Shown: one piece after another, positions 1-34,747 of the stretch | Layout of the letters: every line of letters begins with the position of its first letter | How positions within the stretch are numbered: position 1 is the first letter of the stretch | Source: a virus | IMG/VR virus record: IMGVR_UViG_3300042362_000024 | Location: 1 to 34,747 of that record | DNA: 34,747 bases | Direction: 5' to 3' (one strand) | Position numbers and translations under genes: made by a program | The notes under the pieces: generated by a model | What the model saw: the letters and a program-made list of their open reading frames with translations, nothing else | What the model was told of the DNA's origin: nothing | Databases searched by the model: none

Positions 1-132
1 GTTGCTGGAGGCGTTGCAAAGGTGAACATGCAGAAGATTGTGGATATGTTGTTCCCAGTGCTGCTGGCCGCTGTCGGCTGGTTGCTCACGGAAATTGCAT
101 CGTTCAACAATCGTCTGATGTCGGTTGAGAGC
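1..132. repeat. Terminal direct repeat, left copy
   Basis: Bases 1-132 repeat at the right end of the window with 130 of 132 positions identical. The mismatches are at 57 (A here, G in the other copy) and 60 (G here, A there). Bases 2-25 are the 3' end of the 64-aa membrane-protein gene that is complete at 34446-34640. The simplest reading is an assembly overlap of a circular or terminally redundant phage genome, not a biological repeat inside it. Confidence 0.93.
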
Positions 133-279
133 AAGATGCCCGCGTTGATTACGCCTGAAGGTGTACCTACCGATAGCCCATTAAGCGCGGCCCGTCGTCA
201 AGAATTGAAAGACGACATCATGGAGGACATCCATGACTTGCAGGTGCGCGTCAAACTGATGGAGGAGCGAAGCAAGTAA
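22..279 (+). CDS. Small membrane protein with N-terminal TM and coiled coil; spanin-like candidate
   Basis: The protein has 85 aa from a GTG that overlaps the upstream TGA (GTGA), or 83 aa from the ATG at 28. One membrane segment lies at about residues 8-26 (FPVLLAAVGWLL core). A polar stretch and a charged helix follow (about 57-84). This N-in, C-out layout resembles inner-membrane spanins (Rz-like), but no partner lipoprotein with a lipobox was found. It stands third-last before the endolysin, within a run of small membrane-protein genes, so a lysis role is inferred from position. The start codon is uncertain. A truncated second copy lies at the right end because of the terminal repeat. Confidence 0.75.
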   Translation: MNMQKIVDMLFPVLLAAVGWLLTEIASFNNRLMSVESKMPALITPEGVPTDSPLSAARRQELKDDIMEDIHDLQVRVKLMEERSK

Positions 280-434
280 TGGACATCTTTGAGATATTCA
301 CTCGTGCTTGGCCCGTTATTCTGGCGCTGATTACGCTGATTATTGTTCTGTCTAAACTTGACTTGCGTGTTGCTGTGCTTGAGGAAAAGGTGAAGTCTTT
401 GTTTGATCTAATCAATAAAGGCCGAAAGGAGTAA
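279..434 (+). CDS. 51-aa single-TM protein, lysis cluster
   Basis: An ATG at 279 shares its A with the upstream TAA stop (TAATG), so translation is probably coupled. The 51-aa product has a hydrophobic segment at about residues 11-25 (WPVILALITLIIVL) and a short amphipathic charged C-terminal helix. It ends in KGRKE, whose codons provide the AAGGAG ribosome site for the next gene. It could be a small holin or antiholin-type protein; this rests on size, topology and neighbours only. I recognise no family. Confidence 0.7.
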   Translation: MDIFEIFTRAWPVILALITLIIVLSKLDLRVAVLEEKVKSLFDLINKGRKE

Positions 435-440
435 TTGGGA

Positions 441-926
441 ATGATGACCATGATTAGCACCTTTCTGTCGTTCCTTGCAGGTGGACTGCCCAAAATTCTG
501 CAAATCTTTCAAGACCGACAAGACAAGAAGCACGAACTGGCTTTAGTCGCAGCCCAGAAAGAGCGTGAGTTGGCCCTTGCAGAGCGTGGGTTTATCGCGC
601 AGGCACGGGTTGAGGAAATCAAACTGGAGCAAATCCAGACGCAGACGGCTGGCGAGGAACGCCAAGCCCTGTACAACCACGACATTGAGATTGGCAAGGG
701 TGCGAGTCAGTGGATGATTAACCTGCGAGCCAGCGTCCGCCCGGTCGTGACGTACATTTTCGTGCTGGAGTTGGTCGCGCTGAACATTGCCGGGGTGTGG
801 TACGCATGGCATCAAGGGGTGCCGTTTGCGGCTGCAATGGCCGAAGTGTTTTCGGATGACGAAATGCTGATCCTAAGCAGCATAATTGCCTTTTGGTTCG
901 GGACACAGGCTTTTGGCAAGAAGTGA
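441..926 (+). CDS. Putative holin, GTA-holin 3TM-like
   Basis: The start at ATG 441 is chosen because AAGGAG (426-431) lies 9 nt upstream; ATGs at 444 and 450 are alternatives and a TTG at 435 would sit too close. The 161-aa protein has a short hydrophobic N-terminus, a long charged helical region (about 25-85), a conserved-looking segment with ASVRPVVTYIFVLELVAL (about 97-115), another hydrophobic stretch (VALNIAGVWYAW), and a C-terminal membrane segment near ILSSIIAFWFGTQAFGKK. This resembles the three-TM holins of gene transfer agents and marine podophages. The endolysin start overlaps its stop, which fits a holin-endolysin pair. Family assignment is from pattern memory. Confidence 0.62.
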   Translation: MMTMISTFLSFLAGGLPKILQIFQDRQDKKHELALVAAQKERELALAERGFIAQARVEEIKLEQIQTQTAGEERQALYNHDIEIGKGASQWMINLRASVRPVVTYIFVLELVALNIAGVWYAWHQGVPFAAAMAEVFSDDEMLILSSIIAFWFGTQAFGKK

Positions 927-1426
927 AAGTCAGCGCCGCAGCCATCGAAATGATCAAGAGCCACGAAGGGGTGAGGACTAAGCCTTACCGTTGTCCGGCG
1001 CTGTTGTGGACGGTGGGGTGCGGACATGTGATTGATCCGATTCATGCGGCGGTGAAGTATGAGGAGCGCAAGAGTCTACAGATACCCGACGGCTGGGATC
1101 GCACCCTCACGATGGGAGAGGTGGACGCTATCCTTGCTCAAGACCTTGGCCGGTTTGAGCGCGGCGTGGCCCGACTTTGCCCTGCTGCTCTTGGTCATCA
1201 AGGCCGGTTTGACGCTCTCGTTTCCTTTGCTTTCAATGTAGGGTTGGGCAATCTGCAACGCTCTGGGTTGCGGATGAAGACCAACCGGGGTGACTTTGAA
1301 GAAGCGGCTGACGAATTCATGAAGTGGACGAAGGCGGCTGGGCGTGTATTGCCCGGTCTTGTCAAACGACGTCGAGACGAACGTGCGCTGTATATGGCTG
1401 AGGGGCTAGGACTCGAACCTAGATAA
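923..1426 (+). CDS. Endolysin, GH24 phage lysozyme (muramidase)
   Basis: Cleaves peptidoglycan glycan strands at lysis. From the GTG at 923, which overlaps the holin TGA (GTGA), the product has 167 aa. Residues 9-35 carry the GH24 signature: E15, then C24 and T30, with WTVGCGH. The spacing E-8-C-5-T matches the E/D/T triad of T4-type lysozymes, with Cys in the Asp position, a substitution known in many phage lysozymes. FDALVSFAFNVG (about residues 94-105) is the second conserved block. The last ten residues (AEGLGLEPR) are encoded by the antisense strand of the tRNA-Gln gene, so the C-terminus is probably not functional. No signal peptide is seen, so export relies on a holin. Confidence 0.93.
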   Translation: MKVSAAAIEMIKSHEGVRTKPYRCPALLWTVGCGHVIDPIHAAVKYEERKSLQIPDGWDRTLTMGEVDAILAQDLGRFERGVARLCPAALGHQGRFDALVSFAFNVGLGNLQRSGLRMKTNRGDFEEAADEFMKWTKAAGRVLPGLVKRRRDERALYMAEGLGLEPR

Positions 1427-1468
1427 CGGGAATCAAAATCCCGTGTCCTGCCTTTAGACGACCCCTCA
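1395..1468 (-). tRNA. tRNA-Gln, anticodon UUG
   Basis: A 74-nt cloverleaf can be folded by hand. The acceptor stem is TGAGGGG/CCCCTCA, starting with the weak U1-A72 pair typical of bacterial tRNA-Gln. The D-arm is GTCT/GGAC. The anticodon stem is CGGGA/TCCCG with loop TTTTGAT, anticodon TTG at 1434-1436. The T-arm is CTAGG-TTCGAGT-CCTAG. Discriminator G73 and CCA are encoded (1395-1398). It reads CAA and probably CAG. It overlaps the end of the endolysin gene by 32 bp on the opposite strand, and its first three bases (TGA) are the stop codon of the 38-aa ORF upstream. It is the last element of the leftward early arm. Confidence 0.95.
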
Positions 1469-1582
1469 CCAAATCTCTACGCCAGAACGCTTGGCAGCCC
1501 ATTCGGGCGGCGGTACGTGCCTCCAGTCATACGTACTGTAACGGGTTAAAAACCGTTCTAATGCGTTTATAAGTCGTTTCAC
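1466..1582 (-). CDS. 38-aa ORF, end of early leftward operon
   Basis: A GTG at 1582 overlaps the stop of the upstream gene (GTGA), the coupling style used throughout this operon. The product is 38 aa, basic, with RLINALERFLTRYSTYDWRH and then PPPEWAAKRSGVEIW. The stop TGA is shared with the first three nucleotides of the tRNA-Gln. The amino acid make-up looks protein-like, but there is no recognised family. Support comes only from the coupled start and sensible composition. Confidence 0.5.
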   Translation of the reverse strand: MKRLINALERFLTRYSTYDWRHVPPPEWAAKRSGVEIW

Positions 1583-2130
1583 GGCATGGCCTCCACGCTG
1601 TAGGACGTTGATGGTGACTTCCAATCCCTTGGAACGTCTCCGTTAATCCAAGACGGGTCTACCCACAACAACCTGTTGTTGGGGTACGCAATCCATTGGC
1701 CGTTGTCTAAAACGATAATGTGATGATCCTTGCTTTGGTCGCTGATTTCTGACCAACCGCCGTTGGCCCAGAACACGGTGAACAGGTACACGCCCGGGCG
1801 CTTGACGCTATCGCGTCCAATAACCTGTACCCGGTGGTTACGCAAGAACTGCACCTCGCGCACCTCACAGAACCGACTGAATGAATCCCACCAACACGCA
1901 ATCTGAAGGCTTATGGCAGGGCATGGCTTAGAACATAAGGCGTGGATAGGGATACGCGCCCACTGCGCCCCAGAGGCCGTCATAATCTGAAACATCGGCA
2001 CCCGCATCGGCTCTGCGCGAAAACCAAATACGGTACATTCGGTAAACTCGCCGTGACCGCTTTGTTGGTCGTACAAGAACTCGTTACGGACGTAGGCCGT
2101 GACATACGGCGTGTCTACCCAAAAACTCAT
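1579..2130 (-). CDS. Conserved phage protein of unknown function, 183 aa
   Basis: The start is the ATG at 2130, overlapping the upstream TGA (ATGA). The 183-aa product begins FWVDTPYVTAYVRNEFLYD and contains GAQWARIPIHAL and a C-terminal LDNGQWIAYPNNRLLWVDPSW. I recall similar proteins as hypothetical genes in other podophages, always in the early region, but no function is known to me. It is rich in aromatic residues and looks like a compact globular cytosolic protein. There are no membrane segments or catalytic motifs I can name. Confidence 0.8.
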   Translation of the reverse strand: MSFWVDTPYVTAYVRNEFLYDQQSGHGEFTECTVFGFRAEPMRVPMFQIMTASGAQWARIPIHALCSKPCPAISLQIACWWDSFSRFCEVREVQFLRNHRVQVIGRDSVKRPGVYLFTVFWANGGWSEISDQSKDHHIIVLDNGQWIAYPNNRLLWVDPSWINGDVPRDWKSPSTSYSVEAMP

Positions 2131-2303
2131 GGTTCTTGCACCCACTGACTGTCCTTTGCACGCAATTCATGCACCTCGGCCTCTAGTTCCGCAATGCGTT
2201 TGAGGTAGTGATATATGCGCTCGCGCATTTCTCGAATCTCTTTCTTGTATTCGGTCGAAGTGTGAGTCATACGATCCCATTCCTGTTCCCATTCGTCGAT
2301 CAT
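2127..2303 (-). CDS. 58-aa coiled-coil protein
   Basis: Runs from an ATG at 2303 that overlaps the stop of the DUF1364 gene (ATGA) to a TGA at 2127-2129 that overlaps the next start. The 58-aa product is highly charged: an acidic N-terminus (IDEWEQEWDRM) and then heptad-like residues KEIREMRERIYHYLKRIAEL, predicting one long coiled-coil helix. Coupling on both sides strongly supports it as a real gene. Function is unknown; it may be an adaptor or dimerising protein. Confidence 0.72.
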   Translation of the reverse strand: MIDEWEQEWDRMTHTSTEYKKEIREMRERIYHYLKRIAELEAEVHELRAKDSQWVQEP

Positions 2304-2584
2304 ACGATGTCCTCCGCTCGTAGTTGTGCAATGGTTCTAACCATTCCTTCAAGGTGCGCTAGGCGCACATAGTCGCGGTCAAGGTCAGTATGCGCCCTGC
2401 GGTCGATTGCGTCGTGGCACGCGCTACACGCCCACGCTCCCAGTAGATCGTCAGCCTTTAACCCCATGCCGCTAATACCAGACAAACGCACGTGACAAAG
2501 CACTACGGTTTCGCTGTTGTGGTTGCACACCCCCGGCAGGCGTACCGTGCAGCCTCGGCCCTTGGCTTGCTTGCGTAGGTTCAC
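2300..2584 (-). CDS. YbcO/DUF1364-family nuclease-like protein
   Basis: The 94-aa product opens NLRKQAKGRGCTVRLPGVCNH, the typical start of the DUF1364 (YbcO-like) family found in lambdoid prophage nin-type regions. Cys12, Cys20 and His22, with later C31H32 and the CSACHD motif (about 53-58), give the Cys/His pattern of a zinc-stabilised HNH-type nuclease fold. Family knowledge suggests a role in DNA recombination or processing, probably as an endonuclease. It is coupled to the winged-helix gene upstream (stop at 2581) and the coiled-coil gene downstream. Identification is from motif memory. Confidence 0.82.
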   Translation of the reverse strand: MNLRKQAKGRGCTVRLPGVCNHNSETVVLCHVRLSGISGMGLKADDLLGAWACSACHDAIDRRAHTDLDRDYVRLAHLEGMVRTIAQLRAEDIV

Positions 2585-2793
2585 GCGAATAACTCGGCCT
2601 GTCCGCGCAACACATAACGGGCGTACTTCTTGCCGTTGCGGGTTTCGGTAACCGTCTCAATGTCCAGCCCCGCCTTTCGCAATTCAATGATGCGAGCGGC
2701 GAGCCTAAAGCATCCGTATCGGTCTAGGGCTTCAAGGGGGGTAATGGGCGCACCTGTCAGCAAGTGCGCTCTAATCGCGTCAGTTTGCGTCAT
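2581..2793 (-). CDS. Small winged-helix DNA-binding protein
   Basis: The ATG at 2793 is chosen because GGAG lies 7 nt upstream; a longer frame from 2859 would run far into the NinB gene. The 70-aa product contains ITPLEALDRYGCFRLAARIIELRKAG (about 16-41), the helix-turn-helix core of a small family of phage wHTH proteins, then a wing (IETVTETRNGKKYARYVL). It should bind DNA. Possible roles are early transcription control or replication/recombination accessory; context cannot decide. It overlaps the end of the NinB-like gene by 14 bp. Confidence 0.8.
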   Translation of the reverse strand: MTQTDAIRAHLLTGAPITPLEALDRYGCFRLAARIIELRKAGLDIETVTETRNGKKYARYVLRGQAELFA

Positions 2794-3190
2794 AGATAGG
2801 CTCCGGTATGACGATGCCCATTTGGGCGCACCGTGTTTCAAGAAACAATAGGTAGTCACTAAATTCTTGTTTGGTCAGTTTGCTGGAACGCTTGAGGGGC
2901 CGCATACGCTTACGCCCAAACCCTTCCAGCGTCTCCCAGCCAAAACATTCCCCAAGGAAATACTCGTGCAAGTCGTCCCGCGTCCAACCGTGCAATGCCT
3001 CGCCGCCGGCCTCTAGGATCGCGGGATAACACACGCCCCACAAAAACGAGTTCTGCTGGTTGGTGCGTGGCTTTTTCCACTCCGACACCTCGACGCACCA
3101 CGCCCGGTCTGACGACAGACCCTGCACCATACGTGCAGCAGCCACGGCCAACTGTTCTGGCGTCGTACCCTTGGGGAATATGCGTTTCAC
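2780..3190 (-). CDS. ninB: NinB-like recombination protein
   Basis: The start is the GTG at 3190, overlapping the upstream TGA (GTGA), with AGAGG upstream; a TTG at 3208 is possible but less likely. The 136-aa product carries WCVEVSEWKKPRTNQQNSFLWG, then LHEYFLGECFG and SSKLTKQEFSDYLLFLETRCAQMGIVIPEP, the order of blocks in lambda NinB/Orf-like recombination mediators. NinB binds single-stranded DNA and helps annealing proteins load in lambda. Its place near ERF, exonuclease and SSB-like genes fits. Family call is by pattern. Confidence 0.75.
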   Translation of the reverse strand: MKRIFPKGTTPEQLAVAAARMVQGLSSDRAWCVEVSEWKKPRTNQQNSFLWGVCYPAILEAGGEALHGWTRDDLHEYFLGECFGWETLEGFGRKRMRPLKRSSKLTKQEFSDYLLFLETRCAQMGIVIPEPIYDAN

Positions 3191-3873
3191 CGGCTGGCCT
3201 CTAGCCAATCACGGGCGTATTCCACTTCCATGTAGTCACGGAACCACGGGCCACCGCGAGTGAAATGGACAGCGATAGGGTTGGGGCAGTGGTCGCGTGT
3301 ATACCAGCCTTCAAGGTAGTTCCACGCTATCGGCAACTCCCCGATTACGTCATCGGTGAGCCAATTAAAGCGGTGCAGATACATACCCGATTCACGATTG
3401 ACCACCTCGGGCGTCAATGCCTTGACTTGTGGATGGCTACAGTTGATAAACATGAACGATGACCAGTTCTTACGTGGATACAAATGCTGCGCCTTGTTGT
3501 CCATTTTGACGGCCTCGGTAGGCCGGTAATCGTGCTGTACCACGAAGCACGCTTTTGCCCCGTCCATGTAGTCGGTGATCGCGGCGATGTCCCCCCGAAA
3601 AAGAAAATCGCAGTCGCAAAACAAGGCCCAGCCGTCATACCCGGCGAGGTGTGGGGTCAAAAAACGCGTAAACGAAAACTCGGTAGACGACAGCGGATCA
3701 TACTCACGCCAGTAAAGTCCTTGCTCACGAAGTTCTGACTGTTTGATGGGCTGTATATCCACCGGGATGCTGGCGTGCTTCAAGATGCTTTTGCGGCATA
3801 CCTGATACGCAATGTCCTCGCGGCTATCCCAGCCGACAAACACGCGCAAATCAAAACGGGATGGCGTCGTCAT
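3187..3873 (-). CDS. Glycosyltransferase, GT-A fold with DxD (DCD) motif
   Basis: The 228-aa protein starts at ATG 3873, 23 bp inside the end of the SSB-like gene. It has an N-terminal Rossmann-like start (LRVFVGWDSREDIAYQVCRKSI), the nucleotide-sugar/metal-binding D87-C-D89 motif in LFCDCDFLF, KNWSSFMFINC (about 135-145), and a C-terminal AVHFTRGGPWF. This matches glycosyltransferases related to GT8/LPS sugar transferases that occur as cargo genes in phages. It interrupts an otherwise recombination-gene operon, so it may be a moron changing host surface sugars or modifying phage components. The acceptor is unknown. Confidence 0.83.
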   Translation of the reverse strand: MTTPSRFDLRVFVGWDSREDIAYQVCRKSILKHASIPVDIQPIKQSELREQGLYWREYDPLSSTEFSFTRFLTPHLAGYDGWALFCDCDFLFRGDIAAITDYMDGAKACFVVQHDYRPTEAVKMDNKAQHLYPRKNWSSFMFINCSHPQVKALTPEVVNRESGMYLHRFNWLTDDVIGELPIAWNYLEGWYTRDHCPNPIAVHFTRGGPWFRDYMEVEYARDWLEASR

Positions 3874-4111
3874 GCCAATTGTCCTCGGTCATTTCCGTCT
3901 TGGCGGGTTGGCGAGTCACCTTGCCCTCGCTTTTCGCTTGGAATGACAGGCTCATAAACTTGTCGCCCGTCTTTTTGCTGGCCTTGATCCAGCCCGACAC
4001 GTTGTAATCGACGTTGTTGATGACGCACGTACCCCGGTAGTCGGGCCTGCTGGCGTTCTCGCCCTTGTCGTTGCGAAACAACACTCCCTTCATGTTCGGA
4101 TCGTAATTCAT
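3851..4111 (-). CDS. SSB-like protein with acidic C-terminal tip
   Basis: The 86-aa protein starts at ATG 4111, overlapping the exonuclease stop (ATGA). The body (MKGVLFRNDKGENASRPDYRG, then NVSGWIKASKKTGDKFMSLSFQAK) looks like a small beta-barrel of the OB kind, and the last residues are DDAIPF, which closely match the SSB C-terminal tip (DDDIPF) that recruits partner proteins. Together with ERF and the exonuclease upstream this makes a three-part recombination module. A DUF736-type name is an alternative. DNA binding itself is inferred. Confidence 0.68.
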   Translation of the reverse strand: MNYDPNMKGVLFRNDKGENASRPDYRGTCVINNVDYNVSGWIKASKKTGDKFMSLSFQAKSEGKVTRQPAKTEMTEDNWHDDAIPF

Positions 4112-4734
4112 ACCTTCAACTCCTTCAGTTTTGCCAGTTTGTCGTCTAACTCTGCAAGGAACTTACGCACCTCGGTTTCTAATTCGGCAATGCGCTTGTC
4201 GTCACGCGGGACATTTTTAACGAACAATTGCAAGTGTTCCGGCAATCGGGGGTCAAAGGACACAAAATCGCACCACCACGCCCCCGTGCAAGCCATCTGC
4301 CATTGCATCTGGGTGATGTACTTCGTTGGGATGTCCTCGGTTAGCCACAAATCAAGGTGGGTCGCCGTGTTCGGGCATTTGATTTCGATAAGGCCGTCCC
4401 AATGCGTTTCGCCATCCTTCACCAGCCCGTCTGGGGACGCCCCTGACATCGGTATGGCGGGGTGGTCAATAAACCCCACCTCCTCCACTAACTCGCCTGT
4501 ACGGGCGCTGTAGGCGGCCCTAGCGTTAGGTTCCTGCTCGGTACCCCACTCCATCGCGGCGTTGCTGAACGAGGACGCTTTCTGCCCCGTCAGCCGTTCC
4601 ACGATAAGGTCGGCCATGTAGTTCTCACGGCTTGCCGAGTACCGGGTCTTGGTCTTGGCTACAACGTCAGCCACGCGGCTGGCGGTAACCTTGCCCAACC
4701 GGGCTGCAAACCATTCGTCAGTGCGCTGTTCCAT
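4108..4734 (-). CDS. YqaJ-like phage exonuclease
   Basis: A PD-(D/E)XK-type 5'-3' exonuclease expected to resect double-strand ends for the ERF protein. The ATG at 4734 overlaps the upstream TGA (TGATG); a GTG one codon earlier is an alternative. The 208-aa product starts EQRTDEWFAARLGKVTAS, the YqaJ opening, has E66 in WGTEQEPNAR, S100-P-D102 in GASPDGLV and E117-I-K119 in GLIEIKCP, which are the catalytic residues. A C-terminal charged coil (about 182-208) follows. Length is normal for the family. Confidence 0.93.
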   Translation of the reverse strand: MEQRTDEWFAARLGKVTASRVADVVAKTKTRYSASRENYMADLIVERLTGQKASSFSNAAMEWGTEQEPNARAAYSARTGELVEEVGFIDHPAIPMSGASPDGLVKDGETHWDGLIEIKCPNTATHLDLWLTEDIPTKYITQMQWQMACTGAWWCDFVSFDPRLPEHLQLFVKNVPRDDKRIAELETEVRKFLAELDDKLAKLKELKV

Positions 4735-5087
4735 CACGCAACCCTCAACAATTCAACGCATTTTTTGCCACGGTTTATCGCGGTCATCGCAGAACCGTTG
4801 CCCCAGAATTTGCTGCAATAAGAGGCAATACCGCTCCGCAAAGGCTCGGGGTCAAATTTGTCGAAAGGAATTTCAACCATTTGGCCCACCTGCAAATCTG
4901 CAACGTATGGCTTGTAATACTGGCATACGCTCCCAACTGGGTACTTGAAATTACGGGTTCTTTGTTTTGTTTTTTCTAAGTGCAAATCGCCCTGCGTAAT
5001 CGTTGCGCCATCGGGCAGCACAATTACAAACTTGACGGCGGGCATGGCTTGCAAAATCACAATTGCTTTGTTGAATAAAGCGTTCAT
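4734..5087 (-). CDS. Hypothetical protein, 117 aa, between ERF and exonuclease
   Basis: The ATG at 5087 overlaps the ERF stop (ATGA), and its own stop overlaps the exonuclease start (TGATG). The 117-aa product has a beta-rich middle (KFVIVLPDGATITQGD), a polar VCQYYKPYVADLQVGQMVEIPF region, and a C-terminal helix-turn-helix-like part (LRSGIASYCSKFWG, then GKKCVELLRVA). Coupling to two recombination genes suggests a DNA-binding accessory role. I do not recognise the family. Confidence 0.75.
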   Translation of the reverse strand: MNALFNKAIVILQAMPAVKFVIVLPDGATITQGDLHLEKTKQRTRNFKYPVGSVCQYYKPYVADLQVGQMVEIPFDKFDPEPLRSGIASYCSKFWGNGSAMTAINRGKKCVELLRVA

Positions 5088-5617
5088 GTCAACTCCTTCT
5101 TGCGGTTCGTGAAAGCGTCCATGTGCAACTGGCGGGCATCCATCGGCAACGACTTAAACAACGCCGTGAGAGCCTCTGCGGAGTCGCAAGCGGCAATTTG
5201 GTCAAGCACCTTGGGGTCTGGTTTAACTCCACGCGCCTGTGCGGCCTCGGCGTCGTCGTCGGTCTGATACACCCCAACGATGGCCGCCAACGCATATCGG
5301 CGTGCGTAGGTAATGCCAGAGCCTTGCGCCTGCGGGCTGGCGTCCTTAGTCAAAACCGGCATTTCACCGCTGATCCATTCGCCACTGCTATGCAGCAAGG
5401 TCGTAACCAACATCAGCCCGTCGGGCGTGTGGCGGCTGGTCTGCGTAACCGCCAAGCCGTTGTCGGTAAGCGGCTTGCGGCAGGCTTGCCATACCGACTC
5501 AAGATCGGCGTAGCGTGACTTAAAGAAAGGGTTAGCCGCGTCCTTTACAGCCCCGGTAATTTGGCTTTGTGCCTTGGCAAGCGCGGCGGCCAGTGCGCCA
5601 ATGGTTTCACTCTGCAT
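5084..5617 (-). CDS. erf: ERF-family single-strand annealing protein
   Basis: Promotes annealing of complementary single strands and probably genome circularisation or recombination-dependent replication. The 177-aa product shows the ERF signature: KDAANPFFKSRYADLESVWQ (about 25-44), then NGLAVTQTS, LLHSSGEWISGEMPV, and GSGITYARRYALAAIVGVYQTDDDAE (about 98-124), the most conserved block. A linker and an alpha-helical C-terminal region follow. The ATG at 5617 lies 11 bp inside the end of the upstream small gene. Its partner exonuclease and SSB-like genes follow directly. Confidence 0.95.
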   Translation of the reverse strand: MQSETIGALAAALAKAQSQITGAVKDAANPFFKSRYADLESVWQACRKPLTDNGLAVTQTSRHTPDGLMLVTTLLHSSGEWISGEMPVLTKDASPQAQGSGITYARRYALAAIVGVYQTDDDAEAAQARGVKPDPKVLDQIAACDSAEALTALFKSLPMDARQLHMDAFTNRKKELT

Positions 5618-5750
5618 CGTTTGTCTCCTGTAGTTCTGCTATTGCGTTGTTGCAGGCTTCAATGCGTTCTTGTTCCTCGCGTTCCTGCATCTCAAGGTCA
5701 AGTTGATGCCACCAAGAGGATTCATCGTTACCCCACGGTTCAGCGTCCAT
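5607..5750 (-). CDS. 47-aa acidic small protein
   Basis: The ATG at 5750 is preceded by a strong GGAGGTG ribosome site, which decides this start over an upstream one at 5792. The 47-aa product is acidic (DAEPWGNDESSWWHQLDLEMQEREEQERIEACN), with a short tryptophan-rich N-terminus and a helical Glu/Gln/Arg-rich remainder. It overlaps both neighbours by about 11 bp. No family recognised. The strong ribosome site and operon packing support it. Confidence 0.7.
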   Translation of the reverse strand: MDAEPWGNDESSWWHQLDLEMQEREEQERIEACNNAIAELQETNDAE

Positions 5751-5862
5751 CGACCACCTCCGCGTCACACGAGTGACCGTCACAAGGCTCAACGATGCAA
5801 GCGATGCCGTAAAGGATGATGAGCAGGACGACTACCGGCCACAGTGATTGCTTAGATTTCAT
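5740..5862 (-). CDS. 40-aa membrane peptide
   Basis: The ATG at 5862 lies 11 bp inside the end of the first early gene. The 40-aa product has a single membrane segment (LWPVVVLLIILYGIACIV, residues 7-24) and a cysteine-containing polar tail (EPCDGHSCDAEVVDGR). With K3/K4 at the N-terminus, the tail would face the periplasm and could form a disulphide. An early membrane peptide could be an exclusion or host-takeover factor; this is speculation. Real-gene support is the hydrophobic pattern and operon packing. Confidence 0.6.
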   Translation of the reverse strand: MKSKQSLWPVVVLLIILYGIACIVEPCDGHSCDAEVVDGR

Positions 5863-6148
5863 AATCGTCATCTCCTGCGTTGAGGTTGATCCAGCACCGT
5901 CGCAGCAAATCATCTGATTCAGCCGGCTCAAGGTAGTCAAGGTCGGCCTTGATGCGGACGGACTCGTAGTCGTTGCGATCAACGGCGCGCGACTCGCAGC
6001 CTTCTGGGTAGCAGCCAAGCAGCCACAGGTCGGTGATTTCGATGTCGTCAGCGACGTTGGCGTTGGGATCGCCGGGGTGGCAGTCGTAGGTGACTTCAGC
6101 GTGCCAATAGACGCCGAGGGCGTAGATTTTGGTTTCAAAAGTGGGCAT
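5852..6148 (-). CDS. Acidic early protein, first gene of leftward operon
   Basis: The ATG at 6148 has GGAG 9 nt upstream (GGAGCAACAGAT). The 98-aa product is strongly acidic, with about 24 Asp/Glu against 8 Lys/Arg, and includes PTFETKIYALGVYWHAEVTYD and a GCYPEGCESR block with paired cysteines. As the first gene behind the leftward promoter it would be the first early product made. Small acidic early proteins of phages are often DNA mimics or enzyme inhibitors, but nothing here proves that. No family recognised. Confidence 0.8.
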   Translation of the reverse strand: MPTFETKIYALGVYWHAEVTYDCHPGDPNANVADDIEITDLWLLGCYPEGCESRAVDRNDYESVRIKADLDYLEPAESDDLLRRCWINLNAGDDDYEI

Positions 6149-6181
6149 ATCTGTTGCTCCGTTGTGTTTATCAACGAGGCC

Positions 6182-6209
6182 AGTTTAGCAACCTATACCC
6201 CCATGTCAA
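6182..6209 (-). promoter_or_regulatory. Leftward early promoter (sigma70-type)
   Basis: On the minus strand a perfect -35 hexamer TTGACA (6204-6209) is followed after a 16-nt spacer by TAAACT (6182-6187, 4 of 6 to consensus). It points at the acidic early gene that starts at 6148 and would drive the whole leftward arm. It overlaps the direct repeats at 6195-6219, so repressor binding there would block it. Confidence 0.75.
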
Positions 6210-6219
6210 TACCCCTATG
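6195..6219. promoter_or_regulatory. Tandem 11-bp direct repeats, candidate operator
   Basis: ATACCCCCATG (6195-6205) and ATACCCCTATG (6209-6219) are 10 of 11 identical and start 14 bp apart. One lies in the leftward promoter spacer and the other just upstream of its -35. The adjacent gene codes for a Cro/YdaS-like protein, so these are natural candidates for its binding sites. Function is inferred from position. Confidence 0.55.
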
Positions 6220-6238
6220 CAAAAAAAGTTTAGGCCGC

Positions 6239-6244
6239 TATAGT
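6239..6244 (+). promoter_or_regulatory. Candidate -10 box for the cro-like gene
   Basis: TATAGT matches the sigma70 -10 consensus in 5 of 6 positions and ends 7 bp before the ATG at 6252, which would place transcription start at or next to that ATG. No good -35 is seen 16-18 bp upstream, as for promoters that need an activator. No ribosome site precedes the ATG, so the mRNA may be leaderless. Confidence 0.45.
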
Positions 6245-6251
6245 GCCGTCC

Positions 6252-6419
6252 ATGGACATCCAGAAGTTGTTAAAGCGGTACGGCAGCCAGTCGGCAATGG
6301 CCGATGCGTTTGGCGTAACCAAGGGCGCTGTAAGCCAATGGGTCAAGGCAGGGGCGATTCCTGCGGCCCGGGTATGGCAGTACAAGGCAGGGTTGGTAAA
6401 GCCCCAGAAGGGCCGCTAA
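6252..6419 (+). CDS. Cro/YdaS-like helix-turn-helix repressor
   Basis: A 55-aa protein, too short for a 60-residue cutoff. It starts DIQKLLKRYGSQSAMADAFG and continues VTKGAVSQWVKAGAIPAAR, the classic helix-turn-helix of the YdaS/Cro group (SQSAMADAFGVTKGAVSQWV at about 12-31, followed by IPAARV). It ends in a basic tail (KPQKGR). It diverges from the leftward operon across a 103-bp gap holding a promoter and repeats. It most likely controls that switch; with no integrase or second repressor found, a Cro-like role in shutting off early genes is more likely than lysogeny. No Shine-Dalgarno sequence is seen. Confidence 0.88.
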   Translation: MDIQKLLKRYGSQSAMADAFGVTKGAVSQWVKAGAIPAARVWQYKAGLVKPQKGR

Positions 6420-6706
6420 TGCGGTTATACGGGGCCAGAAACGACAAAGCCCACCAAGCCTTTATGGTGGGCCTTGACGCGGCAGGGGGGCTGCCATTAC
6501 GCTTGAAGTGCGAGTTAAGCGTGATGCGGACTGTATTGGACTGTTCTAGTCCTGTCAAGCACCCCACCACGCCCAACCTCTCGGGCATCTTGGTCGGGGA
6601 AACTACGCGCAAGATGACCTTAAACCTACACCGGGGCAGCCAACCTGTAGGTGCGCGGCGTCAGTCGGGAAGCGCAAATGGCAACGGGGTAACCCGTGAA
6701 AAGTAG
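6419..6706 (+). CDS. Doubtful 95-aa ORF after the cro-like gene
   Basis: The ATG overlaps the cro-like stop (TAATG), so translation is possible. The 95-aa product (RLYGARNDKAHQAFMVGLDAAGG at its start, Arg/Ser/Thr/Gly-rich later) does not look like its neighbours. The underlying DNA holds several hairpins (6449-6472, 6481-6495, 6538-6552) and is also open on the other strand. I think a structured noncoding region is at least as likely as a gene. Confidence 0.3.
   Translation: MRLYGARNDKAHQAFMVGLDAAGGLPLRLKCELSVMRTVLDCSSPVKHPTTPNLSGILVGETTRKMTLNLHRGSQPVGARRQSGSANGNGVTREK
6449..6472. terminator. 8-bp hairpin behind the cro-like gene, terminator-like
   Basis: GCCCACCA (6449-6456) and TGGTGGGC (6465-6472) are a perfect inverted repeat around an 8-nt loop, beginning 29 bp after the cro-like stop. 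The following CCTT is too poor in T for a strong intrinsic terminator. It may be an attenuator or part of a structured RNA. Confidence 0.4.
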
Positions 6707-6725
6707 CCGACAGCGGATGGCTCCG

Positions 6726-6798
6726 TCAGTCATCACTCCGCACGATCCCATTGAGGCGTTCCTACGTCTCAACCGTGCGGATTCACCATCAGTCATCA
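6726..6798. other. Noncoding structured element: nested inverted repeats flanked by direct repeats
   Basis: TCAGTCATCA occurs at 6726-6735 and again at 6789-6798. Between them TCCGCACG (6737-6744) pairs with CGTGCGGA (6774-6781), and nested inside TTGAGGCG (6751-6758) pairs with CGTCTCAA (6765-6772; one G-T) around loop TTCCTA. The outer stem is separated from the inner by 6 nt on one side and 1 nt on the other. No T tract follows on either strand. The 6707-6824 gap has no convincing gene; a 30-aa ORF at 6717-6809 is probably accidental. Confidence 0.6.
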
Positions 6799-6824
6799 GG
6801 TCTGTATGACCTTAAAGGTAAGAC

Positions 6825-7208
6825 ATGGGAGATGAAATTCTTTATCGGAAACAGGAAACCAGTCCTAAAGACATCAACCACGAGCGTAGCGAGTTTTACG
6901 ACAGACAGGCTATGGCTGGGTGGGAACAGTCGTTTAAGGAAGGGTCACTGCAACGGTTACGGTACTTGGATGCGGTGTTGTGCCGAGTGACCGATCCCGA
7001 TGAGGTGGAGAGGTTGAAAGGCCGGGTGGGTGAACTCATCCGCGAAACTAACCCTGCTGCGATTCTCGGTGACCCGCACCTTGTAACGATGGTGCGTTGG
7101 TTGTTTACTGAAAAAGGATTGGTGCGACTGCGTGAAAGGGCTAAACAAACGCACAAGGGTGTGGTGGCAGATATGGCTGATTCGCTGCATCAACGAGGCA
7201 CGGGATGA
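6825..7208 (+). CDS. Hypothetical 127-aa early protein
   Basis: The ATG at 6825 has a purine-rich AAAGGTAAG upstream. The product is charged and mostly helical: DINHERSEFYDRQAMAGWEQ near the N-terminus, then VTDPDEVERLKGRVGELIRE, and a middle block GDPHLVTMVRWLFTEKGLVRLRERAKQTHKGVV. Its stop overlaps the start of the VRR-NUC nuclease gene (ATGA), so the two are co-translated. No family recognised; association with the nuclease suggests a DNA-related role. Confidence 0.72.
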   Translation: MGDEILYRKQETSPKDINHERSEFYDRQAMAGWEQSFKEGSLQRLRYLDAVLCRVTDPDEVERLKGRVGELIRETNPAAILGDPHLVTMVRWLFTEKGLVRLRERAKQTHKGVVADMADSLHQRGTG

Positions 7209-7525
7209 GATACCGAGCGAGGCGGGACGCGAACGACGGTCTAATCAGTCAGGCGTTGACAGCCGCTGGGTTCGTCGTCCTCGACTACGCCTCAAACGGC
7301 GGCGTACCGGATCGGCTCGTGGTGCGAGACTTACCGGACGGGACACCGTGGATATGCTGGGTGGAAATCAAGGTCGAGAAGGGGAAACTACGTCCTAGCC
7401 AAGAGCGGTTTGCCGCCATCTTTGGGCCACGACAAGAGTTCTACGTTGCCCGTGACCCCGAGGAAACCGTCAGTGAATTGATGGAACGGTATCTAGCCGC
7501 GATCAAGCCCGAGCAGTATCGCTAA
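7205..7525 (+). CDS. VRR-NUC-type PD-(D/E)XK nuclease
   Basis: The 106-aa product fits the small stand-alone VRR-NUC nucleases of phages. It has an N-terminal helix (RYRARRDANDGLISQALTAAG), a G33-V-P-D36 motif in GGVPDRLVV, E54-I-K56 in WVEIKVEKGKLRPSQ, and Q66. D36, E54 and K56 are the expected catalytic residues. The family cuts branched or structured DNA, like Holliday-junction resolvases, so this may resolve recombination or replication intermediates before packaging. The start overlaps the previous stop (ATGA). Confidence 0.88.
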   Translation: MRYRARRDANDGLISQALTAAGFVVLDYASNGGVPDRLVVRDLPDGTPWICWVEIKVEKGKLRPSQERFAAIFGPRQEFYVARDPEETVSELMERYLAAIKPEQYR

Positions 7526-8165
7526 ACATGAGCAGTTTGCGGTGACCCTTGTAGTGGACGATGGCCGGGTCTGGGTGCTGGGCAAGGCACTCAGGCAAGC
7601 AAGCGTAGTGCGATTCTGGCAAATACTGGACGGCGGCGCGTTTGGCGTACTCTCGCAGCACTTCTTGGTCGCCGTACCAGACCCGAAACTTGTCGGGCAG
7701 GACGTTGTACATTTCCGCGAGGTCAGCCCAGATGCCCCAGTCCGCCGTGATCGTGCAACAACCGACGAACGGGTACACCTCATCCAGCGTTTTGCCCTCG
7801 TACTCCGAATAGTCCTGACCGCGCTGGCGGATGTTGAAGATCGCATCACGGTTAAAGTCACGCCGGGTCATCGCAACGGTTCCGCGAAGCAGCGCGGCAG
7901 GGTCGATGGGGTGTTGCACGATCATGTCGGTATCCATGTACATAGCAGGTTCGGTCAGCCCCAATTCCGCAAAAGCATTGGTGCGCCATTGCATCAAATA
8001 CTTGCGGTTGCCCTCGGTCACGAACACCCGCGACGTTCCCGGCACAGCAGGGGTAGCCGCATCGGTGACCTGAATAATGGTCGCATCAGGGTTGTGGGCG
8101 CGGATGGAAAACACCATCGCGGTGGGCTGGGCGATGTCCTTGCCTACGTGAAAGAAAACAAACAT
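7503..8165 (-). CDS. Second glycosyltransferase-like protein (DTD motif)
   Basis: The start ATG 8165 is favoured because the product then begins FVFFHVGKDIAQPTAMVFSI, a normal first beta strand; a GTG at 8207 would invade the next gene. The 220-aa protein has EPAMYMDTDMIVQ, where D78-T-D80 is the nucleotide-sugar DxD motif, an FNIRQRGQDYSEYEG region, GDQEVLREYAKR and a C-terminal VHYKGHRK. This is a GT-A glycosyltransferase layout of the GT8-like kind, distinct from the one at 3187-3873. It is a lone leftward gene between rightward ones, tail-to-tail with the nuclease gene, so it is probably acquired cargo. Confidence 0.75.
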   Translation of the reverse strand: MFVFFHVGKDIAQPTAMVFSIRAHNPDATIIQVTDAATPAVPGTSRVFVTEGNRKYLMQWRTNAFAELGLTEPAMYMDTDMIVQHPIDPAALLRGTVAMTRRDFNRDAIFNIRQRGQDYSEYEGKTLDEVYPFVGCCTITADWGIWADLAEMYNVLPDKFRVWYGDQEVLREYAKRAAVQYLPESHYACLPECLAQHPDPAIVHYKGHRKLLMFSDTARA

Positions 8166-8176
8166 AGGGAAACTAT

Positions 8177-8788
8177 ATGCTGAACTTGAACCGAAGGCGA
8201 CTCTCACGGGCTATTTGGGACACCCTTTTTGCCGACCTGCCCGACCTGCCGTGGCACGTGATTGAGGACTTGGAGAAGTTAGACCCTGCCCGACGCACTG
8301 GTAGCACCAACCACGCCTCCCTAGTCGCCTTGTGGTCGGTTATACGCTACTTCCGACCCAAGACCGTGGCCGAGGTCGGCACGTACATTGGCAAATCGAC
8401 GTTTGTGCTGTCGCGGCTGGGTGCTGACGTCCATACCTGCGACATGACGCACGATTTCAAACTCCCGATTGCAACCAAGATCACGCAGTACCACAGCAGC
8501 AGCACCGAAATGCTTGCCAAGATGGAGGGCAAGATTGACTTGCTCCACCTCGACGGGCGGTTACAGGCGGATGATCGGGAACACCTCGCCCGGCTCTGTA
8601 CCCCCGACACGATCATTACGCTTGACGACTTTGAGGGCGTTGAGAAGGGGGTGTGGAACGCTATGCAGTTTGACCTGTCCAAGCGCATCCTCGTATACCC
8701 GCCCGAGCGAGTATTGACAGAGCGATACGCGGTAGGGGATGCTACGACTGCAATAATCCTGCCCACCTTGAGGCTAACGCCGCAATGA
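8177..8788 (+). CDS. Class I SAM-dependent methyltransferase
   Basis: AGGGA lies 6 nt before the ATG. The 203-aa product has the SAM-binding motif I in KTVAEVGTYIGKSTFVLS (about 62-79), motif II in DVHTCDMT, and LLHLDGRLQADDREH with the acidic motif typical of the Methyltransf_24 group. TIITLDDFEGVEKGVW follows. This group often modifies sugars or small molecules, and it lies next to a glycosyltransferase gene, so a role in sugar methylation is reasonable. DNA methylation is less likely because no NPPY-type motif is present. Confidence 0.83.
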   Translation: MLNLNRRRLSRAIWDTLFADLPDLPWHVIEDLEKLDPARRTGSTNHASLVALWSVIRYFRPKTVAEVGTYIGKSTFVLSRLGADVHTCDMTHDFKLPIATKITQYHSSSTEMLAKMEGKIDLLHLDGRLQADDREHLARLCTPDTIITLDDFEGVEKGVWNAMQFDLSKRILVYPPERVLTERYAVGDATTAIILPTLRLTPQ

Positions 8789-9153
8789 GCCACAAAGACG
8801 CCGCTGAATTTGTAGGCGTATTGCTACACAGCAGCACGGCCACGCATTTTCTGCATTTGCAGACGGCTAGTTATGCCGCCCACAAGGCACTTGGGCATTA
8901 CTACGAAAACATCGTGGACTTGGCTGACAAGTACGCGGAAGCCTATCAAGGCCACCACGGGATTATCCCGCTGGCCGACTACCCTGAAGGGTTTAAGGTA
9001 CAGACCGATGCGGCCAAGTACGCCAACAGCCTGCTGACGTTCGTCAAGGGCATCCGCAAAGACCTGCCGAAAGACACCGATTTGCAGAACATCATTGACG
9101 AGATCGTGGGCGAGATCGCCTCCCTACTGTACAAATTGGAGCGTTTCAAATGA
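8785..9153 (+). CDS. DUF5856 / Dps-ferritin-like helical protein
   Basis: The 122-aa product matches the phage DUF5856 family: VLLHSSTATHFLHLQTASYAAHKALGHYYENIVDLADKYAEAYQG. This resembles the helix-bundle iron-site helices of Dps proteins (H20-type His, then H...Y..D..AE). The later part is one long helix pair (IIDEIVGEIASLLYKLERFK). Whether it binds metal or DNA is not known. The ATG overlaps the methyltransferase stop and the next gene starts inside its own stop (ATGA), so it belongs to the same transcript. Confidence 0.87.
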   Translation: MSHKDAAEFVGVLLHSSTATHFLHLQTASYAAHKALGHYYENIVDLADKYAEAYQGHHGIIPLADYPEGFKVQTDAAKYANSLLTFVKGIRKDLPKDTDLQNIIDEIVGEIASLLYKLERFK

Positions 9154-9305
9154 GAAAGGCAGGGCTATACGCCAACATTCTCGCTAAACAAGAGCGCATT
9201 AAGGCGGGCAGTGGCGAGCGTATGCGTAAGCCCGGCCAACCCGGCGCACCGACCGCCAAGGCGTTCCGTGAGAGCGCCAAGACGGCCAAGAAAGAAAACA
9301 AATGA
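9150..9305 (+). CDS. 51-aa basic protein conserved in phages
   Basis: Overlaps the previous stop (ATGA at 9150-9153) and the next start (ATGA at 9302-9305). The product is rich in Lys, Arg, Ala and Gly (RKAGLYANILAKQERIKAG, then GERMRKPGQPGAPTAKAF). I recall near-identical patterns in many aquatic phages beside DUF5856 and DUF6321 genes. High positive charge suggests nucleic acid binding or virion packaging, but no function is known. Confidence 0.85.
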   Translation: MRKAGLYANILAKQERIKAGSGERMRKPGQPGAPTAKAFRESAKTAKKENK

Positions 9306-9589
9306 CAGCCGCGTGGACTCGTAGCGAGGGCAAAAACCCCAAGGGCGGCCTGAACGCCAAGGGTCGTGCCTCGTACAAGGCCGAAACAGGAGGGACACTG
9401 AAGCCGCCGGTTAAGTCAGGCGACAACCCACGCCGAGCCTCTTTCTTGGCCCGTATGGGCAATATGCCGGGGCCGATGGCGAAGAACGGCGAGCCTACTC
9501 GCCTCGCCCTCGCACTCAAGGCATGGGGCGCGTCTAGCAAGGAGGACGCAAAGGCCAAGGCACGGGCCATTAGCAGCAGGAACAAGTAA
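9302..9589 (+). CDS. DUF6321-like small basic protein
   Basis: The 95-aa product contains WTRSEGKNPKGGLNAKGRAS, then YKAETGGTLKPPVK, RRASFLARMGNMPGPM and EPTRLALALKAWGA. This order is the signature of the DUF6321 family of phage proteins. It is very basic and has little hydrophobic core. Function is unknown; association with its 51-aa neighbour is conserved in my memory of other phages. The end overlaps the next start (TAATG). Confidence 0.85.
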   Translation: MTAAWTRSEGKNPKGGLNAKGRASYKAETGGTLKPPVKSGDNPRRASFLARMGNMPGPMAKNGEPTRLALALKAWGASSKEDAKAKARAISSRNK

Positions 9590-10797
9590 TGGCCGTTGAC
9601 CGTCAGCGCCTTGCGGAAGCACTTGCCTACGAGCAGCAACGACGGCGCATGATGGAATCCGTGCCGACCGTGGGCAACTTACCGCCCGCCCAACCGGCTC
9701 GCCGTAGCCTACGCACCGACCTTGAAAACTTGTCGTCTGGGTTGGGTCGAGGCATTGTCAATCAGTTGGAGGGTGTCAAGGGTCTAGTCACCGACCCCGT
9801 AGGCACGGTTAAGGGCGCATACGAGGGCGTTAAAGGCATTGTGCGCGACCCGTCCGTACTTGCTGACGCATTGCGTTACACCGCCGACAAAGCCATGAGC
9901 GGCCCGCTAGGCTCAGGCGAAGTGTTAGGTGAATTCTTAACGCCAAGCGTCAAAGGCGTGGGCAAGCGAGACATTTTCATAGGCGAAAACGCTAGGACAT
10001 GGGACGCTGCTGCCGCGAAACGCGCCGAGGAAATGGAAGCATCTGGAATAGACCCAGAAACAATTTGGCGCGAAACCGGAACTTATCGCGGAACTGACAA
10101 CCAATTACGCCAAGAAATACCTGACGAAATGGCGTTCAAGCCGGGATATGGGTTACCGGGAGGGCGATCCCGCGCATACAACGTCAACGAAGCGGTGTTT
10201 AATCCGTCAATGCGGGCAACCTATCCCGACATCATGGAAGAAACGCTAACCACCATGCGCGTTAAGCCCGATGTGCCAGAAACCGGATATTTCCAAGAAC
10301 GAGTGCCAGCCACGCGGGAAACATTTGGGCTTGACCCAGAAATCGGTGTGACGGGACGAAATCGGCCAGAAATTAAATCGGTGTTGGCACACGAACTGCA
10401 ACACGCGGTACAGGCCAAGGAAGGGTTTGCCCGAGGCGGCAATCCAGACCAATTCAAAATCATGTCAGCGGGCGAGCGGGAAGAAACAATCAACCGTTTG
10501 CGCCGCAAAATCGGGCAAATGGCGGCAGATCGTCACCGAGATGGCGAATTCATTATTAGCGGGTTCGAAAGGGCAAAGCCTGAAACGCTCGCTGACCCAG
10601 AAATCCGCGACATGATGTATGAACTGAAGCGCATTGAAACCATGGCTGACCCTCGGGAGCAGTACAAACGTCTTGCAGGAGAGGCAGAAGCGCGAGCAGT
10701 TCAATCAAGGCTCGGCATGACAAAAGAACAGCGGCGGCAAACGTATCCGTTCAAGTCATACGATGTGCCGCTTGATGAGTTAATCAATCGGAAATAG
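9589..10797 (+). CDS. LPD23-like metallopeptidase (HExxH), probable virion protein
   Basis: The 402-aa protein has two parts. Residues 1-125 are Gly/Val-rich amphipathic (SGLGRGIVNQLEGVKGLV, TVKGAYEGVKGIV), like leaders of ejection proteins. The remainder holds H268-E-L-Q-H272 inside SVLAHELQHAVQAKEGFARGG and a later GEAEARAVQSRLGM (E365/E367), the pattern of large-polyvalent-protein domain 23, a zinc metallopeptidase. The HExxH histidines and a downstream Glu should bind zinc. In other phages this domain sits in large proteins injected with DNA; here it is a small stand-alone gene just before terminase. Base use turns A-richer from about 9960, which fits a fused module. Confidence 0.8.
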   Translation: MAVDRQRLAEALAYEQQRRRMMESVPTVGNLPPAQPARRSLRTDLENLSSGLGRGIVNQLEGVKGLVTDPVGTVKGAYEGVKGIVRDPSVLADALRYTADKAMSGPLGSGEVLGEFLTPSVKGVGKRDIFIGENARTWDAAAAKRAEEMEASGIDPETIWRETGTYRGTDNQLRQEIPDEMAFKPGYGLPGGRSRAYNVNEAVFNPSMRATYPDIMEETLTTMRVKPDVPETGYFQERVPATRETFGLDPEIGVTGRNRPEIKSVLAHELQHAVQAKEGFARGGNPDQFKIMSAGEREETINRLRRKIGQMAADRHRDGEFIISGFERAKPETLADPEIRDMMYELKRIETMADPREQYKRLAGEAEARAVQSRLGMTKEQRRQTYPFKSYDVPLDELINRK

Positions 10798-10829
10798 TAT
10801 CTTTCTAAATGTTGTGTTAAAACAACGAC

Positions 10830-11069
10830 ATGGCAGCACGGAAAATACATACGACCTTACGAGACGAGTGGAAGTTACGCATCAAGGCCACACACCTTGT
10901 CTCGCGGCTCCACGAACACGCTATGGGCGAGGCCGATATGTCGCCGACGCAGATCAAGGCAGCGGAAATACTGCTGAAGAAAGTCGCGCCTGACTTGGCG
11001 CGGCAAGAGGTTACAGGCGAGAACAACGGCCCGGTCAAGGTACAGATCGGATGGATGGCTCCCGAATAA
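10830..11069 (+). CDS. terS: Terminase small subunit-like protein
   Basis: The 79-aa product has LVSRLHEHAMGEADMSPTQIKAAEILLKKVAPDLAR, a helix-rich segment close to the DNA-recognition region of short TerS proteins in podophages. It begins 32 bp after the metallopeptidase stop, the largest gap in this stretch, with a short GTTGT/ACAAC inverted repeat in between. Its 3' end overlaps TerL by 19 bp. TerS recognises viral DNA for packaging; the call rests on position plus sequence resemblance. Confidence 0.82.
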   Translation: MAARKIHTTLRDEWKLRIKATHLVSRLHEHAMGEADMSPTQIKAAEILLKKVAPDLARQEVTGENNGPVKVQIGWMAPE

Positions 11070-12391
11070 TCCTCCCCTACGCACCGCGAAAGGCGTTCAT
11101 GCCGTTCCATGAGCGCACTAAACGCTGGGCTTGCCTTGTCGCACACCGTCGCGCAGGTAAGACCGTCGCCGCCGTCAATGACATGATTCGCGCTGCTGCG
11201 ATGTATCAGGGGCCGTATGGCTTGTTCGCATACGTCAGTCCGTACAGGTCGCAGGCCAAGGCAATTGCTTGGCAGTATTTTAAGGACAGCGCACACCCTA
11301 TAACTCAATCGGTCAACGAGCAGGAACTGACCATCACCCTCATCAACAATAGTCAGATACGGCTGTACGGGGCCGAAACCGCAGACAATATGCGCGGACT
11401 GGGGTTCTCGGGCGTATACATGGACGAATTCGGTGACTTTAAGCCCAGTGTATTCGGCAACGTCATACGCCCGGCGTTGTCAGACAAGCAAGGTTGGGCT
11501 GTATTTGGCGGTACACCGAAGGGCAAGAACCAGTTTTGGGAGATTTACGAGACAGCAAAGCGCCTACCAGACGAATGGTTCCTGTTGCGCCTCCCCGCTT
11601 CATCGTCGAGGTTGTTGCCCGCTGGCGAATTAGCCGCAGCACGGGCGCAGTTGGCCGAGGATCAGTACCTACAGGAGTACGAGTGCAGTTTTGAGGCTGC
11701 AATTCTCGGCGCTTTTTACGGCAAGGAGATGCGCGAGGCTGCCGATCAGGGCCGCATCACCAACGTGCCGTATGACCCTGGTATGCCCGTATACACCGCA
11801 TGGGACTTGGGGTGGCGCGACGACACGGCAATATGGTTCTACCAAGTGACCCGTGGCGAAATCCGCGTGATCGACTTCTATGCCGTATCAGGAGAGGACA
11901 TCCATACCATTGCGGACGTCGTGACCAAGAAGCCCTACCGCTATGCCAAGCACTACCTACCGCACGACGCTCGGGCCAAGAGCCTACAAACGGGCAAGAG
12001 CATCATTGAGCAATTGGCCGCACAACTCGACATCGGCAAACTGGCCGTTGTTCCTGACATTGGCGTGCAGTCAGGCATTCAAGCGGTACGCATGATGCTG
12101 CCCCGAGTGTGGTTTGACGCAACCAAGTGCAGCGATGGCATTGAGGCGCTGCGGCAGTACCAGCGCGAATACGACGAAGACAAGAAAGCGTACCGGCAAT
12201 CCCCGCGCCATGACTGGACATCACACCCTAGTGACGCTTTCCGTATGGTTGCGGTATCATGGTCTGAAGTCGCTGACAAGCCCCCAGCGCCAGAGGTTAA
12301 GCCGCTGATGGTGGGGCCAGAGAACACAGTCACGTTGAACGATATGTGGTCGGTTCACGACCGTACCGTTAGCAGGAGAGCAAGAATATGA
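11051..12391 (+). CDS. terL: Terminase large subunit
   Basis: ATP-driven DNA packaging motor and nuclease. In the 446-aa product the Walker A motif is AHRRAGKT (31-38) and the Walker B is GVYMDE (D125, E126). The RNase H-like nuclease has D252 (AWDLGWRDD), D306 (LPHDAR) and D395 (HPSDAFR). Length is normal for short TerL proteins. The start overlaps terS, and the stop overlaps the next gene (ATGA), so the packaging genes are co-translated. Confidence 0.97.
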   Translation: MDGSRIILPYAPRKAFMPFHERTKRWACLVAHRRAGKTVAAVNDMIRAAAMYQGPYGLFAYVSPYRSQAKAIAWQYFKDSAHPITQSVNEQELTITLINNSQIRLYGAETADNMRGLGFSGVYMDEFGDFKPSVFGNVIRPALSDKQGWAVFGGTPKGKNQFWEIYETAKRLPDEWFLLRLPASSSRLLPAGELAAARAQLAEDQYLQEYECSFEAAILGAFYGKEMREAADQGRITNVPYDPGMPVYTAWDLGWRDDTAIWFYQVTRGEIRVIDFYAVSGEDIHTIADVVTKKPYRYAKHYLPHDARAKSLQTGKSIIEQLAAQLDIGKLAVVPDIGVQSGIQAVRMMLPRVWFDATKCSDGIEALRQYQREYDEDKKAYRQSPRHDWTSHPSDAFRMVAVSWSEVADKPPAPEVKPLMVGPENTVTLNDMWSVHDRTVSRRARI

Positions 12392-12690
12392 GCATTGTCA
12401 GCCCCAATCGTTACCCCTACGAAACAGTCGCCGCCTCGCAGACCGCACAGGTACTCGGTGGCACAGGTGCCGTAGGCGACTACCTCCACCGCATTGTGGT
12501 GACGGTCACGACGACTGGCACCAGCACGTTAAGCGTCATTGACGGCAGCACGACTGTCCTGACGATGGCTGCCAACACCCCGGTGGGCGTTTACAGCCTT
12601 GAGATCAACGCCGCTGCGACTACCGGCCCGTGGAAGATCACGACCGGCGCAGGGCTTGCCGTCATGGCTGTTGGATTCTTCACGGCCTAA
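12388..12690 (+). CDS. Small beta-rich protein, likely virion-associated
   Basis: The 100-aa product is almost free of charge and rich in Thr, Val, Gly and Ala (YLHRIVVTVTTTGTSTLSVI, VYSLEINAAATTGPWKITTG). It looks like a beta-sandwich. Similar small proteins sit between terminase and portal in other podophages without a known role; decoration or head fibre is possible. It overlaps the TerL stop (ATGA) and ends 2 bp before the portal start. Confidence 0.75.
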   Translation: MSIVSPNRYPYETVAASQTAQVLGGTGAVGDYLHRIVVTVTTTGTSTLSVIDGSTTVLTMAANTPVGVYSLEINAAATTGPWKITTGAGLAVMAVGFFTA

Positions 12691-12692
12691 TC

Positions 12693-14711
12693 ATGGAAGG
12701 CATACTGCAACCGGAACTGGAAAAGTACCTCCGAATTATCGGTCAGTATGACAACGAGTTTGCCAAGTGGCAGGCGCGTACCAAGAAGATCGTTAAGCGG
12801 TACCGGGACGACAGCCGTGGGCAGGGTGGCAACGAAGCCGCCCGCTTTAACATTCTGTGGTCAAACGTCCAGACGCTGACCCCTGCCGTTTACGCCAAAC
12901 TGCCAAAGGCTGACATCAGCCGTCGCTTTGGCGATAACGACCCCGTAGGCCGCGTAGCCTCGCAGTTGCTGGAACGCGCCATCGACTTTGAGATTGAGCA
13001 TTACCCCGACTTCCGCTCGACGATGAAGTACGACGTTGAGGATCGGTTCCTCGGCGGTCGCGGTACGGCGTGGGTGCGGTACGAGCCGCACGTTGCCCCC
13101 ATTGGCATTGAGGATGATGGCGTGTCCATCACCTCGGCCATTGAGCAGGGTGAGGGTGCGCCGCCAAACCTTGAGCAAATCGAATACGAGTGCGCCCCGG
13201 TGGATTACATTCACTGGCGCGATTTTGGACACTCACAGGCCCGCACATGGGAAGAAGTTACCTGCGTGTGGCGCTGGGTGTACATGAACCGTGAGGCGCT
13301 CGCAGAACGCTTTGGCGACGAAATGGCCCGCAAGATACCCCTTGACCAAGGGCCGGAGCCGCTGAACGCCTATAACGAGGCCAAGCGCACGTATAACCGT
13401 GCGAAGATTTGTGAACTGTGGGACAAGGAAACCCAAAAAGTTTACTGGTTCTGCAAGGGTATGCCGCAGATGATCGACGTCCGCGATGACCCGCTCGGCG
13501 TCGAAGGATTCTTCCCCTGCCCGAAGCCGCTTTACGCGACGACGACCAGCGACACGCTTGTGCCGGTGCCGGATTTCCTGCTGTACCAAGATCAGGCGAT
13601 GGAGTTGGACATCCTGTCCGACCGCATTGACGGATTGGTCAAGGCGCTGCGCGTGCGTGGCGTATACGACAGCAGCCAGCCTGCCCTGCAACGACTGATG
13701 ACCGAGGGCGACAACAATGCGCTTATTCCAGTTGATAAGTGGATGGCTTTTAGCGAGAAGGGCGGCCTTAAAGGCAGCATTGACCTCCTTCCGCTCGACA
13801 CCCTCGCCAACGCCCTCATCCAGTGCTACCGCGCCCGGGAAGACATCAAGTCCCAAATCTACGAAATCACGGGCATCTCGGACATTATCCGTGGCACCTC
13901 GTTCGCCAGCGAAACCGCGACCGCGCAGCAAATCAAAGGCCAATACGCCGGATTGAGACTGCGGTCGATGCAGGAAGACGTCGCCCTCTTTGCGTCGGAA
14001 CTGATCCGCTTGAAGGCGCAGGTAATGTGTCTGCATTACCAGCCGCAGACTATCCTTGCCTACGCTGCCGCGCAGCAAATGACGCCAGCCGACCAGCAGT
14101 TGATCCCGCAGGCGCTGGAATTGCTGAAGGACAAGCCGCTGCGGAACTTCCGCGTAGACATTGCGGCCGACAGCCTTGTGATGCTAGACGAAAACCAGAA
14201 CAAGCAAGACCGTATGCAGTTCTTGCAAGCGTTTGGCGGATTCCTCGCTCAAGCCTTGCCGGTTGGTCAGGCCAGCCCGCAGATGGTGCCGATGATGATG
14301 GAACTGCTGCGCTTTGGTATGCAGGCGTTCAAGGCGGCCCGTCCGATTGAGGGTCAGATCGACGCCACGTTGCAGCAATTGCAGCAGGCGGCCATGCAGC
14401 AGCAAAACCCTGAGCAGCAAGGCAAGCAAGCCGAGATGCAGCAAAAGGGCCAGTTGGAGCAAAGCAAGATGCAGATGGAATCTGCCCTTACGCAAGCCAA
14501 GATGCAGCATGAGATGCAAATGGAGCAGATGCGTAACCAAGCCAAGATGGCGATGGAACAGCAGAAAATGGACTTTGAGGCACGCCTTAAGGCTGCCGAA
14601 CTGCAACAAAAGCAGGCTGCTGACCGTTACCGCGCTGACCTTGACGCACAAACCAAACTGGTCATTGCCCAGATGGGCAAGACGATGCCAACGCCACCGT
14701 TTGAGCAATGA
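12693..14711 (+). CDS. Portal protein
   Basis: The ATG at 12693 is used; an upstream frame to 12630 only reads through the previous gene. The 672-aa product has the opening of podophage portal proteins (LRIIGQYDNEFAKWQARTKKIVKRYRDD, then RFNILWSNVQTLTPAVYAKLPK), a core with DFRSTMKYDVEDRFLGGRGTAWVRYEP, and IYEITGISDIIRGTSFASETATAQQIKGQY, which is strongly conserved. The C-terminal 110 residues are a Gln/Met-rich coiled coil. Portals form the 12-mer through which DNA enters. It follows terminase directly and precedes the scaffold. Confidence 0.92.
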   Translation: MEGILQPELEKYLRIIGQYDNEFAKWQARTKKIVKRYRDDSRGQGGNEAARFNILWSNVQTLTPAVYAKLPKADISRRFGDNDPVGRVASQLLERAIDFEIEHYPDFRSTMKYDVEDRFLGGRGTAWVRYEPHVAPIGIEDDGVSITSAIEQGEGAPPNLEQIEYECAPVDYIHWRDFGHSQARTWEEVTCVWRWVYMNREALAERFGDEMARKIPLDQGPEPLNAYNEAKRTYNRAKICELWDKETQKVYWFCKGMPQMIDVRDDPLGVEGFFPCPKPLYATTTSDTLVPVPDFLLYQDQAMELDILSDRIDGLVKALRVRGVYDSSQPALQRLMTEGDNNALIPVDKWMAFSEKGGLKGSIDLLPLDTLANALIQCYRAREDIKSQIYEITGISDIIRGTSFASETATAQQIKGQYAGLRLRSMQEDVALFASELIRLKAQVMCLHYQPQTILAYAAAQQMTPADQQLIPQALELLKDKPLRNFRVDIAADSLVMLDENQNKQDRMQFLQAFGGFLAQALPVGQASPQMVPMMMELLRFGMQAFKAARPIEGQIDATLQQLQQAAMQQQNPEQQGKQAEMQQKGQLEQSKMQMESALTQAKMQHEMQMEQMRNQAKMAMEQQKMDFEARLKAAELQQKQAADRYRADLDAQTKLVIAQMGKTMPTPPFEQ

Positions 14712-15055
14712 AACGCACTTACGTATACGTTGACGGCGAGTTTGTAGAGCGTAAAAAAGACGCTAAGGGGCGTTATCACTACGTTATGCCTGACATCGTG
14801 CCGTACAAAAGCATGATCGACGGCAAGATGGTTACCTCCCGCTCGGAACACCGACGCCACCTCAAGGCAAACAACTGCATTGAGGTTGGCAACGAAGACC
14901 CGAGCAAGCACGGAAGGCGCGAAACGCCGGTAGACACCCGGCTGGAGCGCATCAAGCACATGGTCAACACACGCCTGACCAATGAACAAGCGGATCGCAT
15001 ACTGCGCGACCTGCGCCAGCACGCTAATTTCACCAATCCCCACAGGAGAGGCTAA
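14708..15055 (+). CDS. Hypothetical 115-aa protein between portal and scaffold
   Basis: The ATG overlaps the portal stop (ATGA) and its stop overlaps the scaffold start (TAATG). The basic 115-aa product has YVYVDGEFVERKKDAKGRYH, then PYKSMIDGKMVTSRSEHRRH and a C-terminal helical tail (TNEQADRILRDLRQH). Similar genes stand in this position in other phages. The role is unknown; a head-assembly accessory is a reasonable guess from position. Confidence 0.78.
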   Translation: MKRTYVYVDGEFVERKKDAKGRYHYVMPDIVPYKSMIDGKMVTSRSEHRRHLKANNCIEVGNEDPSKHGRRETPVDTRLERIKHMVNTRLTNEQADRILRDLRQHANFTNPHRRG

Positions 15056-16041
15056 TGGACGAGCAAGTAGAACGAGACGAAGCCCTACAGGCAGAGGTCA
15101 CAGACCGTCGTGCGATGCTGGAGCAAGGGTTAGAGGCAGCCGAAAAGGGCGAGCCGGTTGATGGTCGTGATTCGCAAGGCCGCTTTGCGCCACGGGCGAC
15201 TCAAGTTGAGCCACCGGAGACGGAGGCAGAACCGCCGGTATGGCGTCGTCCGCCTGCGTCGTGGAAGAAGGATTACCACGAGGTTTGGCAGAAAGCCGAC
15301 CCGAAGATGCAGGAATACGCATGGCAGCGTGAGGAACAGATGCGGGCAGGGGTAGAACCGCTGCTTTCCAAGGCGCAGTTTGCCGACACGATGCAGGAAG
15401 CCATCGCGCCGTACCTGCCGACCATTCAAGGCATGGGGTTGTCGCCCGAAAAGGCGGTGTCGGCCCTCATGCAAGCCGACTACACGCTGCGTACCGCCCC
15501 GCCGCAGCAAAAGATGCAGTTATTTATGCAACTGGCACAGTCCTACGGCATCCAATTGCCTACGGGCGGCCAGTCGCCACAGCAGCAGCCGCAAGCGCGA
15601 GTTGACCCGCTCGTATGGCAACTCCAAAACGAGTTGAACAACGTGCGCGGCGAAGTAATGGGCTGGAAACAGCAGCAGGAAATGCAGCAAAACCAGCAAC
15701 TGCTGGGTGAAATCAACCAATTTAGTATGAAGGCCGATCATTTTGAGGAAGCCCGCCCGACCATGATCCAACTCCTACAGAGTGGCATGGCCGAAACGCT
15801 GGACGAAGCATATGAAAAGGCTATTCGACTGAACCCTGACTTGTTTGAGCAGATCAACAAAGCCCAACAGGCTGAAGTGGCTGCTAGACAAGCCAAGGAG
15901 CAGAACAGGGCAGCGAAAGCCGCCCGAGCAGCAGCGGTGAGTGTCAGAAGCGCCACACCCGGCGTAAACACGGCTCCCAAGGCAGCAAACCGTCGTGCGC
16001 TCTTGGAGGAGGCATTTTCCGAATCCGAGTCGCGCTTATAA
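15055..16041 (+). CDS. Scaffolding protein
   Basis: The 328-aa product is acidic N-terminally and helical. It carries the scaffold block VWRRPPASWKKDYHEVWQKADPKMQEYAWQRE (about 62-93), then a helix-rich middle (IQGMGLSPEKAVSALMQADY), a Gln-rich linker and a C-terminal charged helix (KAIRLNPDLFEQI, AEVAARQAKEQNRAAKAARAA) that probably binds the capsid. It lies between portal and capsid, the standard place. It guides capsid assembly and leaves before or during packaging. Confidence 0.9.
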   Translation: MDEQVERDEALQAEVTDRRAMLEQGLEAAEKGEPVDGRDSQGRFAPRATQVEPPETEAEPPVWRRPPASWKKDYHEVWQKADPKMQEYAWQREEQMRAGVEPLLSKAQFADTMQEAIAPYLPTIQGMGLSPEKAVSALMQADYTLRTAPPQQKMQLFMQLAQSYGIQLPTGGQSPQQQPQARVDPLVWQLQNELNNVRGEVMGWKQQQEMQQNQQLLGEINQFSMKADHFEEARPTMIQLLQSGMAETLDEAYEKAIRLNPDLFEQINKAQQAEVAARQAKEQNRAAKAARAAAVSVRSATPGVNTAPKAANRRALLEEAFSESESRL

Positions 16042-16063
16042 CCACTGATATAGGAGCATTAAA

Positions 16064-17083
16064 ATGGCATTTGCCAACTCAAGTATCAGCGACATCATTG
16101 CTACCACGATTCAGAGCCGTAGCGGTGAACTCGCTGACAACGTGACGAACAACAACGCTTTGTTGCGTCGTCTCAAGGAGCGCGGGAACGTCAAGACGTT
16201 CTCGGGCGGTAACGTGATTTTGCAAGAAATCATGTACAACGACCCGACCACTAACAACACCAATTCGTACAGCGGGTACGAAGTGTTGAACGTCGGCCAG
16301 AACAGCCCGATTTCGTCGGCGCAGTTCAGCATCACGCAGTACGCTTCTGCTGTGACCATTTCGGGTCTGGAGATGATCCAGAACTCGGGCAAGGAGGCGA
16401 TCATCGACCTTCTTGACGGTCGCATGGAAGTCGCGGAAGCCCAACTTGCTAACCGCATTTCGGGCGACCTGTACGGCGATGGCACCGGCAACGCGGGCAA
16501 GAACCTCACGGGCCTTGCTGCGGCTGTGCCGGATGACCCGACCACCGGAACTTACGGCGGCATCAACCGCGCCGTGTGGTCGTTCTGGCAGTCGAAGGTG
16601 TTTGATGCCTCGGTCAGCGGTTCGGGCGTTGTGTCGTCTACCACGATTCAGGGTTACATGGACGCTCTGGCCGTTCAACTCGTTCGTGGCACCGACAAGC
16701 CTGACCTGATCGTTGCTGACAACAACTACTACCGTTATTACTTGCAGTCGCTGCAAGCCATCCAGCGCATCACCGAGTCTGGCTCGGGCATGGCTGGCGC
16801 AGGCTTTGCCTCGCTCAAGTACTACGGTGCCGGTATGGCGTCTGACGTCGTGCTGGACGGTGGTATCGGTTCCTCGTCGTATAACAGCGGCGCTGGCAAC
16901 GCGAACCACATGTGGTTCTTGAACACCAAGTACCTGCATTTCCGCCCGCACAAAGATCGTAACTTTGTGCCGATTGGCGGCGAGCGGCAGGCCGTTAACC
17001 AAGACGCCATTGTGAAGTTGATCGGCTGGGCGGGTAACTTGACCTGCTCGGGCGCTCAGTTCCAAGGCGTGCTGATTGACTAA
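16064..17083 (+). CDS. Major capsid protein
   Basis: The start has ATAGGAG 9 nt upstream, the strongest ribosome site in the structural region, matching the high expression needed. The 339-aa product (AFANSSISDIIATTIQSRSG, VTISGLEMIQNSGKEAIIDL, DKPDLIVADNNYYRYYLQSL) looks like the HK97-fold capsid family of aquatic podophages. It is stable-looking, with many Ser, Gly and Asn, and has no protease or signal. Follows the scaffold by 22 bp. Confidence 0.93.
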   Translation: MAFANSSISDIIATTIQSRSGELADNVTNNNALLRRLKERGNVKTFSGGNVILQEIMYNDPTTNNTNSYSGYEVLNVGQNSPISSAQFSITQYASAVTISGLEMIQNSGKEAIIDLLDGRMEVAEAQLANRISGDLYGDGTGNAGKNLTGLAAAVPDDPTTGTYGGINRAVWSFWQSKVFDASVSGSGVVSSTTIQGYMDALAVQLVRGTDKPDLIVADNNYYRYYLQSLQAIQRITESGSGMAGAGFASLKYYGAGMASDVVLDGGIGSSSYNSGAGNANHMWFLNTKYLHFRPHKDRNFVPIGGERQAVNQDAIVKLIGWAGNLTCSGAQFQGVLID

Positions 17084-17095
17084 GAGGGCAAACAA

Positions 17096-17569
17096 ATGTC
17101 TATCTCTGTAAGCAATATGATTGGTGTGTCGCTTGACTACACCGACACCTCGCCCTCGTTCGCCGTTGGCACCGTCGTCAACCTGAACGACGGCGGACAG
17201 GCTTTGTACGTGCAGGCGGCTTCAACTTGTGCAACGTGGTCGGCTGTGACCGTCTCCGTTGACAACAAGGTGGCTCCGCTGACCACGACCAACTCTGCCA
17301 ATTCCAAGGCGGTTGGTTTTGCACAGGTGTCCATTGCCTCGGCTTACTACGGCTGGGTGCAGTTGGGCGGCAAGCCCCGTGTTAGCGTGTTGGTCGGCTG
17401 CCAGCCGAACGTCCCGCTGTTCACGACCGCAACCCCGGGCGCTCTTGACGACGCCACGGTGACTGCGGGCTTGGTGGCGGGCCTTGTGGCAACGACGTCG
17501 GCGGCCTCGGCCTCCGCTGTCACTTGCATTGCCGGTTATCCCCATGTCCTGACGGGGTTGAACGCGTAA
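17096..17569 (+). CDS. Small Thr/Ala/Val-rich protein, likely capsid decoration
   Basis: The 157-aa product begins 12 bp after the capsid gene. It is mostly small and hydrophobic residues (FAVGTVVNLNDGGQALYVQA, GWVQLGGKPRVSVLVGCQPNVPLF), with low charge, and looks beta-rich. Position right after the capsid gene and composition match head-decoration or capsid-stabilising proteins, but no family is certain. Its stop overlaps the DUF115 gene (TAATG). Confidence 0.75.
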   Translation: MSISVSNMIGVSLDYTDTSPSFAVGTVVNLNDGGQALYVQAASTCATWSAVTVSVDNKVAPLTTTNSANSKAVGFAQVSIASAYYGWVQLGGKPRVSVLVGCQPNVPLFTTATPGALDDATVTAGLVAGLVATTSAASASAVTCIAGYPHVLTGLNA

Positions 17570-18342
17570 TGCAGCCTCTGGAGATCACGGTACAGGCGGC
17601 GGGTACGGAGGAGGAACTATGTTCCAACATCCGCTCGGCGCTTGCCCGTGGTCTGCCAGAACTGACCCTCGCTCCCACCAAACACGATGGCAACATGGTG
17701 TTGGTGGCGAGCGGGTGGTCTATGCCCGATTTCATAGACGAAATCAAAGCGCACCGCAGGGCTGGACGGCCCATTGTGGCAATCAAGGCGGCGCATGATT
17801 TCTTGTGTGAAAACGGCGTACAGCCGGACTTGTGGATCAACCTTGACCCGCGTGACCGCACGAGCGGCATCAAACTGCTGAACGATCATACGATTTATAT
17901 GCCAGCCTCGCGCTGCCCGCCCTCCACGTTTGACTACCTCAAGGGTAGGAAAATGCTGTTGTGGCACTCGTGGGCGCCGGGGCCGGAGATGGAAGCCATT
18001 GGCCCGGGCAAGGTTGCCGTGGGCGGTGGCACGACCTCGGGTCTGCGTGCCGTCAACATCGGGTACCTGCTGGGGTTTCGTAATTTCACGATGTACGGCT
18101 ACGACAGTTGCAACCGTGCAGATGGCTTAAAGCGGTTTACGGGCGAATACACCGGCCCCTCGGTTGACATCTGGGTGGGCGGCCCCGAAGGCAAGAAGTT
18201 CAACTGCAACATGGCGATGGCCCAGCAGGCCAACGAGTTTCAAAAACTGTTTTCGGTCATGGGCGATATAACGGTAGACGTTAAAGGGCCGGGGCTGATT
18301 GCTGAAATCATGCGTGTACGCCACGAGCGGAAGGCAGCCTAA
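17569..18342 (+). CDS. DUF115 / MptE-like glycan-associated protein
   Basis: The ATG at 17569 overlaps the previous stop. The 257-aa product carries the DUF115 (6-hydroxymethylpterin pyrophosphokinase MptE-like, also Maf) layout: DGNMVLVASGWSMPDFIDEI (about 41-60), PIVAIKAAHDFL, NGVQPDLWINLDPRD and VGGGTTSGLRAVNIGYLLGF (about 146-165). Family members include motility accessory factors linked to flagellin glycosylation and small nucleotide-sugar enzymes. Its location inside the structural operon suggests it modifies a virion protein or serves a head-stage process. The substrate is unknown. Confidence 0.72.
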   Translation: MQPLEITVQAAGTEEELCSNIRSALARGLPELTLAPTKHDGNMVLVASGWSMPDFIDEIKAHRRAGRPIVAIKAAHDFLCENGVQPDLWINLDPRDRTSGIKLLNDHTIYMPASRCPPSTFDYLKGRKMLLWHSWAPGPEMEAIGPGKVAVGGGTTSGLRAVNIGYLLGFRNFTMYGYDSCNRADGLKRFTGEYTGPSVDIWVGGPEGKKFNCNMAMAQQANEFQKLFSVMGDITVDVKGPGLIAEIMRVRHERKAA

Positions 18343-19169
18343 TGGCAATCCCGTCCCGCGTGCTAAACAGCGGCGTTACGCAACTGTCCACCGTGTCAAT
18401 CTGCGGCGATGGGAACGCGAGCGTAACGGCAGCGGGTACGTCGGCAGGCGATGCCACCACGCTGACGTATGTATATAACAACGTCACGACCGTAGGCGCT
18501 GGCGCAGGCGTCAAATTACCGCCGACCGAGATGGGCGAAACCATCATCGTCAAGAACACAAGCGCCAATCCGTTGACGGTTTACCCATACAACACGAGCA
18601 GTAGCATCAACAACGTAGGGTATGGCACGATCAACCCCGACTGCTCGGCCATGTTTTTTGCCGTCAGCAATACGCTGTGGGAAGAATTGCAGGGTTTTGG
18701 CCGCTCGGTGCCGATCCTGCATTACGGTGCGTTCAGCGACACCACGCTACAAGCAGCAGCATCTATCAACACCGCCTACGGCATGGTTTTTAACACCACC
18801 GATAGCAGTAACGGTGTGTCTATTGGCTCGCCGTCGTCCCGCTTGGTTGTAGATTACCAAGGCGTTTACAACGTGCAGTTTTCGGCACAGTTAGACAAAA
18901 CCTCTGGCGGCGCAGGCAATATCTACATTTGGTTGCGTAAAAACGGCACTAACGTCGCCAACACCGCCAGCACGGTCGCCATCCAAGGCACCGCAGCGCG
19001 TACCGTCGCCGCGTGGAACTTCATTATTCAACTAGAATCAACAAACTACGTTGAATTGATGTGGGCGACGGATGATACAAGCGTTAGAATTCTTGCAGCC
19101 AGCGCCACAAGCGTTTGGCCTGCGATCCCCTCGGTCATTTGTACCATCACACAGGTCAACAACCTGTAA
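18342..19169 (+). CDS. Structural protein with C1q/TNF-like beta domain
   Basis: The 275-aa product starts with a Ser/Thr/Gly-rich stem (TYVYNNVTTVGAGAGVKLPP) and has a C-terminal half of the C1q-like type: GAFSDTTLQAAASINTAYGM, then SRLVVDYQGVYNVQFSAQLD and GNIYIWLRKNGTNVANTAST. This domain forms trimers and is common in aquatic phage surface proteins, probably for decoration or receptor contact. The start overlaps the DUF115 stop (TAATG). Confidence 0.82.
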   Translation: MAIPSRVLNSGVTQLSTVSICGDGNASVTAAGTSAGDATTLTYVYNNVTTVGAGAGVKLPPTEMGETIIVKNTSANPLTVYPYNTSSSINNVGYGTINPDCSAMFFAVSNTLWEELQGFGRSVPILHYGAFSDTTLQAAASINTAYGMVFNTTDSSNGVSIGSPSSRLVVDYQGVYNVQFSAQLDKTSGGAGNIYIWLRKNGTNVANTASTVAIQGTAARTVAAWNFIIQLESTNYVELMWATDDTSVRILAASATSVWPAIPSVICTITQVNNL

Positions 19170-19189
19170 TCCCCACAGGAGCAAGGACA

Positions 19190-19744
19190 ATGCCATTAGA
19201 CAGCGATGTTTCTAACGCCGACGCACAGTTGCACGTTGAGTTTTACGTCAAGGACGATGGGCCGGGTAAGGGCAAGACCTATTGCCGCATCATGGCCCCG
19301 GGCGATAAGACCAACATCATTGACCAGCCAAGCCGCGACGATCACAAGGCGCGGTTTCCGCGTCAGTGGCTGTACTTTCAGACGCAGCAAAGCGACGGTG
19401 TGGCGGCAGAGATCGGCACCCCGCTGTCGGCATGGCATAAGGACGCTCCCGAGGAGATTACCCGCGACCAGATACAGGAGTTGGTAATCCTGAAGTTTGT
19501 GACGGTCGAGCAGTTGGCTTTGGCGTCGGACGCGCAATTGCAGCGGATCGGCATGGGCGGCGTTGGGCTGCGTGAGCGGGCAAAAATGTACTTAAACCGC
19601 AAAAACCGCGTAGAAGCCACTGCCGAATTGGAAGATACGAAGCGTCAATTGGCCGAATTGCAGGCACAGATGGCGCAGTTGTTGGGCAGCGAACCGGCCA
19701 AGCGCCGTGGACGCCCGCCCAAGGAAACCTTAGCGGAGGCATAG
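19190..19744 (+). CDS. Hypothetical protein with HhH-like segment and AT-hook-like tail
   Basis: The ATG at 19190 has CAGGAG and AAGGAC upstream and is preferred over an upstream frame. The 184-aa product has a beta N-terminal half (QLHVEFYVKDDGPGKGKTYCRI), a helix-hairpin-helix-like segment (LASDAQLQRIGMGGVGLRERAKMY), a coiled coil (ATAELEDTKRQLAELQAQMAQL), and ends AKRRGRPPKE, an AT-hook-like GRP core. It may contact DNA at the portal or in the head. It stands just before the adaptor gene. No family named. Confidence 0.72.
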   Translation: MPLDSDVSNADAQLHVEFYVKDDGPGKGKTYCRIMAPGDKTNIIDQPSRDDHKARFPRQWLYFQTQQSDGVAAEIGTPLSAWHKDAPEEITRDQIQELVILKFVTVEQLALASDAQLQRIGMGGVGLRERAKMYLNRKNRVEATAELEDTKRQLAELQAQMAQLLGSEPAKRRGRPPKETLAEA

Positions 19745-19745
19745 C

Positions 19746-20660
19746 ATGGGCAGCACGATGGTTCAACTTGTCCAGCAAGTAACAAACGAACTGGGCATCC
19801 CTACTCCGCAGACCGTAGCGGGAAACGCGAGTCAGGACATCATCCAGATTCTTGCGTTGATGAACGCCTGCGGTTACGAGTTGCTCCGTCGTGCTGATTG
19901 GCGCGAACTGACCCGCCAGCACACGTTTTACACCGAAGCCATCACGACCACGGGAACGTGGGCCGAGGACGTTGCGGTAATTACGGCTATTCCGACGACC
20001 GCAGGGCTGTCTACGCAGTACCAAGTGCAGGGCGTGGGCATCCCCAACGCTACCTACGTCACGGCTGTAACGGGCGCTACGTCGGTCACGCTCAACTACG
20101 CCCCGACGTCCTCGGTTGTAAATGGTCAGGTCATATTCCAGAAAGTGAAGTACAACCTGCCTGCCGATTACGTCAGCACGGTCAACCGCACCCATTGGGA
20201 CAAGAGCAAGCGTTGGGAAATGCTCGGCCCCGAGTCGCCGCAGCAATGGGAATGGCTGCTGTCGGGTTATATCAGCACCGGCCCGCGTATCCGTTGGCGT
20301 CTGCTTGGCAAGTATTTCCAGATTTGGCCGGGCATGAATGGCGGCGAGTTGCTCGGGTTTGAGTACCGTAGCGCCGCATGGGCCGAAAGCGCCCTTGCCG
20401 TGCCAAAAAACAGTTTTACCGCCGACAACGACACTTGCGTTTACCCCGACCGCGTGATGGTTCTTGGTACAAAACTGAAGTATTTTGAGGCCAAGGGCTT
20501 TGATACAACGGCTTTGTACCGCGATTACCTTGCAGAACTTGAAACGGCCATCGCGCAGGATACGGCAGCGGCCAACCTGTCGTTTGCCCCGCGTCCGGGT
20601 ACGGTGTTGATCGGTTACGACAACATCCCTGACAGCGGTTACGGCACGAGCAGCACGTAA
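19746..20660 (+). CDS. Head-tail adaptor, P22 gp4-like
   Basis: The 304-aa product has a helical start (VQLVQQVTNELGIP; DIIQILALMNACGYELLRRADWREL) typical of gp4-like and tail-tubular-A-like adaptors, then an inserted Ig-like beta segment (about 80-135, GVGIPNATYVTAVTGATSVTL), and the closing KYNLPADYVSTVNRTHWDKSKRWEMLGPE, QIWPGMNGGELLGFEYRS. It would form the ring that connects portal to tail. Family match is by order and motifs. Confidence 0.85.
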   Translation: MGSTMVQLVQQVTNELGIPTPQTVAGNASQDIIQILALMNACGYELLRRADWRELTRQHTFYTEAITTTGTWAEDVAVITAIPTTAGLSTQYQVQGVGIPNATYVTAVTGATSVTLNYAPTSSVVNGQVIFQKVKYNLPADYVSTVNRTHWDKSKRWEMLGPESPQQWEWLLSGYISTGPRIRWRLLGKYFQIWPGMNGGELLGFEYRSAAWAESALAVPKNSFTADNDTCVYPDRVMVLGTKLKYFEAKGFDTTALYRDYLAELETAIAQDTAAANLSFAPRPGTVLIGYDNIPDSGYGTSST

Positions 20661-22225
20661 TGGCATCGCCCGTTCGCAGACGGCTAGTACAGCGCACCAC
20701 GGCCAACGTGGCGTCCTTGCCTGCCCCGGTGGGCGGGTGGAACGCACGCGATGCGCTAGCAAACATGGCACCTACGGATGCCGTGTATTTGGAAAATATG
20801 TTTCCAAGCGTTTCCAACGTCAATTTGCGCGGTGGATACGTCAAACACGCGGTTGGACTGCCTGCCGAAGTGCAGACGCTGATGACCTACAACGCGGGGT
20901 CAGACGTAGAACTGTTTGCCATCAGCGACGGCAAGATTTTCGACGTTACCTCAGCGGGTACGGCAGGGTCGGCGCTGGTCGCCAGCCTTTCCAACTCGCA
21001 ATGGGAGTACACCAACGTCACCACGGGCGGCGGGCAATACCTGTACCTTGCCAATGGCGTGGACAAGCCCTTGTTGTTCAACGGGACAACATGGACGCCC
21101 ATTGACGGTGTGTCTACGCCAGCGATCACGGGCGTCACGACGACTAACCTAATCCAGCCGACCTTGTTCAAGAACCGAATGTGGTTTATTGAAAAGGACA
21201 CCTTAAAAGCATGGTATTTGCCGGTAGCATCGGTTGGTGGTGCGGCAAACGTGCTAGACCTGTCAAGCGTCATGCACTTGGGCGGCAAGTTGCAGGCAAT
21301 GGCGACTTGGACGATTGACGCGGGCTACGGCGTTGACGACAACCTTGTGTTCATTTCTGACCAAGGCGAGGTGGCCGTATATCGCGGCACCGACCCAACG
21401 AGCGCGTCCACATGGTCGCTGATCGGCGTCTGGATCATTGGTGCGCCAATTTCCCGTCGCTGCATGGCGAAGTACGGCGGTGACCTGCTGATTTTGACGC
21501 TGGACGGGTTGATACCGTTCGCCTCGGCGCTGCAATCATCACGGCTTGACTCTAACATTGCCCTGTCAGACAAGATACAAGGCGCATTTGCGGCTGCCGC
21601 ACGCACGTACAAGGACACGTTTGGCTGGGGGTTGCTCTACAACCCGCTTAACAACGCCCTAATCGTCAATGTGCCTGTATCAACCGGGCAACAGCAGTTT
21701 GTGATGAACAACATCACTAAGGCGTGGTGCAACTTTACGGGTTGGAACGCGGCGTGTTGGGCGCTTGTGGAAAACGAGCCGTACTTTGGCGGCAATACCT
21801 ACGTTGCGAGGGCTTGGACGACAGGCGATGGCGGGTATGCCGACGATGGCGAACCCGTCCGCACCAAGGCGCTGCAAGCGTTCAACTACTTTGAGACACG
21901 CGGCGTTATTAAATACTTCACCCGCGCACGCCCAAGCATCTTCAGCAACGGTCAGCCTAGCGTGGTTATCGGTATCAACACCGATTTCCAGACAATAGAC
22001 CAGACCGGCGCGGTGTCATTCTCGCCCACGGTGGCGGGCCTATGGGGCGTCGGGTTGTGGGACGTCGCGCTATGGGGTAGCGATGTGGTCATCACCAATA
22101 ACCAGTCGGGCGTCACCGGCATTGGCTATTCCGGTGCCATATCGTTCAACAGCAGCAGCGAAAACTTGCAGATTCAATGGGCATCAACTGACGTTGTGTA
22201 TCAAATCGGATGGGCTGGAATATAG
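20660..22225 (+). CDS. P22 gp10-like DNA stabilisation / tail hub protein
   Basis: The 521-aa product is a beta-rich protein of the packaged-DNA-stabilisation type: PAPVGGWNARDALANMAPTD near the start, then repeated blades such as GGGQYLYLANGVDKPLLFNG and GVDDNLVFISDQGEVAVYRGTD, fitting a beta-propeller. It closes the head after packaging and supports the tail. The start overlaps the adaptor stop (TAATG) and its end overlaps the GNAT gene. Confidence 0.87.
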   Translation: MASPVRRRLVQRTTANVASLPAPVGGWNARDALANMAPTDAVYLENMFPSVSNVNLRGGYVKHAVGLPAEVQTLMTYNAGSDVELFAISDGKIFDVTSAGTAGSALVASLSNSQWEYTNVTTGGGQYLYLANGVDKPLLFNGTTWTPIDGVSTPAITGVTTTNLIQPTLFKNRMWFIEKDTLKAWYLPVASVGGAANVLDLSSVMHLGGKLQAMATWTIDAGYGVDDNLVFISDQGEVAVYRGTDPTSASTWSLIGVWIIGAPISRRCMAKYGGDLLILTLDGLIPFASALQSSRLDSNIALSDKIQGAFAAAARTYKDTFGWGLLYNPLNNALIVNVPVSTGQQQFVMNNITKAWCNFTGWNAACWALVENEPYFGGNTYVARAWTTGDGGYADDGEPVRTKALQAFNYFETRGVIKYFTRARPSIFSNGQPSVVIGINTDFQTIDQTGAVSFSPTVAGLWGVGLWDVALWGSDVVITNNQSGVTGIGYSGAISFNSSSENLQIQWASTDVVYQIGWAGI

Positions 22226-22650
22226 TCAGCGGCCCCCACGTGGGCCATTGGGTCATGTCTCGCACCGACGGGGCGTATAACGCTGACCGTTCAGCCGCCA
22301 TTGGGCTGGAGCGGGACGGCGAATTGGTCGCCGGTACGGTTTACGAGATGTGGAACGGCAAGTCAGTCGTGTGCCATATCACTTGGGATCAGATCACCCC
22401 GGCTTACTTGGCAGCGGTGTATGACTATCCCTATAACGTCGCAAATGTTGATAAGATCATAGGGCCAATCAGCAGCAACCATACCCGGGCGCTCAAATTG
22501 GTCACGAAAATGGGGTTTTCAGAGGAAGCGCGGATCAAGAACGCGGCTCCCGATGGAGACATTGTTTTTATGACGCAGACACCAGAACGGTGTCGTTATT
22601 TGGAGCCTCGGTATGGGCAAAAGATCACCGGCACCGCCGCCAACACCTGA
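22210..22650 (+). CDS. GNAT-type acetyltransferase-like protein
   Basis: The 146-aa product overlaps both neighbours. It shows the phage GNAT pattern: SAAIGLERDGELVAGTVYEMW, then VDKIIGPISSNHTRALKLVTKMGFSEEARIKNAAPDGDIVFM, where the middle part is the acetyl-CoA-binding strand/helix region followed by the typical KMGF turn. Such genes are frequent in the tail region of aquatic podophages, which suggests modification of a virion protein; the target is unknown. Confidence 0.78.
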   Translation: MGWNIVSGPHVGHWVMSRTDGAYNADRSAAIGLERDGELVAGTVYEMWNGKSVVCHITWDQITPAYLAAVYDYPYNVANVDKIIGPISSNHTRALKLVTKMGFSEEARIKNAAPDGDIVFMTQTPERCRYLEPRYGQKITGTAANT

Positions 22651-25600
22651 CTACGCCGCGATTGCGCGGCAACAGGGTCAGGAGAACATCGAAGCCGCTA
22701 AACAGTCGGCTTATATGTCTAACCCGAACGTCTACACGCCGACAGCGCAGCAGACGGTTACGTGGCAAAAGACTCCGCAATTTAACCAGTCGGAATACGA
22801 CAAGGCGATGGCCGAATTTCAGGCCAAGTCTGCGGCTGGCGCTGAAGGCATTGCCGAACCGACCCGAGAGCAATACACCTCGTATGTTGAGCAGCCGACC
22901 GTCCGCCAAGAGTTAGTTGGCCCGGCCAAAGACATTTTTGCCACGCAGCAGCAAGCCGAGCAGGCGATGGGCCTCTTGGGGCTGCGCGAAATTGGCGACC
23001 TTAACAATTTTCTTGCCCAAGACTTCCAAGCCCAACTGCCGCAGATTCAGACGGCATTGGCAAACTACGGCCAAGTCGCGCAGACGCCGAACTTAGCCCA
23101 GTACGGTCAAGCGGGTGGCGTTGCAGCAGGCACGGGCGGAGCGGTCGCGGGTGCGCCCACGCCGACAACCTTGCAAACCGGCTTTACCGCCGAGCAGATG
23201 CCCGGTGCGTTTACCTCAACAGGGCAAGCAGGGTCGAACGTCAACGCTTTGGCGCTGCCAAACGCTTACGACCTATACCAAGGGCAGGCGTATTCCAATA
23301 TCGGCCCCACGGGCGCTGTAAGCGGCGCACCGAACCTTGCTGGCATGGGTCAGGCAGGGACGGGTGGCGTGCAGGCGGGGGCGGGAATCCCCGGACAGGT
23401 CAACTTTGCCGCGTATGGTCAGGCGGGTGCTAACGTCACCCCGACAAACGTGGCTTACGGCCCGCAGGCGGGTCAGTACGGCATGGCGCAGGGTGGCCCC
23501 GGCGCGTACAACCTCGGACAACTGAACCTTGCCGGTGTCGGCGGCGTGCAAGGCGCTCCCTCGGGCGGTCAGTTTGGCACCGCAACGGGCGGCCCCGGTG
23601 GTGTGCAGTTTGGCGGCCTAGATACATCTGGCCTTGGTGCAGCGCAAGGCGGCCCGAACGCGGCGCAGTATGCCGCAGGCGCTGGCCCACAGGGTCTAAC
23701 GCTCGGCGGCTTTGACGCCTCGCAGTACGGGGCCGCTGGCGGCCCGAGCGCGGGCCTGTATGGGCTTGCTGGTGGCGTTGGCGCTGCCCCGCAAATACAA
23801 GGCTTGAACCTTGCTGGTGTCGGCTCAGTTGGTCAGGGAACGGGACAATTCCAGCAACTTGCGGGCGGCCCATCGGCAGGTCAGTACGGCATGGCAGGCG
23901 GTGGCCCCGGTGGTGTGCAGTTTGCGGGATTGGATACGTCAGGTTTAGGCGGCGTACAAACCGGCATTGGTCAATTTGGACAAGCGCAAGGCGGCCCGGG
24001 GGCTGGGCAATTCATGGCGGGCGCTGGCCCGCAAAGGTTGAGTTTTGGCGGGTTTGACGCCAGTCGCGTCGGTGCGTTAGCGAACGCCCCCTCTGGCGAT
24101 CAGTTTGGTCGCGCCATTGGTGGCCCTGCCGCACCGTCGCTTGACACCAACCTTAACTTGTCGGGTGTAGGCGATGTGTCGCGTAACGTGCAGGAAGGCC
24201 GGTTTGGCTACGCACGCGGCGACTTGTCAACCCCTGAACTTCAACGCCAGTTAAGCACGGCAGGGTTGGCCGCTATGCCGGTCAACGCTGGCATGAGCGC
24301 ACAAAACGCCATCATGTCGCGCCTTGAACCGCAGTTGCAGCGCGAACGGGCGCAGTTAGAGCAGCGCCTTGTCAACCAAGGCTTGCGACCGGGCGGTGAG
24401 GCGTACAACGCCGAGATAGAATTGCAAGCGCAGCGTGAAAACGACTTGCGTACCCAAGCCGCGTTGCAAGGAATTTCGCTAGACGCTTCTATGCGTCAGC
24501 AAGGATTGGCCGAGCAGCAGACGTTGGCTGACTTTGCGAACCAAGCGGCACTCGCGCAGTTTGGCGCAGGCGCACAAGGGTTGGGGCTGTACAACGAAGC
24601 GTTGGCGCAGAACTTCCAACAATCGCTGGCCGCGCAATCGGCTTCCAACATGGCGCAGCAGCAAGCGTTTCAACAACGCCTGCAAGCCGGTCAGTTTGGA
24701 CAAGAAGCGCAAATGGCATCGTTTGGCATGGGCCAACAGGCTCAACAGGCGATCAACCAAGCGCAGGCACAAAACTTCCAACAGGCTCTTGCCGCACAGC
24801 AAGCGCAAAACGCTGCTCAACAGCAAGGCTTTGCCCAACAGTTAGCGGGTCAGGAATTTGGCCAGCAAGCCGCGTTGGCTGGATTTGGCACGCAGATGCA
24901 AGCGCAGCAACTTGCCAACCAAGCCGCCGCGCAGAACTTTGGGCAGGCTCAAGCCTCTCAAGAAGCCCAAAACGCCGCTATTGCTCAGAACACGCAGTTG
25001 GCGTTGCAATCGGGTCAGTTTGCCAATCAGGCGCAAGCGCAACAGTTCGCACAACGCCTCGCTGCTGGCGAGTTTGGGCGGGAAGCGCAAATGGCGTCGT
25101 TTCAAACCGGCCAAGCCGCGCAAGATGCAATCAACCGCGCTATCGCTCAAAACTTTGCACAAGGTCAAGCCTCGCAACAACTGCAAAATCAGGCTACCCA
25201 ACAAAACATTCAAAACGTATTGGCTGCCGAGGAAGCCCAACGCGCTGCTCAGGCACAGCGGTTTGGTCAAGCCGTTACCAGCACCGAACTTGGCCAGCAG
25301 CAAGCGGCCACGCAATTTGGCATGAATCTGCAAGCACAGCAGGCGGAGAACCAAGCCAAGGCTCAAAACTTTGGTCAAGCGCAAACGGCGCAGCAGTTGC
25401 AGAACCAAGCCGCCGCGCAAAACTACGCGCAGCAGATGGGCGCTGCCCAGTTTGGCCGCGAGGGCGCATTAGCGGGCTTTGAGACGCAAGCCCAAGCCCA
25501 GCAGATCGCCAACCAAGCGCAAGCGCAGAACTTCCAGCAAGCACTGCAAGCGGCGCAGCAGGGCAATGCCGCCCAGCAGCAAAACTTCTTGCAGCGCGTA

Positions 25601-27076
25601 GCCGCTGGCGAGTTTGGCCGCGAAGCACAGTTGGCGACGTTCCAGACGGGACAGCAAGCCGCGCAAGCGCAGAATCAAGCCATTGGACAGAACTTCCAGC
25701 AAGCCCTTGCTGCCCAGCAGGCTGCTAACGCCGCACAGGCGCAGCAATACGGTCAGGCGGTTGGTGCTGGGGAATTCAACCGCGATGCGTTGCTAGCCCA
25801 ATTTGGTATGGGTCAACAGGCAGCGCAGGCGCAAAACCAAGCCGTCGCGCAGAACTTTGCCCAAGCCCAAGCCGCTGCACAAATGCAAAACCAAGCGGGC
25901 GCACAGCAGTTTGGTCAGCAATTGTCGGCGCAGGAACTAGCGAACCAAGCGGTTGCACAGAACCAAGCCGCCGCAGCCCAGCAGGCACAAGTCAACGCAG
26001 CATTGCAAGGCCAGACCTTTGGTCAGCAGACCCAAGCCGCGCAGTTAGCGAATCAGGCATTGGCGCAAAACCAACAAACTGCGCTACAGCAGCAGCAGGC
26101 AGCAAACCAAGCCCAACAGCAACAGTTTGCCCAGCAAATGGGGCAAGCCGAGTTTGCCAATCAGGCGCTCGCGCAAAACCAGCAAGCCGCTTTGCAGCGT
26201 TACCAAGCCATGTTGTCGGGCCAAGGCCAGCAGTTTGGTCAACAGGTCACGGCGCAAGAGTTGCAGAACCGCGCCCTTGCACAGAACCAACAACAGGCAC
26301 TGGCGGCGTACCAAGCCAACCTTGCCCGTCAAGCGCAGGGCTTCCAGCAGGCTGGGGCGCAAGCAGAATTTGGCAACCAAGCGCAATTGCAGCAATACCA
26401 GCAAGCATTGGCCGCGCAAGCCTTTGCAAACCAAGCGCAGCAACAGCGGTTTGGTCAGGCTATGGACATCCAAGGGCTGTACAACGCATCAATTTTGCAA
26501 AACCAGCAAACCGCGTTGCAGCAACAAGCCGCGCAGAACGCCGCACAGCAGCAGATGTACAACCAAGCCGCTGGCGCGGGTACGTTTGCAAACCAAGCCG
26601 TACAGCAAGCGTTGCAGCAACAACTTGCCATGCGAAATCAGCCGCTCAACGAGATTTCAGCGTTGTTGTCGGGATCGCAAGTGCAAATGCCGCAGTTCCA
26701 AGGCTACAGCGGCGTATCGATCGCCCCGACCCCGTACCTGCAAGCCATGCAGGCACAAGATGCTTCCGCAATGCAGCGTTACGGCATCCAAGCCAACCAA
26801 GCGGCCAGCAATATGTCCGGCTTGTACGGATTGGCTGGAGCCGCTGCGGGCGCTCCAAGTGGCGGCTTTTTAGCCGGTTTGTTCAAATCAGATCGCCGCC
26901 TCAAGTCCAACATTGTGCGTATCGGCACTCACCCGCTCGGCATCGGCGTGTACGAGTACGACATCGGCGGCGAACGCCAACGCGGCGTGATGGCCGACGA
27001 AGTGGAGACGGTGCTGCCGGTGGCCGTATTGACGCGGCCTGACGGTTACAAGATGGTCAACTACGGACTTTTGTGA
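22613..27076 (+). CDS. Giant Gln/Ala-rich repeat rod protein with C-terminal S74 chaperone
   Basis: The 1487-aa product has four parts. Residues 1-150 are a non-repetitive N-terminal part, probably the virion anchor. About 160-520 are Gly/Ala/Pro/Gln-rich units of about 30 residues (GGPSAGQYGMAGGGPG type). About 570-630 are a charged helix (RLEPQLQRERAQLEQRLVNQ). Residues 631-1314 are 38 consecutive 18-residue helical units. The C-terminus has an S74 intramolecular chaperone: S1426-D-R-R-L-K1431, the Ser-Lys dyad for self-cleavage, then GVMADEVETVLP. Cleavage would release a 62-aa piece. I recall shorter homologues with the same ends in other podophages; this one is expanded by internal repeats. 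Confidence 0.9.
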   Translation: MGKRSPAPPPTPDYAAIARQQGQENIEAAKQSAYMSNPNVYTPTAQQTVTWQKTPQFNQSEYDKAMAEFQAKSAAGAEGIAEPTREQYTSYVEQPTVRQELVGPAKDIFATQQQAEQAMGLLGLREIGDLNNFLAQDFQAQLPQIQTALANYGQVAQTPNLAQYGQAGGVAAGTGGAVAGAPTPTTLQTGFTAEQMPGAFTSTGQAGSNVNALALPNAYDLYQGQAYSNIGPTGAVSGAPNLAGMGQAGTGGVQAGAGIPGQVNFAAYGQAGANVTPTNVAYGPQAGQYGMAQGGPGAYNLGQLNLAGVGGVQGAPSGGQFGTATGGPGGVQFGGLDTSGLGAAQGGPNAAQYAAGAGPQGLTLGGFDASQYGAAGGPSAGLYGLAGGVGAAPQIQGLNLAGVGSVGQGTGQFQQLAGGPSAGQYGMAGGGPGGVQFAGLDTSGLGGVQTGIGQFGQAQGGPGAGQFMAGAGPQRLSFGGFDASRVGALANAPSGDQFGRAIGGPAAPSLDTNLNLSGVGDVSRNVQEGRFGYARGDLSTPELQRQLSTAGLAAMPVNAGMSAQNAIMSRLEPQLQRERAQLEQRLVNQGLRPGGEAYNAEIELQAQRENDLRTQAALQGISLDASMRQQGLAEQQTLADFANQAALAQFGAGAQGLGLYNEALAQNFQQSLAAQSASNMAQQQAFQQRLQAGQFGQEAQMASFGMGQQAQQAINQAQAQNFQQALAAQQAQNAAQQQGFAQQLAGQEFGQQAALAGFGTQMQAQQLANQAAAQNFGQAQASQEAQNAAIAQNTQLALQSGQFANQAQAQQFAQRLAAGEFGREAQMASFQTGQAAQDAINRAIAQNFAQGQASQQLQNQATQQNIQNVLAAEEAQRAAQAQRFGQAVTSTELGQQQAATQFGMNLQAQQAENQAKAQNFGQAQTAQQLQNQAAAQNYAQQMGAAQFGREGALAGFETQAQAQQIANQAQAQNFQQALQAAQQGNAAQQQNFLQRVAAGEFGREAQLATFQTGQQAAQAQNQAIGQNFQQALAAQQAANAAQAQQYGQAVGAGEFNRDALLAQFGMGQQAAQAQNQAVAQNFAQAQAAAQMQNQAGAQQFGQQLSAQELANQAVAQNQAAAAQQAQVNAALQGQTFGQQTQAAQLANQALAQNQQTALQQQQAANQAQQQQFAQQMGQAEFANQALAQNQQAALQRYQAMLSGQGQQFGQQVTAQELQNRALAQNQQQALAAYQANLARQAQGFQQAGAQAEFGNQAQLQQYQQALAAQAFANQAQQQRFGQAMDIQGLYNASILQNQQTALQQQAAQNAAQQQMYNQAAGAGTFANQAVQQALQQQLAMRNQPLNEISALLSGSQVQMPQFQGYSGVSIAPTPYLQAMQAQDASAMQRYGIQANQAASNMSGLYGLAGAAAGAPSGGFLAGLFKSDRRLKSNIVRIGTHPLGIGVYEYDIGGERQRGVMADEVETVLPVAVLTRPDGYKMVNYGLL
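23080..24178 (+). repeat. Gly/Ala/Pro-rich coding repeats of about 30 aa
   Basis: Within the giant rod gene, variants of GGPxAGQYxxAxGP, xLGGFDASQYGAA and xGLDTSGLGxxQ recur about every 30 codons (clearest from 23555). Units differ in codons and residues, so this is an old, diverged expansion. It probably forms a flexible or collagen-like stem. Confidence 0.75.
24503..26554 (+). repeat. 18-residue (54-bp) register helical repeats, 38 units
   Basis: Residues 631-1314 of the giant protein break into blocks of 54, 54, 72, 72, 54, 54, 54, 54 and six of 36 residues, all multiples of 18. Each block opens with a hydrophobic residue at position 2 (usually F or Y), often followed by F or L at position 11. 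The spacing 24665-26554 is exactly 630 codons. Gln makes up 21 of 54 residues in the unit starting at residue 685. Confidence 0.85.
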
Positions 27077-27084
27077 GGTATCCC

Positions 27085-27483
27085 ATGAACGGACGACGCC
27101 CGATGAATATGCCGATGCAGCCTGATCGTCGCCCACAAGAGTTGGCGCGTGTTATGGCAATGCAAGAGCGCAACAGCAGCCTTAACAGCCCGTTTCCGCA
27201 ACAAGCAATGCGTTCGTCGTCAGCGTATGCAGGCGCAACGCCTAACACGGCTCCCGGTATGCCGCCGCAAGCAATGAACTTTAACGGCCCTCCCGGCCCG
27301 CAGCAGTACCAAGGGCCGATCAGCAACCCCGCAATGAGCGCAATGGCTCCGCCGCAGCAAGGCGCACCGCAGATTGGTGGCATGAGGCGGCCAATGGGCG
27401 CAGGCGCACGCGGGTACCCGTCTTCCCCCGGCATGACAACGCCGCAGGGAGGAGCCTACCGAGGGGACTTTGATGGAACCTGA
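27085..27483 (+). CDS. Pro/Met/Gly-rich disordered protein
   Basis: The ATG at 27085 follows GAGG by 6 nt and is preferred to a GTG overlapping the previous stop. The 132-aa product is low complexity (RRPMNMPMQPDRRPQ, PQQAMNFNGPPGPQQYQGPI) with almost no predicted structure. It lies between the rod gene and the first candidate ejection gene, and overlaps the latter by 11 bp. It may be a flexible virion component; no family recognised. Confidence 0.65.
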   Translation: MNGRRPMNMPMQPDRRPQELARVMAMQERNSSLNSPFPQQAMRSSSAYAGATPNTAPGMPPQAMNFNGPPGPQQYQGPISNPAMSAMAPPQQGAPQIGGMRRPMGAGARGYPSSPGMTTPQGGAYRGDFDGT

Positions 27484-28639
27484 AAAGAAACGAGGCGGGT
27501 TAAAAACCTACGCCAATTTCACGCCCCCGTCGCCCTACGAAATGGAGCGGCGCAAGGCTGAACAGCAACGCCGGTACGCCGAACTGCTGCAAGAGCAGGC
27601 AATGGCGGAGGATGAGCCATATACCTACCAAGGCATCCGTGCAATGCCCTCACCGGCTGCTGCGCTTGGTAAGTTGCTAAAGGCATACGGCGCAAAGAAG
27701 GCAAGCGAAAAAGCAGACGAAGCCGAAGCCCGTAAGGCGGGCATGGAGCAACAAGCGTCACAGCAGATCATGGGACGGTTGTTTGGCGGTGCGCCGCTGT
27801 CTATGGCTGACACTACGCCTGACGAAAGCGGATTGGCTGAAGTGGCCGTGCAGTCACAGTATCGCGTAGCGCCCGAAGATGCAGCGCGGCTTTCAATGAC
27901 TCCGGTTGGCGCTGCGGCGACCCGAGGCAATCCCATGCTGGCGGCAAGGCTGGCGCAAGCATTAGAAAAGCCGGAGGCTGAGGAATTTTATGCGCCGACT
28001 GAAACCGCTAATGGGTTGGTTCAATTTGGCAAACGCGGAGGCGTGCGTAAAACTGGAGTAGAAGCCCCAGCAAAAACGGAAGTGGGGATGACTGAGTATC
28101 AGCGCAAAATGCTTGGATTACGAGAGCGTGACGTAAGTTTGCGCGAAAGAGCGACCGGCGTAAACCGACCAATGTCTGCAACCGCGCAACGCGAGTTGTT
28201 TGACGCTGATGAAAATGTGCTTGCAACCCAAAGCGGCATAGAAATGCTGGATCAAGCAATTAAGTTAAGCCCTGTAGCGTATGAAGGCATTGGAGCCTCA
28301 GAACGCGCAAAGACCGCAACTATTTTGCCGGACAGATTTGAACCGGCAGGCACAAAAGAAACCCTAGAGTTTGATTTGTTGTTGAAGCAACAAGTGTTGC
28401 CGCAACTAAAATCAATTTTTGGATCAGCGCCAACGGAAGGCGAGCGCGCAATATTGCTTGAGTTGCAAGGTTCATCGTCATTGCCAAAAGCAACTAGAGA
28501 AAATTTGTTAAAACGCGCTCGAAACATGGCAAATCAGCGGTTGCAATTTAACAAGCAAAAAGCGCAGAAACTGCGCGAAGGCTCGTATTTTATGGAACAG
28601 CCTACTGTAATGCCTCCAGACGGTTTTGAATTGGAGTAG
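27473..28639 (+). CDS. Candidate internal virion/ejection protein
   Basis: The ATG at 27473 has GAGGGG upstream. The 388-aa product begins with a charged helical head (EKKRGGLKTYANFTPPSPYE, then AEQQRRYAELLQEQAMAED), contains KLLKAYGAKKASEKADEAEARK, and ends with LLLKQQVLPQLKSIFGSAPTEGE and NLLKRARNMANQRLQFNKQ. I recall similar proteins after the S74-type gene in other podophages. Ejection is a guess from position and helical nature. From about 27950 the base use turns A-rich compared with upstream genes. Confidence 0.72.
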   Translation: MEPEKKRGGLKTYANFTPPSPYEMERRKAEQQRRYAELLQEQAMAEDEPYTYQGIRAMPSPAAALGKLLKAYGAKKASEKADEAEARKAGMEQQASQQIMGRLFGGAPLSMADTTPDESGLAEVAVQSQYRVAPEDAARLSMTPVGAAATRGNPMLAARLAQALEKPEAEEFYAPTETANGLVQFGKRGGVRKTGVEAPAKTEVGMTEYQRKMLGLRERDVSLRERATGVNRPMSATAQRELFDADENVLATQSGIEMLDQAIKLSPVAYEGIGASERAKTATILPDRFEPAGTKETLEFDLLLKQQVLPQLKSIFGSAPTEGERAILLELQGSSSLPKATRENLLKRARNMANQRLQFNKQKAQKLREGSYFMEQPTVMPPDGFELE

Positions 28640-28642
28640 CAC

Positions 28643-30148
28643 ATGGCCGAATCAATGGAAGGCCGCACTGCGGTAAACAAAAAAACAGGCGAACGGGTAA
28701 TTTTTCGCAATGGTCGATGGCAATTGTTGACGGAACAGTTACAAGCAGAGCAACCGCAAACAGAATCAATTCAAGCCGCAAGCACAAAAGGCCGTGCGTT
28801 AGCAGATCAATTACGCACGCTACCGCAAGATATGTTGCGGCAGGGCGGACTTGCTGTGCGAAATGTGGTGACTGGATTGACCGGAATACCCGGCATGGCG
28901 GCAGACGCCGCAATGGCTGGCTATAACCTTGCTACTGGGTCAGACCAGCAAATGCCTTCAGAGGCATTGCAACAAACCATGACTCGCATGGGGTTGCCAG
29001 AGGCAGAAACCGGGTTAGAGCGCGGACTTGGCATGGCGCAATCAGCAATGGCCGGTGCGCGTATTCCTATGCCACAAGTTGGACGACAAGCCCCGGCTAA
29101 TTTCAAGCGTGCGCCAACGGTTGCGGAACGCGAATTTAGTAACGCGCAAAAGGCAGGGTATGTTGTACCTCCAGCATCCGTAAAGCCGAGTGTTGGCAAC
29201 GTGGCGCTTGAAAGCGTTGGTGGCAAGGCCGCTGTGCAGCAATTGGCATCTGGTCGCAACCAAGAAGTGACTAACGCGCTTGCTGCCCGTTCGGTTGGAT
29301 TGTCTGAGAATCAGCCGATCACAATTAGCGAATTAAAAGAAATACGCAAAAACGCTGGCGATGTTTACAAAGAAGTAAAAAAGACCGGCGTTATTAATGC
29401 AGATCGTCAATTTATTGGCGATTTACGTGCTGTTCGGCAAGAAACAAAAGAAATTTCTAAAGATTTTCCAGACGCGGACATTGGTTCCGCTGAAGCAATT
29501 GATCGTCTTGTAAAATCTTTAGCCAAGCGGTCATTTGACGCAAAATCCGCTGTTGCGTATATGAAAAAGTTGCGGAAATCGGCAACCGCGAATCTGTCTG
29601 GAATGAACGCCGCTGACCCCGACAAACTTTCGCTTGGGCAAGCCCAGCGCGATGCTGCGGACGCATTGGAAGAAATGGTAGGTCGGCATTTGACAAAAAT
29701 TGACAGACCAGAATTGGCAGAACAATTTAACAATGCGCGAAAACAAATTGCAAAAACTTACACAGTGCAAGGGGCATTGGAAACAACAGGTAATGTCAAT
29801 GCGTCAAAATTAGCGGCGTTGCTGCGTAAAGATAAGCCGTTGTCGCCTGAATTGGAGCAAGCAGCGCGGTTTGCGGGCGCGTTTCCAAAAGCCTCCGCAG
29901 TTCCGGAGCGTTCAGGTAGCCCGGGCGTAAGCGCATTAGATGCGGCCATGACGGCAGGCGGCGCAGTTGCGCTGCCCGCTGTTGGACAATCATCATTTGC
30001 GGCATTGGGTTATCCCATTGCGCGATATGGCGCACGCAACTTGGCATTGAGCAAAGCATTACAGCAAGGATTAACCAAGCCGCCTCGTAAATTGCCTCGC
30101 GGAGTTGTTGGCGCAGCAGCAGGCGCATACGGCGCTGGTCAAGAATAG
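28643..30148 (+). CDS. Candidate ejection protein with hydrophobic segments
   Basis: The 501-aa product has Gly/Ala-rich hydrophobic stretches near residues 72-95 (AVRNVVTGLTGIPGMAADAAMAGY) and at the C-terminal end (AMTAGGAVALPAVG, GVVGAAAGAYGAG), separated by long charged helices (KEIRKNAGDVYKEVKKTG, KSAVAYMKKLRKSATANL). This looks like podophage proteins that leave the head and enter the host envelope. It shares the A-rich base use of the gene before it. Placement is by position and physical properties. Confidence 0.72.
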   Translation: MAESMEGRTAVNKKTGERVIFRNGRWQLLTEQLQAEQPQTESIQAASTKGRALADQLRTLPQDMLRQGGLAVRNVVTGLTGIPGMAADAAMAGYNLATGSDQQMPSEALQQTMTRMGLPEAETGLERGLGMAQSAMAGARIPMPQVGRQAPANFKRAPTVAEREFSNAQKAGYVVPPASVKPSVGNVALESVGGKAAVQQLASGRNQEVTNALAARSVGLSENQPITISELKEIRKNAGDVYKEVKKTGVINADRQFIGDLRAVRQETKEISKDFPDADIGSAEAIDRLVKSLAKRSFDAKSAVAYMKKLRKSATANLSGMNAADPDKLSLGQAQRDAADALEEMVGRHLTKIDRPELAEQFNNARKQIAKTYTVQGALETTGNVNASKLAALLRKDKPLSPELEQAARFAGAFPKASAVPERSGSPGVSALDAAMTAGGAVALPAVGQSSFAALGYPIARYGARNLALSKALQQGLTKPPRKLPRGVVGAAAGAYGAGQE

Positions 30149-30160
30149 GAGTAAGCACAG

Positions 30161-32779
30161 ATGTCTTTTAACGGTTCCGGCACGTTCGTCATCAACTCGG
30201 CGGGTCAACCCGTCGTCGCTAACACCGTCATTTCGGCCACGACGTTCAATGCGCTAACGTCTGACCTTGCTAACGGGTTGTCTACCTGTATCACCAAGGA
30301 CGGGCAGACCACGCCGACCGCCAACATTCCAATGGGCGGGTTCAAGATCACGAACCTTGCTACCGGCACGGCTGCCACAGACGCGGCTACGGTCGCGCAG
30401 ATTCAAAGCAACGGCGCTGCCCTTGTCACGGTCACCGGAACCGACACGCTGACGGGTACGCTGACGCCTGCACTGGTTGCCTACGTCACAGGCGCTGTGT
30501 ACTACTTTGTCGCCCCTGCCACAAACACGGGCGCTGTTACCCTCAACATCGACACCCTCGGCGCTAAAGCCGTTACACGCGACGGTACGACCGCCCTTGT
30601 GGCCGGTGACATAGTGTCGGGCGAAATGGTTGCCGTGGTTTACGACGGCACGCGCTTCCAGTTGATTAGCGCGGTCAACAGTTTTACCAACCTGAACGTT
30701 TCCGGCACGCTGACGGTGGCCGGGGCAACGACCCTTAACGGCAACCTTCAGGTCGGCAATGCGGCTGCGGATACGGTCAACTTTCAAGCAAGCGGCTGGA
30801 CGCTGACCAACAACGTATCGGTCATTGGAACGTGGGCTGACATCGGCACCATTACGACCGCCGACATCAACGGTGGAACCATTGACGGCACGACCATCGG
30901 CGGCGGCACAGCGGCTGCGGGTACGTTTACGACCGCGACCGCAACGACCGGCAACATCACAACGGTCAACGCCACGACGGTGGACAGCACTAACCTTGAA
31001 GTAACCAACATCAAGGCCAAGGACGGGACTGCCGCAGGCTCTATTGCCGACTCCACGGGCGTTGTGACGCTTAACAGCGTTGTCGCCACCACGGCTGACA
31101 TTAATGGCGGCACGATTGACGCGACCACCATTGGTGGATCGTCCCCGGCTGCGGGTACGTTTACGACCGTTGGCGCTACGACCGGCAACATCACGACGGT
31201 CAACGCCACGACGGTAGACAGCACCAACCTTGAGGTCACGAACATCAAGGCGAAAGACGGCACGGCGTCGATGACCATTGACGACCTAACGGGCAAGGTC
31301 AACGTCACGACCGTTTCCGCCGCCTCCATGAACGCGGCAGTTGCGGCTGTGACGACGCTAAACGCCACTTCAGCATCTGCGGCATCTATCAACGCCGCTG
31401 TGGCGCTAATTACGACCGGAACCGTGACCAACCTTATTGCTACCGGGGCGTCAATTACCTCGGCAAATGTAGGGGCGTTGCAGGTTACTAACGCCTCTGT
31501 TGCATCGGCTAACTTTGGCACGGCGCAAATTACGACCGTTTCGGCAGCATCAGCCAATTTAGGTGTTGCGGCCATTACGACGGGATCGGTCACTAACCTT
31601 ACCGCTACGGCTGCCTCGGTTGCCAGCATGAACGCAGGGGTAGCCCTGCTAACGACGGCTACGGTTACAACGCTGAAGGCCTCGGGCGCGTCGATCACCT
31701 CGGCCAACATTGGCAACCTTCAGTTTACGGCTGCTTCTATCGCCTCCATCAACGCGGGCGTAGCGGTCATCAACAACCTAACGGCCACAAGTGCGTCTAT
31801 TGCCTCCATGAACGGGTCGGTGGCGAACATTACGACGGTAAACGCCACCACCGTAGACGCAACCAGCGTAGAAGTCACAAACGTCAAGGCTAAAGACGGC
31901 ACCGCCGCAATTGTCATTAATGACTTAACTGGCAAAGTCAATGCCACAACCGTTTCTGCGGCCTCCGTAAACGCGGCGGTGGCGCTGATTACAACTGGCA
32001 CAGTCACAAACCTAACTAGCACCGCTGCCTCGGTTGCCTCGGCTAACGTCGGTGTGGCGCTTATCACCACAGGCACGATTACAGCCTTCACGGCTACGGG
32101 GGCCAGCGTAGCGTCGGCGAATGTCGGTACTGCGGTCATCACGGGCTTGACAGTAACCAACGCATCCATCGCCTCAGCCAACATCACGACAATTACGGAG
32201 AATGCTTCGCCGGTTGTGGTGCAGACGGATATTGGTAGCGGGCCAAATGAAGTTCCGCTAAATCAGTATTTGGGTGCGATGGCGTATCTAAATGACGTTG
32301 CTCCGGCGATGGCCGTTGGCACGGGCATTTCAACCGGCTCAAGCACGGTCTGTGCAACTACTGCTGGCCTAACAGGGACGTTCTACAGCGCCCGGATTCT
32401 GGTTGATCTGCGTGGCTTAAACAGCGGCGGTACGGCGGGAGACATCATCGGTGTCAACGGTACTGCACTGCCCTGCTATATTTCGCTGCTTCCTGCAATG
32501 ACGATACTGGGCGGGCGGATGACTTGTTTAGAGACTCCAGCCGGTGGCGATACGGACATTGACCTGTACTCAGCCACTGAAGGTACCGGCGTAGAGGATC
32601 AGGCAATCACGGCGCTGACAGAAACGCAGATTATTAACGCGGGGTCTCAAACCATCAGCACGGTGACGTACTTTGCTGCGAACCCGGCTGCGAACACTTA
32701 CTTGTATCTGGTGGGTCAAGGCACGGCGAACGCCACTTACACGGCAGGGCGATTCCTCATCGAAATTTTCGGAGCGTAA
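30161..32779 (+). CDS. Tail fibre with repetitive beta shaft
   Basis: The 872-aa product has an N-terminal domain of the podophage fibre type (MSFNGSGTFVINSAGQ, TNLATGTAATDAATVAQIQ), then a shaft: a 78-aa tandem duplication (codons from 30854 and 31088) with TTADINGGTID and NATTVDSTNLEVTNIKAKDG, followed by a long region of units that are multiples of 5 residues (SANVG, SANFG, SANLG, SANIG motifs), and a C-terminal globular part from about residue 690 (LNQYLGAMAYLNDVAPAMAV). Extremely low in charged residues. It should trimerise and bind receptors or carry the next protein. GAATAGGAG lies upstream of the start. Confidence 0.9.
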   Translation: MSFNGSGTFVINSAGQPVVANTVISATTFNALTSDLANGLSTCITKDGQTTPTANIPMGGFKITNLATGTAATDAATVAQIQSNGAALVTVTGTDTLTGTLTPALVAYVTGAVYYFVAPATNTGAVTLNIDTLGAKAVTRDGTTALVAGDIVSGEMVAVVYDGTRFQLISAVNSFTNLNVSGTLTVAGATTLNGNLQVGNAAADTVNFQASGWTLTNNVSVIGTWADIGTITTADINGGTIDGTTIGGGTAAAGTFTTATATTGNITTVNATTVDSTNLEVTNIKAKDGTAAGSIADSTGVVTLNSVVATTADINGGTIDATTIGGSSPAAGTFTTVGATTGNITTVNATTVDSTNLEVTNIKAKDGTASMTIDDLTGKVNVTTVSAASMNAAVAAVTTLNATSASAASINAAVALITTGTVTNLIATGASITSANVGALQVTNASVASANFGTAQITTVSAASANLGVAAITTGSVTNLTATAASVASMNAGVALLTTATVTTLKASGASITSANIGNLQFTAASIASINAGVAVINNLTATSASIASMNGSVANITTVNATTVDATSVEVTNVKAKDGTAAIVINDLTGKVNATTVSAASVNAAVALITTGTVTNLTSTAASVASANVGVALITTGTITAFTATGASVASANVGTAVITGLTVTNASIASANITTITENASPVVVQTDIGSGPNEVPLNQYLGAMAYLNDVAPAMAVGTGISTGSSTVCATTAGLTGTFYSARILVDLRGLNSGGTAGDIIGVNGTALPCYISLLPAMTILGGRMTCLETPAGGDTDIDLYSATEGTGVEDQAITALTETQIINAGSQTISTVTYFAANPAANTYLYLVGQGTANATYTAGRFLIEIFGA
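30854..31321 (+). repeat. Tandem 234-bp (78-aa) duplication in the fibre gene
   Basis: The codons for TTADINGGTID to about residue 78 of the unit run from 30854 to 31087 and again from 31088 to 31321. The protein is mostly the same, but DNA differs at many third positions, so the duplication is old and kept by selection. A third, partial copy of the NATTVD...IKAKDGTA part lies near 31829-31908. Confidence 0.8.
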
Positions 32780-32781
32780 TC

Positions 32782-34062
32782 ATGGCAATTCAAAACAATT
32801 TCCCCAACTTGACTCCGACTCTGCTGTTGGACTTTGCGAATGCGGGCAAGCTTGACCCGCGAGTGACGTTTTCGCGAGCAACGACTGCGACGTACTTTAA
32901 CTCGTTGGGAGTGCTGACGACGGCGAATAACAACGTAGCCCGATTTGACTACGATCCATCTACTCTCGCACCGCTCGGCTTGCTGATCGAGGAGCAGCGG
33001 ACGAACTCCATCCGCAACAACACGATGCAGGGTGCGGTAGCGGGTGCGCCGGGGACGATGCCGACGAATTGGAATCGAAGTGCGTCACCGACAAGTGGAA
33101 TTAGCAACGAAATTGTAGGTACTGGCACAGAATCGGGGATTACTTACATTGACTTGCGGTTTACCGGAACGGCGACGGCTACGATTAGTTTTAATATCAA
33201 TTTCGAAACAACTACGCAAGTTGCCGCATCGCCAAGCCAAACTTGGGCAATTTCAACTTACGTTAAATTAACCGCTGGGGTGTTAAACAGCGCGACCTTT
33301 AGTTTTACTGTTGGTGAATACAGCAGCGTCCCGGCGTTTTTGCGGAACAATTTTTCTTCTACGACAACACCTACGTCTGCGGGATTGGCAACGCAACGTG
33401 TGGCATATTTATTTACAACAGGCGCTTCAACCGCATCAATTCAGCCGCAAATTTCCGTCAATCTTACCAACGGGCTGACTTACGATTTCACCCTCCGCAT
33501 CGGACTGCCCCAACTAGAACTCGGCGCATTTGCCACGAGCGTCATCCCCACGACCACCACCGCTCTGACGCGCAACGCAGATGTGGCGAGCATGACGGGG
33601 ACGAATTTCTCGTCGTGGTTTAATCCAACGGCAAGCACCCTTTACGCTGAGTGGACAAATATTGCTGCTGCAATCCCCAGTGGTGTTATTCAAGGAATTA
33701 TTAGTATAGAAGATAGCTCAGCAAACAATTTTTACCGCATTTTTCAAAGCCAAGCGGCTGGCGCAAAGGCGTCTGCTAATATGTTTTCTGGAGGCGTAAA
33801 CCCGGGCCGTCTTGATTCTGGTGGAACATATTCAAACGCGCCTGTTAAAGCGGCATCTGCGTTTGCTGCATTAGATAGAGCAATTTCAGCAAATGGAAGC
33901 GTTGCTACTGCATCTGCAACCGGCGCTTTACCTGTTACAGTAACTATTGTATTTATAGGACATCAAAACGCAGGAATAAACAATATTAACGGCTACATCC
34001 GCCGCATCGCCTACTATCCCGTTCGCGTTACCAACGCTCAACTTCAGGCATTGACAGGTTAA
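32782..34062 (+). CDS. Receptor-binding / tail spike-type protein
   Basis: The 426-aa product has the known phage motif LDPRVTFSRATTATYFNSLGV, RFDYDPSTLAPLGLLIEEQR and TNSIRNNTMQGA (residues 25-85), followed by a lectin-like beta-sandwich with WAISTYVKLTAGV and a second similar domain (TLYAEWTNIAAAIPSG; IRRIAYYPVRVTNAQLQ). This arrangement is typical of carbohydrate-binding tail proteins. Within the gene the base use shifts: 33100-33480 and 33660-33990 are clearly A/T-rich against flanking parts, which suggests domain exchange. It lies directly after the fibre gene (ATG 2 bp after its stop). Confidence 0.83.
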   Translation: MAIQNNFPNLTPTLLLDFANAGKLDPRVTFSRATTATYFNSLGVLTTANNNVARFDYDPSTLAPLGLLIEEQRTNSIRNNTMQGAVAGAPGTMPTNWNRSASPTSGISNEIVGTGTESGITYIDLRFTGTATATISFNINFETTTQVAASPSQTWAISTYVKLTAGVLNSATFSFTVGEYSSVPAFLRNNFSSTTTPTSAGLATQRVAYLFTTGASTASIQPQISVNLTNGLTYDFTLRIGLPQLELGAFATSVIPTTTTALTRNADVASMTGTNFSSWFNPTASTLYAEWTNIAAAIPSGVIQGIISIEDSSANNFYRIFQSQAAGAKASANMFSGGVNPGRLDSGGTYSNAPVKAASAFAALDRAISANGSVATASATGALPVTVTIVFIGHQNAGINNINGYIRRIAYYPVRVTNAQLQALTG

Positions 34063-34073
34063 GAGGAACTATC

Positions 34074-34361
34074 ATGTATATTGACTATCACCTCAAGTTT
34101 GACTCCGAAGCCGCAGCAAAGGCGGTGCTGTATCGCGTGGAAGGGGAAGAGGGGAACGAAGTCCCCAAGTACCTTGCGATTGACCTCATCGGCACGGTGT
34201 ATAAGCCGACCGGCAAGATCGTTGTTGACGACGATGGAATTGAGGCTCCAGAAATGGCTCCGGTGCAGGGGTATCACGCCAACGTGCGGGTCGTGGACGC
34301 AGCTCCAGAGTTGGAAGCGTATCAAGTGTTTCCAAAAAACCCGGTTAGAGGGTGGGCGTGA
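34074..34361 (+). CDS. Hypothetical 95-aa protein after the tail fibre genes
   Basis: AGAGGAACT precedes the ATG. The acidic product has IDYHLKFDSEAAAKAVLYRVEG, then PKYLAIDLIGTVYKPTGKIV and APVQGYHANVRVVDAAPELE. I recall very similar proteins next to tail fibre genes of aquatic podophages. Position suggests a tail-fibre assembly factor, but function is unproven. Confidence 0.83.
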   Translation: MYIDYHLKFDSEAAAKAVLYRVEGEEGNEVPKYLAIDLIGTVYKPTGKIVVDDDGIEAPEMAPVQGYHANVRVVDAAPELEAYQVFPKNPVRGWA

Positions 34362-34362
34362 C

Positions 34363-34446
34363 ATGGACAAGATTAAACCCATGCTGCGATTAATCTTCGA
34401 CCGATTTAAGAACAAACAAGACAAATTAATTCCGTGGAGTGTGTGA
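34363..34446 (+). CDS. 27-aa basic peptide ORF
   Basis: The ATG at 34363 begins 1 bp after the previous stop and the TGA overlaps the next start (TGATG). The product is short, basic and amphipathic (DKIKPMLRLIFDRFKNKQDK). It could be a real coupled gene or only a spacer. Position at the start of the lysis cluster is suggestive. Confidence 0.42.
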   Translation: MDKIKPMLRLIFDRFKNKQDKLIPWSV

Positions 34447-34640
34447 TGTCGTCAGTCCAAGACCTTGAAGTGACTGTGACGAGTCACATTGATGTCTGCG
34501 CGGTGAGATACGACGCTATCCATGCGCGGCTGAAGCGTCTGGAGCAACTGGTACTGAAGGTTGGCGGTGTCATCATTGTCATCTTGTTAGGCGCGTTGGG
34601 CAGCATGGGTATGCTGTTGCTGGAGGCGTTGCAAAGGTGA
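34446..34640 (+). CDS. 64-aa single-TM protein, lysis cluster
   Basis: The ATG at 34446 overlaps the previous stop. The 64-aa product has an N-terminal amphipathic part with coiled-coil look (YDAIHARLKRLEQLVLK) and one membrane segment (VGGVIIVILLGALGSMGMLLL, about 39-59). Its stop overlaps the GTG of the next gene, whose full copy is at 22-279 on the circular map. Could be a holin or antiholin. Confidence 0.7.
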   Translation: MSSVQDLEVTVTSHIDVCAVRYDAIHARLKRLEQLVLKVGGVIIVILLGALGSMGMLLLEALQR

Positions 34641-34747
34641 ACATGCAGAAGATTGTGGATATGTTGTTCCCGGTACTGCTGGCCGCTGTCGGCTGGTTGC
34701 TCACGGAAATTGCATCGTTCAACAATCGTCTGATGTCGGTTGAGAGC
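34616..34747. repeat. Terminal direct repeat, right copy
   Basis: Repeats bases 1-132 with two differences (34672 G for A, 34675 A for G). Both fall in third codon positions of the small membrane-protein gene and leave its protein unchanged (Pro, Val). The gene from 34637 is cut by the window end and is complete at 22-279. Confidence 0.93.
34637..34747 (+). CDS. Partial second copy of the 85-aa membrane-protein gene
   Basis: This is the first 37 codons of the gene that is complete at 22-279, present only because the two ends overlap. The residues are identical (NMQKIVDMLFPVLL). It should not be counted as a separate gene. Confidence 0.9.
   Translation, partial: MNMQKIVDMLFPVLLAAVGWLLTEIASFNNRLMSVES

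Follow-up and report, generated by a model that had tools for sequence, protein, structure and literature searches.

A structured element at the head of a rightward operon

The window analysed here is the whole 34,747-nucleotide stretch of viral DNA held as IMG/VR record IMGVR_UViG_3300042362_000024. Within it, a Cro/YdaS-like DNA-binding protein gene and a 127-aa gene downstream of it flank an interval (Table 1) that an earlier reading of this DNA, made from the sequence only, had taken for a gap without a convincing gene. We agree with this description, as the 95-aa ORF at 6419-6706 has no family match in Pfam or PHROGs and the interval is made up of covarying hairpins. The ORF is not a gene: the hairpins of the interval change their sequence completely among relatives whilst keeping their pairing.

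At the 3' end of this interval, two nested inverted repeats within 45 nt, bracketed by identical boxes and without the T tract of a terminator, had been described, and we recovered each of these features. Both boxes, R1 and R2, read TCAGTCATCA without mismatch; the window contains this 10-mer at these two places and nowhere else, and the repeat can be extended to 12 matching bases out of 13. The structure folds beyond chance both as DNA (z = -4.7 for 6726-6798) and as RNA (z = -3.7 for the + strand of 6706-6826, equalled by 0 of 200 shuffles). A scan of the + strand from 6150 to 6900 for a stem-loop with a same-strand T tract revealed no intrinsic terminator, the nearest terminator-like site lying on the minus strand (H0, Table 1). 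Across 36 diverse sequences, pairing in the outer helix reaches 98% and five of its eight pairs show two-sided changes; its variants among relatives include CCGCACG/CGTGCGG, CTGCACG/CGTGCAG and CCGTGCG/CGCACGG.

Table 1 Features of the locus, in window coordinates.
Feature	Position	Strand	Description
Cro/YdaS-like DNA-binding protein gene	6252-6419	+	Upstream neighbour; P22_Cro 2.2e-9, YdaS_toxin 2e-9
H0 hairpin, leftward terminator	6439-6473	-	T-rich tail; unit start AAACGACAAA; terminator scan 6476-6445
Promoter-like TTGACG-N18-TACGCT	6474-6503	+	Inverted repeat in spacer (6481-6495) covaries
Leader helix P1	6519-6523/6568-6572	+	Encloses hairpin 6538-6552 and invariant GTCAA 6554-6558
Convergent promoter-like TTGACA-N17-TACAGT	6530-6558	-	Consensus promoter scan
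Middle hairpin	6584-6619	+	Conserved GNRA-type loop; covariation analysis
Long-range pair	G6609-C6631	+	GC 40, AT 5
Pseudoknot domain	6625-6711	+	All five helices with two-sided changes, 87-100% paired; G-test covariation
Pseudoknot-domain stems	6625-6630/6646-6651, 6652-6656/6672-6676, 6684-6688/6693-6697	+	
Pseudoknots	6639-6642/6679-6682 and 6664-6668/6707-6711	+	
A1-R1 hairpin	6716-6735	+	GATGGCT 6716-6722 with AGTCATC 6728-6734; R1 box 6726-6735
Nested hairpin	6737-6781	+	45 nt; outer stem 8 bp, inner stem 9 bp with one G.U
Outer stem TCCGCACG/CGTGCGGA	6737-6744/6774-6781	+	Window sequence
Inner stem TTGAGGCGT/ACGTCTCAA	6751-6759/6764-6772	+	One G.U; loop TCCT
R2 box	6789-6798	+	3' limit of conservation; equals R1 in nearly every relative
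127-aa downstream gene	6825-7208	+	Short member of initiator-like family

The cumulative GC skew reaches its minimum near 6000 (window 6000-6500), where gene direction changes; such a minimum fits an origin but also the switch in gene direction. Elsewhere, the minus strand of the window carries a tRNA-Gln (TTG) gene at 1395-1468, as well as genes for a ferredoxin-family moron protein (phrog_3704) and a glycosyltransferase-like protein (1579-2145 and 3187-3873), the latter with relatives in Synechococcus, Pelagibacter and Caulobacter phages. Contigs L247-L252 carry close relatives of the window's capsid gene (71-85% identity); they were binned into unrelated MAGs of Acidithiobacillales, Armatimonadetes, Chloroflexota, Lysobacterales and Paludibacter and are probably misbinned phage contigs. 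As this scatter of phage contigs defeats a host inference via the capsid protein, no host is claimed.

A large covarying RNA with the hairpin at its 3' end

The hairpin and its boxes had been presented as a free-standing element; instead, a large structured + strand RNA spanning approximately 6510-6798 ends with them. Of the earlier suggestion of a small structured RNA, the RNA itself stands, given its compensatory changes, whilst its size is about 290 nt rather than 73. Relatives were gathered from a starting set of 19, found through the 127-aa downstream gene, and then by pattern scans for the hairpin and repeated box, for which counts cover the matches listed and are lower bounds; chance matches were removed by demanding conserved neighbouring sequence. 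When aligned, the relatives share one conserved unit that starts at AAACGACAAA (window 6439), ends exactly at the second box and varies in length from 334 to 380 nt in steps that are not triplets. Its boundaries are sharp and the genes flanking it vary. In one locus (L002:1100-2050), an insert of ~930 bp carrying a 62-aa HTH-like ORF and a 251-aa ORF lies right after the second box and before the downstream gene.

Across 36 diverse homologues and 49 pairs, including two pseudoknots, 93.5% of cells are paired. Two-sided changes affect 27 of these 49 pairs, in 221 cells as compared to 71 when shuffled and 11-29 with slid partners; since such counts come from related sequences they overstate independence, and the slid controls together with repeated pair exchanges are the safer evidence. 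A column-by-column, unsupervised covariation analysis of 88 sequences revealed helices that are 90-100% paired with two to four pair types, some of them crossing, and the covariance model scores divergent variants at 131-195 bits. Extensive compensatory changes are present in more than 100 distinct relatives, found in uncultured viral contigs. Folding favours the + strand over the minus strand in 62 of 63 pseudoknot domains, as it does in 52 of 54 hairpin variants, and we therefore read the RNA rightwards; the same strand-specific folding rules out a minus-strand RNA for the main domain. The covariation and coding check proposed with the first description was run on these relatives and found pairings kept through compensation in a noncoding region. 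The compensatory, strand-specific changes identify the element as a structured noncoding RNA.

By sequence comparison, this RNA is a new family or class of large, strongly covarying phage RNA with no known relative. Amongst the covariance models of Rfam 15, the gathering score was reached by tRNA only and hits with E values of 0.78-5 look like chance; neither GOLLD nor ROOL nor group I/II introns gave a match, and no split gene was seen. No homologue of the region was found in isolated phages and plasmids, the box-hairpin-box pattern had no exact match in bacterial genomes, and a covariance model search of 398 genomes of one phylum returned one partial match of 20.9 bits, which we treated as noise. 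A literature search found no description of this RNA. Some variants contain GTTAGGC, which is like integron attC, with no other attC feature.

Two boxes that match each other within each phage

Pattern matching picked at least 126 distinct units; in each of these except L277, a false pick, at least eight bases are identical between the two boxes. Box types besides TCAGTCATC include AACGGTCATC, TCAGGTTTG, AAGGCTCA, AAGGCCCATCA, TCAGTCATA and ACAGTCATA, as well as CAGTCACA, AAGGTCATA, AAGGTCAAA and AAGGGCATA, and the rule that boxes differ between phages yet equal each other is seen, besides the window, in L204, L208, L209, L235, L263 and L280. Because the boxes match each other though their sequence differs between phages, we conclude that their identity is maintained, whilst their spacing ranges from about 60 to 74 nt. 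A target-site duplication was considered as the source of R and rejected, as R1 = R2 persists through sequence change.

Two arrangements might underlie this rule. The A1-R1 hairpin is paired in 94% of cells with few two-sided changes (36 homologues), and either R1 or R2 could pair with GATGGCT, giving two equal alternative folds, except in the TCAGGTTTG type, in which the A1-R pairing is lost. A shared partner for both boxes is the other possibility; no convincing partner sequence for R was found elsewhere in the phage or in the sampled loci.

A promoter-like 5' module precedes the RNA

The conserved unit opens with the H0 hairpin, which is conserved in 88 sequences and folds better on the minus strand in 29 of 36 variants. 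Immediately after it, TTGACG is followed by TANNNT at a distance of 17 or 18 in all 87 sequences, with a variable middle to the second hexamer, a promoter-like arrangement that resembles the sigma-70 pattern. A stricter promoter consensus scan did not report this forward element. The inverted repeat within its spacer covaries, an unusual trait in a promoter. We infer that the RNA is transcribed, with a start near 6510. On the minus strand, the -10 motif TANNNT of the convergent element is found in 51 of 87 relatives, and this promoter together with H0 would yield a putative antisense RNA of ~85 nt over the 5' end of the RNA. Forward element, reverse element and leftward terminator may correspond to the promoter layout of a ColE1-type RNA-primed replicon.

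Pairing in leader helix P1 stands at 93-97%, with exchanges of GC/AT and CG/GC, and the arms of the helix pair more strongly with those of their own phage than when swapped between phages; complementarity of the -10 region to the leader is less consistent than this helix. A reading of the 5' part solely as a four-way RNA junction (TTGAC/GTCAA) was rejected, as TANNNT stays at 17-18 even if unpaired.

The RNA shares its operon slot with DUF1376 and with a second RNA

At the start of the rightward operon lies a modular slot. Behind the 5' module (terminator, promoter-like element and leader helix), it holds either this RNA, a second structured RNA or a DUF1376 gene, and the same downstream operon continues after any of the three. 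Two loci without the RNA (L018 and L019) keep H0, the promoter and the leader helix, L018 also retaining the cro gene, and continue with a 156-aa ORF and then the same small gene. This ORF matches DUF1376 (1.7e-20) and 'primosomal protein' families of PHROGs, 'primosomal' being the label of PHROGs for a domain, PF07120, that is of 'unknown function' in Pfam. The small downstream gene family also directly follows DUF1376 in L291, L298, L303, L318, L354 and L288. Long members of this family match the C-terminal half of replication initiators, and the gene in the window is a short form without the initiator-like part. Within phrog_6451 (primosomal), residues 1-139 are matched by the DUF1376 ORF and residues 179-257 by the long downstream genes, which also match residues 222-317 of phrog_678 ('replication initiation O-like'). 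Owing to the split matches to phrog_6451, the RNA can be placed at the position of the N-terminal half of a two-part initiator.

A scan using the 5' module only recovered 92 distinct modules: this RNA comes next in 55, the second RNA in 22 and DUF1376 in 7, and 8 are cut off; three of the 55 were assigned by eye on the sequences, as was the division of the rest. Across the loci compared (194, 40 and 19), the three cassettes never overlap, the 19 including several duplicates of one contig and two loci unrelated to the module. DUF1376 (PF07120) was found in none of 30 RNA-bearing viral records and in all five others, the RNA in none of the five DUF1376 records, and neither Phage_rep_O (PF04492) nor a tyrosine integrase in 27 records, whilst a DnaB-like helicase occurs in one RNA-bearing record; as viral records may be fragments of uncertain completeness, these absences are not proof, and an unrecognised initiator could exist.

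The second structured RNA is ~200 nt long, runs from CAGCCCCTCGACATGGG to CCGAGCAT and occupies this slot too, after the shared leader, with clear covariation (L301:2395-2660 on the minus strand, L304:150-340 on the + strand, L290, L314, L323 and L344, among others). It is unrelated to the first family and has no match in Rfam, intron models included. A nuclease gene often sits right after it, either HNH-type (L290, L344, L326) or DUF559-type (L304, L293).

A candidate substitute for a replication initiator

In ColE1, replication relies on a structured primer transcript, RNA II, which has its own promoter and is opposed by a convergent antisense unit with a terminator (RNA I), and no initiator protein is involved. 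The explanation that we favour, to which we give slightly less than an even chance, is that the phage RNA takes over the contribution of DUF1376, or of the initiator, to starting phage DNA replication with host enzymes. Once made from the TTGACG promoter, the transcript would fold and remain at or near its own DNA, where it might act as a primer or as a platform on which the host replicative helicase lands. Its simplest version, a primer or R-loop used by host enzymes, would also suit the antisense unit, since a short antisense RNA made between the convergent promoter and the leftward terminator could restrain the RNA, much as in plasmid copy-number control. With more reserve, we propose that a structured RNA may have replaced the N-terminal, DNA-binding half of the initiator, protein and RNA being interchangeable cassettes with at least two unrelated RNAs amongst them. 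A shared slot does not prove a shared function, and an initiator substitute does not account for the R1 = R2 rule.

The sequence-only reading had been drawn to a cis-acting origin served by host proteins, for which the DUF1376 slot and the lack of a recognised initiator are circumstantial support, whereas the strand-specific G.U pairs favour an RNA over a DNA site. The likeness to ColE1 is a works-like analogy only, in a structured transcript with a promoter-like element of its own, a putative convergent antisense unit with a terminator, and the lack of a recognised initiator protein: the window RNA has no sequence or Rfam match to RNA II/RNA I, it sits in a phage operon leader, the origin here is putative, and the putative antisense RNA would overlap the window transcript by only ~15-20 nt. 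With the primosomal/O-like module of DUF1376 (PF07120), the RNA phages have in common the operon slot, the upstream leader and the downstream gene family; the RNA replaces the protein, and the two were never found together in the records tested.

The main alternative, possible if rather unlikely, is that the RNA serves the long rightward operon as a cis-acting leader which modifies RNA polymerase (antitermination) or senses a signal by switching pairings, either between A1 and R1 or R2, or involving the leader helix or an upstream repeat. It lies on the strand of the downstream operon, a short distance 5' of the first gene and, in the window, directly after cro, and R1 = R2 permits two equal alternative pairings with GATGGCT. 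Antitermination sites such as HK022 put and lambda nut also lie just after cro at the operon head; the window RNA is likewise structured and just 3' of cro, but put sites are much smaller, there is no match between them, and the window RNA is absent in close DUF1376 relatives. The immunity leader of P4 contains repeats (seqA, seqB, seqC) able to pair with one partner, as the boxes of the window RNA can, but the order here is A1-R1-hairpin-R2, there is no CI RNA and the A1 pairing is not universal, failing in the TCAGGTTTG variants. The Rfam search, moreover, gave no match to an antitermination or riboswitch family. The DUF1376 phages also weigh against a cis-acting leader: they share the leader module and the downstream genes and manage without the RNA, which the operon therefore does not generally need.

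We consider it improbable that the RNA acts in trans, as a noncoding RNA for host take-over or counter-defence, as a sponge or as a GOLLD/ROOL-like RNA-only assembly, with R1 and R2 as target-binding copies. Such a role would suit a fold as large and ornate as this one, with its pseudoknots and GNRA-type loops, and R1 = R2 despite sequence change is what one would expect if a single partner meets both boxes, but the sampled loci yielded no convincing partner, a discrete RNA would have to be processed as no terminator was found 3' of R2 in the window, and the exchange with DUF1376 in one operon slot is left unexplained. GOLLD and ROOL, large structured phage-associated RNAs known from comparative genomics (PMC12286853, PMC2864571), are the nearest in spirit; the window RNA is smaller and holds a fixed operon slot that it shares with a protein gene.

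A self-splicing or otherwise mobile ribozyme that invaded the slot, leaving R1 and R2 as its insertion trace, is more improbable still. The sharp unit boundaries would fit, as would the HNH or DUF559 nuclease gene that often accompanies the alternative RNA and is typical of homing introns, but no nuclease gene directly follows the RNA described here, neither side shows an interrupted gene, no group I or group II intron model matches even at E values of 3-5, and the two boxes stay equal as the phages diverge, whereas a target duplication would decay. Least credible is a DNA-level site (a cruciform origin or a protein-binding or packaging site), for although the nested inverted repeats are stable as DNA and the flanking repeats are iteron-like, pairs are kept by G.U on the + strand (for example AGGCG..CGTCT), box spacing is free and the pseudoknots covary; the packaging or recombination site raised earlier found no support.

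Taken together, the swap of cassettes, with promoter and leader left as they are, suggests that an initiator protein can be replaced by an RNA. This reading of the RNA as an initiator substitute opens a way to how small tailed phages without a recognisable initiator begin DNA replication, and phages of a single group with different cassettes in the slot provide a natural comparison set.
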